Positions 1-44,523 of a DNA stretch of 44,523 nt are shown piece by piece. How positions within the stretch are numbered: the stretch's first letter is position 1; the number at the start of each line of letters is the position of its first letter. The translations under genes were made by a program, and so were the position numbers. This stretch comes from Planctomycetaceae bacterium. GTDB lineage: Bacteria; Planctomycetota; Planctomycetia; Pirellulales; Pirellulaceae. The stretch is taken from NCBI GenBank assembly GCA_007121535.1, contig SKKK01000330.1, positions 1-44,523 of the forward strand, read 5' to 3'. Under the pieces are notes generated by a model. The model worked only from the letters and a program-made list of their open reading frames with translations. It was not told the origin of the DNA and ran no database searches.

Positions 1-484
1 AGCCCTGCTCGGATTCCCGCTGGACGGCGGCCGCTTCTTTGCGGCTTTGGCGAAGCGACCAGCCAACGTAGCAGATCAGTCCGAGGAACAACCCGATGCC
101 ATCGATGCGCCCGATACGGCCATCGAGGCCAAGGACAAGCAGAGCCACCGAAACGAGGATCATGATGGGAACATCCACGCGAATCAACTGGCTCGAAACA
201 ACCAGGGGGGTCACCAGAGCTGACAAGCCAAGAATGAACAGCACATTGAAAATGTTGCTGCCCACGACGTTCCCGATGGCGATATCCGTCTGTCCGCCAA
301 GGCTGGCTTTCAACGACACAGCCAGTTCAGGCGAACTGGTTCCGAACGCGACCACCGTCAACCCGATAACAAGGGGCGAAACCCCGGCCAGGGCGGCGAT
401 TCGAGATGCTCCGCGAACCAAAAGCTCACCACCCACCACAAGGGTGGCTAACCCGCCAATGATAAAAAGCATCGCTGTCGTCAT
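1..484 (-). CDS. Sodium/calcium antiporter (CaCA family), truncated by window edge
   Basis: Only the first 161 codons are inside the window; the gene continues past base 1. The reading frame starts at the ATG at 484, preceded by AGG five bases upstream. The protein is highly hydrophobic, with several membrane helices. It carries the alpha-repeat hallmark of CaCA exchangers: FGTSSPELAVS at about residues 48-58, followed by GNVVGSNIFN. In this family these residues coordinate Ca2+ and Na+ for antiport across the inner membrane. The second alpha repeat would lie outside the window. It is transcribed away from the toxin-antitoxin pair at 638. Family assignment is firm; ion specificity is inferred. 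Confidence 0.9.
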   Translation of the reverse strand, partial: MTTAMLFIIGGLATLVVGGELLVRGASRIAALAGVSPLVIGLTVVAFGTSSPELAVSLKASLGGQTDIAIGNVVGSNIFNVLFILGLSALVTPLVVSSQLIRVDVPIMILVSVALLVLGLDGRIGRIDGIGLFLGLICYVGWSLRQSRKEAAAVQRESEQG

Positions 485-598
485 CTGGACCTGGCAGCAC
501 TCCCCGTGCAGACTTGTCGAATCGGGTTCTGTTAATCCCAATCGCTCGAATTCTACTTGTCCCGATCACAATCTGGTAGACGCCCATTCCACTAAGAA

Positions 599-640
599 CA
601 TGTTGCCAAATACAGCATTTTTGTTATATTTAGCAACATG
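599..640. promoter_or_regulatory. Inverted repeat and sigma-70-like promoter over the toxin start
   Basis: Two 14-bp arms at 599-612 (CATGTTGCCAAATA) and 627-640 (TATTTAGCAACATG) are reverse complements at 13 of 14 positions. The right arm includes the ATG of the 638 gene. The left arm includes a -35-like TTGCCA (603-608); a -10-like TATATT (625-630) follows after 16 bp. The predicted start of transcription is at about 637-638, so the mRNA may be leaderless, which fits the absence of a ribosome binding site. AbiEi antitoxins are known to repress their own operons through inverted repeats; that this is the AbiEi operator is inference. Confidence 0.7.
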
Positions 641-1048
641 GAACCAACTAGATTATCGATTGCCGAGCAGATTCAAACGATGACGGCTAAGCTGTTGGCG
701 ACGCAGCCGGCCGGGTATCAACTGTGTCTGATCGGCGGTTTCCGTTACCGCTTGCTGGACGCCAGTTGCCGGGCCTCGATCGACTTGGACTATCATTGGG
801 AGGGTGATCTGGATCGCAAACAAGCGGAAATCACCGCAATGCTTCGCAAACGCTTGCTTCCGGAGGTTCAGTGGCGAACGGGTTACGACGGAACCATCCG
901 TCCGGCGAGCGGTCCTGACGCGCAGTCTCCCGCCGTACGAAGCGTCGAGATGGCCTTTTATCGAGCTTCGGAGCCCGGGAGCCGGATAGAGATTCCATTG
1001 GAGATCACTCGGATTGCGCGACTCGATCCGCCGGCGGGGCGAACATGA
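638..1048 (+). CDS. AbiEii-type nucleotidyltransferase toxin-like protein, short form
   Basis: A 136-residue protein with the nucleotidyltransferase-fold signature: LIGGFRYRL at about residues 31-39, then SIDLDYH at about 48-54 with the paired acidic residues expected for metal binding. AbiEii toxins (type IV toxin-antitoxin systems) are normally about 200-300 residues; this one ends soon after the catalytic region, so the C-terminal half is missing. Its TGA overlaps an ATG (ATGA at 1045-1048) that opens a 21-codon frame leading to the AbiEi-like gene. Gene order is toxin first, the reverse of classical abiE. The shortened form may be inactive. Family assignment is moderately sure. Confidence 0.7.
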   Translation: MEPTRLSIAEQIQTMTAKLLATQPAGYQLCLIGGFRYRLLDASCRASIDLDYHWEGDLDRKQAEITAMLRKRLLPEVQWRTGYDGTIRPASGPDAQSPAVRSVEMAFYRASEPGSRIEIPLEITRIARLDPPAGRT

Positions 1049-1110
1049 TTTGGGACCAGGTTCTGGATCGATTGCTGGACCGGTGTCTCGCTAGGGAGGA
1101 TTTGTCATGA
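1045..1110 (+). CDS. 21-codon coupling frame, possible remnant of the toxin C-terminus
   Basis: This tiny frame starts at an ATG overlapping the stop of the AbiEii-like gene (ATGA, 1045-1048). It ends with a TGA overlapping the ATG of the AbiEi-like gene (ATGA, 1107-1110). It encodes MIWDQVLDRLLDRCLAREDL plus a final Ser, an amphipathic helix-like stretch. It could be a remnant of a longer toxin C-terminus left after an internal deletion, or a leader that couples translation. No homology is recognised. Confidence 0.35.
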   Translation: MIWDQVLDRLLDRCLAREDLS

Positions 1111-1772
1111 AAGCCTTTGCTTGGCAGGCGTTCCTCCAGCAGCAACGGGACCAGCACGGCAAGGTACTGTTCACCGTGACGGAGTTGGCCAACGTGGCAG
1201 GCATTTCGCCGGGGGCGCTGAATGTCGAGTTGGCTCGGCTGCGCCAGCGTGGGGTGGTGGCGAAGTACGCGCACGGCTTGTACGGGCTGCCGGGTGCGGT
1301 GAGTGCCGAGGCATTGTTGTCGGCCATCGATACGCATGCGTACATCACCGGGCACTACGCTCTGTTCACGCACCATTTGGTCACCCAGACGCCTACGGCG
1401 ATCACGTGCTTCACAGATCGCCGAAGTCCCCGGGCTCGAGAGCGCAGCACGCCCCTCGGACGAATGGAGTTTGTTTGTGTACGCAGCCGCGTGTACGCTC
1501 CGCCGCGTGACCGGCCGATGGCGTCACCAACCCAGGCGTTGTGTGATTACGTCTATTTGTCGCGGCGGCAGGGCGTCCGCCCCGAAAATCTGTTGACTTT
1601 CCGCCAACTCGACCGCCTGGATTCAGACGAACTGCGGACCGTAATGGCTCGCTACCCGCTGACCGTCCAGCAGCACGTACAGCGAATCTGCGGCAATGGT
1701 AACGACCCACCACACGGAAACACGGCCAATCGCGGGCAATCCATTGCGGGGCATTGTCAAGAGGCTCGGTAA
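1107..1772 (+). CDS. AbiEi-type antitoxin / transcriptional regulator
   Basis: A 221-residue protein preceded by a strong ribosome binding site, AGGGAGGA at 1093-1100. The N-terminus (about residues 20-65) reads as a winged helix: FTVTELANVAGIS, then LRQRGVVAKYAHGLYGLP, where the GLY motif is typical of AbiEi antitoxins. The middle contains HYALFTHHL and a conserved ASPTQALCDYVYL segment, as in AbiEi C-terminal domains. In this family the protein represses its own operon and neutralises the AbiEii nucleotidyltransferase. The last 30 or so residues (rich in Gly, Asn, His) look like run-on sequence past the domain. Confidence 0.75.
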   Translation: MKAFAWQAFLQQQRDQHGKVLFTVTELANVAGISPGALNVELARLRQRGVVAKYAHGLYGLPGAVSAEALLSAIDTHAYITGHYALFTHHLVTQTPTAITCFTDRRSPRARERSTPLGRMEFVCVRSRVYAPPRDRPMASPTQALCDYVYLSRRQGVRPENLLTFRQLDRLDSDELRTVMARYPLTVQQHVQRICGNGNDPPHGNTANRGQSIAGHCQEAR

Positions 1773-1883
1773 CGCTCAAAATAGTTCTTTCCGTGAAGAT
1801 AGGGATTTGCCAGCGCTAAGCGGCGGTTTCGATTCGCGGGGATGTTACGGCGGTTCCTGGACCATGCAACCAAAAGGGTGGCT

Positions 1884-3125
1884 ATGAGCGAACAAAACAT
1901 TGTTAAAGGTGACAGCGTCGGCAAAATCTTGGACAGCGCTTTGAATGCGGGGGGCGGTTTGCTGCGGTTGACGCCCACATGGGTGCCTCGCAGCTTCCTG
2001 CATCCGGGCAAGAGGATCAAATTGCATCCGGAGGACTATTACGCCTACGGAGCGCACCGAGGCGGTATCGACGAACGATGGTTCGCCAGCACGACGGACG
2101 CTGCGAACGATGGCCGCGTCTGGCACGAAGGCCAAAGCTTTTGCTCGTTCGAGGGCAAGACGTTCCTGTTGAAGGATGCCGTGGCCGAGGCGGGTGCACG
2201 GGTGATCGGGACGGCCTTGTTCGACAAGTACCAGCGGTGGCCCGTGTACTCGAAGTTCTTCGACAACATGGGTCCCATCCCGCATCACATGCACCAGAGC
2301 TTCGAACACGCCAAACTGACGGGTCAGGAAGGTAAGCCGGAAAGCTACTATTTCCCGCCGCAGTACAACAATTGCGACAACAATTTCCCGTACACGTTCT
2401 TCGGACTCGAACCGGGAACGACGAAGGCTCAGCTTCGCAAGTGCCTGGAGGATTGGAGCAAGGGCGACAATGGAATTCTGGATCTGTCCAAGGCGTACCG
2501 GCTGAAACGCGGCACCGGCTGGCTGGTCCCACCCGGGGTGCTGCACGCACCGGGATCGTTGTGCACGTACGAACCTCAATGGGGCAGCGACGTGTTCGGG
2601 ATGTTCCAGTCGCTGGTGGAAGGTCGCGAGGTGCCTTGGTCGCTGCTGGTCAAAGACGTGCCCGCCGACAAGCATCAGGATCTGGACTTCATCATCAGCC
2701 AGCTTGACTGGGAGCGGAACATCGACCCCAGCTTCAAGGACAATCATTACCTGGAACCGATCGTCGCCGAGCAGGGCGATGGCTGGGTGGACCTGTGGAT
2801 CGTGTACGGATTGGTCGACGGCGCCCAACTCTTCTCGGCTCGCGAATTGACCCTGCAACCCGGCGCCAAGTGCACCATCCGGGATCCGGGCCCCAGCGGT
2901 TGGCTCACCACCCAGGGCAAAGGCCGCATGGGAACGTTGAACCTGCAAACGCCTGCCATGATCCGGTTCGGGGCCGAGACCGAAGACGAGGTCTTCATCA
3001 CCGACGAAGCGGCTCGCGCCGGCGTCGAGATCGAAAACACGGGTAGCGAACCGCTGGTGGGCTTGCGGTACTTCGGACCCGACACCTGGCCCAGCGTTCC
3101 CAACCTGGGCGATTACAAGAAGTAG
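1884..3125 (+). CDS. Cupin-type sugar isomerase-like protein
   Basis: 413 residues from the ATG at 1884, chosen over an in-frame ATG at 1842 because AGGGTGG lies just upstream of it. The fold resembles class I mannose-6-phosphate isomerase: a metal-site-like [12 protein letters not shown] segment at about residues 130-141, then [17 protein letters not shown] at about 212-228, the usual second half of a cupin site. The C-terminal part ([20 protein letters not shown] onward) looks like a second cupin barrel. It heads a plus-strand sugar gene cluster, with 37 bp before the next gene. The substrate cannot be read from the sequence. Confidence 0.65.
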
Positions 3126-3162
3126 ATCACGTCCTGTCCCCCTGTGCGAAAGGCGATTTTCG

Positions 3163-4191
3163 ATGAGTAACCATTTTCCGAAACTCCACAACGCCATGTG
3201 GCCCGGGCTGGTCGGTAAAGAGGAAGGCACCGATCACCCGCCGATCAGTCTCGAACGGATGCTGGAACTGACGGCGGCGGCCGAAGTCGACGGTCAAAAG
3301 TTCGAGGGCGTCGACTATTTCCTGTTCTTCCCCCACACCGATCCCGACGCTTCGGACGACGAATTGAAGCGGATCGCCGATCTGATCGCCGGACACGGGC
3401 TGAAGGTCGGAACCCTGGTCGCGCCGATCTGGCCGGGTACGGTGGGCGCCAGTGCGATGGGCAACGAGGCCGATCGTGAAAAATTCGTGCTGGCCGTCCG
3501 CAAGGCTTGCCGCATTGCAAAGGTGTTCAACGATCACGGCGTCCGCCAGTACGGGAATATCCGTATCGATTCGGCGACCAGCGTCACCGAATGGGATACG
3601 GCGCCGGCCGAGAACACCAAGCGGATCGCGGCGACGTTTCGCGAGGCGGCTCGAGTCGCGGCGGATCACGGCGAACGTCTGGCGGCCGAAGGCGAGATCT
3701 GTTGGGGCGGAATGCACTCCTGGAGGCATATGCTGAACCTGCTGGAAGAAGTCGACATGCCTGAAACGGTCGGCTTCCAAGCGGACCAGGCGCATACCTA
3801 CCTGTACCTGCTGGGTTACAATGCCGAAGAACACGCGTTGCTCAAGCCGGGGTACAGCCAGGAGGAGTTCGATGCGGCGTATCTGATCATGACCGACTCG
3901 TTGCGACCCTGGACGATCGACTTCCACGTCGCCCAAAACGACGGGTCCGTGCATGGTACCGGTTCGCACGACAAGACGGGCCGCCACTGCCAGGCCGACG
4001 ATCCCAACGGCAAACTGGATATCACCGCGACTGCCGGGTATTGGCTGAAGGATGCCCCGGCGCGAAAGCTGGTGCATATCTGCTGGGATGGCTGCATGTT
4101 CCCGAACGATGTTCTCGAGACGCCGGAGACCTGGAATACGATTTTGAAAGCCATGCTCCGCGTCCGCGAAGCCCACGGCTGGCAGGCCTGA
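3163..4191 (+). CDS. TIM-barrel sugar isomerase/epimerase (xylose isomerase-like)
   Basis: 342 residues, of the AP endonuclease 2 / xylose isomerase-like TIM-barrel superfamily. Visible barrel features include [16 protein letters not shown] near residue 50, [12 protein letters not shown] near 175, [13 protein letters not shown] near 203 and [11 protein letters not shown] near 250, which carry the Glu/Asp/His residues expected for a divalent metal. Such proteins interconvert sugars or keto-sugars in the cytoplasm. It sits between the cupin protein and a Gfo/Idh/MocA dehydrogenase, which suggests a shared sugar catabolic route. Substrate unknown. Confidence 0.75.
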
Positions 4192-4307
4192 GCCAGCCCC
4201 CGCACCGTGTTTTTCGACGTCGCACGCCGGACCGGCCGGCGTGCGTCCCTTTCCCCACGTCCAATCCAACACGAACCATCAACCACAGACCAAGGAGACC
4301 TTTCAAG

Positions 4308-5444
4308 ATGGCCAAACCTCTGAATATCGGATTGATCGGCTATGGCTTCATGGGGCGTACCCACAGCAACGCCTACAACCGACTGGCGAATTTCTTCGAC
4401 TCACCCTACCAGCCCGTGCCCAAGGTGGTGTGCGGTTTGGAAAAAGACGTCGCCCAGGCGTTCGCCGATCGCTGGGGCTACCAGGAATCCGAGACCGATT
4501 GGCGCAAGGTGGTCGAGCGCTCGGATGTCGATTTGGTCGACATTTGCGTTCCCAATAACATGCACGCGGAAATCGCCATCGCCGCTGCCAAGGCCGGCAA
4601 AGCGATCCTGTGCGAGAAACCGCTGGCATTGAATACCCAGCAAGCAGAAGAGATGGTCGCAGCGGTCGAAGCAGCCAAGGTCCCCAACTTGGTCTCGTTC
4701 AACTACCGACGCATCCCGGCCGTCACCCTGGCCAAGCATCTGATCGACGAAGGCCGCTTGGGAAAAATTTTCCACTATCGATCCCAGTTCCTGCAAGACT
4801 GGACGATCTCTGCCGACGTACCTCAAGGCGGTATGGCCACTTGGCGACTGGATGTCAAGGCGGCCGGATCGGGCGTCACCGGGGACCTGCTGGCCCATTG
4901 CATCGATACGGCGCTGTGGCTGAACGGATCGATCACCGACGTCACGGCGATGACCGAGACGTTCATCAAGCAACGCAAGCATGCCGAAACGGGGCAGGTG
5001 GAAGAAGTGGGGATCGACGACGCTTGTGCCTTCCTGTGCCACTTTGCCAACGGTTCGCTGGGTCTGTTCGAATCGACTCGCTATGCTCGCGGACACAAGG
5101 CTTTGTACACACTGGAAATCAACGGCGAACATGCCTCGATTCGCTGGGATCTGCACGATCTGCATCGACTGGAGTATTTCGATCACCGAGATGATTCGCT
5201 GGTCCGTGGCTGGCGATCGGTCCACGTCACCGACGGCGACATGCCGTACATGAAGAAGTGGTGGGTGCCGGGACTGCAAATCGGATATGAACACAGTTTC
5301 GTGCATCAATTGGCCGACTTCCTGGAAGCCATGGAGAAAGGCGAACCGTGCAGCCCCTCGTTCCGCGAAGCGTTGGAAACCCAGAAAATCTGTGAAGCGG
5401 TCCTGGATAGTGGCCGTTCACGCCAATGGACGAATGTGAGCTGA
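4308..5444 (+). CDS. Gfo/Idh/MocA family NAD(P)-dependent oxidoreductase
   Basis: 378 residues from the ATG at 4308, which has a good ribosome binding site (AAGGAGA, 4292-4298). The frame is open further upstream, but that part overlaps the previous gene. The N-terminus has a Rossmann nucleotide-binding loop, [18 protein letters not shown]. The family motif CEKPLALN follows near residue 105, with the catalytic Lys. The C-terminal half is the usual substrate domain, with [21 protein letters not shown] supplying the conserved Asp and His. Members oxidise or reduce sugars, inositols or their derivatives. It is part of the 1884-8811 sugar cluster; the next gene starts 5 bp after its stop. Confidence 0.88.
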
Positions 5445-5449
5445 AGTTC

Positions 5450-6445
5450 ATGAGCGACGCCCTGTTAACTGTGAATCGCCTGGAAAAGTTCTTCCCCATT
5501 CGACGCGGCGTGCTTTCGCGAGTCGTGGCGAATGTCAAAGCCGTCGACGACGTCAGTTTCGACGTCGCCGAAGGCGAGACGCTGGGGTTGGTGGGCGAGA
5601 GCGGTTGCGGCAAAACAACCGCAGGACGTACGATCCTGCGGTTGCTGGATCCGACCGGCGGCAGCGTGCATTTCGATGGCCGCGACGTGGCTTCAGCCAA
5701 AGGCGATTCCCTGCGGCGATTGCGCCGCGACATGCAGATCGTGTTCCAGGATCCCTTCGGGTCCCTCAATCCACGCATGACCATTCAAGGGATCGTCGAA
5801 GAAGGCCTGGTCGTGCATCGATTGGGCAACCGACAGGATCGTCTGAACAAAGTGAGGGAGACCCTGGAACAAGTGGGCCTGGACCCGAGCTACATGAACC
5901 GTTATCCACACGAATTCTCGGGAGGCCAGCGTCAGCGCATCTGCGTCGCTCGCGCCTTGGCGTTGAACCCGCGTTTCATGGTGTTGGACGAGCCGATATC
6001 CGCGCTGGACGTGTCGATCCAGTCGCAGATCATCAACTTGCTGGTGGTGCTGCGAGAGAAGTTCAAACTGACGTATTTGTTCATCTCGCATGATCTGTCG
6101 GTGGTCGAGTACATATCGGATCGAGTGGCGGTCATGTACCTGGGACAGATCGTCGAGTTGGCCGCGGCGGCGGTGCTGTATCGAAAGCCCCTGCATCCGT
6201 ACAGCGAAGCGCTGCTCAGTTCCATCCCGACCATGGACCCGACGGCTCGGCGCAAACGGATCGTTCTGCCGGGCGACGTGCCCAGCCCGGTCAACCCGCC
6301 CGGCGGTTGCCGTTTCCATCCCCGTTGTCCGCTAAGGGCCAAGTTGTCTGCGGCGGACCAAAAGCGATGCGAGAACGAAATGCCCGAACTGCGTCGCTTG
6401 GCCGATGGGCATCTGAGCCGCTGCCACTTTGCGGAGAAGCTTTAG
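5450..6445 (+). CDS. DppF/OppF-type peptide ABC transporter ATPase, without partners
   Basis: 331 residues from ATG 5450 (an in-frame ATG at 5426 would overlap the previous gene). All ABC ATPase motifs are present: Walker A GESGCGKTT, Q-loop FQDPFGSLNP, signature SGGQRQR, Walker B MVLDEPISALD and switch ISHDL. The C-terminal oligo_HPY extension has a four-Cys set (GGCRFHPRCP, RCENE, SRCHF). This places it in the dipeptide/oligopeptide family that energises inner-membrane import. No binding protein, permease or second ATPase is encoded nearby, which is unusual. It may serve permeases elsewhere in the genome. Confidence 0.88.
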   Translation: MSDALLTVNRLEKFFPIRRGVLSRVVANVKAVDDVSFDVAEGETLGLVGESGCGKTTAGRTILRLLDPTGGSVHFDGRDVASAKGDSLRRLRRDMQIVFQDPFGSLNPRMTIQGIVEEGLVVHRLGNRQDRLNKVRETLEQVGLDPSYMNRYPHEFSGGQRQRICVARALALNPRFMVLDEPISALDVSIQSQIINLLVVLREKFKLTYLFISHDLSVVEYISDRVAVMYLGQIVELAAAAVLYRKPLHPYSEALLSSIPTMDPTARRKRIVLPGDVPSPVNPPGGCRFHPRCPLRAKLSAADQKRCENEMPELRRLADGHLSRCHFAEKL

Positions 6446-6495
6446 CCGAACGACAAACGTTTCCAAGCCCCGTGCTGATACAAGGAGAAGATGCG

Positions 6496-8811
6496 ATGCG
6501 ACCGGTGATCGAGTCTATCATTTGGCGTGCGGGTTGGTTGATTGCGATCGCTTGCATTGGGCTGTTCGGCTCGGTCGACCGCTGCTTGGCGATCGAGGCG
6601 GATCGGATCGAAGGCACGGCAAAGCTGGACTGGGACGGCGATCTGGCCCGACGCATGGTGGACGGGATCGATCGGTTTCTGTTGAAACAACTGGAACGGT
6701 CCATCGATCAGCGCTCGACGTTCTGGGATCGTAACGACGACGCACGGTACGCCGCTTCGCTGAAGGAGAATCGTACACGACTGGCGCACATGTTGGGCGT
6801 CCGCGACTCGCGTCATTCATTCTCGTCCTTGGAACTGGTCGCGACGACAAACGTTCCGGCGTTGGTCGGAACCGGTCCGGGGTATCGCATCTACGCCGTC
6901 CGTTGGCCGGTGCTGCGACATATTGACGGCGAAGGATTATGGCTGGTCCCGGACCAGCCGGCTGGGCCGCTGGTCATCGCGTTGCCCGACGCCGACCAGA
7001 CGCCCGAGATGCTGGTGGGGCTGTCCCCCGGGATCGCTGCCGAGTCCCAATTCGCCCGACGCTTGGCGGAAAACGGCTGCTTCGTGCTGGTGCCGACGTT
7101 GATCAGCCGCGAAGCGAAGCCGCGCAATGGACGAGCCGTATTGACGAACCGTGAATACCTGTACCGGTCGGCGTTCGAGTTGGGGCGGCACGTGATCGGA
7201 TACGAATTGCAAAAGATTTTGGGCGCTGTGGACTGGTTTCATAAGCATCCGCAGCAACCGGAGCCGGCCGACGGAGATTCTGCCCGGATTGGCGTCTTCG
7301 GTTATGGCGAGGGAGGCATGTTGGCTTTGTACGCCGCAGCCCTGGACTCGCGGATCGATGCCGTCGTGGTCAGCGGCCATTTTGATTGTCGCCAATCGAT
7401 CTGGCGCCAACCGATCGATCGCAATGTGTTCGGATTGCTCGAGCGGTTTGGCGACGCGGAATTGGCTGCGATGATCCATCCGCGAACGGTGGTGATCGAA
7501 GCCTGTCGCGGTCCGGAGTTGGAGTTGCCGGGGAAAGGAGGCGCTCCGGCAGTCCTTGAATCGCCCGATCCGTCGATGGTCAAGGCCGAAGTGGATCGAG
7601 CGCAAGCGTTGGGCGCTGCGAGTCTGGAATTGATCGCCGTGGACGGGGGGCAGGGCGATTTCGGTTCGGCGGCAACCCTGGCCCGTCTGCTGGAAGCATT
7701 GGGATGCACGGAACCTTTGCAAGCGTCCGGCGAACAGCCGCAGTCGTTGCGCGTCGATTTCGATCCGGGCGAACGGCAACAGCGGCAGGTCGACCAGATC
7801 GACGATCACAACCAATGGTTGCTGGCAGAGAGTCCTTACGTCCGCAAGGAATTCATGAAGAATCTGGACACCAGTTCGCTCGAAGCTTTCGAGCGATCCC
7901 AGGCCTGGTATCGCGATTACTTCCGCGACGAGGTCATCGGCTCGTTCGATCTGCCTCGGTTAGCGCCCAACGCCCGTTCGCGGAAGAGTTACGAAGCGGA
8001 CGCCTGGACAGGCTATGAAGTCGTATTGGATGTCTTCCCGGACGTTTTCGCGTACGGCATCTTACTGGTTCCCAAGGATCTCCAGCCGGGCGAGCGCCGT
8101 CCGGTGGTCGTCTGCCAACACGGTCTGGAGGGACGGCCTCAAGAGCTGATCCAGGGCAACCACCGCGCCTACCACGACTATGCGGCACAGCTTGCCGAAC
8201 GAGGCTTCATCACGTTTTCGCCGCAAAACCTGTACCTGTTCCGCGATGATTTTCGCACGCTTCAGCGCAAGGCGAATCCGCTGAAGAAGACCCTTTTTTC
8301 CGTCATGACCCCTCAACACCAGCAGATCGTCGACTGGCTGGGCAGCCTGCCGTGGGTCGACGACCAGCGCATCGCGTTTTATGGCCTTTCCTATGGCGGC
8401 AAGAGCGCCATGCGTCTGCCGCCGTTGATCTCCGGATACTGCCTGTCCATCTGTTCGGCCGACTTCAACGATTGGGTCTGGAAGAACGCATCGACGCGAT
8501 CCCCGTACAGCTATGTTTGGACCGGCGAGTACGAGATTTTCGAGTTCGATTTGGGAAGCACCTTCAACTATGCCGAAATGACTGCGCTGATCGCCCCGCG
8601 ACCGTTCATGGTCGAACGAGGCCATTTCGACGGAGTGGCTCCGGACGAACGCGTCGCCTACGAATTCGCCAAGGTACGGCATCTGTACCAAGCTCGACTG
8701 GGGATCGGCGACCGGGCCGAGATCGAGTGGTTCGTCGGGGGCCACACGATCAACGGCCAAGGCACCTTCGATTTTCTGCACCGGCACCTGGATTGGCCGA
8801 AGCCTCGCTAA
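6496..8811 (+). CDS. Secreted tandem alpha/beta hydrolase (acetyl esterase-like)
   Basis: 771 residues from ATG 6496, with AGGAGA at 6483-6488 as ribosome binding site. Residues 1-33 form a signal peptide (hydrophobic core IAIACIGLFGSV). Two alpha/beta hydrolase domains follow. The first (about 120-400) has GYGEGG at 269-274 where GxSxG is expected, so the nucleophilic Ser is replaced by Gly. The second (about 470-771) has an intact GLSYGG with Ser632, preceded by VVCQHGLEG as oxyanion region and followed by a late GGHTI His. It probably de-esterifies sugars or polysaccharides outside the cytoplasm, in line with the preceding sugar genes. Substrate is inferred. Confidence 0.75.
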   Translation: MRPVIESIIWRAGWLIAIACIGLFGSVDRCLAIEADRIEGTAKLDWDGDLARRMVDGIDRFLLKQLERSIDQRSTFWDRNDDARYAASLKENRTRLAHMLGVRDSRHSFSSLELVATTNVPALVGTGPGYRIYAVRWPVLRHIDGEGLWLVPDQPAGPLVIALPDADQTPEMLVGLSPGIAAESQFARRLAENGCFVLVPTLISREAKPRNGRAVLTNREYLYRSAFELGRHVIGYELQKILGAVDWFHKHPQQPEPADGDSARIGVFGYGEGGMLALYAAALDSRIDAVVVSGHFDCRQSIWRQPIDRNVFGLLERFGDAELAAMIHPRTVVIEACRGPELELPGKGGAPAVLESPDPSMVKAEVDRAQALGAASLELIAVDGGQGDFGSAATLARLLEALGCTEPLQASGEQPQSLRVDFDPGERQQRQVDQIDDHNQWLLAESPYVRKEFMKNLDTSSLEAFERSQAWYRDYFRDEVIGSFDLPRLAPNARSRKSYEADAWTGYEVVLDVFPDVFAYGILLVPKDLQPGERRPVVVCQHGLEGRPQELIQGNHRAYHDYAAQLAERGFITFSPQNLYLFRDDFRTLQRKANPLKKTLFSVMTPQHQQIVDWLGSLPWVDDQRIAFYGLSYGGKSAMRLPPLISGYCLSICSADFNDWVWKNASTRSPYSYVWTGEYEIFEFDLGSTFNYAEMTALIAPRPFMVERGHFDGVAPDERVAYEFAKVRHLYQARLGIGDRAEIEWFVGGHTINGQGTFDFLHRHLDWPKPR

Positions 8812-8956
8812 GCGACCGAAACGAAACCGCCCACGTATGGGTCGGGATCTGCGAGATTGCCGGAAGAATTCGTCGCTCCAGAAACGCCAGGCCGTTCCGG
8901 TAAAATGTTCGTGACACCTTTTCCGCAACTCGAAAAGACTCCCGTCCTTCTTGCCC

Positions 8957-10030
8957 TCAAGGTTGCGTGATTCGTGCTCCCGTTCGGTTCAAGGGGGTGG
9001 TCATCATCGTCGGGCAGGGTTGGCCGATGGCCTCGCGAAGACGATCCTGAAAACGTTGGGCGGCCTGTTGATCGGGCTGCAACGCAAACAGCGTGGGGCC
9101 CCAAGAACTCTGGCCCACGCCGCGCACGCCCAACGTGCGGATCGTGTCGACCAGTCGCGCGAGATGAGGACCGTTGTACGGGCCGCCTTGAATCGGGGCA
9201 AAGCACTGACCGGCAAGACGACCGTAGCGGTAGACGCTTTCGCTGAACGAATCGAAGTCTCCTCTAGCCGCCGCCGGCACCATGACTAAACGAATTTCGT
9301 CGATCAGCCGCTGGGTGGTATCGATGGGCACAGCAGGCAGTTTGGCGAAAGCCTGCTGTTCGTCAGGACCAGAGAGTCCGCCGGAGATTTCGGGGCGGAT
9401 CAAAACCACGCGCCACTCGGCAGGCAACGCCAGCCGACAGTCCAGCGGTGCGATCGGTTCTCCCGGCAGTTTCCCGCGTTCGACGATCATGCCGCCTTGG
9501 ACAAAACCGTAGGTGCCCACCGCCGAACGCAAGCCCCGCCCGACGCTCATCGCCAGATCGATCGGCGCGGCCTGCGGGATGGCATACATGGCGTTCAAAC
9601 CGGCAGCGACGGACAAGGCCAATTGGGTGCCGGTACCCAAACCCACGTGTTGCGGCGGTGCGCTTTCGATCAGAATACGGCACGCGGGCAATTCGGGCCA
9701 ACCGTGGAATCGAGTCCAGCGTTCTGCGAATTCGCGAACTCGGCCCGCCAGCACCGCACGTTCGTCGTGCTGCGATTCGGCGTCAGCAGCGTCCGGAACC
9801 GGAGCATCCATCTCAAAACGCAAAGCCGAGGTGATGCGGATACGGACCGCAGGGCGATCGATCATCAGCCCGATGCCGCCGAACTGCCGACCCGTCGGAT
9901 GGCCAAAGGACAACAGGCCGAAATGCAGTCGACTGGGCGCCGTCACTCGGACTTCCGAAACGGATCCGACTGACCGTTTGGACGTGTTTGCCTGACCAAC
10001 CGAATGAGGATGATCGTCGATCAAATCCAT
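8957..10030 (-). CDS. Beta-ribofuranosylaminobenzene 5'-phosphate synthase (GHMP-like)
   Basis: 357 residues. The N-terminal TAPSRLHFGLLSFG and the GHMP-type loop PPQHVGLGTGTQLALSVA identify the beta-RFAP synthase family, along with GGLSGPDEQQAF, and GVGQSSWGPTLFAL near the C-terminus. The enzyme condenses p-aminobenzoate with PRPP, releasing CO2 and pyrophosphate. This is the first committed step of tetrahydromethanopterin biosynthesis, a C1 carrier known in archaea, methylotrophs and planctomycetes. It is the last gene of a minus-strand run containing pabA, pabB and a DHPS-related gene, with 4 bp between it and DUF447. That context strongly supports the function. Confidence 0.88.
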   Translation of the reverse strand: MDLIDDHPHSVGQANTSKRSVGSVSEVRVTAPSRLHFGLLSFGHPTGRQFGGIGLMIDRPAVRIRITSALRFEMDAPVPDAADAESQHDERAVLAGRVREFAERWTRFHGWPELPACRILIESAPPQHVGLGTGTQLALSVAAGLNAMYAIPQAAPIDLAMSVGRGLRSAVGTYGFVQGGMIVERGKLPGEPIAPLDCRLALPAEWRVVLIRPEISGGLSGPDEQQAFAKLPAVPIDTTQRLIDEIRLVMVPAAARGDFDSFSESVYRYGRLAGQCFAPIQGGPYNGPHLARLVDTIRTLGVRGVGQSSWGPTLFALQPDQQAAQRFQDRLREAIGQPCPTMMTTPLNRTGARITQP

Positions 10031-10034
10031 CGGT

Positions 10035-10622
10035 TTACGTCCCTTTTCCCGTCGGAGCCGTTTGCAGGGCCTGCCGCACGTATTGGTCCAGGAACTCGAA
10101 GGCCTTGCGCTCCTGAGGCCCGGCCGTCTTGTCGACCATCACGGCCAGACGCCGGAATTCGTGCAAGATCTGTTCGGGTGGCAGAAACTGGATTCGAGTT
10201 GCCAAGATCGACGCTTCGACAACCGCGTGCTTCGCTCGATTCCACCCGAAAAAGTCCCGGATGCGGCCTTTCCCCACCACTCGGCAAGCGATCGTAGTTC
10301 GCTCCGAGCGATCCTCCAGCGAGCTGACTTCGAATTCATACCAGCGACAAGCTTCGGCCAAAACCCAACCCTGTACCACCTTGGCCTTTACCAACTTGGG
10401 GAGCGGTTCCAAGCGATGCACGGCGGCTCGAGCCAACAGATCGACGTCATCGGTGACGTGCAGCACGCCCTGACCGATACGCTTGAGGTTCTGGTAGGTG
10501 CGAGACGAAGTGTACGGCCGCAGCACGAACTGCGTGATCTGTTGGTCGACCAGAGGTCCCATGGGCGAAATGTTCGCGTCGCCATTCGCGTTGACGGTCG
10601 TGACAATACCTTCCAGAATCAC
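10035..10622 (-). CDS. DUF447 protein, H4MPT-associated
   Basis: About 195 residues if translation starts at the GTG at 10622, where family similarity begins (VILEGIVTTVNANGDANISP, then MGPLVD). An in-frame TTG at 10658 is the alternative; a longer frame to 10775 overlaps PabA and is unlikely. The fold is expected to be an FMN-binding split barrel. Features include YTSSRTYQNLKR and GVLHVTDDVDLLARAA. DUF447 proteins are known from H4MPT/methanofuran gene clusters in methylotrophs and planctomycetes, but their exact step is not established. It sits between pabA and beta-RFAP synthase. Confidence 0.75.
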   Translation of the reverse strand: MILEGIVTTVNANGDANISPMGPLVDQQITQFVLRPYTSSRTYQNLKRIGQGVLHVTDDVDLLARAAVHRLEPLPKLVKAKVVQGWVLAEACRWYEFEVSSLEDRSERTTIACRVVGKGRIRDFFGWNRAKHAVVEASILATRIQFLPPEQILHEFRRLAVMVDKTAGPQERKAFEFLDQYVRQALQTAPTGKGT

Positions 10623-10686
10623 GGGACTCTCGTTGTCTACAGAAGAACGGGCTTGCAATGAAAACCCGCCATCGGGCTTTCCGAGT

Positions 10687-11343
10687 TCAATCTCCTTTAT
10701 TATGGCGGGTTCCGAGGGATTCGGGAACGGTGCTGATGTGAATCGGATTCGCCTCGGGCAACGATTCGGGAACACACAATCCGGCCAAACGAAGAAACTG
10801 GGCCAACAGCTCGTACCCGTGGCTGGTGAGAATCGATTCGGGGTGAAACTGGACGCCCACGGTCAGGTGCTGGCGATGCCGCACGGCCATGATGACGCCG
10901 TCGGACGTTTGCGCGGACACTTCCAGGCAATCGGGCAGCCAGACAGGGTCCACGACCAACGAATGGTAGCGACAAGCGGTCAACGGTTGAGGCAGATGGG
11001 CGAATACGCCTCGCCCATCATGGAAGACTTGACTGGTTCGACCGTGCATCGGTTGGCCCCGGACGACTCGCCCGCCGAAGGCCGCAGCGATCACCTGGTG
11101 CCCCAGACAAACGCCCAGAATCGGGACAGTTGCATGAAGCTGTTGAACCAGCCGGATGGAGATCCCTGCTTCGGCCGGCGTGCAGGGACCGGGCGACAAG
11201 ATCAGTGCCCCGGGACGCAACCGCCGCACGTCGTCCAACGTGATCGCGTCGTTTCGCACGACACGGGTGACTTGCCCCAATTGGACCAAATAGCGAGCCA
11301 GGTTGTGGACGAAACTGTCGTAGTTGTCGATCAGCAGGATCAC
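10687..11343 (-). CDS. pabA: Aminodeoxychorismate/anthranilate synthase, glutamine amidotransferase subunit
   Basis: 218 residues from a GTG at 11343 that overlaps the pabB stop (GTGA), so the two are probably translationally coupled. It begins VILLIDNYDSF, the usual PabA/TrpG start. The class I amidotransferase triad is present: Cys in GVCLGHQVIA, and His and Glu in VQFHPESI; the oxyanion motif is SPGPCTP. It supplies ammonia to the PabB partner. In this operon the product, p-aminobenzoate, would feed beta-RFAP synthase as well as folate. A TrpG role cannot be excluded from this protein alone. Confidence 0.9.
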   Translation of the reverse strand: MILLIDNYDSFVHNLARYLVQLGQVTRVVRNDAITLDDVRRLRPGALILSPGPCTPAEAGISIRLVQQLHATVPILGVCLGHQVIAAAFGGRVVRGQPMHGRTSQVFHDGRGVFAHLPQPLTACRYHSLVVDPVWLPDCLEVSAQTSDGVIMAVRHRQHLTVGVQFHPESILTSHGYELLAQFLRLAGLCVPESLPEANPIHISTVPESLGTRHNKGD

Positions 11344-12785
11344 CGTAGCGCTCGGATCAATCCAGTGGCTTTGTGCCACGTTTCTTCGTACTCTCGGCTC
11401 GGGTCGGATTGGGCGACGATTCCGCCACCCACGGGAAGCTGCCACCAGCCTCGGCCCGCCGTGATGGTGCGTATCAGGATACTCAGATCGACCGTGCCGT
11501 CAAAGCCGAGATAACCCAAAGAACCACAGTAGGCGCCGCGAGCGGTCGGTTCCAACTCGGCGATGATCTCCATGGCCCGCACCTTGGGCGCGCCGGTGAT
11601 CGATCCGCCCGGAAACGAGGTTCGCAGCAGATCCAGCACGGTCGCCTCGGGACGCAAGGTGCCGGTCACCACCGAGACAAGATGCTGGATGTAGGGGTAG
11701 ATCTCCAAGCCACATAATTGAGGGACGCAGATGCTGTCCGGCAAACAGACGGGCGAGAGGTCGTTGCGCAACAGGTCCACGATCATCACATTCTCAGCGC
11801 GGTCCTTCTCGCTTTGCTGTAAGTCGTCGGCCGCGTACAGATCGGCTTCGGGACGCCCCATCCGGCGGCGAGTTCCTTTGATGGGCCGCGTCTCGACTTG
11901 CCCCTGACGAACCGAAAGAAACCGTTCGGGCGAAGCGCTGACGATCTGGAAATCACCCAAGTCGAAATATCCGGCGAACGGCGCCGCGTTGCGGCGCCGC
12001 AGACGCAGGTACAAGCGGGCGGACGCGTCGGCCGCCGGGTACAACAAGCGTTGCGCCAGATTGACTTGGAATACATCGCCCGCCACGATGTAATCGACCA
12101 CGCGTTGCACGGTTCGACGATAATCGTCGGCGGCGAAGTTGCTGGTCAAGCCTTCCAGCCCCGGAACAGGAAACTGCGGCGCCAATTGGTCGCGTAACAC
12201 CGGGCCAACCGGCCCTTCGCGGTTGTCGATGGAGGGGAAGGGAACGTCGGAAGGTTTGCGATCCACATCCAGCCAACTGCGAAATTCGATGGCCCGCTGA
12301 CGTGCCCGGTCAGCGCGCTGCTGCGGTTGTTCTTCGGGCAAGCCTTGTGATACGATCCACGCGCGACTCGCCACGTGATCGATCGTCAATACGACATCGT
12401 ACAGTCCAATCGCCAGAGCAGGGACCTCGAATTCATCGAATCGTGGTCGAGCGATCCGTTCAAGACTGCGATGCAGGTCGTAGGCCAGCAACCCCGCTGC
12501 CCCGCCTTGGAACGGAGGCAGGTGGTCTTGGCGCCGGGTGCGATAACGTTCCCAGCGAAGTCCCAGTTCGGCCAACGCATCCTGGCCATCCGCCGGGACT
12601 TCCAGATACTCGAACGGATCGGCGGTCAGAAAAGAGTAACGTCCAAGCTGGGGATGCCGCTGGGCGCTGTCCAGGAATAACGCATGCGGGCGGTCAACCA
12701 AAGCCAGGAAAGCTCGTTCCACGTCCGGAACTTCGGGCAACTCGATGACATAAGGGCAAAACGCGGCCAAATGCGTCCTTTCCAT
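11340..12785 (-). CDS. pabB: Aminodeoxychorismate synthase component I
   Basis: 481 residues of the chorismate-utilising family. The decisive motif is PIKGTRRR near residue 300: the Lys is characteristic of PabB, where TrpE has PIAGT. Also visible are FQVNLAQRL, EKDRAENVMIVDLLRNDL, FPGGSITGAPKVRAMEII and GGGIVAQSDPSREYEETWHKA. It converts chorismate to 4-amino-4-deoxychorismate with ammonia from PabA. No lyase (PabC) gene is seen in this window. It lies 9 bp after the DHPS-related gene and overlaps pabA by 4 bp. Confidence 0.9.
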   Translation of the reverse strand: MERTHLAAFCPYVIELPEVPDVERAFLALVDRPHALFLDSAQRHPQLGRYSFLTADPFEYLEVPADGQDALAELGLRWERYRTRRQDHLPPFQGGAAGLLAYDLHRSLERIARPRFDEFEVPALAIGLYDVVLTIDHVASRAWIVSQGLPEEQPQQRADRARQRAIEFRSWLDVDRKPSDVPFPSIDNREGPVGPVLRDQLAPQFPVPGLEGLTSNFAADDYRRTVQRVVDYIVAGDVFQVNLAQRLLYPAADASARLYLRLRRRNAAPFAGYFDLGDFQIVSASPERFLSVRQGQVETRPIKGTRRRMGRPEADLYAADDLQQSEKDRAENVMIVDLLRNDLSPVCLPDSICVPQLCGLEIYPYIQHLVSVVTGTLRPEATVLDLLRTSFPGGSITGAPKVRAMEIIAELEPTARGAYCGSLGYLGFDGTVDLSILIRTITAGRGWWQLPVGGGIVAQSDPSREYEETWHKATGLIRALR

Positions 12786-12794
12786 CCCGGATGC

Positions 12795-14174
12795 TCACGA
12801 CTTTCGATTCCGATGCGACTGTTCGGGCACGGTCAAGTATCCCCAGTCCAACGCCTCGTCCTGGCGATACTCTTTGTCCAGCGTCAACGCGGTGACCGCT
12901 TTGGCCATCTCGTAGCCCAGATAAAACGCGTGGGAAGCATCCAGGTTGTCGTGTGATGTTTCCAGAAGCTGTGCGAACAGACGGAAAGGGTCCGATTCCT
13001 GCAGATGAACGCGCGAATTGAACAAGTGGACCAGCCCGTCTTCCGCCACGATGCGATAGTTCTTGTCCTTGATGCTGGACGCCAACTGGTCCAATTGCTG
13101 GCGACCGTAACGGTGGACACGCGGGTCGCGCAACAACACCAAGTCCGACTCCAATCGCTTCGGAGGAAGCCCGTGCCGCACCGCGTAGTGCACCAGACGG
13201 CGAGCCAGATCGCATTCGCGGACGGCAGTCCGAGCCCAATTGATGACTTGGGTGGTCAGCACGCTGCGGATGCCCAGTTCCTGGCAGATGCCCAACAGCA
13301 GGACGTTGATCGCCGCCGAATCGGTATCGGTCAACTCGGTCAGATTGCCAATCCCCATCATCATTTCAGCCTGCGGATAACGCCGTCGTACCTCCGCGTA
13401 GCGGTTCAAACTGGCGGCGAATCCACAACCGATCGGCTCCAGGATCGGGTCGATCCGAAATGGTACTCCGGCGGCCGTCAACGACTGGACGGTCTGGTCC
13501 AAACCTGCCAGCGAGGCGAAGTCGTCCGGGACCACGACGATCTCGCAACCCCAGTCGACCGCCGCCCTCCAGTTGCTCGAATTCACCGACAGCACCAGGT
13601 CGGCACCTGCTCGTACGGCGGCTTCGACTTCGACTGCATTCCAACTATCGATGGAAACGCGATGACCGTCATCCCGCAAGGCTCGCACGCAATCTCCCAC
13701 TTGTCGCCACGGATCTCCCGGTTCACAACCGACGTCGATCCAATCGGCGCCCGCTTGAGCCAACTGACCGGCCTGCCAGCGGACTTCCTCCAGCGTCAGA
13801 CGGGGCGCATGATTGATCTCGGCCAGGATCTGAATGTCGTGGTCGCCGTAGTCGTCGCCGCGGCCTGCTGCCTGGCCAAAGTACTCCGGCAGTTCGCGCA
13901 GGTCCTTCGGCCCCAATTCGATCGGCACCTGGCAGCGTTGTTGCAGCGGCCGCAGGTCGCCATCGCAGTAACCGGGCAGGATCACTCGCGTCGTCTCCGG
14001 CGGCAAGTCGATCTTGCGGGCAATCCAGGCCGGAGTCATCAGGGCGGCGACGGTGATGGGCATCACCCCGATGGAATAGGCGAATCCGATTTCATCGGCG
14101 ATCCGCTGGACAGTTTCCTGCAATGCCACCTGGGCGAGTCGTCCCGTTACGAAGTGAAAATGCTCGCGGCTCAT
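12795..14174 (-). CDS. Dihydropteroate synthase-related protein (H4MPT biosynthesis)
   Basis: 459 residues. It opens HFHFVTGRLAQVALQETV, an N-terminal domain specific to the DHPS-related family. A DHPS-like TIM barrel starts near residue 140: GADWIDVGCEPGDP, VSIDSWNAVEV, LVLSVNSSN, and MMMGIGNLTELTDTDSAAIN. These replace the canonical folate DHPS motifs. The family is found in H4MPT producers and is thought to join the pterin and the ribofuranosyl-aniline parts. The start ATG lies 4 bp after the stop of the CPBP protease gene. The reaction is inferred from family and neighbours. Confidence 0.85.
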   Translation of the reverse strand: MSREHFHFVTGRLAQVALQETVQRIADEIGFAYSIGVMPITVAALMTPAWIARKIDLPPETTRVILPGYCDGDLRPLQQRCQVPIELGPKDLRELPEYFGQAAGRGDDYGDHDIQILAEINHAPRLTLEEVRWQAGQLAQAGADWIDVGCEPGDPWRQVGDCVRALRDDGHRVSIDSWNAVEVEAAVRAGADLVLSVNSSNWRAAVDWGCEIVVVPDDFASLAGLDQTVQSLTAAGVPFRIDPILEPIGCGFAASLNRYAEVRRRYPQAEMMMGIGNLTELTDTDSAAINVLLLGICQELGIRSVLTTQVINWARTAVRECDLARRLVHYAVRHGLPPKRLESDLVLLRDPRVHRYGRQQLDQLASSIKDKNYRIVAEDGLVHLFNSRVHLQESDPFRLFAQLLETSHDNLDASHAFYLGYEMAKAVTALTLDKEYRQDEALDWGYLTVPEQSHRNRKS

Positions 14175-14178
14175 GGCT

Positions 14179-14910
14179 CTACATCAGAAAATCGCCCATC
14201 ATCTGGAACCCGATCAAAAAAATGGCCGCATCGATCAGCAAATGACTGATCCACGGACCATACAAAGATCCGCTGCGCTGGTACAACCAAGCCCAAAAGG
14301 CTCCCCCGACAGCAACGGAAACGGAGAAAAACCAAGTCCACGGCGAAAACCAACCGAAATAGGTCGTCAGCAGAATCACGTGGTGCGAGGCAAAAGCGAT
14401 GCTGGATAAGAGGATGGCCCAGTTTACGGACACGTATCGACGCAACCGACCAAAGACGTACCAACGCCAGTAGTATTCTTCCAGCAACGAGTGAACGAGA
14501 CTGTAGAAAATGCCCAAGGCCAGGTAGCCGACCAACGAATCGACACCCAATTCGATAACCTTGGTGCGGATTTCGTCTGCAGCCGCTTGCAGCTCGCCGC
14601 GAGGCTCCAAGACCTGGTGCCAGCCGACGATCATCGTCACGAATACCAGCAGCCCGAAACCGAATCCTCCGGATACGCCTCGCCACGTGGCTGCGATCCA
14701 GCCAAGCCGTTCACGGCAGATCAACCCCACCCAGACGACCGGCAGCGCGAATTGGACGCTCTTGCCCACAATAGCCACCCCGCGTTGCAAGGCCGGGTGG
14801 CTGCCGGACAACAGGACGAAATACACCCACGTGATCACCAAGGGCAGCACCATCGCCACCCCCAACACGATGCGATCGCCTCGGGCGAAGCCGCTCGGCT
14901 TAGCGCTCAC
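14179..14910 (-). CDS. CPBP family intramembrane glutamic protease
   Basis: 243 residues from a GTG at 14910 that overlaps the previous stop (GTGA). The protein has about seven hydrophobic segments. The Abi/CAAX protease motifs are in order: LLEEYYWRW (EExxxR), FASHHVILL (second motif with His) and ISHLLIDAA (final His and Asp). Members are inner-membrane proteases, in bacteria mostly of unknown substrate. Its position between the acidic protein and the H4MPT genes, with 4-bp junctions on both sides, implies co-transcription, but no functional link to the pathway is known. Confidence 0.85.
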   Translation of the reverse strand: MSAKPSGFARGDRIVLGVAMVLPLVITWVYFVLLSGSHPALQRGVAIVGKSVQFALPVVWVGLICRERLGWIAATWRGVSGGFGFGLLVFVTMIVGWHQVLEPRGELQAAADEIRTKVIELGVDSLVGYLALGIFYSLVHSLLEEYYWRWYVFGRLRRYVSVNWAILLSSIAFASHHVILLTTYFGWFSPWTWFFSVSVAVGGAFWAWLYQRSGSLYGPWISHLLIDAAIFLIGFQMMGDFLM

Positions 14911-16130
14911 GATCGACGCCCGCGACCTCGGCCCCGTCCCCGGTTTCCATTTCCGGGGTTCCGAGCCCGAGATTCCATATTGTTTGAAATCACCAGCGCG
15001 ATCGCTTCGCTCCACGTGGGGATCTTGCGATGCTTGACACTCGCCACTGAAAGATCATCGTCTTCGTCGTCGGACATTTCATCGTGCTGTTCGTCATCCA
15101 GGTCCTGGGCAGCATCGCTTTCTTCCGCCACGCCGGTCGACACTCGGACCGACTCTTGATCGCCGTCCGACGATTCATCTTCGGCGGTTTCGCCTGCTTG
15201 TCGCGTTACGCCGTCCCCGGCAGTTCTCTTGCGGCGACGGCGACGGCGGCGACGGCGGCGAGGCTCATCGCCGCCTTCCGCCTCGGCGGCCGGAGCATCG
15301 GCGTCCGCCGGACCCTCGTCGCTGTCAAGCAGCTTGAACTCGGCGTCATCCTCATCTTCTTCACTCGGCTCTTCATCCGCTTCTTCATCCTCATCTTCGC
15401 CAAAGTCGGGTACTTCCTCGCGTCGTTCGGCGACGGCCGGAGATGGAGAAGCGGCATCGTCGTCCCACGCCTCGTCAAAAATCCGATCGAGAGCCCCCGG
15501 TGCGTCGAGCGAAAAACTCTCGTCTTCGAACAGAGAAGGCGGCTTGCGCGAAGCAACGTCAGACGTTGCCTGCGACACATCGTCAGACACGTCGCTGCCT
15601 GGATCGTCATCGCTATGTTCGTCAGACTCGACCACCACAGCTTCGACCACAGCCTCGACCTCGATGTCCCGTTCTCCAACGACGGCTTGCGACTCCGACA
15701 AAATGGCCGACGGCGATTGGTCCTCATCGGCACCCTCGTCAACCGGCTCGGCTTCGAGTTCCGGCTCATCCGCCGCCAATTCCGGTTCTTCTTCGGGCAC
15801 CTCGATACCCAGTTCTCCCGCCAAGCCTGCCCAGTGGGTCGCATCGACCGCGGCGGATTTGGGCCGCGGGCGAGACCGCTCCCGCTGCTTGGGCAAAGCG
15901 GGCGCTTCCGTTACTTCGACTGTGTCCGCCTCCTGCAAGGAGGATAGCTCGTCGCTGGACGTCCGATCATCCCCATCCTCCAAGCGTGCCGCAGGTGACG
16001 GCGAGTCGCCCACAGTTTCACCCGAATCTTCACCCGTTTGCTCTTCTGGCGGCTCGGGCTCTGGCGGAACACTGACATCCAGCAGCAGAGCCAACGCCTT
16101 CCAGTGGTCCTGGGACTTCGAATCACTCAC
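14907..16130 (-). CDS. Acidic disordered protein with poly-Arg tract and RG-rich tail
   Basis: 407 residues from a GTG at 16130 with GAGGA about 7 bp upstream; the frame continues to 16226 but without a better start. Most of the chain is Asp/Glu/Ser-rich and predicted disordered. Two copies of a short motif occur: DHWKALALLLDVSVPPEPEP near residue 8, and THWAGLAGELGIEVPEEEPE near residue 97. A run of ten Arg (then KR) follows near residue 308. The C-terminus has a folded-looking KIPTWSEAIALVISNNMESR and then an RGRGRGR tail. Such basic RG tails often bind nucleic acid. I do not recognise a named family. Confidence 0.75.
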   Translation of the reverse strand: MSDSKSQDHWKALALLLDVSVPPEPEPPEEQTGEDSGETVGDSPSPAARLEDGDDRTSSDELSSLQEADTVEVTEAPALPKQRERSRPRPKSAAVDATHWAGLAGELGIEVPEEEPELAADEPELEAEPVDEGADEDQSPSAILSESQAVVGERDIEVEAVVEAVVVESDEHSDDDPGSDVSDDVSQATSDVASRKPPSLFEDESFSLDAPGALDRIFDEAWDDDAASPSPAVAERREEVPDFGEDEDEEADEEPSEEDEDDAEFKLLDSDEGPADADAPAAEAEGGDEPRRRRRRRRRRKRTAGDGVTRQAGETAEDESSDGDQESVRVSTGVAEESDAAQDLDDEQHDEMSDDEDDDLSVASVKHRKIPTWSEAIALVISNNMESRARNPGNGNRGRGRGRGRRS

Positions 16131-16238
16131 GATGGTTTCCTCGATATGTTCACAACGCCTGCAAGCCCTTCTGTAACGGAATATACCGATTCGTCGCCGA
16201 TTCGTAAAGGACGCAAGATATCCCATCCATCGGTAGGG

Positions 16239-17297
16239 CTATTTCCTGCCCAGCATGCGGTCTAAGGCGTCGGAAGTTTGGTATACAAGCGCGTCTGGAA
16301 AATGTTGGAACGGGTGGAAGTACTCGAAGGTCAAATACCCTCGATAACCTATCTTGTCCAGAGCCTCGATGACCGCCGGCCAGTTGGTCGTTCCATCCAG
16401 CAACGTACGGAACGTGTGCAGCGTGAATTCGTGCGTCCGCTGATCCCATTCCTTGAAGTGGATGTTCTTGATGCGTTTTCCCAGGATCGGAATCCAATGT
16501 TCCGGGAACTGGTACTGCATGATATTGCCCGTATCAAAATGCACTTGGACATGCGGGTCATCGAACTGGTCGACGAAAGCCACCATTTCTTCCGGGCTGA
16601 ATAAAAACCCGTTGGCGAAGATGTTTTCCATATTCAGGTACACCCCGGCCTTGGTCGCCAGCGGCAGCAGATGCTCGATGGCTTGGCGAGCACGCTGGTG
16701 GCACACGTCGCTGGGAACCGGCGGCACGTCGTCCAGCCAGGGCACGTACACGGCCCCGGGGACGATCAGCAAGTCCTCGGTCCCCACCAGTTGGGCCGCT
16801 TGAATCATTTGACGAGCCAGTTGCAGCCCTTGTTCTCGGCGTTCGGGATCTTCGTGCGTCAAACTGTAGGGCCAGAACAAGAATGAACAAACACCGCTGA
16901 TCGCAATACCCACCTTTTCGGCGAGCCGGCCAATCCCCCGGATTTCGTCTGGCGTCGATTCTGCAGAGAATTCGCCATCCAAGGCAAAGTTGATCTCGAC
17001 ACCGTCGAAGCCCGCGTCCTTGGCCAATCGAAAGCAGTCTTCCAGCGACATCTTGTCGGGGAATGGGAACGCCCACAGATTGATCGATTTTTTCATATCA
17101 TATCGGCGCGGCGGTTTCGCCGCCGCCGTATCGGGAGCTACGGAAGGTTGGCTTTCCGGGTCCGCGCCAAGGCCCTGGCGGCCGAGGAAGGCAGCACCAA
17201 AAGCAGCCGAATACGCCAGCCACTCGCGGCGCCCTAAACCTGCGGGAACGGACGAATCGCTACTGCGGATGCTTCGGTTGGTTCGAGAATCGGTCAT
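16239..17297 (-). CDS. Secreted TIM-barrel sugar isomerase/epimerase-like protein
   Basis: 352 residues. The N-terminus holds a twin-arginine-like signal, GRREWLAYSAAFGAAFLG, at about residues 22-39, so export by Tat is likely. From residue 68 it is a xylose isomerase-like TIM barrel close to hydroxypyruvate isomerase: FDGVEINFALDGEFS, LLIVPGAVYVPW, LNMENIFANGF (metal Glu), VQVHFDTGN (Asp), KNIHFKEWD (His and Glu) and YLTFEYFHPF. Tat-exported members of this superfamily are common in planctomycetes, with unknown substrates. It precedes the 16130 gene by 108 bp on the same strand. Confidence 0.8.
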   Translation of the reverse strand: MTDSRTNRSIRSSDSSVPAGLGRREWLAYSAAFGAAFLGRQGLGADPESQPSVAPDTAAAKPPRRYDMKKSINLWAFPFPDKMSLEDCFRLAKDAGFDGVEINFALDGEFSAESTPDEIRGIGRLAEKVGIAISGVCSFLFWPYSLTHEDPERREQGLQLARQMIQAAQLVGTEDLLIVPGAVYVPWLDDVPPVPSDVCHQRARQAIEHLLPLATKAGVYLNMENIFANGFLFSPEEMVAFVDQFDDPHVQVHFDTGNIMQYQFPEHWIPILGKRIKNIHFKEWDQRTHEFTLHTFRTLLDGTTNWPAVIEALDKIGYRGYLTFEYFHPFQHFPDALVYQTSDALDRMLGRK

Positions 17298-17674
17298 GAT
17301 ATCCCCCCACTAAGATTGCTGGAAAAGCACGGCCTGCCAAACAATTCAACCATCGTATCGGCCAGCACTCCGTGTATCAAGGTATGCCGTTGAGCGATGT
17401 TCCCTGATTACGAAACGCCATCCGATTATACCGGAAAAAACCAGTCCTAACGCTTGTGAGCGGAGAATTTCCATATTTGGCGGATTGACCTTCGCGCTAC
17501 AGGCATGGTACAATTGAGCCGGAGATTGCAGCCTATTTGTCGAGATGTAGCCGAGTCCACACGGGCTTTGCTCATGCTGCCAGCATTTTTCCACGTTTGG
17601 ATTCGGTTCGGATGTCCCAGACCTTGGGGCCGATCTTTGGTTTTTTTGACCCTCAATTTTCAAGGAACCTAATC
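17298..17674. other. Intergenic region between divergent genes
   Basis: This stretch separates the minus-strand isomerase-like gene from the plus-strand DUF1559 gene. I see one good sigma-70-like promoter (17485-17514) with a leader of about 150 bases, and no gene or repeat. Confidence 0.5.
17485..17514 (+). promoter_or_regulatory. Sigma-70-like promoter for the DUF1559 gene
   Basis: TTGACC (17485-17490) and TACAAT (17509-17514) are separated by 18 bp. Transcription would begin near 17521, leaving a leader of about 154 bases before the ATG at 17675. Confidence 0.6.
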
Positions 17675-18589
17675 ATGTTACTTTCACGCGACGGTCTGTC
17701 GAACCAGCGGAAAGACTCGGGATTCACCCTGGTGGAACTCCTGGTGGTGATCGCGATCATCGGCGTTTTAGTGGCACTGCTGCTGCCTGCGGTACAGGCT
17801 GCTCGCGAAGCAGCTCGGCGGACGCAATGCACCAACAACCTGAAGCAGTTGGGCTTGGGAATGCACAACTATCACGACATTCACGGCCAGTTTCCGTTGC
17901 CTGGGATGGTTGCCAACCACCTGGGTTGGAACGCCTCGATCCTGCCTCAGATCGAGCAGGGGCCCCTTTACGACCAGGTTGATTTCAACCAAGCCTCGAT
18001 GGGGCAATTCAATTCGCGGCATTTGCCATTGTCAACAACTGCCGTCGATGCGTATTTGTGCCCGAGCAGCAGTGCGGAGACGTCGCTAATGCCGACAACG
18101 GAAGGTGGACAACGCGTGTACACGATGCATTATCACGGAATCCTTGGACCTTACGGTACGAATCCTTCGACGGGTCAGGATTACCGATGTGTCAACATGA
18201 CGCAGGCTTTTGGCGGCGAATGCCAGCAGGGAATTATGTGGCAATGGGGTTCGAACATGCGGGACGTTACCGATGGTACTTCGAACACTTATCTTTTTGG
18301 CGAGATCTCGTGGAACGCGATGGACAAATATCGTCCTTGGCTGCGAGCGAAATACAGCGACCATCGTGGCGTTCTGTATCTGATCTCGAAGAATATCGAG
18401 TTTCCCATCAACTCCGGAAATGACACCAAGTGGAATGCTATCGCTTTCGGCAGCGAGCACCCGGGCGGCGCTCAGTTCGGCATGGCGGATGGATCGGTCC
18501 GTTTTGTTTCTGAGACCATTGATTGGGGCGTCTATTTGGCCACGGCCAGCAAGAATGGTGGTGAACCCGAAGGCGGCCGACAGAACTGA
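17675..18589 (+). CDS. DUF1559 prepilin-like protein
   Basis: 304 residues from ATG 17675 with AAGGAA at 17662-17667. Residues 14-35 are a type IV pilin-like N-terminus: a short basic leader, then GFTLVELLVVIAIIGVLVAL, with the prepilin peptidase cut after the first Gly and Glu at +5. The next segment, LLPAVQAAREAARRTQCTNN, and the C-terminal HPGGAQFGMADGSVRFV are the DUF1559 hallmarks. This family is massively expanded in planctomycetes and is thought to be exported or assembled by a pseudopilin system; its role is unknown. The lipoprotein gene follows 53 bp later, the usual arrangement. Confidence 0.93.
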   Translation: MLLSRDGLSNQRKDSGFTLVELLVVIAIIGVLVALLLPAVQAAREAARRTQCTNNLKQLGLGMHNYHDIHGQFPLPGMVANHLGWNASILPQIEQGPLYDQVDFNQASMGQFNSRHLPLSTTAVDAYLCPSSSAETSLMPTTEGGQRVYTMHYHGILGPYGTNPSTGQDYRCVNMTQAFGGECQQGIMWQWGSNMRDVTDGTSNTYLFGEISWNAMDKYRPWLRAKYSDHRGVLYLISKNIEFPINSGNDTKWNAIAFGSEHPGGAQFGMADGSVRFVSETIDWGVYLATASKNGGEPEGGRQN

Positions 18590-18642
18590 TGCTTGGCTGG
18601 ATCATGACGGTTTCCATCCACTTGAAATGAGGACCAAGTAAG

Positions 18643-19116
18643 ATGTTCAGACCCGCGGCGTTTCTATTGCGTTGGAGTGCGTTGACGGCTGTGCTGTTGG
18701 TTTTGGGAGCCGTTTTGGCGTCGGCTTCCGGTTGTGGACGCGGCGACGGGTCCCGATTTCACCTGTCGGGCAACGTGACTTATGGCGGACAACCCGTTCC
18801 AGCCGGCTCGGTCACTTTTATCCCCGACGGTACCCAGGGCAACAGCGGACCCGCTGTTTCCACTGCCATCGAAAATGGGCGGTTTGATACGCGGCGAAGC
18901 GGCACCGGTCATGTCGGTGGTCCCCATATCATCAGGATCACCGGCTTGGATGGAAAAGCGGACGACGAATTCTTCCCGCAAGGAATGCCGATGTTCCCCG
19001 ATTACGAAATGCCGCTCGATCTGCCCAAACAGAACGAGACGCGGGATCTGGAGGTGCCGGCCGATTGGATCACTCCGCCAACCAAAGGCAAACCCAGGCA
19101 ACAGCCCACTGCTTGA
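18643..19116 (+). CDS. Small lipoprotein with carboxypeptidase-regulatory-like fold
   Basis: 157 residues. A hydrophobic signal is followed by a lipobox-like ASGC with Cys31, so lipid anchoring is expected. The mature part begins LSGNVTYGGQPVPAGSVTFI, the transthyretin/carboxypeptidase-regulatory beta-sandwich motif, and ends in a Pro/Lys-rich tail. Proteins of this type regularly follow DUF1559 genes in planctomycetes. Function is unknown. Confidence 0.8.
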   Translation: MFRPAAFLLRWSALTAVLLVLGAVLASASGCGRGDGSRFHLSGNVTYGGQPVPAGSVTFIPDGTQGNSGPAVSTAIENGRFDTRRSGTGHVGGPHIIRITGLDGKADDEFFPQGMPMFPDYEMPLDLPKQNETRDLEVPADWITPPTKGKPRQQPTA

Positions 19117-19125
19117 CAATCGGGG

Positions 19126-19326
19126 CGTTGGATCCTGACGGATCATTTCGATGCACTTCGGACGGATGTTCCGCTTGCACCGATCGACTTCATGGTCACG
19201 AAGACAGACGTTTTCGGCAAGAACCGGATCGAGATTCACCAGCGAATCGAGGCTGTCGCGGAGCATGGCCCGGGTCTTGGGCCACATTCCTGCCCGATCG
19301 AAAGGGATCTCCATCGGCGAGGTCTC
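19126..19326 (-). pseudogene. phoU: phoU remnant (second domain fragment)
   Basis: Read on the minus strand, this stretch encodes about 60 residues that look like the second helical domain of PhoU, the phosphate-signalling regulator. Successive segments are MEIPFDRAGMWPKTRAMLRD, SLDSLVNLDPVLAENVCL, RDHEVDRCKRNI and KCIEMIRQDP. Similarity stops abruptly at both ends: at the 3' side next to the lipoprotein stop (19116), and at the 5' side against a hairpin (19315-19382). There is no first domain and no ribosome binding site. It reads as a decayed fragment rather than a gene. Confidence 0.65.
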
Positions 19327-19382
19327 CAGTATCGCGGGAGACCTTCGGTCGGCGGTTTCGGCGGGGTCGGAGACCCTCGCCG
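19315..19382. repeat. GGTCTCC/GGAGACC hairpin
   Basis: Arms CGGCGAGGTCTCC (19315-19327) and GGAGACCCTCGCCG (19369-19382) pair with one bulged base. A further GGAGACC at 19337-19343 can pair with the left arm instead, giving two mutually exclusive stems. No T-run follows, so it is not a standard terminator; it resembles a dispersed palindromic repeat. Confidence 0.55.
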
Positions 19383-19389
19383 AACGCGG

Positions 19390-19526
19390 TAGTGCGTTGT
19401 CCAGGCGAAATCTTGGGGGTCGCGATAAGTGAGCGGCACGGCGCTAGCCGCCGTTGGCGTCCACAACCGGCGTCTAGCGCCGCCGAGCCGCTCACAATCC
19501 GCATTTTTCGCCTAGACAACGCACTA
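19390..19526. repeat. 137-bp fold-back element, complete copy (MITE-like)
   Basis: The element starts TAGTGCGTTGTC and ends GACAACGCACTA, perfect 12-bp terminal inverted repeats. Pairing continues inward, with gaps, over arms of about 60 bp: AGGCGAAA with TTTCGCCT, GTGAGCGGC with GCCGCTCAC, and GCGCTAG with CTAGCGC. No open frame is present. A second, same-orientation copy begins at 44433 with very few differences over the shared 83 bp or so. The right end supplies the TAG stop of the gene ending at 19524. It fits a non-autonomous mobile palindrome; no flanking target duplication is obvious. Confidence 0.75.
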
Positions 19527-21500
19527 GGGTGCATCCAGTCGGATTTGGCGAAACAGAGGCAGGTGGCGGTAGTAGATCTCCAACGTGCAGACCGCCAACG
19601 AGGTCATATAGACGCGACCACCTGCCGAGGCATGGTCGCCGCGCGGCGCCCAACTTCCCGCGTGGCGGCCGTGTTTTTCTTGGGTATCCACCAAAATGTC
19701 CCGCATCCGCAGATTCCACTGCTCCCACAGCGGGCCACCGACGTGGTGAAACACCTGCGTGGCATAATACCAATAATAGACGTTCGTTTCGTGCGTGCTG
19801 GGCAGATGATCGTCGGCCAGCCATTGAACACCTTCCAACAACGCGCGGTGGTCGTGGCCCCAGCCCTGGTAGATCCGGCACAACAGGGCCTCGGCAGTCA
19901 TGACGTGCGTGGGCCGATTCCGCGGCTGGTAGGCGTAGCGAGCGCCATCTTCGTATTGCACGCTGTCCAGGAAGTGGGCGGCCAGTTCGAACGTTTCGTC
20001 CGGAATTTGCAATCGAGCGGCCCGAGCGCTCTGCAGTGCCATCAACTGCCATCCGATCACGCTGGTGTCTCCACGCCGTTCCGGTGGCGACGCTTCGTGG
20101 TTCGGCTTGTAACGCCAACCGCCGTCGGGATACTGAGCCGCGACGATGAAGTCGATCGATTTTTGGGCCGGCTGGCGCAACTGTTCGTCGCCGGTCATCA
20201 AGTACGCCTCGCTCAACACGATGGCTCCTTGGCCATGGGCGTACATGCCCGTGTTGCCCCGCGAACCGATTCGCAAATCCCCGTCAGGCGTCTGGTTCTC
20301 GATCATCCACCGCAACCCGCTGGCAACGTGTTCGCGATAACGGCCGGTCAAATGCGTCTGGCCCGCTCCCAGAAACGGCAGCAGGGCCAAGGAAGTCGCC
20401 GCCGAATCGCTGTTGGCGCCCCCATCCAGTCGCCAGCGACCGTCGGATTGCTGCTGCTGAGCCAACCAACGCAAGCCGCGAGCCACCGCCGCCTCGGTCA
20501 ACGTCGTACCGCCCTCTTGCTGGATCATCTCGACGCGAACTCGCGGATCTCGAGCCGCCAAGGTGGTACGCGGGCCGTCGGGGTTGCTGATCTGCTGCTT
20601 GACCTGCTGCAGATCCGGCAGAGGTTCGACCCAGTCGACCAGTCGTAATTCCCTGGCCTCCTGGTCCGCTCGGGCCATCGCCTCCCGGATCTTCGAGTCC
20701 TGTAGGTCGACCTTCTCCGGCAGCGGAAGATCGAACCGAACCTGTTCCGCCGGATCGAGGATCTCCTCCTGCCCGGGCCGACGCAATTCCCGGCTGACCG
20801 TCGCATTCAGCGTAATGTACTTGCCTTCATCATCATGGGGAATCGTCAGCAACGCCAATAAGATCAAAAGGATCATGTGGAAGACGAGACTGACCAGCCA
20901 TGCGGGCGTATCCTTCAGCAGGGCGGCCCGCCACGGGGACGGGCCACGTCGCTTGTCGAACCGACGACGAGCCAGGTTGTCGGCCGCTGTCAACCGGCGC
21001 CTCGCCGCATCACCAGCCATCTTAGGGGGCATGCCGGGCGTTGATCTCCCGAAAACCGCCGGTTCACTGGTCGACGGCGTCGATGTCACGATGGGCGGTT
21101 TACGAAACGGCGGCGGTATAGATTGCTCGGGCGATGACTCGATAGACGCCGGTGGCTTCGGCATCGGACGTTCGTCGGTGGACGAGACGGATTCGCGATG
21201 GGCGACTCGCTCCGGCGAATGCTTTCCCGCGTCATGCTGCTGCCATAACCGTCGAGCCTCTCGCTCCTGCTCTTCGGTCAACTCGATACTCGTCCCACAG
21301 TTCCAGCAATCGGCGACCATCAACCATAACCGAACGGTCATCGGCGCATGGCAATCCGGACAGGCGCACATCAAGACATCGCCTTCCAACCAGATATCAC
21401 CCCCACTGGGGGAAGCGGCATGCGATTCAGTGGTAGGCAGGATTGGCTGGAAGTCCAGGTTGGAATCCGAGATCAAACCACCGATTGCCATGCGTATCAT
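19524..21500 (-). CDS. Membrane-anchored prenyltransferase/squalene-cyclase-like repeat protein
   Basis: 658 residues. The N-terminus has a zinc-ribbon-like pair of Cys knuckles (CACPDC at about 46-51, CWNC near 65-68), then a Pro/Ser-rich linker and one membrane helix, WLVSLVFHMILLILLALLTI, near residues 202-221. From about residue 330 there are alpha-toroid repeats of the terpenoid cyclase/prenyltransferase superfamily (LRWLAQQQQSDGRW, LRWMIENQTPDGDL, IDFIVAAQYPDGGWRY). No DXDD cyclase motif is visible, so a cyclase reaction is doubtful. Its last codons adjoin the fold-back element. Such zinc-ribbon/TM/toroid proteins recur in planctomycetes with unknown function. Confidence 0.75.
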   Translation of the reverse strand: MIRMAIGGLISDSNLDFQPILPTTESHAASPSGGDIWLEGDVLMCACPDCHAPMTVRLWLMVADCWNCGTSIELTEEQEREARRLWQQHDAGKHSPERVAHRESVSSTDERPMPKPPASIESSPEQSIPPPFRKPPIVTSTPSTSEPAVFGRSTPGMPPKMAGDAARRRLTAADNLARRRFDKRRGPSPWRAALLKDTPAWLVSLVFHMILLILLALLTIPHDDEGKYITLNATVSRELRRPGQEEILDPAEQVRFDLPLPEKVDLQDSKIREAMARADQEARELRLVDWVEPLPDLQQVKQQISNPDGPRTTLAARDPRVRVEMIQQEGGTTLTEAAVARGLRWLAQQQQSDGRWRLDGGANSDSAATSLALLPFLGAGQTHLTGRYREHVASGLRWMIENQTPDGDLRIGSRGNTGMYAHGQGAIVLSEAYLMTGDEQLRQPAQKSIDFIVAAQYPDGGWRYKPNHEASPPERRGDTSVIGWQLMALQSARAARLQIPDETFELAAHFLDSVQYEDGARYAYQPRNRPTHVMTAEALLCRIYQGWGHDHRALLEGVQWLADDHLPSTHETNVYYWYYATQVFHHVGGPLWEQWNLRMRDILVDTQEKHGRHAGSWAPRGDHASAGGRVYMTSLAVCTLEIYYRHLPLFRQIRLDAP

Positions 21501-21714
21501 CCTGTCCCGACAGGGGCTCGTTCGTACAGCCGAATGATCGAGAAACCTGGTACCTACTTCGTTTCAAGACTTCCCCGGAGTTCGCACCGTAGAAAGCCAT
21601 GAACCCAAACACCCCCATGCAAAGCTACCTGGAATGACAAAGAAACTCCGGGCCGGGAGCTTATGTTCTGCTAGTTTAACGATTTCGAGCTGAAATGGGC
21701 AAGCGATTCCCGCA

Positions 21715-21743
21715 TTGCCCCAGAATGATTCGCGTCCCATAAT
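21715..21743 (+). promoter_or_regulatory. Possible sigma-70 promoter for the PAS kinase
   Basis: TTGCCC (21715-21720) and CATAAT (21738-21743) are 17 bp apart. Transcription from near 21750 would exclude the in-frame ATG at 21715 and favour the start at 21799. Confidence 0.4.
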
Positions 21744-21798
21744 AACGGTTCTCGGAGAAAAAGGCCCCGAAACTTGCCATTATCCACGTCGCACGGAA

Positions 21799-23037
21799 AT
21801 GTCTGCTTCCTATTCAACTCAGAGTTCTGGCCAGCAAGACATCGTTGCCGAACGACACTTCCGCGCGGTGGCCGACAGTACATACGACTGGGAAAGCTGG
21901 ATAGGTGGCGATGGCCAGTTGGTCTGGGTGAATCCAGCGGTGGAACGTTTGACGGGCTACTCGGTGGACGAGTGCCATGCGATGCCCGACTACCCGCGAG
22001 CGATCATCCATCCGGACGACCGCGATCGGGTCGGCATCATCCTGGAAGCGGCTCGCCAAGGCACCAGCGGCAACGATGCAGAATTTCGCATCGTGCATCG
22101 CAACGGCGCGACGAAATGGGTCGCCATATCGTGGCAGCCGATTTCCGCGATCGATGAAGGACCGCTCGGATTCCGCACCAGTGTCCGTGAAGTCACGGAC
22201 CGTCGTCGTTTGCGAGATCAGTTGCGGCTGCACGCCGAGCATTTGGAACAACTGGTGCAGGAGCGCACGGCACGCATACATCAGTTGGAGCAGCACCGCC
22301 GCAAGATGGAGCGTTTGGCCGCGTTGGGACAGTTGGCCGCCGGAGTTGCGCACGAGATCAATAATCCTTTGGCAGGTTTGCGCAACGCTTTCGAATTGAT
22401 CAAAGAGGATCTGCCCCCCGAGCATCCCCACTACGAATTGCTGGGGGCCGTCGATCGAGAGATCGAGCGGATCGGTTCGATCGTTCACCAGATGTACCAG
22501 TTGTACGGACGTTCGCTGCAGGCACCGACCCAGTTTGATTTGGAACGAACGGTGCGGGACGTGGTCAGCCTGCTGACGCGAGTCTCGCGAAAGCGAGGCA
22601 TCATGATCGAGATCGAAAAACGCGGTCAATTGCCGCTGGTCGAATTGCCGCAAGGCGAGGTCAAGCAGGTTCTCTACAATTTGATCCTGAACGCGATCCA
22701 GGCGTCGCCGGACGGTCGACCGGTGCTCGTTGGCATCATCGCTGACCGGGACCAGGTCCAGGTGGCGATCGCAGACCATGGTGCGGGGATCGCACCGGAC
22801 GTTCTGCCGCGGGTCTTCGATCCTTTCTTCAGTACCAAGACCCATTCGGAACAGGGTGGCATGGGGCTGGGACTGTCCGTTTCTCAGAGCCTGATGGAAG
22901 CGTTCGGAGGCAGGATCGAAGTCGATACCGATGCCGCTTCGGGCACCGTTTTTTCCGCCTACTTTCCACTACGAGTCGATCGTACTCATGGAGCGTCTGT
23001 CGATGAATCCGCACCGGCCGAAGATCCTGATCGCTGA
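21799..23037 (+). CDS. Cytoplasmic PAS-domain sensor histidine kinase
   Basis: 412 residues from the ATG at 21799; an upstream ATG at 21715 is less likely because a promoter seems to lie over it. There is no membrane segment. A PAS domain spans about residues 20-135 (LVWVNPAVERLTGYS, HPDDRDRVG, GFRTSVREVTDRR), followed by a coiled coil (136-175). The HisKA box is GVAHEINNPLAGL with phospho-acceptor His185. HATPase_c motifs are LYNLILNAIQAS, ADHGAGI and GGMGLGLSVSQ. The class is NtrB-like. The response regulator gene overlaps its end by 35 bp, so they form a cognate pair. Confidence 0.9.
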   Translation: MSASYSTQSSGQQDIVAERHFRAVADSTYDWESWIGGDGQLVWVNPAVERLTGYSVDECHAMPDYPRAIIHPDDRDRVGIILEAARQGTSGNDAEFRIVHRNGATKWVAISWQPISAIDEGPLGFRTSVREVTDRRRLRDQLRLHAEHLEQLVQERTARIHQLEQHRRKMERLAALGQLAAGVAHEINNPLAGLRNAFELIKEDLPPEHPHYELLGAVDREIERIGSIVHQMYQLYGRSLQAPTQFDLERTVRDVVSLLTRVSRKRGIMIEIEKRGQLPLVELPQGEVKQVLYNLILNAIQASPDGRPVLVGIIADRDQVQVAIADHGAGIAPDVLPRVFDPFFSTKTHSEQGGMGLGLSVSQSLMEAFGGRIEVDTDAASGTVFSAYFPLRVDRTHGASVDESAPAEDPDR

Positions 23038-24397
23038 CGATGAGCCGTTGTTCCTACAGACGACGGCCGAATTGTTGCGCAAGGACGGATACGACTGTCT
23101 GTGCGTCGGAGACGCTCATGCCGCATGCGAAGCTCTGACGCGGCAGCGTTTCGACCTGATCTTATCCGATTTGAATATGCCGGGGAATGTTTCGCTCGAA
23201 TTCTTGCGGGAGGGACGTGCCCATTGGCCGGACGTGCCTTTGATTGTCGTGACGGGGGTTCCGTCTCTGCCTTCGGCCGTCGAGAGTCTGCGCTTGGGCA
23301 TTACGGATTACCTGCTGAAGCCCGTCAGCTATCGCGATCTGTTGGCCAGCGTCCGCCGCGCCTTGGCCCAGCGGCCGGCGGATCGGAGACATTCGACACC
23401 GGACGGCGGCGACGGCCCGGAATCGGAGACTCGTTTTCCCCAGATCATCGGCCAAAGCCCTCGCATGCGCGAGATCTTCGACCTGATCGATCGGGTGTCG
23501 CGCACCGATACGAACATCCTGATCACGGGCGAAAGCGGGACGGGCAAAGAGATCGTTGCCCAAACGATCCATCAGCACAGTCCTCGTGCGGCCCACGGGT
23601 TCCAGATCATCGATTGTACGGCCATTCCCGAAACCCTGTTCGAATCGATCCTGTTCGGACATGCGCGCGGCGCGTTTACCAACGCGGTTCGCGACGAACC
23701 GGGCTTGATCAAGCCATGCGATCGAGGAACGGTGTTCTTCGACGAGGTAGGCGAGCTGCCTATGATACTGCAGGCCAAACTATTGCGTTTGGTCCAGGAT
23801 CGGTCGTTCACGCCGGTCGGGAAGGCCGAATCCGTGCAAATCGATACGCGGTTCATCTGTGCCACGAACCGCGACCTGGAAGTCGAAGTCAGTGCGGGCC
23901 GTTTTCGCCGCGATCTCTTCTACCGACTGGCTGTCTTGCACATCGAATTGCCGCCCTTGCGTCAGCGCGGCGATGACGTCCTGCTGCTGGCCGAACATTT
24001 TCTTGCCCGGTTTCGACGCCCCGCGCAACCGCATTGCTGGTTCTCGGGCGAGGTGATCGATTGTTTCCGCCGCTACCGCTGGCCGGGAAACGTGCGAGAA
24101 CTGGCCAACGTCGTGGAACGAGCCCTTGCTTTGACCGCCCAACCTGAAATTCAGATCAGCGACCTGCCACCCGCCATGCGCTCCGACTGCCAGAAACAAG
24201 CCTCGTCCAACGCTGCTGGTCCCGTCACGTCCCGCAACGATGCACTCGACCAGACCGAACGTCGTTATCTGATCGGGCTGCTGCAACAGCATCGAGGCAA
24301 TGTCAGCCAAGCGGCGCAAGAAGCAGGGATGTCTCGTCAAGGCTTCCACAAGATTCTGAAGAAGCACGGCATCTCCGCTGCCCGATACCGCAGGTGA
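23003..24397 (+). CDS. NtrC-family sigma-54-dependent response regulator
   Basis: 464 residues from ATG 23003, with GGAG nine bases upstream; the kinase gene ends inside it. Receiver domain: ILIADDE, phospho-acceptor Asp56 in LSDLNMP, Thr in VVTG, Lys in LLKPVS. The AAA+ domain (about 150-385) has Walker A GESGTGKE and a Walker B-like VFFDEVGELP. The loop that contacts sigma-54 reads GAFTNA instead of the usual GAFTGA. The C-terminus is a Fis-type helix-turn-helix (GNVSQAAQEAGMSRQGFHKIL). It should activate a -24/-12 promoter; one lies 250 bp downstream. Confidence 0.92.
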   Translation: MNPHRPKILIADDEPLFLQTTAELLRKDGYDCLCVGDAHAACEALTRQRFDLILSDLNMPGNVSLEFLREGRAHWPDVPLIVVTGVPSLPSAVESLRLGITDYLLKPVSYRDLLASVRRALAQRPADRRHSTPDGGDGPESETRFPQIIGQSPRMREIFDLIDRVSRTDTNILITGESGTGKEIVAQTIHQHSPRAAHGFQIIDCTAIPETLFESILFGHARGAFTNAVRDEPGLIKPCDRGTVFFDEVGELPMILQAKLLRLVQDRSFTPVGKAESVQIDTRFICATNRDLEVEVSAGRFRRDLFYRLAVLHIELPPLRQRGDDVLLLAEHFLARFRRPAQPHCWFSGEVIDCFRRYRWPGNVRELANVVERALALTAQPEIQISDLPPAMRSDCQKQASSNAAGPVTSRNDALDQTERRYLIGLLQQHRGNVSQAAQEAGMSRQGFHKILKKHGISAARYRR

Positions 24398-24423
24398 ACC
24401 GTTTGGCTGGCAACAACTGGCGT

Positions 24424-24447
24424 CACTGTCGCCGATCGGTGACAGTG
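24424..24447. promoter_or_regulatory. 24-bp palindrome, candidate upstream activator site
   Basis: CACTGTC, g, CCGATCGG, t, GACAGTG: a dyad with a single mismatched pair, 27 bp after the regulator stop codon and about 215 bp before the -24 element. The spacing and symmetry suit an enhancer bound by an NtrC-type dimer. There is no following T-run, so a terminator is less likely, although the stem could still form in RNA. Confidence 0.55.
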
Positions 24448-24649
24448 TTCGGCTCCTTCCAACCTTCCTGGATACATCCACCAACCTACGGTGCTCTTGA
24501 AGCCGGAAATCCCGTGGTTGAAATCGTGCATTTGACCCCCATCGCGTCCGGTTAGACCTGCCATCGCCTTCGAATAAACAGACCAATGATCACCAGCGGA
24601 ATGGTCGCCAACGACCGTACCACCCCGGGTCTTGGATTTCACAAGTGTT

Positions 24650-24665
24650 TGGCACGCAAAATGCA
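24650..24665 (+). promoter_or_regulatory. Sigma-54 (-24/-12) promoter for the rnk-like gene
   Basis: TGGCACG (24650-24656), four bases, then ATGCA (24661-24665), against the consensus TGGCACG-N4-TTGCW: one mismatch. The invariant GG and GC dinucleotides are exactly 12 bp apart. Transcription would begin near 24676. Confidence 0.75.
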
Positions 24666-24849
24666 TCTGCTTCGACCTAGTCCACAGGCAGGCTGGACCG
24701 GTATGGCCCGGTGCAAGAAGCGCCCCATGAATGGCGATTGCACCGGGCTCATATCCGGTTCGTCGACGCTTGGTTGGTTCACGACAGGACTTCATCGCTG
24801 AAATCGATGCCACGTTCCGACGACCGAAAAACCAAAAGAAAGCGCAGCC

Positions 24850-25284
24850 ATGATTACCAGTGAAGAAGGCACGGACCGAAAAATCGTCGTTACCGAGTCG
24901 GATATGCGTCGACTGAGCCAAATGCTGGCATCCGAGTTTGCCGCTGCGGTGATTCCCAGCCGATACCTGAATGACTTGCGGGCTGAACTTCAGCGCGCTC
25001 AGATCGTCGCAGAAGATCAAGTGCCCGACGATGTCGTGACGATGGACTCGACGGTGATCTTGCGAGATCTGGATACGGGCGAGCAGGAGACGTTTACCCT
25101 GGTCTACCCGTCACGAGCCAACATCGCCCGGGACAGATTGTCGGTGCTCGCGCCCGTCGGTACCGCCATCCTGGGCTTTCGCGTGGGTGACGTCGTGCGT
25201 TGGAAAGTGCCCGACGGATACCGGCGGTTGCAAATCGAACAAGTTGTGTACCAGCCTGAACGAAAAGGAGTTCTGCAAGGCTGA
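24850..25284 (+). CDS. rnk: Rnk-like GreA/GreB-family regulator
   Basis: 144 residues. The N-terminal part is a short helical region (VTESDMRRLSQMLASEF, LRAELQRAQIV). The C-terminal FKBP-like GreA/GreB domain contains VVTMDSTVILRDLDTGE, TLVYPSRANI, LSVLAPVGTAILGFRVGD and VYQPE. This is the pattern of Rnk (nucleoside diphosphate kinase regulator), which binds RNA polymerase and lacks the long coiled coil needed for transcript cleavage. A weak AAGAAAG lies before the ATG. Its likely sigma-54 promoter and the upstream kinase/regulator pair suggest it is their target. Confidence 0.85.
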   Translation: MITSEEGTDRKIVVTESDMRRLSQMLASEFAAAVIPSRYLNDLRAELQRAQIVAEDQVPDDVVTMDSTVILRDLDTGEQETFTLVYPSRANIARDRLSVLAPVGTAILGFRVGDVVRWKVPDGYRRLQIEQVVYQPERKGVLQG

Positions 25285-25306
25285 AACTTTTTTATTTGGA
25301 GAGTGG

Positions 25307-26425
25307 ATGATGGGATGGAGCCTTGTCGCTGCACTTTGCATCAGCATGACAAGTCCGGGGGTAACGATCCCGGGAAACGATCGAGCACGTCAAGAACAGG
25401 TCTTCCAACGCTACTGGGGAACCGAGTTCGTTTGGAGATACGACGACCTACCGCAGGAGGGGGGCGTCGCGGAAGAGCGGATTCCTTACTCCGGGGACAT
25501 CTACCTGGATCGTCAGGGCGGAACGTTGAACGTGATGCGATTGTATGATCGCGCCTTTCATGGCGGTCGTATGCTCGCGACCGCCCACGAACAGTGGGAT
25601 ATCGATGTCTACAAGCAGCCCGCCAATCCGCGCTTGGCTCAGATATTTCGCAGACGATCACCGCGAATGGAAATCCCTAACTGGCACGGGCACTGCAACG
25701 GTTGGGCCGCCGCCGCCATCCGGCACGCCGAACCCGAGCGAAGCGTTCGACGTAACGGCGTGGTGTTCACGCCAGCAGACATCAAAGGATTGCTGGCGGA
25801 ATTGTATATGTATAACGACGTTGTCGATCTTTCCGGTTCCAGTCAAAATATCCAAGCGGGATTGCTGCACGCAGTCGTTGCCAACTGGATCGGGCGAGGA
25901 TCGCATGGATTGGGGCTGGAGGCAGATCCCGGTCCCGAAAAATGGAATTATCCCGCCTACGCCTTCGAAAGCACTACCGTGCGGCGTTCCCCGAACTCCG
26001 TCGATGTTCGCATGATCTTGCGTTACGCCAAAGATAGCCAGGGTGAGTATCAGCGAAGTCCGCGGATCGAACGGCAAAAACATTTTTTCTATCGATTGAA
26101 TTTGAACAGTCGCGGCGAGATCGTCGGGGGAACGTTCCATCGAAACAGCGAACGGATCGATATGCTGTGGATTCCGCTGCATCCCAAAGCGTCTGGCCAA
26201 CCGGGCAACGAGCGTGGCAATCCGCACCTGGACGTCGACAAGATTTTGGCGATCTGGCGTGAATCGGTGCCCGAAGAGACGCGCCGCACTTGGTTGATCG
26301 TCGATCCTTCTCCCCAGGATGCGGTGCCGGACGCGGTGCCAGACACTCTTGCCGGCCAATCGCTGATCCCGGTCCAAATCACCGGAGGAATCTCACCCCG
26401 GATGGCCCGCGCCGCGGCGCCATAG
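25307..26425 (+). CDS. Putative transglutaminase-like (elicitor family) exported protein
   Basis: 372 residues from ATG 25307 (ATG 25310 is equally possible), with GGAG at 25298-25301; the frame is open further upstream but overlaps the rnk-like gene. The start is hydrophobic (MGWSLVAALCIS), probably a short signal. The segment NWHGHCNGWAAAAIRHAEP near residue 124 resembles the active-site Cys motif of the transglutaminase-elicitor family, with ADIKGLLAELYMYND after it. It would form isopeptide bonds or act as a protease-like enzyme outside the cytoplasm. The family call is tentative. Confidence 0.5.
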   Translation: MMGWSLVAALCISMTSPGVTIPGNDRARQEQVFQRYWGTEFVWRYDDLPQEGGVAEERIPYSGDIYLDRQGGTLNVMRLYDRAFHGGRMLATAHEQWDIDVYKQPANPRLAQIFRRRSPRMEIPNWHGHCNGWAAAAIRHAEPERSVRRNGVVFTPADIKGLLAELYMYNDVVDLSGSSQNIQAGLLHAVVANWIGRGSHGLGLEADPGPEKWNYPAYAFESTTVRRSPNSVDVRMILRYAKDSQGEYQRSPRIERQKHFFYRLNLNSRGEIVGGTFHRNSERIDMLWIPLHPKASGQPGNERGNPHLDVDKILAIWRESVPEETRRTWLIVDPSPQDAVPDAVPDTLAGQSLIPVQITGGISPRMARAAAP

Positions 26426-26450
26426 CCCGGCGACAATGCCCTCGGAAAAC

Positions 26451-26488
26451 AACGCGGGGTGGATCATCGGATCTGCTCCGCGTTTTTT
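26451..26488 (+). terminator. Intrinsic terminator
   Basis: Stem ACGCGG (26452-26457) with CCGCGT (26478-26483), extended by an inner GATC/GATC pairing, followed by TTTTTT. It lies 26 bp after the stop of the 25307 gene. A second hairpin, AAAGGGGC/GCCCCCTTT, follows at 26496-26515. Confidence 0.8.
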
Positions 26489-26513
26489 ATTTGAAAAAGG
26501 GGCTTTGCCCCCT

Positions 26514-26543
26514 TTGGCGTTCCATCGGGCAAAAAGTTAAAAT
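26514..26543 (+). promoter_or_regulatory. Weak candidate promoter for moxR
   Basis: TTGGCG (26514-26519), 18 bp, TAAAAT (26538-26543). It follows the terminator, so some promoter is needed here; the match is only fair. Confidence 0.3.
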
Positions 26544-26605
26544 GGGTCGCGTTCTGGAGTGCGAGAAATGGGCATCTACCTATCAAAACCTCGACGGAGA
26601 CCCTG

Positions 26606-27550
26606 ATGGCAGACGATCTGCTTCAAGCGGTGGAGCAACTGGACGAAAACATGCGCAGCGTCGTGCTGGGCAAACCCGAAGTGGTCAGGATGTGTTTGAT
26701 CGCGCTGTTGGCTGGCGAGCACGTTCTGTTGGAGGATGTCCCCGGCGTGGGTAAAACGCTAGTCGGAAAAGCCTTGGCGAAGAGCCTGCATGGCGAGTTC
26801 TGTCGACTGCAGTTCACGCCGGATCTGCTGCCCAGCGATATCGTGGGCAGCAGCCTGTTCAACTCGAAGACCTCGGAGTTCGAATACAAAGAAGGGCCGA
26901 TCTTTGCCAACGTCGTGTTGGCCGACGAAATCAATCGCGCGCCGCCCAGGACCCAGAGTGCGCTGTTGGAAGCGATGAGCGATTGCCAGGTTTCCGTGGA
27001 CGGCGTGACCTATCCCTTGCCCAAACCGTTTATCGTCATCGCCACGCAGAATCCCTTCGAATTCGAAGGGACGTACTCGTTGCCCGAGAGCCAATTGGAC
27101 CGGTTTCTGGTGCGAATCTCGATGGGCTACCCGGATCGGGACGCCGAACGCCAAGTGCTGGCCTCGCACCGCGACGGCGAACCGGTCGAGTTGCTGCAGC
27201 CGGTGCTGGCCGCCGATCAGGTCGTCGAGGTGCAAAAGGTGGTTCGCCGCGTCCGCGTCGACGATTCCATCTACGAATACCTGTTGGATATCGTGGCTGC
27301 CACGCGGGAATGCGACGAATTGCACGTGGGAGTCAGCACGCGAGGGGTGATCAGCCTGTACCGTGCCGCTCAGGCTTCGGCACTGATCGATCGTCGCGAC
27401 TATGTGGTTCCCGACGACGTGAAACAATTGGCCGTTTCCGTGCTGGCGCATCGAGTCGTCACGAAAGGGTTCTTGCAATCCGACAGTCGCGGCGCCGCGG
27501 AGGGGATCATCCGCCGCTTGACCGAAGAGATCCCCGTACCCACCGATTAG
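26606..27550 (+). CDS. MoxR-family AAA+ ATPase
   Basis: 314 residues from ATG 26606, with GGAGA about 6 bases upstream. Motifs: Walker A EDVPGVGKT, Walker B VLADEINRAPPRTQSALLEAM, sensor 1 VIATQNPFEFEGTYSLPESQLDRF, and the lid region VSTRGVISLYRAAQA with DYVVPDDVKQLAV. MoxR ATPases remodel protein complexes, usually together with DUF58 and VWA-domain partners encoded next door. Here no such partner follows; the next gene is convergent. A VWA protein is encoded at 40733 but far away. Confidence 0.93.
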   Translation: MADDLLQAVEQLDENMRSVVLGKPEVVRMCLIALLAGEHVLLEDVPGVGKTLVGKALAKSLHGEFCRLQFTPDLLPSDIVGSSLFNSKTSEFEYKEGPIFANVVLADEINRAPPRTQSALLEAMSDCQVSVDGVTYPLPKPFIVIATQNPFEFEGTYSLPESQLDRFLVRISMGYPDRDAERQVLASHRDGEPVELLQPVLAADQVVEVQKVVRRVRVDDSIYEYLLDIVAATRECDELHVGVSTRGVISLYRAAQASALIDRRDYVVPDDVKQLAVSVLAHRVVTKGFLQSDSRGAAEGIIRRLTEEIPVPTD

Positions 27551-27606
27551 GCTCTGTCAGAAAAGGGAGGCTGACCCTCTCCGAGGCTGTGAAAAAATGG
27601 GACTGG

Positions 27607-27651
27607 CTCGCTGACGCTTCGGGTTACAAATCACCCGGGTTAGTGAGCGAG
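27607..27651. repeat. 45-bp palindromic element between convergent genes
   Basis: Outer arms CTCGCT and AGCGAG pair, with partial pairing inside (CGGGTT with ACCCGG). The last codons and TAA stop of the BBP7 gene lie within its right arm. It could serve as a bidirectional terminator, but there is no T-run; it looks like a dispersed repeat. Confidence 0.5.
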
Positions 27652-28947
27652 GACCATCCCGATTGTCGGGCCGTGGTAGACGACGCGACCACTGGCGTCC
27701 AACGCTCCGGGCCCGGAAACCAAGGAGTTGACGTCCACCATGAAATTCTCTGATGCCAACGCCACGCCGCTGAGCCACATCGCGTTGTAACCCAGTTGGA
27801 CGGTCCAGGCCGGAGCGACTTGGTAATTGAACATCAAGGACAAGTCGCCCATGAAAGTAGTGCGATCGCCCTGTGCCGGCAGTGGGGAAGGAACGCCTGG
27901 TACCGTGGATTGGATGCGATTCGATGCGTCGTTGAAGAACATCACGCCCTTGATCTCGAAATCGACCCAGCCACGATCAACTACCAGGAACTGGGACAGC
28001 GCACCGATCTGGATCCCGAACATGTTGTTGCCCGTCTTTACAGTGACATCGCTATTGCTGTTGTTGCTATTGCTGTTGCTGCTATTGCTGTCGTTGTATT
28101 GAAATTGCTCGCCGATTTGCATGTACCGCAAACCGATCAGGCACGACGTTTCCGCTCGGACCTGAGGGTCGAGCGCCGTGCGCACTCGCCGACGCAGATT
28201 CAACTCGGCGTTGTCCAAACGCGATCGGAACCGGATGTTGGCATTCGTGTTGAAATCCAGGCCCGGCTGCGGATCCCATTCATCTTCCGTCAACGTAAAC
28301 AGGCCCGGCTGGCCGCCGGGATTGCCGAAGTTGGAAAGCGGCGACAGCATGTTGCCTGGGACACCCCCGCCAATCGGCGGAGTATACAGGACCTGAGCTT
28401 GGTCGGACCATTGGTGCGTCCCGAAGTACGAGCCTTCGATCCGATACCAGTCGCCCAGGGCTCGACCGAGGGTCACGCGGAATCCAGGTTCGAAATTGTC
28501 GTTGAAATCATTGGTGCCCAGGACGGCTTCGCGGTCGTAGGTGAAGATCTCATCGACGACGGCGCCGTCACTGTCGCGGATGACTTCGACGTTCTCGATC
28601 GCGATAGCCTGGAATGGCTGCGATCCGCTCTGGTCTCGCCGCAGCGGCAGGAACTCGGCTGAGGCGTACCACAGGGGGGGCGTTGAATTGTGAAACACGC
28701 AATTGCGGTCCCGATCAAAGTACCCGCCGCCGCATGGATCGTGCCAGAACAGGCTGTGTCCGCCCATCGTCTCCAGTACCGGATACGGGGCCGGACAACT
28801 TGCCATGTCGACGCATCCGGAACCGCAGCCGCAATTGTCGGCCAAGCTCGGGGTCACCCATCCCAACATTCCCCATACGATCAGCGCCCAACCCAACACC
28901 AACGTCGCTCGTCTGGTCTTCCATGCTGGCTGTGCCATCTGCATCAT
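27640..28947 (-). CDS. BBP7-type outer-membrane beta-barrel protein
   Basis: 435 residues from the ATG at 28947 (28944 also possible), directly after a G-rich ribosome binding site. The frame reaches 29046 but without better support. A signal peptide ends near SLADN. The mature N-terminus is Cys-rich (NCGCGSGCVDMASCPAPYP). It continues with alternating hydrophobic beta strands (WYASAEFLPLRRD, GFRVTLGRALGDWYRIEGSY, NAELNLRRR, SCLIGLRYMQIGEQF) and ends VVYHGPTIGMVLAH. This is the pattern of BBP7 proteins, a planctomycete-specific family. A Ser/Asn tract interrupts it near residue 285. Function is unknown, presumably outer-membrane structure. Confidence 0.8.
   Translation of the reverse strand: MMQMAQPAWKTRRATLVLGWALIVWGMLGWVTPSLADNCGCGSGCVDMASCPAPYPVLETMGGHSLFWHDPCGGGYFDRDRNCVFHNSTPPLWYASAEFLPLRRDQSGSQPFQAIAIENVEVIRDSDGAVVDEIFTYDREAVLGTNDFNDNFEPGFRVTLGRALGDWYRIEGSYFGTHQWSDQAQVLYTPPIGGGVPGNMLSPLSNFGNPGGQPGLFTLTEDEWDPQPGLDFNTNANIRFRSRLDNAELNLRRRVRTALDPQVRAETSCLIGLRYMQIGEQFQYNDSNSSNSNSNNSNSDVTVKTGNNMFGIQIGALSQFLVVDRGWVDFEIKGVMFFNDASNRIQSTVPGVPSPLPAQGDRTTFMGDLSLMFNYQVAPAWTVQLGYNAMWLSGVALASENFMVDVNSLVSGPGALDASGRVVYHGPTIGMVLAH
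28051..28096 (-). repeat. Short tandem repeat encoding a Ser/Asn tract
   Basis: Repeats of GCTATTGCTGTT-like 6-12 bp units on the plus strand encode a SNSSNSNSNNSNS tract in the BBP7 protein. It sits in a probable surface or periplasmic loop. Confidence 0.7.
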
Positions 28948-29161
28948 CCCCCCCCTCGGAAATCCTTGCGGTTTCAAACCGTATCTCGCCTCGAGCGCGA
29001 GCGTAATCCTTAGCATTAGTTCGACGGTTTTAATCGATACCAGCAATGTCTTTGGAATACTCGGAAAAGAAGCCGTAGATTACCTATTTTCACCTTGCGG
29101 TGGGTCTCCCCGAAGGGACCGGGACAAATCAGCACCGATGGACCCGCGTGATTGATGTTCG

Positions 29162-29190
29162 TTGCCAACTTTGGCCAGCTTGCTTATACT
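29162..29190 (+). promoter_or_regulatory. Sigma-70-like promoter for the S41 protease gene
   Basis: TTGCCA (29162-29167) and TATACT (29185-29190) with exactly 17 bp between. Transcription would start near 29197, which rules out in-frame starts upstream of 29215. Confidence 0.65.
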
Positions 29191-29214
29191 TGGTGGTTCG
29201 AATGCCAAGTCACC

Positions 29215-30765
29215 ATGGGAATCAAGAACATGTGGAAGTTGCGTTTGCAATCCGAGCCTGCAAGAGCCTCGATCAAGAGCGTGCCGGGTGTCATCCTGGT
29301 CGTGATCGGCTGCTTGATTGTCCCCGAAAGATGGGTTTCGGCCATCGAAGATGATCCGCCGATCGTTGCTGAAGAACTGGAGGCTGATGATGACGATTAC
29401 TACGAACTCTTCAAGCTGTTGGCCGATACGTTGGACCAGATCGAGCGGAATTACGTCAAACCGGTGGACCGCCGCCAATTGGTGGACGCGGCGATCCGCG
29501 GGATGTTGTCGGAATTGGACCAATATTCCAGCTACATCCCGCCGCGACAACTGAATCGCTTTCGGACTCGCGTCGAAGCGGAATTCGGCGGAGTGGGCAT
29601 CCAGGTGACGATGGATCAGGGTCGTCTGAAGGTGATCAGCCCCATCGTCGGAACGCCCGCGTATCGAGGCGGCATGATGGCGGGCGACATTATTTTGGCA
29701 ATCGACGGCCAAACGGCTGACGGGATTTCCATCGACGATGCGGTGCAACTGATGCAAGGCACGCCGGGCACCGAAGTGGAAGTCAAAGTGCTGTCCCCCG
29801 GGCACGACGAACCTCGGGTGCTGTCGCTCCGGCGTGAAATCATCCAGGTACAAACCGTGCTGGGTGACACACGCGATGAATCGGATGCTTGGAATTGGAT
29901 GTTCGACGACCAGCACAAAATCGGTTACATCCGCTTGACCGCTTTTGGGCGGCGGACCGTCGACGAACTGACGGCGGCGCTGGACCAGTTGATCGAACAG
30001 GGCCTTCAGGGCCTGGTGCTGGACCTGCGTTTCAACCCGGGAGGCTTGCTCTCGGCAGCCGTCGAAATATGCGATCTGTTCATCCCCGAAGGCCGGATCG
30101 TCAGTACCAAGGGAAGGAACACGCCGACGCGAAGCTGGGATGCGAGATCCCGGGGTACGTATCCGGCGTTTCCGATGGTTGTGCTGATCAACCGATACAG
30201 TGCCAGCGCCAGCGAAATCATCGCGGCGTGCCTGCAGGATCATCAACGAGCGTTGATTGTCGGCGAGCGGAGTTGGGGCAAAGGCAGCGTGCAGAACGTG
30301 GTCGAACTTGAACAGGGCAGCAGCGCGCTGAAGCTGACCACCTCCGACTACCGACGTCCCAACGGCCAGAACATCCATCGCTTTGAGGGCATGACGGAGG
30401 AAGACGCTTGGGGCGTTGTCCCCGACGAAGGCTATCTGTTGGAGATGACCATCGACGAACTGACCCGGTGGGGCATCCAGCGTCGCCGCAAGGACATCGT
30501 GCGCCGTCCCGGGGATGCCCCTCTGGAAATGCTGGAAGACCTGATCGTGCCCGAGGATGACGCGACGGACGATGATCTGGCGGAAGCTGGGGCCGAGGCA
30601 TCCGACCCGTTCGTCGATCGTCAATTGGAGAAGGCGCTGGAATACCTGGTGAAAAAACTGGCGGCAGCCGAAGCCGTAGCGGAACGAGACGGATCGTCAG
30701 CGGAATCGACCGTCACGGAAGTGGAAGACCATGACGCGAATCTTGACGATCGAAACGACCTGTGA
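29215..30765 (+). CDS. S41-family C-terminal processing protease
   Basis: 516 residues from ATG 29215; ATG 29230 is an alternative. A hydrophobic segment, VPGVILVVIGCLIV, near residue 23 is a signal or anchor, so the enzyme acts in the periplasm. A PDZ domain spans about 125-215 (GGVGIQV, YRGGMMAGDIILAIDG). The protease core follows: VLDLRFNPGGLLSAAVEI, the catalytic Ser in NRYSASASEIIAACLQD and the Lys in GERSWGKGSVQ. The C-terminal 70 residues are acidic and variable. It overlaps tsaD by 35 bp, so the two are co-transcribed. Confidence 0.92.
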   Translation: MGIKNMWKLRLQSEPARASIKSVPGVILVVIGCLIVPERWVSAIEDDPPIVAEELEADDDDYYELFKLLADTLDQIERNYVKPVDRRQLVDAAIRGMLSELDQYSSYIPPRQLNRFRTRVEAEFGGVGIQVTMDQGRLKVISPIVGTPAYRGGMMAGDIILAIDGQTADGISIDDAVQLMQGTPGTEVEVKVLSPGHDEPRVLSLRREIIQVQTVLGDTRDESDAWNWMFDDQHKIGYIRLTAFGRRTVDELTAALDQLIEQGLQGLVLDLRFNPGGLLSAAVEICDLFIPEGRIVSTKGRNTPTRSWDARSRGTYPAFPMVVLINRYSASASEIIAACLQDHQRALIVGERSWGKGSVQNVVELEQGSSALKLTTSDYRRPNGQNIHRFEGMTEEDAWGVVPDEGYLLEMTIDELTRWGIQRRRKDIVRRPGDAPLEMLEDLIVPEDDATDDDLAEAGAEASDPFVDRQLEKALEYLVKKLAAAEAVAERDGSSAESTVTEVEDHDANLDDRNDL

Positions 30766-31756
30766 CGAAACGGCGGCGGCGGTCGTCACGGATCGTCTGG
30801 AGGTCCTGGCATCGGTCGTGGCCTCGCAGGATGACCTGCACCGCAGATTCCAAGGGGTGGTGCCGGAGATCGCCGCGCGAGCCCACGTCGAACGCATCCT
30901 GCCGGTGATCGACGAAACGTTGCGACGCGCCCAATTGACGTTGAACGATTTGGACGCCATCGCGGTCGCCAACACGCCGGGGCTGGCCGGTTCGCTGCTG
31001 GTCGGTCTGGTCGCGGCAAAGACTTTATGCCTGGCCACCGGCAAGCCGTTGTTGGCGGTGAATCATCTGCACGCCCACATCTACGCTTGCCGGATCGCCG
31101 AGGGCCGGGAGATTTTCCCTTGCGTCGGTCTGATTGTCAGCGGCGGACACAGCCATCTGTACCATTGCCGCAATCCTTTCGACTTCGAGCCGCTTGGGGG
31201 GACGATCGATGACGCGGCGGGCGAGGCGTTTGACAAGGTGGCCAACATGTTGGGGCTGCCCTTCCCGGGCGGCCCGGCTCTTTCGCGAATCGCCGCTGAG
31301 GGGAATCCCGGGGCCTACCGGTTCCCCCGCGCCTTTTTGAACGACGATCAGCGACTGGACTTCAGCTTCAGTGGTCTGAAGACCGCCGTGCGGTACGAGA
31401 TCGCGGGACCCGGCCGACCCGATTTTTCGGCCGTCGATCTGCCTCCGCAACGCGCCGCCGACCTGGCCGCCAGTTTTCAGGAAGCGGTCGTCGATTGTCT
31501 GGTCGGGAAGTCGGCATTGGCGGTTCGCAAGACGGGCATCGGACGATTGTGCATCGGCGGCGGGGTCGCGGCGAACCGGCGACTTCGCGAACGACTCCAG
31601 CAGACGGCTCGCCGCGAAGGCTTTGAACTGCTGATCGCCCCGATGGCGCTGTGCACCGATAACGCGGTGATGGGCGCGATCGCGATCGAGCGGCTGAAGG
31701 CCGGCAAGGTGGAATCCCTGGATCTGGACATCTACCCCGGGCTGGTACGGCATTGA
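30731..31756 (+). CDS. tsaD: tRNA N6-adenosine threonylcarbamoyltransferase
   Basis: 341 residues of the Kae1/TsaD family. It begins ILTIETTCDETAAAVV. The metal-binding His pair is in VNHLHAHIYA, the family motif is SGGHSHLY, then GGTIDDAAGEAFDKVANMLGL-type sequence, FSFSGLKTAV, and CIGGGVAANRRLR with CTDNAVM (metal Asp) at the end. It transfers threonylcarbamoyl from its adenylate to A37 of ANN-decoding tRNAs. Length is normal. It overlaps the end of the protease gene. Confidence 0.96.
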   Translation: MTRILTIETTCDETAAAVVTDRLEVLASVVASQDDLHRRFQGVVPEIAARAHVERILPVIDETLRRAQLTLNDLDAIAVANTPGLAGSLLVGLVAAKTLCLATGKPLLAVNHLHAHIYACRIAEGREIFPCVGLIVSGGHSHLYHCRNPFDFEPLGGTIDDAAGEAFDKVANMLGLPFPGGPALSRIAAEGNPGAYRFPRAFLNDDQRLDFSFSGLKTAVRYEIAGPGRPDFSAVDLPPQRAADLAASFQEAVVDCLVGKSALAVRKTGIGRLCIGGGVAANRRLRERLQQTARREGFELLIAPMALCTDNAVMGAIAIERLKAGKVESLDLDIYPGLVRH

Positions 31757-31864
31757 TGCGATCGGCCCGCGGATGGCTTGGATTGTTTGGGCACGCGGTG
31801 CAATACCACGTTCGTGTGGACCTGCCCGATCCTGAGCAGCATAATTCGGGCATGGACATGGATA

Positions 31865-33211
31865 TCAGGAGGGCGGCGCTTCGGATTCGATGGCTTGCAG
31901 TTTGTAGATCAAGGCGCGGCGGCTGATGCCCAGCTTCTTTGCTGTTTGCGTGCGGTTCCCGCCGCATTCCTGCAGCGTGGCCAAAATGGTGGCTCGTTCG
32001 ATCTGGGACAGCCGCCCCATCGGTTCGCTGTCCGCCGTGGCCTCGGGCGGGACGGCTTGGGCGACCTTCGGCGGCAGGTGTTCGGGAAGGATCACGTCAC
32101 CGCGACACAGCAGGCAGGCTCGCTGGATCGCATTGCGCAACTCGCGCACGTTACCGGGCCACGGTGCGACCAGCAGGCAATTCATGGCTTGCGGCGACAA
32201 CCGCACCGGTCCACCCGCGAATTCGCTGGCAAACCGGCGAGCCAGCGGCGGGATATCCTCGCGGCGATCGCGCAGCGGCAACTGCTTGACTTCCACCACG
32301 TTGATGCGGTAATACAAATCGTCGCGAAACCGGCCTTCGGCCACTTCTGTCTCCAGATCCCGATTGGTGGCTGCGATCAATCGCACGTCCACCTCGATGG
32401 TCCGGTCGCTGCCGACAGGCGAGATCTGGCCCGTCTCCAAGGCGCGCAGCAACTTGGGCTGTAGGGCCAGCGGCATTTCCCCGATCTCGTCCAGAAACAG
32501 ACTACCCCCGTCCGCGGCACGGAACACGCCTTGCCTGGCCTCCGAGGCGCCGGTGAAGGCGCCCTTGCTGTGCCCGAACAGCTCGCTTTCGATCAACGTT
32601 TCCGGCAGACTGGCACAATTGGCCGCCACCAGCGGCCCTTCCGCGCGAGGGCTCCAGCGGTGGATCAGCTCGGCGATCAGCTCTTTGCCCGTCCCGCTCT
32701 CGCCGGTGATCAGGATCGGCACGTTGGACGGCGCGACCATCGCCACGGTCTCCAGCATGCGACGCATGCCCAAGCTTTCGAAGATCACGTCCTCCGGCAA
32801 TTCCGGCAACTCGGGGCGTGGAAGCGGGTCTTGGCCACGGGCAAGGCCCAGCAGGTCCTGGATGACCACCCGCAGCTCGTCCAGATCCACAGGTTTGGCC
32901 AAATAGTCATCCGCGCCGGTCTTCATCGCTGCGACGGCCTGCCGCAGATCGGCATAGGCGGTGATCAACAACACCGGCAATTGTTGGTGCAGTTTGCGGA
33001 TTTCCTCCAACGTCTGCAGCCCGCTGATTCCCGGCAGACGGACATCCAGCAGCACCAACGCCGGCGCGTTCTCCCGAATCAACGCCAACGCCCGTTCGCC
33101 GCTCTCCGCTTCGACGACTTGACAACCGAGCGTCTCGACCAGGCTACTCAGCAGTTGCCGCTGGCTCGCTTCGTCGTCCACGACCAGGAGGGTCGGTTTG
33201 GTTGCTGCCAT
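31865..33211 (-). CDS. Sigma-54-dependent response regulator of the 34-kb sensor kinase
   Basis: 448 residues from ATG 33211 with AGGTGGG just upstream (a GTG at 33220 is in frame). Receiver: LLVVDDE, phospho-acceptor Asp56 in LLDVRLP, Thr in LITA, Lys in LAKPVD. AAA+ domain: GESGTGKE, an intact GAFTGA loop, and SLFLDEIGEMPL. The C-terminus is a Fis-type helix-turn-helix (GNRTQTAKKLGISRRALIYKL). Its 5' end overlaps the kinase gene by 68 bp. It most likely drives the -24/-12 promoter at 35117-35132, giving positive feedback on its own operon. Confidence 0.93.
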   Translation of the reverse strand: MAATKPTLLVVDDEASQRQLLSSLVETLGCQVVEAESGERALALIRENAPALVLLDVRLPGISGLQTLEEIRKLHQQLPVLLITAYADLRQAVAAMKTGADDYLAKPVDLDELRVVIQDLLGLARGQDPLPRPELPELPEDVIFESLGMRRMLETVAMVAPSNVPILITGESGTGKELIAELIHRWSPRAEGPLVAANCASLPETLIESELFGHSKGAFTGASEARQGVFRAADGGSLFLDEIGEMPLALQPKLLRALETGQISPVGSDRTIEVDVRLIAATNRDLETEVAEGRFRDDLYYRINVVEVKQLPLRDRREDIPPLARRFASEFAGGPVRLSPQAMNCLLVAPWPGNVRELRNAIQRACLLCRGDVILPEHLPPKVAQAVPPEATADSEPMGRLSQIERATILATLQECGGNRTQTAKKLGISRRALIYKLQAIESEAPPS

Positions 33212-34553
33212 GAATCCCACCTATCGAAAAAACGGCTCCGCCTCCCGTCCGCTGCTTGACCTGCAGGGTCCATCCGTGAGCCAGTGCGATGCGACGCACG
33301 ATCGCCAGGCCCAAACCCGTCCCGTTAGGTCGCGTGGTGAAGTAGGGAGCAAAAATGGCTTCTTCCAGCTCGGGGGGCACCCCCGGTCCTCGGTCGACGA
33401 CGGCCAGAGTTAACGTGCCCGAGCTTTCGGGCGTCAGCCGGATTGTAACGGAGGAGTCTTCCGGCGCGAATTGGACGGCGTTCTGCAGCAAATTGAACAG
33501 CAACTGCCGCAGCAGTTCGCGGTCCGCCACGATCCACCGCGTTCCGGACGCCGCTTCGAAATCCATCGAAAGACGCGCGGATTCCAGGTCAGGCTGCAAG
33601 ATCAGCCGCAACTGATCGAACATTTCTTCCATGTCCACGGGCTGCAAGCTCGGATCGCAGGGGCGAGCGAAAGCCAGGAAATGGTTGATGCGAGCGGTAA
33701 CGCGATCGCATTCCTCGATCACCGCGTGCGCGTGCTGGCGTTGTGTGGCCGGGTCGTCTTCGAACTGAGCCCATCGTTGCGTCCAACCGCGGATCAGGCC
33801 CAAGGGGTTTCGCGTCTCGTGCGCCAACCCGGCAGCCGCCTGGCTCAATTCACGCCAATGCCTCGTCTCGGTCTCCAACAGTTGCTCGCGCCCCTTGGCT
33901 TCGACTAACCGGACACTCGCTTGCCATGCCAGCGCGACGCTTAGCAGAACCAGCCCGCCGGCGATCGAAACGAAGACAAAGGATCCGACGGACCGTTGGA
34001 CCAATTGATCGTGCCTGCCCCGATCCAGCACCAGCACGGCGTAAAAGGTGCCTCCGGTTCCGAAACGTTCCGGCAGGTCGCCGAGTTCGTCCTGACGCCG
34101 TCCCATCCCGCGTCCCATGCCCATCCCACCAGGACCACCCGGGCCCCAACCCGGCCCGCCGTCGTCGACCGGTTCGATGTGGAAATGATGTACCAGGCGA
34201 AAACCGCCGTCGATCCAGGCGTCCCCCGGTTCGATCGCCGGCGGATCTGCCAGCAGTTCCAATCGGCCCGCACGCATCACTGGCTGGCCGCTGTCGTTCC
34301 TGACCTCTGCGGCCAGCACCTCGCCGCTGTCGGTCACTTCGACCAGCATGCTCTCCAACTGCTGTTCGAAAAAACGCCCCAACCGGCGATGGGATTGAAT
34401 TCCGCCGATTAGAGCGCTCATGACCGAACGCGCTGAATGGCGAGTGGACTGGCCAATCAGCTCGCGTTCATAGCTCAATCGCTGGTACTGCCAGGCGACG
34501 AAGCCCGTCCAGGCAAGCAATCCGACGACGATCGCAAGAGACTTTCGATTCAT
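33144..34553 (-). CDS. Membrane sensor histidine kinase with His/Gly/Met-rich periplasmic loop
   Basis: 469 residues. Two membrane helices (about 5-22 and 190-212) bracket a periplasmic sensor. The sensor contains VHHFHIEP near residues 121-128 and a Gly/Met/Trp-rich loop, GGPGWGPGGPGGMGMGRGM, near 132-150. HisKA box: GLAHETRNPLGLIRGW with His245. ATPase motifs: LLFNLLQNAVQFAP, VVDRGPGVPP, GTGLGLAIV. The class is ZraS/NtrB-like. The His and Met residues suggest metal sensing, which is inference. It lies 36 bp after the gene for a secreted repeat protein and overlaps its regulator. Confidence 0.9.
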   Translation of the reverse strand: MNRKSLAIVVGLLAWTGFVAWQYQRLSYERELIGQSTRHSARSVMSALIGGIQSHRRLGRFFEQQLESMLVEVTDSGEVLAAEVRNDSGQPVMRAGRLELLADPPAIEPGDAWIDGGFRLVHHFHIEPVDDGGPGWGPGGPGGMGMGRGMGRRQDELGDLPERFGTGGTFYAVLVLDRGRHDQLVQRSVGSFVFVSIAGGLVLLSVALAWQASVRLVEAKGREQLLETETRHWRELSQAAAGLAHETRNPLGLIRGWTQRWAQFEDDPATQRQHAHAVIEECDRVTARINHFLAFARPCDPSLQPVDMEEMFDQLRLILQPDLESARLSMDFEAASGTRWIVADRELLRQLLFNLLQNAVQFAPEDSSVTIRLTPESSGTLTLAVVDRGPGVPPELEEAIFAPYFTTRPNGTGLGLAIVRRIALAHGWTLQVKQRTGGGAVFSIGGIHGSNQTDPPGRGRRSEPAATAE

Positions 34554-34589
34554 GCCGTCGCACTCTTTCCTTCGTCGGCCTCATGGGGC

Positions 34590-35039
34590 CTAATCGTTGG
34601 CGACGCATCCCATGCCGCCCCCAACGCCATTGCCACGACCGATGCCCGCCCCTGGGCCCTGCCGCATCCGCCGGCCGCCCCGGTCGTCCGGATCCAACTG
34701 GCATTCCCAGTCGGCATCCCATCGGCCGCCGTGTCCCCGTCGCTTCTGCCTGCCACCCTGGCCTTCCGGACCCAACGGGCATTCCTCGCCGGCACCCCAT
34801 CGGCCGCCGTGTCCCCACCGCATCTGCCTGCCACCCTGGCCTTCCAGATCCCAGAGACACTCGCCAGCGGCGACTCGTCCCGCACCGGGTCCGCGCCGCA
34901 TCGGACCGCCTAAGGGACACTGTCCGTCAAACGGGCAAACCGTTACCTCCGGTCCGTTCGGCGGCTCGGCTTGCAACCCCAGCACCGGAATCGAACCCAG
35001 GAAAAGAACCACCAAACCAATCATCCAAGTCGTACGCAT
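34590..35039 (-). CDS. Secreted Cys/Gly/Arg 26-residue repeat protein, novel
   Basis: 149 residues with a clear signal peptide (WMIGLVVLFLGSIPVLGLQA). The mature protein has six Cys (35, 41, 61, 87, 113, 145). Cys61, Cys87 and Cys113 are exactly 26 residues apart and head three tandem repeats. The unit reads roughly ECPLGPEGQGGRQMRWGHGG, then RW and two or three residues. The DNA repeats are 78 bp and nearly identical in part (34632-34865). His, Met, Cys and Arg could bind metal or anions. I recognise no family. It has its own -24/-12 promoter and precedes a sensor kinase and sigma-54 regulator, a position like that of zraP. Confidence 0.75.
   Translation of the reverse strand: MRTTWMIGLVVLFLGSIPVLGLQAEPPNGPEVTVCPFDGQCPLGGPMRRGPGAGRVAAGECLWDLEGQGGRQMRWGHGGRWGAGEECPLGPEGQGGRQKRRGHGGRWDADWECQLDPDDRGGRRMRQGPGAGIGRGNGVGGGMGCVAND
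34632..34865 (-). repeat. Three 78-bp tandem repeats inside the secreted protein gene
   Basis: Units of 78 bp encode residues 59-84, 85-110 and 111-136. The first two are the most alike, sharing long identical stretches at the DNA level; the third is more diverged. This indicates recent unit duplication and likely copy-number variation. Confidence 0.75.
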
Positions 35040-35116
35040 GTCTTTGCTGCTCCCGTGTTTTCAAGTTCACTCTGCCAGCCGACCACTCGGCTCGGCTTAC
35101 CTGAAATGACAGAAAA

Positions 35117-35132
35117 AGCAATCGGCGTGCCG
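35117..35132 (-). promoter_or_regulatory. Sigma-54 (-24/-12) promoter of the repeat protein/kinase/regulator operon
   Basis: On the minus strand: CGGCACG, CCGA, TTGCT, followed by TTT. Only the first base differs from TGGCACG-N4-TTGCW. GG and GC are 12 bp apart. The predicted transcription start is near 35106, 67 bp before the ATG at 35039. Confidence 0.8.
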
Positions 35133-35161
35133 TGATGCCGGGGAAGACCTGGCATTCACGC

Positions 35162-35196
35162 AAAACGCCGAAAATAAGGGAAAACGGCGATTTTTT
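35162..35196. terminator. Bidirectional intrinsic terminator
   Basis: Stem CGCCG (35166-35170) with CGGCG (35185-35189), flanked by A-rich sequence on the left and TTTTTT on the right. Read on the minus strand it ends the DUF2231 gene with TTTTG after the stem. Confidence 0.6.
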
Positions 35197-35227
35197 GGAA
35201 ATCACGGTGGTCCCGAGCTGCCCGGGC

Positions 35228-35266
35228 GTGCAGTTCTTGCACATTGCCGCTATCGGCGATCGGCAA
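35228..35266. promoter_or_regulatory. Two dyads, candidate activator sites
   Basis: GTGCA-N5-TGCAC (35228-35242) is a perfect dyad. TTGCCG-N11-CGGCAA (35244-35266) is another. They lie about 100-135 bp upstream of the -24 element on the minus strand, the usual place for enhancer sites of a sigma-54 regulator. Confidence 0.4.
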
Positions 35267-35304
35267 AAACTGCAAACAACCCTGGCCTTGCTCGTATCCC
35301 TGGC

Positions 35305-35997
35305 TCAGGGATCATCCGCCTCGTCGGACGGTTCCTCCATCGGCTCGTCAACCGCTTCGTCGACCGGCGGATCGTCGACAGGCTCTTCGTCCTCTTCGTC
35401 CTCTTCTTCTTCCGCCAGCAAACCCATCAAGTCGTCGAACAAATCTTCATCAAACTCGGCTTCCTCTCCGTTTGCCGGTTGGGGGCGTTCATATTGATCG
35501 GACAGGATCGCGCGGGCTCCGTACTGATGCACCAAGCGGCCACCCAGATGTGCCGCGTTGGCAAGCTGGATGTTCATCACACTCAGAAATACCAGGAACA
35601 CCAGATTCGTCGGCAACCAGTACTTCCATTGATTGCACTTCGCGACCACCAGCGGCACGGCCAGCAGCACGGCGTACAGCACGGTCAACCCGATATACCA
35701 GTTCTGGACACTCTTGGCGGCCTCTTGATGCTGGACGACCACTTCCCAACCACCTTCTTCGACGTGGTCCAATGCGAGGTAAGCCGCATCGCCGGTCGAA
35801 ACGGCTACGGCGCCACTGATGGTCCCGATCACCAGCAGCATCAAAGCGGTCAAACCGAACCAGCGGCCGTGCTTGCCCAGCAACCCGGCAAGCAGCACGA
35901 ACAACGGGGCGACAAACAGCAGCGCAATGGGAAAATGGACCACCAGTGGATGCATTCCTTCCCACGGAGGTGGCGGAGGCAGTTCGAGCGTAAACAT
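35305..35997 (-). CDS. DUF2231 membrane protein with acidic tail
   Basis: 230 residues from an ATG with AGGAG close upstream. Four hydrophobic helices contain the DUF2231 signature, MHPLVVHFPIALLFVAPLFV, with its conserved His residues, which could bind haem or metal. Later helices are ALMLLVIGTISGAVAV, IGLTVLYAVLLAVPLVVA and LPTNLVFLVFLSVMNI. The last 60 residues are a Glu/Asp-rich, disordered tail, not part of the usual domain. Function is unknown. It lies upstream of the sigma-54 operon on the same strand but is separated by a terminator. Confidence 0.8.
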   Translation of the reverse strand: MFTLELPPPPPWEGMHPLVVHFPIALLFVAPLFVLLAGLLGKHGRWFGLTALMLLVIGTISGAVAVSTGDAAYLALDHVEEGGWEVVVQHQEAAKSVQNWYIGLTVLYAVLLAVPLVVAKCNQWKYWLPTNLVFLVFLSVMNIQLANAAHLGGRLVHQYGARAILSDQYERPQPANGEEAEFDEDLFDDLMGLLAEEEEDEEDEEPVDDPPVDEAVDEPMEEPSDEADDP

Positions 35998-36154
35998 GAT
36001 TGGGCTCCTAGCGGTAGGAAATATCCAAGTCGACCGTCAACGACCAAGGAGATACCCCCCAATCGCTGCGGTTCGATCAATCCAGTGCCTCTGATTTTAA
36101 TTCAACAAGGGACGGGATGTAAGGCCCGGCGAAGGAATAACCATCGCACACCGT

Positions 36155-36195
36155 GGGTCCCGCGCGCTGTGGGACCCGCGCGCCGAGCGGGACCC
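36155..36195. repeat. GGGTCCCGC palindrome near the end of xylA
   Basis: Perfect 9-bp arms GGGTCCCGC (36155-36163) and GCGGGACCC (36187-36195), with an internal GGGACCC that allows alternative pairing. It lies 33 bp past the xylA stop codon. No T-run follows. Confidence 0.5.
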
Positions 36196-36227
36196 CCTTC
36201 CGCGAAATCCGATGCTGGCCTTCCGGA

Positions 36228-37538
36228 TTACAGGTAGCGGTTGATCAGATGCTCCAACATTTCCTGGCGTCCGCTGGCATTGGGCGAAATCTCGCCCTTC
36301 TCCAGCATATAGGCTTCGAGCGATCGAAAGTCGGCGGCGCCCGATTCGATTTCGGCGCCGATCCCGGAGTCCCAACTCGCGTAACGCTGTTGGACGAACG
36401 CGTCCAATTCGCCGTCGGCTCGGATGGCCGCCGCGATCTTCAGGCCACGGGCAAAGGCGTCCATTCCGCCAACGTGAGCATGGAACAAATCGATCGGCTC
36501 GAAGCTTTCGCGCCGCAATTTGGCGTCGAAATTGACTCCGCCCGGCGCCAACCCGCCGTATTTCAACAAGACCAGCATGCACTGGGAGGTCAGATAGTAG
36601 TCGGTGGGAAACTGGTCCGTATCCCAGCCCAGCAGCAGATCGCCCGTGTTGGCGTCGATGGAGCCCAGCGCGCCTTGGTGACCCGCGTAGTCCAGTTCAT
36701 GCATCATCGTGTGCCCGGCCAACGTGGCATGGTTGGTTTCCAGGTTCAGCTTGAAGTGATCCAGCAGATCGTACGCGCGCAGAAAGTTGATGCAGGCGGC
36801 TGCATCCGAGTCGTATTGGTGCTTGGTGGGCTCCTTGGGCTTGGGCTCGATCAAAAACTGGCCGGTAAAGCCGATGTCTTTCGCATAGTCGACCGCCAGG
36901 TGCAGGAAGCGGCCCAGATGGTCCAGTTCGCGTTTCATGTCGGTATTGAACAAATTCTGGTAGCCTTCGCGACCACCCCAAAAAACGTAGTTTACACCCC
37001 CCAGTTCCTTGGTGATTTCCAGGCACTTCTTCACCTGGGCTGCGGCAAACGCAAACGCATCGGCATTGCAACTGGTCGCTGCACCATGCATGTACCGGGG
37101 ATTGCTGAACAGATTGGCCGTTCCCCACAGAAGCTTGATGCCGGTGCGATCCTGTTCTTCCTTCAGCACCTTGGCGACCTCGTCCAGGTTTCGATTCGAC
37201 TCGGCCAACGTCTGCCCTTCCGGAGCTACGTCCCGATCGTGGAACGCATAGAACGGAGCCCCCAATTTTTCGATGAATTCGAAGGCGACACGTGCTCGAT
37301 TCTGGGCGTTGGCAACCGAGTCCGTACCGTCTTCCCAGGGCCGCAGCATGGTACCCGGACCGAAAGGATCGGCGCCGGAGCCGCGAAAAGTGTGCCAATA
37401 GACGACGCTGAATCGAAAATGATCCTTCATCGCCTTGCCTTCCACGATTTCCTCGGGGTTGTACCAGCGGAATGCAAGCGGATTCTTCGAGTCCGGGCCT
37501 TCGTAGCAGATCTTCTGGATTTCGGGGAATGCAGCCAT
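36228..37538 (-). CDS. xylA: Xylose isomerase
   Basis: 436 residues from ATG 37538 (a TTG at 37556 is also in frame, without ribosome binding site). It is the long class II form: [19 protein letters not shown], catalytic His in [11 protein letters not shown], metal Glu and Lys in [26 protein letters not shown], and the Asp set in GSIDANTGD and [10 protein letters not shown]. It interconverts D-xylose and D-xylulose in the cytoplasm. No xylulokinase is encoded in the window; the gene stands alone between a repeat and the sigma factor gene. Confidence 0.96.
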
Positions 37539-37648
37539 CGCATGTCTTTCTGTCAAGAATGTCTGGGAGCGTGGACAGCCGAATCGAATTCCGGCACAGC
37601 AAGAAAATCTTCCCAGATATTCTGCGAGGCGGCAACGGGGGACAACAT

Positions 37649-39343
37649 TCAGAAGGTCTCGATCACCGGGATATCCACGCCATCGACAAAGCTGGACAGC
37701 GTTCGGCTGCGGAAGGGCTGTTGCAGCTTCTTGACGGCCTTGGATTCGATCTGGCGCACTCGCTCGCGAGTCACCGAGAAGACGCGACCGACCTCTTCCA
37801 GCGTATAGGCGTAACCATCGGCCAAGCCGAAACGCATCCGCAGGATCTCCCGCTCGCGGTAGTTCAAGGTCTTGATCACTTCCTCCAAGCGATCTTTCAA
37901 CGCCGCGCGGTTGGTCTCGGCCAGGGGATCGTCTTTTCGATGGTCTTCCAAGAATTCCCCGAAATCGCTGTCATCATGCTCGGTGACCGGTTGGTCCAGC
38001 GACAGTGGCTGGCGGGACATTCGCAGGATCATGCGAGTATCATCCAGCGACAATCCGGCCTGCGTGGCGGTCTCTTCGGGCGTCGGTTCTCGGCCCAGTT
38101 CCTGCACGAGATCCTGCGTCACGTTCCGGATCTTGCTCATCGTATCGATCATGTGGACCGGCACCCGAATCGTACGGCTCTGGTCGGCAATCGCTCGCGT
38201 GATGGCCTGCCGGATCCACCAGGTCGCGTAGGTCGAAAATTTGTAGCCCCGCTGATGCTCGAATTTGTCCACCGCGCGCATCAGTCCGGTGTTGCCCTCC
38301 TGGATCAAATCCAGGAACGACAGTCCGCGATTTCGGTACTTCTTGGCGATCGACACGACCAGCCGCAGGTTACCGGCAGACAGACGGCGTTTGGCGGCGT
38401 CGTAGTGCCGGCAGTAGACCTCGGTCTGCCGCACTCGCCGAGCCAGCGTGGCGGGCGTTTCGAACGTCAATCGCATCAGGTAGCACAGCTCGGCTCGCAA
38501 TTCGGTGCTCGACCTTCCGAAATGGGAACCACTGGACGCAGCCTCGCGCAACTGATCTTTCAACTGCTGCATCCGAGCCGAAATCTCTTGCAATTGTTCG
38601 AACAGCGGTTGCAGCCGATTGGTGCGCAGATTCATTTCTTCGATCAACCGCACGGCTCGGTTCCTGCGGCGGACCAACGCGGCCCATGCGCGACGACGCA
38701 CCTCGATCGGCTGACGCCTGCTGACCGCGATGCGAAAATCCCGACTGTTCAGCACCAGCAAATGCTGGAGCGTCCTCAGGTTGGGCTCCAACCGCTTCAG
38801 CGTCCGTTTTTTCTCGGCCGTGTTGGTAACCGACACCTCGACCGTACGATCCAATCGCAAGCTTCCGTCCCGGATATTTTCCAGAATCGTCACAGCGGCT
38901 CGCAACGTGAAATCCGTCGCCAACATGCTATGGCGATACCGATGCCGGGCAGCATCGATTCTGCGGGCCGCTGCAATTTCGGCTTGACGATCCAGCATCG
39001 GAATCTGCCCCATCTGCATCAAATAGATCCGGATCGGATCATCGGTGGGGCTGGCTGGAACTGGCCGCGATTCCGAATCGTCGTCGAACCAGGAGTCGTC
39101 TTCATCCTCCCGATCCCCGAACCCATCGAATTCGTCGTCCAACGCCTCGAATAAGTACTCATCCTCGCGACGTTTCCCCGTACGCTTTGCGCGGAATGTC
39201 GCAGAATGGCCGGAACCGTTCCCATTTGTCGAGGCGGACTGTTCGTAACAGTCCCCCGATCGGCGCCGCGATGCGGCGTTGCGCGTCGTCCTCAAGATGC
39301 TGCCCCTTGTATCGCGCGTCTTCTGCTGAATCGTATTACGCAT
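37649..39343 (-). CDS. sigA: Primary RNA polymerase sigma factor
   Basis: 564 residues, sigma-70 group 1-like. Region 1.2: [17 protein letters not shown]. Regions 2.1-2.4: [39 protein letters not shown] and [20 protein letters not shown]. Region 3 starts [11 protein letters not shown]. Region 4.2: [20 protein letters not shown]. The first 95 residues are a poorly conserved basic then acidic stretch, and a long Arg-rich insert lies between 1.2 and 2.1, as in other large primary sigma factors. It recognises -35/-10 promoters such as those at 17485 and 29162. Confidence 0.93.
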
Positions 39344-39362
39344 GTACGCAAAAATCTTTATC

Positions 39363-39379
39363 GTGGCACAATTCGTGCC
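39363..39379. promoter_or_regulatory. Perfect TGGCAC-N5-GTGCCA dyad upstream of sigA
   Basis: The dyad is 20 bp before the sigA start. Read on the minus strand, TGGCACG-AATT-GTGCC also fits the invariant GG/GC spacing of a -24/-12 promoter, and TTGGCA with TAAAGA (15 bp apart) fits a poor -35/-10. It may be an operator for a dimeric repressor. Confidence 0.5.
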
Positions 39380-39703
39380 AAAACGCCCGCGGAACGATGC
39401 GGCCGTTACATAAATTACGAACTGTCAAAGGTTTGCGCGCCAACCTGGATTGACGCCATCGCCAACCAACCGATGCACATTGTCAACATGTGTTGTCGTT
39501 TGGCATCACGGTGGGGTTCTTCGGCAACGTGCACGAAACCGACAAAATCGCCCGTTCCGCCCGTCCTTGACCGTGAATCAAACGACTTCCGGGGGCACCG
39601 ATTGCGTCTGAAGGAACTGCAACTCCCGTTCCATTCGATGGGCTCGATGGAATGTTTGACTTGGTCGGTTTGCCTGGTCGTGTACGAGTCGCATGGATCA
39701 GGG

Positions 39704-39709
39704 TATAAT
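39704..39709 (+). promoter_or_regulatory. TATAAT -10 box for the response regulator gene
   Basis: A perfect -10 hexamer. The base set 17 bp upstream (TGTACG) is a poor -35. Distance to the likely ATG (39833) is about 115 bp. Confidence 0.4.
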
Positions 39710-39832
39710 CTCTCGACCGGTTGCGGGTTCGGGCAGTTGCTTGACTCTGAGGCCGGACGGACCGATGTTTCCGGTTGCTTGATGGGTAGCCGGTCCTTGA
39801 TCAGCTTGCCAGCGCTGTGGAGAACTGCCGAG

Positions 39833-40318
39833 ATGGCCGAAACCAGTAGGATCTTGATCGCCGACGATAATCAGCCCAATTGCGAGCTGTTAGAAGCGTA
39901 CTTGGCCAATCTGGATTGCGACGTGGAATTCGCTGCGGACGGTCACGAGACGTTGGAAAAAGTCAAATCGTTCCAGCCTGACCTTATTCTGCTGGATGTC
40001 ATGATGCCCCGACTGAGCGGTTTCGAGGTGTGCCGCCAATTGAAGGACGATCCGGAAACCAGCCGCATTATGATCTTGATGGTCACAGCACTGAACGAAC
40101 TCGGCGACATCGAACGGGCTGTCCAAGCGAAGACCGATGACTTTTTGTCCAAACCGGTCAACAAAATTGAATTGCTGAAGCGCGTCGAGAACATGCTGAA
40201 GCTGAAGGACATCCGCAACGAAAACGAACGACTCCGCCGCTATATCGAATCCATGGAAGAATCTGCCGATCCCGCCCGCAACAGCAAACTACCCGGCCAG
40301 GACTCGAACCTGGACTAA
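39833..40318 (+). CDS. Single-domain response regulator
   Basis: 161 residues from ATG 39833 (ATG 39782 is in frame upstream). Receiver motifs: ILIADDNQPN, phospho-acceptor Asp in LILLDVMMPRLSGFEV, Thr in LMVTALNE, Lys in LSKPVNK. After the receiver there is only a short charged helix (KLKDIRNENERLRRYIESME), no output domain. The last ten codons are read from the complement of the tRNA-Gln gene, giving KLPGQDSNLD, so the natural C-terminus overlaps a tRNA on the opposite strand. It probably signals by protein contact. It is divergent from sigA. Confidence 0.85.
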   Translation: MAETSRILIADDNQPNCELLEAYLANLDCDVEFAADGHETLEKVKSFQPDLILLDVMMPRLSGFEVCRQLKDDPETSRIMILMVTALNELGDIERAVQAKTDDFLSKPVNKIELLKRVENMLKLKDIRNENERLRRYIESMEESADPARNSKLPGQDSNLD

Positions 40319-40360
40319 GGGAGCCAAAATCCCTAGTGCTGCCAATTACACCACCGGGTA
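40290..40360 (-). tRNA. tRNA-Gln (anticodon TTG)
   Basis: 71 bases with a full cloverleaf. Acceptor stem TACCCGG/CCGGGTA, D-arm region with AATTGGCAG, anticodon arm AGGGA-TTTTGGC-TCCCT giving anticodon TTG, and T-arm CCAGGTTCGAGTCCTGG. No CCA is encoded. Its 3' end overlaps the end of the response regulator gene on the other strand by 29 bases. Confidence 0.93.
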
Positions 40361-40732
40361 AACCATCGGTCTCAGCATGATACTCAATTTTCGAGCGTCG
40401 ACAACCGCAAATTGGCAGCAAATCACGAGCAGTTTATTCCCCCCCGAAAAAGATCGCGTTCGTGGGATTCGGTGGCTGGAATCTGTCTCGATGCCAACTC
40501 GGTGGCAGTAAGCACCCGTTCAAGTACTTCTTGGTGGAATCGGGCGGAAGGGGTCGGGAGTCTTTTTCGGGTGATCCGCTTCCCGAATGGTAGATCGTTG
40601 GCCGAAAACGACTGCCGACCCCGTTACGCCCCCCATGCAGGGATGCCTCAATTGGCAAGAAACCCCTGGCCGGTGCTCACTTTGCGTCTTCCTTTCCAAG
40701 GTTGAGCCATTCGGTTCGCACCCGATCCCGGG
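40361..40732. other. Intergenic region with a large hairpin
   Basis: Contains the 73-bp palindromic element at 40550-40622. A 97-codon plus-strand frame (40412-40705) runs through the element, with no convincing ribosome binding site or homology; not called. Confidence 0.5.
40550..40622. repeat. 73-bp element with 21-bp inverted ends
   Basis: Arms GGGGTCGGGAGTCTTTTTCGG (read in two parts: GGGGTCGGGAGTC, TTTTTCGG; 40550-40570) and CCGAAAAC plus GACTGCCGACCCC (40602-40622) pair at about 18 of 21 positions. The 31-bp centre has no frame. It looks like a dispersed fold-back repeat. Confidence 0.6.
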
Positions 40733-41590
40733 CTATCGCAACTGGACGGCGGCTCGCGTGCCCATGTCCAGGAACTTGACCAGCACGACCATGTCCGCGT
40801 TAAAGCACATGCCCCGCGCGCCCGGCTGCAGATTCATCCCCTCGGCCACCGCGTGGCGATAAAACGGTTCGGGCAAGACGCTGGACATGTTGAACAGCAC
40901 GGTTGCCAGATCGTCCGGCAGTCCTTGCGGCGAGGCGGGGAAGAGGATCTGTTGAGCCTGCGTCATCGACAGATGGCAGTTGAACAGCAGAACGTTTCCG
41001 TCGTTGGTCGACAGATTGCGAACGGCCTCGGCGTACGGGATCGGATTACCGTCCTGGGATTCGCCGTCCGAGATGTGAATCACAATGGGCGGGAAACTGT
41101 CCGGGTGCTGCTGAATCCATTGCTCCAAGACCTGGTAGGCATGATACAACACGTGGCACATGGGCGTGCTGCCCTCGGCGACCGGGTCCACCCAGATCGG
41201 ACTCTCTGCCGGAAACTCCATCCACTGGCCGGTCTCTTCGTCCTGGATCCGCTGCATCTTGGTATCGATCCGCGCCGGATGATTGCCGATCTGGGTGACG
41301 GACACCAGTTCCCGCCCGGCCAGCGGACCGACCAGTGCCGACCGGATGATCGGGCTGGCCTGCTGGTCGGTCCGGTATCCGATGACGCCCACGTCCATAT
41401 AGTCTCGGATGCCTTCGTCCCCGGAAGCGCGGATCGAGATGTTGTACAACCATCCGTTGACGGCGTCGGCCAATTCGTCGCACTTGCGGCGATCGGATCC
41501 ACCCAACGGTTCAACCATCGAATAGGAATGGTCCAGCAAGAACAGAATACATGCTTTGTGATCGCGGCTAATCTCTCGTTGATAAGGCAA
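40733..41590 (-). CDS. Von Willebrand factor A domain protein
   Basis: 285 residues from a TTG at 41590. The TTG is supported by a strong ribosome binding site, GGGAGG (41602-41597), six bases away; no ATG fits. The protein is one VWA domain: MIDAS motif DHSYSM near residue 20 in CILFLLDHSYSM, the conserved Thr in GSTPMCHVLYHA, and the Asp in VIHISDGESQDGNP. There is no signal peptide. Such cytoplasmic VWA proteins scaffold metal-dependent protein contacts. Its partner is not evident. Confidence 0.83.
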   Translation of the reverse strand: MPYQREISRDHKACILFLLDHSYSMVEPLGGSDRRKCDELADAVNGWLYNISIRASGDEGIRDYMDVGVIGYRTDQQASPIIRSALVGPLAGRELVSVTQIGNHPARIDTKMQRIQDEETGQWMEFPAESPIWVDPVAEGSTPMCHVLYHAYQVLEQWIQQHPDSFPPIVIHISDGESQDGNPIPYAEAVRNLSTNDGNVLLFNCHLSMTQAQQILFPASPQGLPDDLATVLFNMSSVLPEPFYRHAVAEGMNLQPGARGMCFNADMVVLVKFLDMGTRAAVQLR

Positions 41591-41599
41591 GACTTGCCT
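41585..41599. promoter_or_regulatory. Dyad covering the start and ribosome binding site of the VWA gene
   Basis: AGGCAAG-A-CTTGCCT is a perfect 15-bp dyad that includes the TTG start and half of the GGGAGG site. It could be an operator or an RNA hairpin that hides the ribosome binding site. Confidence 0.4.
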
Positions 41600-41722
41600 C
41601 CCTTCCCTGTCGGTGACGTGTTCCGGCTATTTCTGTCGTTTGTCTAGCGTCGCTCCGATTATCGGGCGATCGTTCGAACAATACAAGTCCTGCGGAGGAA
41701 CGATCGCGGGCGGGGAACCGGT

Positions 41723-44362
41723 TCACCGAGTCTTGCGGTGTTCTTCGGCCGCCAGTTGCTCCTGCCACTGCTGCAAGCGCTCGAAGGCTTGCAGCGGGGA
41801 TAGCTGGTTCAGGTCCAGGCGGCGGATTTCGTCCATCACGGGATGTTCGACGGTTCCAAACAAGGTCAACTGGATGTCCCCGCCGCGACGACGCTTCTTT
41901 TTCGCCGCGATTTTGGGTCGCCCTTCGTGGTCCATGTGTTCGGCTTCCAGTTGAGCCAGGATCTGCTTGGCACGTTCGTTGACTTCCGGTGGGACCCCGG
42001 CCAGTCGTGCCACGTGGATGCCGTAGCTCTTATCGGCGGCCCCGTCGACGATCTTGTGCAGGAAGGCGATGTTCTCTTCCCACTCTTTGACCGCCACATT
42101 CAGGTTCTTGATGCCGGGCAACGAACTCTCCAAATCGGTCAGTTCGTGGTAATGAGTCGCGAACAGCGTTCGGCAGCCGACTTGATCGTGCAGGTGTTCG
42201 ATGATGGCCCAGGCCAGCGAGACGCCGTCATAGGTGCTGGTCCCGCGTCCGATCTCGTCCAGGATCACCAGGCTGCGCGCCGTCGCGGTATTCAGGATCC
42301 GCGCCGTCTCGGTCATCTCGACCATGAAGGTGCTCCGCCCGCGCGACAGTTCGTCGCTGGCGCCCACCCGAGCGAAGATGCGGTCGGCGATGCCGATCGT
42401 CGCGCGATGAGCCGGGACGAACGAACCCATCTGAGCCATGACCGCCAGCAAAGCGACTTGGCGGATGTACGTGCTCTTGCCGGCCATGTTGGGACCGGTG
42501 ATCAACAGCATCAGCCCCCGGTCCGGGTCGGCCAGGGTATCGTTCGGGACAAACGTTCCCTCAGCCTCGGTCACGTCCAGCACCGGATGCCGACCGTCGC
42601 AGATATCCAAGACCGGCTGGTCGACCATCTTCGGCCGACAGTAGTTGCGATGTCGAGCCAACTCGGCCAGAGCCGCCAGCACGTCCAGGTTGGCCAGCAC
42701 CTCGGCCGTGCCTTGCAGTCGGCGACCCGAGGCGGCGACCAGGTCGCGCAATTCGAGAAACAACTCGTACTCCAGGTCCTTGGCCCGCTCGTCCGCCGAC
42801 AGCACCTGTTCCTCGTATTCCTTCAGTTCCGGGGTGATATAACGCTCGGCGTTCTTCAGCGTCTGTTTGCGGATGAAGTTCTCCGGGACCTTTTCGCGTT
42901 GCGTGTTGGTGACTTCGATGTAATACCCGAACACCTTGTTGTAGCCGACTTTCAAGTTCGGGATTCCCGATTGGGCGACCGCTTGAGCCTGGTACTTGGC
43001 GATCCACTGTTTACCGCCTGCGGCCAGATCGCGCAGACGGTCCAGTTCCGCGTCGAATCCGTCGCGGATAAAGCCACCTTCGCGAGCCGACAAGGGGCAA
43101 TCGCCGACCAACGCCGATTCCAATTTGCCTCGCACTTCCGGGCACAGATCCAAATCAGCTTCCAAACGGCTCAGCAGCGAACTTCGCCGCGCCGTCAGCT
43201 TGGCTTTCAACTTCGGCAGTTCGGCCAGCGTGCGGCCGATCGAGTTCAAGTCGCGCGGACTGGCTCGCCCCGTTGTCACTCGAGCCAGCAAACGCTGCAG
43301 GTCGTAAACCCCGCGCAGCGAATCACGCAACTGACCGCGCAGAGCGTCTTCGCCCACCAGTTCTTCGACCGCGTCCAATCGGGCCTCGATGGCTGACAGC
43401 TCGGTCAACGGATTGGCCAGCCATTCGCTCAACCACCGTGCCCCCATCGCCGTTGTCGTGCGATCCAACACGGCCAGCAGCGAGCCGTCACGGCCTTCCC
43501 CCCGCAGCGTCCGGGTCAATTCCAGGCTGCGGCGAGTCGCCTCGTCGATCTCCAACGAAGCGCCGGGCCGATAGGGAATCAGGCGGTCGAAGTGATCCAG
43601 GGAGGTCTTCTGCGTTTCCCGCAGATAATCCAAGATCGCCCCGGCCGCCCGCACCGCCAGTCGATCCGTGTCTTCGAATCCGAAACCCTCCAGTCCCGCC
43701 GTGCCGAATTGCTGCGACAGGGCCTTCATCGCCGTATCGAATCCGAACGTCCACGCGGGGCGTCGGGTCAGCGGCAGCGAGGGCAGCTCGACGTCCAAGG
43801 CCCGTTTCTCTTCGTCGCTGATCAGACATTCCGAAGGGCTGATCCTGGCCAGTTGATCGATCAATTGCGTGGCCGGAAAGACCGCCGCTTGAAACCGCCC
43901 CGTCGATAGCTCGGCCCAAGCAACGCCCACGTGCGGGTCACCTCGCTGCTGCTTTCCGCTACCGGCGCCGACACAGACGACCGCTGCCAGGTAATTGCAC
44001 TGGCGAGGGTCCAACAAGGCATCATCGGTCAAGGTACCCGGCGTCACGACCCGAGTCACTTCACGCTTGACCAAGCCTTTGGCCAGTTTGGGATCCTCGA
44101 CCTGTTCGCAGACCGCCGCCCGAAAACCGGCGGCGATCAATTTGCCCAGGTAGCTATCCAGTTGATGGTGCGGAAACCCCGCCATGGGAATGGGGTTTTC
44201 ACCCTTATCTCGGCTGGTCAGCGTCAGTCCCAAGGTGCGAGCTGCGGTCTTTGCATCTTCGTAGAACAGCTCGTAAAAGTCGCCCATGCGAAACAGCAGC
44301 AGCGCATCGCCGCAGACTGATTTTGCATCCTCGTATTGTTGCATCATGGGGGTCTTGGCCAT
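41723..44362 (-). CDS. mutS: DNA mismatch repair protein MutS
   Basis: 879 residues from ATG 44362 (the frame extends to 44407, but MAKTPMMQQYEDAK is the family start). The mismatch-recognition domain has the Phe-x-Glu wedge in GDFYELFY. Core and clamp domains follow. The ATPase has Walker A GPNMAGKSTYIRQ, Walker B LVILDEIGRGTSTYDG and ATHYHELTDL. The C-terminus ends with a short helix-turn-helix dimer segment. It recognises mispairs and recruits MutL. Length is normal. No ribosome binding site is obvious. A fold-back element begins 71 bp upstream. Confidence 0.97.
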   Translation of the reverse strand: MAKTPMMQQYEDAKSVCGDALLLFRMGDFYELFYEDAKTAARTLGLTLTSRDKGENPIPMAGFPHHQLDSYLGKLIAAGFRAAVCEQVEDPKLAKGLVKREVTRVVTPGTLTDDALLDPRQCNYLAAVVCVGAGSGKQQRGDPHVGVAWAELSTGRFQAAVFPATQLIDQLARISPSECLISDEEKRALDVELPSLPLTRRPAWTFGFDTAMKALSQQFGTAGLEGFGFEDTDRLAVRAAGAILDYLRETQKTSLDHFDRLIPYRPGASLEIDEATRRSLELTRTLRGEGRDGSLLAVLDRTTTAMGARWLSEWLANPLTELSAIEARLDAVEELVGEDALRGQLRDSLRGVYDLQRLLARVTTGRASPRDLNSIGRTLAELPKLKAKLTARRSSLLSRLEADLDLCPEVRGKLESALVGDCPLSAREGGFIRDGFDAELDRLRDLAAGGKQWIAKYQAQAVAQSGIPNLKVGYNKVFGYYIEVTNTQREKVPENFIRKQTLKNAERYITPELKEYEEQVLSADERAKDLEYELFLELRDLVAASGRRLQGTAEVLANLDVLAALAELARHRNYCRPKMVDQPVLDICDGRHPVLDVTEAEGTFVPNDTLADPDRGLMLLITGPNMAGKSTYIRQVALLAVMAQMGSFVPAHRATIGIADRIFARVGASDELSRGRSTFMVEMTETARILNTATARSLVILDEIGRGTSTYDGVSLAWAIIEHLHDQVGCRTLFATHYHELTDLESSLPGIKNLNVAVKEWEENIAFLHKIVDGAADKSYGIHVARLAGVPPEVNERAKQILAQLEAEHMDHEGRPKIAAKKKRRRGGDIQLTLFGTVEHPVMDEIRRLDLNQLSPLQAFERLQQWQEQLAAEEHRKTR

Positions 44363-44432
44363 AGCTGGGCATCGTAGCATGCCACGGTCCGAGGCGCAAG
44401 AGGGCAAACCCGTCGACGCAAATGCATCGCAT

Positions 44433-44523
44433 TAGTGCGTTGCCCAGGCGAAATCTTGGGGTCGCGATGAGTGAGCGGCACGGCGCTAGCCGCCGGTGGC
44501 GTCCAGAACCGGCGGCGAGTCCA
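44433..44523. repeat. Second copy of the fold-back element, cut by the window end
   Basis: Begins TAGTGCGTTGCCCAGGCGAA and follows the left arm of the 19390 element with about five substitutions or single-base gaps over 83 bases, in the same orientation. The right arm lies beyond the window. Confidence 0.75.

Follow-up and report, generated by a model that had tools for sequence, protein, structure and literature searches.

RNase E of Pseudomonadota ends in a disordered, poorly conserved C-terminal half, in which short docking motifs are conserved and arginine-rich motifs bind RNA (PMC11964227, PMC4435900). In Pseudomonas, for example, the arginine-rich motifs of this tail bind RNA, which constitutes a tested precedent for both RNA binding and the formation of foci (PMC11964227). 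Rho also joins the degradosomes of alphaproteobacteria, as reported for Caulobacter and Rhodobacter (PMC5472812). Cyanobacteria possess RebA, a universal and largely disordered protein, whose C region binds the 5' sensor domain of RNase E, and which is a demonstrated inhibitor of this enzyme (PMC10783494). RebA is organized in conserved N-terminal, variable, acidic, and conserved C-terminal regions, and is reported to have no RNA-binding motif (PMC10783494). For planctomycetes, a review gives RNase E/G lengths of 509-588 aa, from which size no degradosome is predicted (PMC3071783).

The planctomycete protein analysed here resembles each of these systems in part. It shares with the C-terminal half of Pseudomonadota RNase E its predicted disorder, its poor overall conservation, and the combination of short conserved motifs with arginine-rich blocks (PMC11964227, PMC4435900), but it is encoded by a separate gene, lacks a catalytic domain, and carries tryptophan-containing (W) helices at both ends. 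By description, it is also similar to RebA: both are widespread, RebA being phylum-wide, and in both a mostly disordered chain has an acidic, variable central part between two conserved ends (PMC10783494). Unlike RebA, which is described without RNA-binding motifs (PMC10783494), the family members carry Arg/Lys-rich blocks.

The gene lies on the minus strand (14907..16130) of the window, i.e., the whole stretch of 44,523 nucleotides that was analysed. It starts with GTG at 16130 (ATCGTGAGTGATTCG), stops with TGA (14909-14907), and encodes 407 aa; an alternative, longer frame starts with ATG at 16226. The product is acidic, with 119 Asp and Glu, 33 Arg, 9 Lys, 4 Trp, and no Cys. A reading made from the sequence alone had singled out paired HW motifs, a run of ten arginines, and an RG tail, and all of these are present. 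The first W motif (residues 8-24, DHWKALALLLDVSVPPE; 16059..16109, minus strand) contains W10 and overlaps a helix predicted at 7-16, while the second (residues 98-114, THWAGLAGELGIEVPEE; 15789..15839, minus strand) contains W100, with a helix predicted at 99-106. The Arg block (residues 291-302; 15225..15260, minus strand) consists of exactly ten consecutive arginines at 291-300, followed by KR; as its codons mix CGC and CGT, it is not a plain codon repeat. Further on, a conserved helix close to the C-terminus (residues 366-392, KHRKIPTWSEAIALVISNNMESRARNP; 14955..15035, minus strand), which is the third of the protein and contains KIPTWSEAIALVISNN, is modelled at 373-390 with a pLDDT of about 90. 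It is followed by the RG-rich tail (residues 393-407; 14910..14954, minus strand), which ends as GNRGRGRGRGRRS (RGRGRGRGRRS).

A profile search with the HW motif, which had been suggested as a check, placed the protein's own two copies first and second genome-wide (E 3.5e-5 and 9.1e-4), the profile having been built from members of the order with the window protein included. The third-best match of the same genome (E 0.07) fell within a long open frame, and profile searches of this genome gave no convincing further protein with either the W motif or the C-terminal motif. A search for poly-CGN patterns was also tried, and turned out to be uninformative, as GC-rich simple repeats match on both strands. 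A scan of the genome contigs gave two loci only.

Searches against known families and structures returned no significant match for the 407-aa protein. Pfam gave two hits below the cut-off (E 0.57 and 0.91), and NCBIfam none up to E 10; NCBIfam likewise gave no match for one homologue from a second order (f21, see below). Against the PDB, the best match of the C-terminal profile had an E-value of 2.5, and that of the full profile an E-value of 0.022, for a stretch of NOB1 aligned to positions 255-349 of the profile, in the charge-rich middle; neither is significant. The top results of a literature search, conducted with limited wording on titles and the beginnings of abstracts, contained no description of this W-helix family or of the planctomycete RNase E insert. 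A study of essential genes in Planctopirus limnophila lists 108 essential, phylum-specific proteins of unknown function, to which the W-helix gene could not be linked (PMC10632474). The protein thus belongs to a family with neither a curated entry nor a solved structure, and its motifs are conserved in homologues; neither of the two outcomes named beforehand as contradicting the sequence-only reading was observed.

Within the window's order, a C-terminal profile built from 24 rows detected the protein in 181 of 196 genomes, and in 154 of the 159 good ones, with one match per genome except for two genomes with two; a search with a single sequence had matched 27 of 60 relatives. Sequence identity is low, with a mean of 19% per column and four invariant columns (W10, W100, W373, and N384) in 24 full-length homologues. 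The layout is nevertheless constant: all 24 possess two W motifs, one of them close to the N-terminus, an Arg/Lys/Gly-rich block, and a C-terminal W helix. The family signature, i.e., an N-terminal W..LA..L(F)G helix, an Arg block, an IP[ST]W.EAI-type helix, and a basic tail, was also found in 24 of 24 aligned order members, with small variations in the motifs.

Comparison with the orthologue of a congener (G002) gave pN values of 0.15 and 0.12 for the first and second W motifs, 0.07 for the Arg block, and 0.14 for the C-terminal island with its tail, versus about 0.42-0.56 for the three linkers; pS was 0.63-0.96, and 0.32 in the Arg block. Judging from these substitution patterns, constraint is concentrated in four islands, namely both N-terminal W helices, the Arg block, and the C-terminal helix with the RG tail, and the chain between them is fast-evolving. 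The AlphaFold2 model (24 rows, pTM 0.21) shows helices at 7-16, 99-106, and 373-390, and low confidence elsewhere. Short helices that are conserved while the rest of the chain is disordered are what docking peptides would show, which is consistent with the role that had been suggested for the HW motifs.

Homologues were also identified in the second order, f21. A profile built from the window's order only matched 14 of 392 genomes of the phylum: 12 from the same family or order, including the window's own genome, one from f21, in the same class (E 8.4e-8), and a single, weak one from outside the class (1.6e-4). This profile missed most f21 genomes. With an f21 protein as a query, 21 of 61 f21 genomes were matched. 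These proteins begin with DDSWExLAxDLFGI, with exceptions (the N-terminal motif lacks its W in L121, L125, and L126), carry YWDALxxWxWD in the middle, FGxGL motifs, and Arg blocks, and end in VPTWEEAISYL, followed by a basic tail. When the profiles of the two orders were compared, the C-terminal ones matched at 98.5% (E 3.3e-15), and the N-terminal, W-motif ones at 74.7% (E 2.6e-5). The structure model of the f21 protein, of low overall confidence, contains helices at the three islands (21-29, 197-203, and 397-407) and three four-residue turns. On the strength of these profile matches, the proteins of the two orders are homologous and have diverged.

A profile of both orders matched 130 of 248 genomes of the class: 28 from the window's family, 37 others from its order, 64 from f21 (for which, as the profile contains f21 rows, this is not independent evidence), and one, weakly, from f118. 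The 20 unmatched genomes listed, out of 118, all belong to f22, f118, f119, or f120, and the f121 genomes used in the RNase E comparison below were not among the matches. Absence from f22 and f118-f121 here means below profile detection, which a strongly diverged homologue could escape.

The same division of the class is seen in RNase E. RNase E/G (PF10150) occurs once in 39 of 40 relatives; in the window's organism, it is a separate gene of 540 aa (contig C690), and its catalytic domain is absent from the 407-aa protein. In a comparison of 148 genomes of the class, the RNase E open frame exceeded 700 aa in 4 of the 70 matched genomes of the window's order and f21, versus 69 of 73 in f22 and f118-f121, where, of the four short frames, two lie at the start of a contig and another was matched only in part. 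The insert of the S1 domain was measured as the stretch between the anchors FLHxSDV and IQxIFRRG. For this purpose, 55 RNase E loci were taken, 15 from the searches of relatives and 40 hand-picked from the 148-genome set, the latter comprising 20 from f22 and f118-f121 and 20 from the window's order and f21, including most of those with long frames. In the clade carrying the free protein, all 35 loci measured have an insert of 33-91 aa, with a median of 51, long open frames included. Outside the clade (L211-L230; f22, f118-f121), it counts 214-797 aa in 17 of 18 loci, two f22 rows being left out, as their reading frame did not show the first anchor; these inserts are acidic, often with Arg blocks. 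The f120 exception has an insert of 24 aa, but a tail of 309 aa. The 35 loci are labelled by clade, the free protein itself being detected in 28 of the 35 genomes; among the others, five had been searched with the weaker single-sequence query alone, which gave no match, the C-terminal profile missed G006, and G364 was missed by the order-only profile and the f21 query, and was not among the matches of the two-order profile.

In a midpoint-rooted tree of the RNase E core, the clade occupies one side of one branch (support 94/84, and 96% of bootstrap trees). The RNase E contrast is, therefore, one evolutionary event and not a statistic, and the short insert would correlate equally with every other gene confined to the clade. 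Outside the class, RNase E open frames of about 480-650 aa are common, beside longer ones, and the order-only profile, which missed most f21 genomes, gave a single weak match there. The data suggest that a short RNase E is a feature of some planctomycete lineages only, that sister lineages possess a large S1 insert, and that a near-universal protein of similar make-up is encoded separately in the orders with the short enzyme. At the position of the sisters' insert, RNase E of the window's order (L183-L197 and L231-L240) carries in most rows a conserved QY[FY]RQ-G--DP stretch, a possible candidate for a docking site.

The likeness between the free protein and the inserts of the sister lineages (f22, f118, f119, and f121) is one of make-up: both are acidic and of low complexity, with Arg blocks in many of the inserts, although the inserts sit within the enzyme and lack the conserved terminal helices. 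It extends to a short motif, FGxG[LI], which was found in 13 of 18 f21 homologues (18 matches, versus a mean of 0.04 after shuffling; two of the 20 loci were left out, as the gene was not picked up by the script) and in 12 of 17 long RNase E inserts (20 matches, shuffle mean 0.10). The other ORFs of the same loci contain 0.6-0.7 matches per 10,000 aa, versus 18.8 and 24.1 here. Five of the 17 long inserts lack the motif, and several lack Arg blocks. It is present in 4 of 41 homologues from the window's order (4 matches, shuffle mean 0.09), absent from the window's own protein, and found in none of 36 short RNase E inserts, the f120 row included. The three matches in acidic control ORFs of the f21 loci all fell in L173, a family member that had passed the filter. 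A six-frame scan covered ORFs of 150 aa or more (782,195 aa in total) from 64 loci, each with the family gene, or one of three rne genes of the clade, at its centre; the motif with acidic flanks occurred in 13 ORFs, all from this family (12 f21, one from the window's order).

A profile of the FGxGL motif, built from f21 proteins only, was then searched in 14 genomes, eight of which encode a long RNase E. RNase E was the best match in G654 and G661, the second in G665 and G650, and the third in G690, and was not among the matches listed for the three others (G649, G678, and G696). Rho, identified by NCBIfam, came first in G665, second in G654, and first in G083, an f21 genome whose Rho tail has ten consecutive arginines besides an FGxG[LI] motif. 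As the E-values (0.05-2 for RNase E, 0.005-0.3 for Rho) are weak one by one, the weight rests on the coherence of the protein names. Those of the remaining matches that were inspected were mostly unrelated-looking or shadow frames. In the window's own genome, no match was better than E 2.4, which agrees with the absence of FGxGL from most of its order's proteins. FGxGL is named here as a candidate address tag, common to RNase E and Rho. The likeness to scaffold regions of RNA-processing enzymes, which had been proposed from the protein's architecture, finds backing in this motif, common to f21 homologues, RNase E inserts, and Rho, and in the RNase E contrast.

Several other proteins were noted during these searches. 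Rho possesses, in L266, L281, and L275, an N-terminal extension with an acidic FGxG[LI], together with a ten-arginine run in L266. An NYN-domain protein (L271), which was the best match of the motif profile in G649, ends in DEDDFGAGLD, and a short protein (L268), the best match in the f21 genome G641, ends in DDFGAGLDDD.

The reading that is tentatively favoured, at slightly less than even confidence, is that the protein acts as a free-standing, disordered, RNA-binding scaffold of the RNA-decay and termination machinery (RNase E, possibly Rho) in Planctomycetia. The folded partners on which the W helices would dock are most likely RNase E itself or an RNase E-bound protein, and the Arg block and the RG tail would hold RNA. 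The acidic stretches would prevent the chain from closing up, and vie with RNA for binding to the arginines. The free protein would then do in trans what the S1 insert does within RNase E elsewhere, and it may form RNase E foci. On the best reading of the sequences, it would work like an RNase E scaffold, yet it is not a member of the RNase E family. A more specific scenario, in which the ancestor of the two orders gave up the RNase E insert, and a separate gene took over the insert's work, docks in trans through its W helices, and serves both RNase E and Rho, appears doubtful. If true, the protein would be a degradosome organizer across two orders, in bacteria for which enzyme size had predicted no degradosome. 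If RNase E and Rho are not the partners, what is left is a disordered protein family that is nearly universal in two planctomycete orders and has no curated entry. In practice, the planctomycete degradosome question is reduced to one pull-down.

A free protein would depend on W helices more than an insert would, and the inserts indeed contain few of them, although this argument is made after the fact. The conserved IPTW helix was found in none of the 17 long inserts, IPSW occurring once (L227), without the helix sequence that follows. Two of the 17, both from f22, contain a W..LA..L-like stretch, DSWDELATNL (L217) and GWDDVLADL (L214). The former is similar to the N-terminal motif of the f21 proteins, a likeness that may reflect either common origin or chance.

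The protein may instead bind RNA or DNA within another machine, such as the ribosome, the nucleoid, or a condensate, the RNase E contrast then being a coincidence of one lineage split. That this contrast is a single event and that the window's protein has no FGxGL are both compatible with such a role, as is the presence of mtaB, a tRNA methylthiotransferase gene, which in 9 of the 18 second-order loci (L163-L181) follows the family gene in the same orientation, at 17-342 bases in eight of them and 2,111 in one. This explanation is considered unlikely: second-order homologues have FGxGL in common with RNase E inserts and with some Rho tails, the motif being otherwise rare in the scanned loci.

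The protein could also be a trans-acting regulator, which binds RNase E with its conserved C-terminal helix and restrains it, as with RebA in cyanobacteria. The layout of RebA (conserved N-terminal, variable, acidic, and conserved C-terminal regions) is similar to that of the protein studied here, a likeness by description only, but the Arg/Lys-rich blocks of 24 out of 24 members have no counterpart in RebA as described; a regulator of this kind is considered improbable.

The scaffold reading draws little from the gene neighbourhood, and no rne gene was found near the family gene in 41 loci of the window's order and 20 of the second. In the window, the gene is preceded, on the same strand, by a TIM-barrel (AP_endonuc_2) gene (16239..17297, minus strand) and followed by a CPBP (Rce1-like) gene (14179..14910, minus strand), whose likely GTG start overlaps the stop codon as GTGA; both are local neighbours only. 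The run into protease and pterin genes had been taken as a functional clue; the overlap is real at this locus, but neighbours vary across the 41 loci of the order, and the neighbourhood, therefore, fails as a guide to function. The commonest neighbours are arginine-dihydrolase-type genes, absent at the window and at the congener G002. An ornithine cyclodeaminase-type cluster (TIGR00300, NPN-dependent) and a DDAH/arginine-dihydrolase-like cluster, each typed by one member, are each found upstream in 21 of the 41 order loci (L073-L112), nearly always divergent from the family gene. These genes could suggest that the expression of the protein, or its Arg-rich chain, serves arginine metabolism. 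Such a link is very improbable: the arginine-type genes are absent from about half of the loci, those of the window and G002 included, and are not recurrent in the second order, and the W helices would be left unexplained.

Finally, a functionless, low-complexity ORF, kept open by GC-rich codon bias, might be suspected, as open frames overlap abundantly on the two strands of the window, but it deserves practically no credence with island pN values of 0.07-0.15 versus pS values of 0.32-0.96, and with the protein present in 154 of 159 good genomes. Elsewhere in the window, an ORF on the plus strand (17537-18589) has a prepilin-type N-terminal stretch (GFTLVELLVVIAIIGVL), and is presumably of the planctomycete DUF1559 type.
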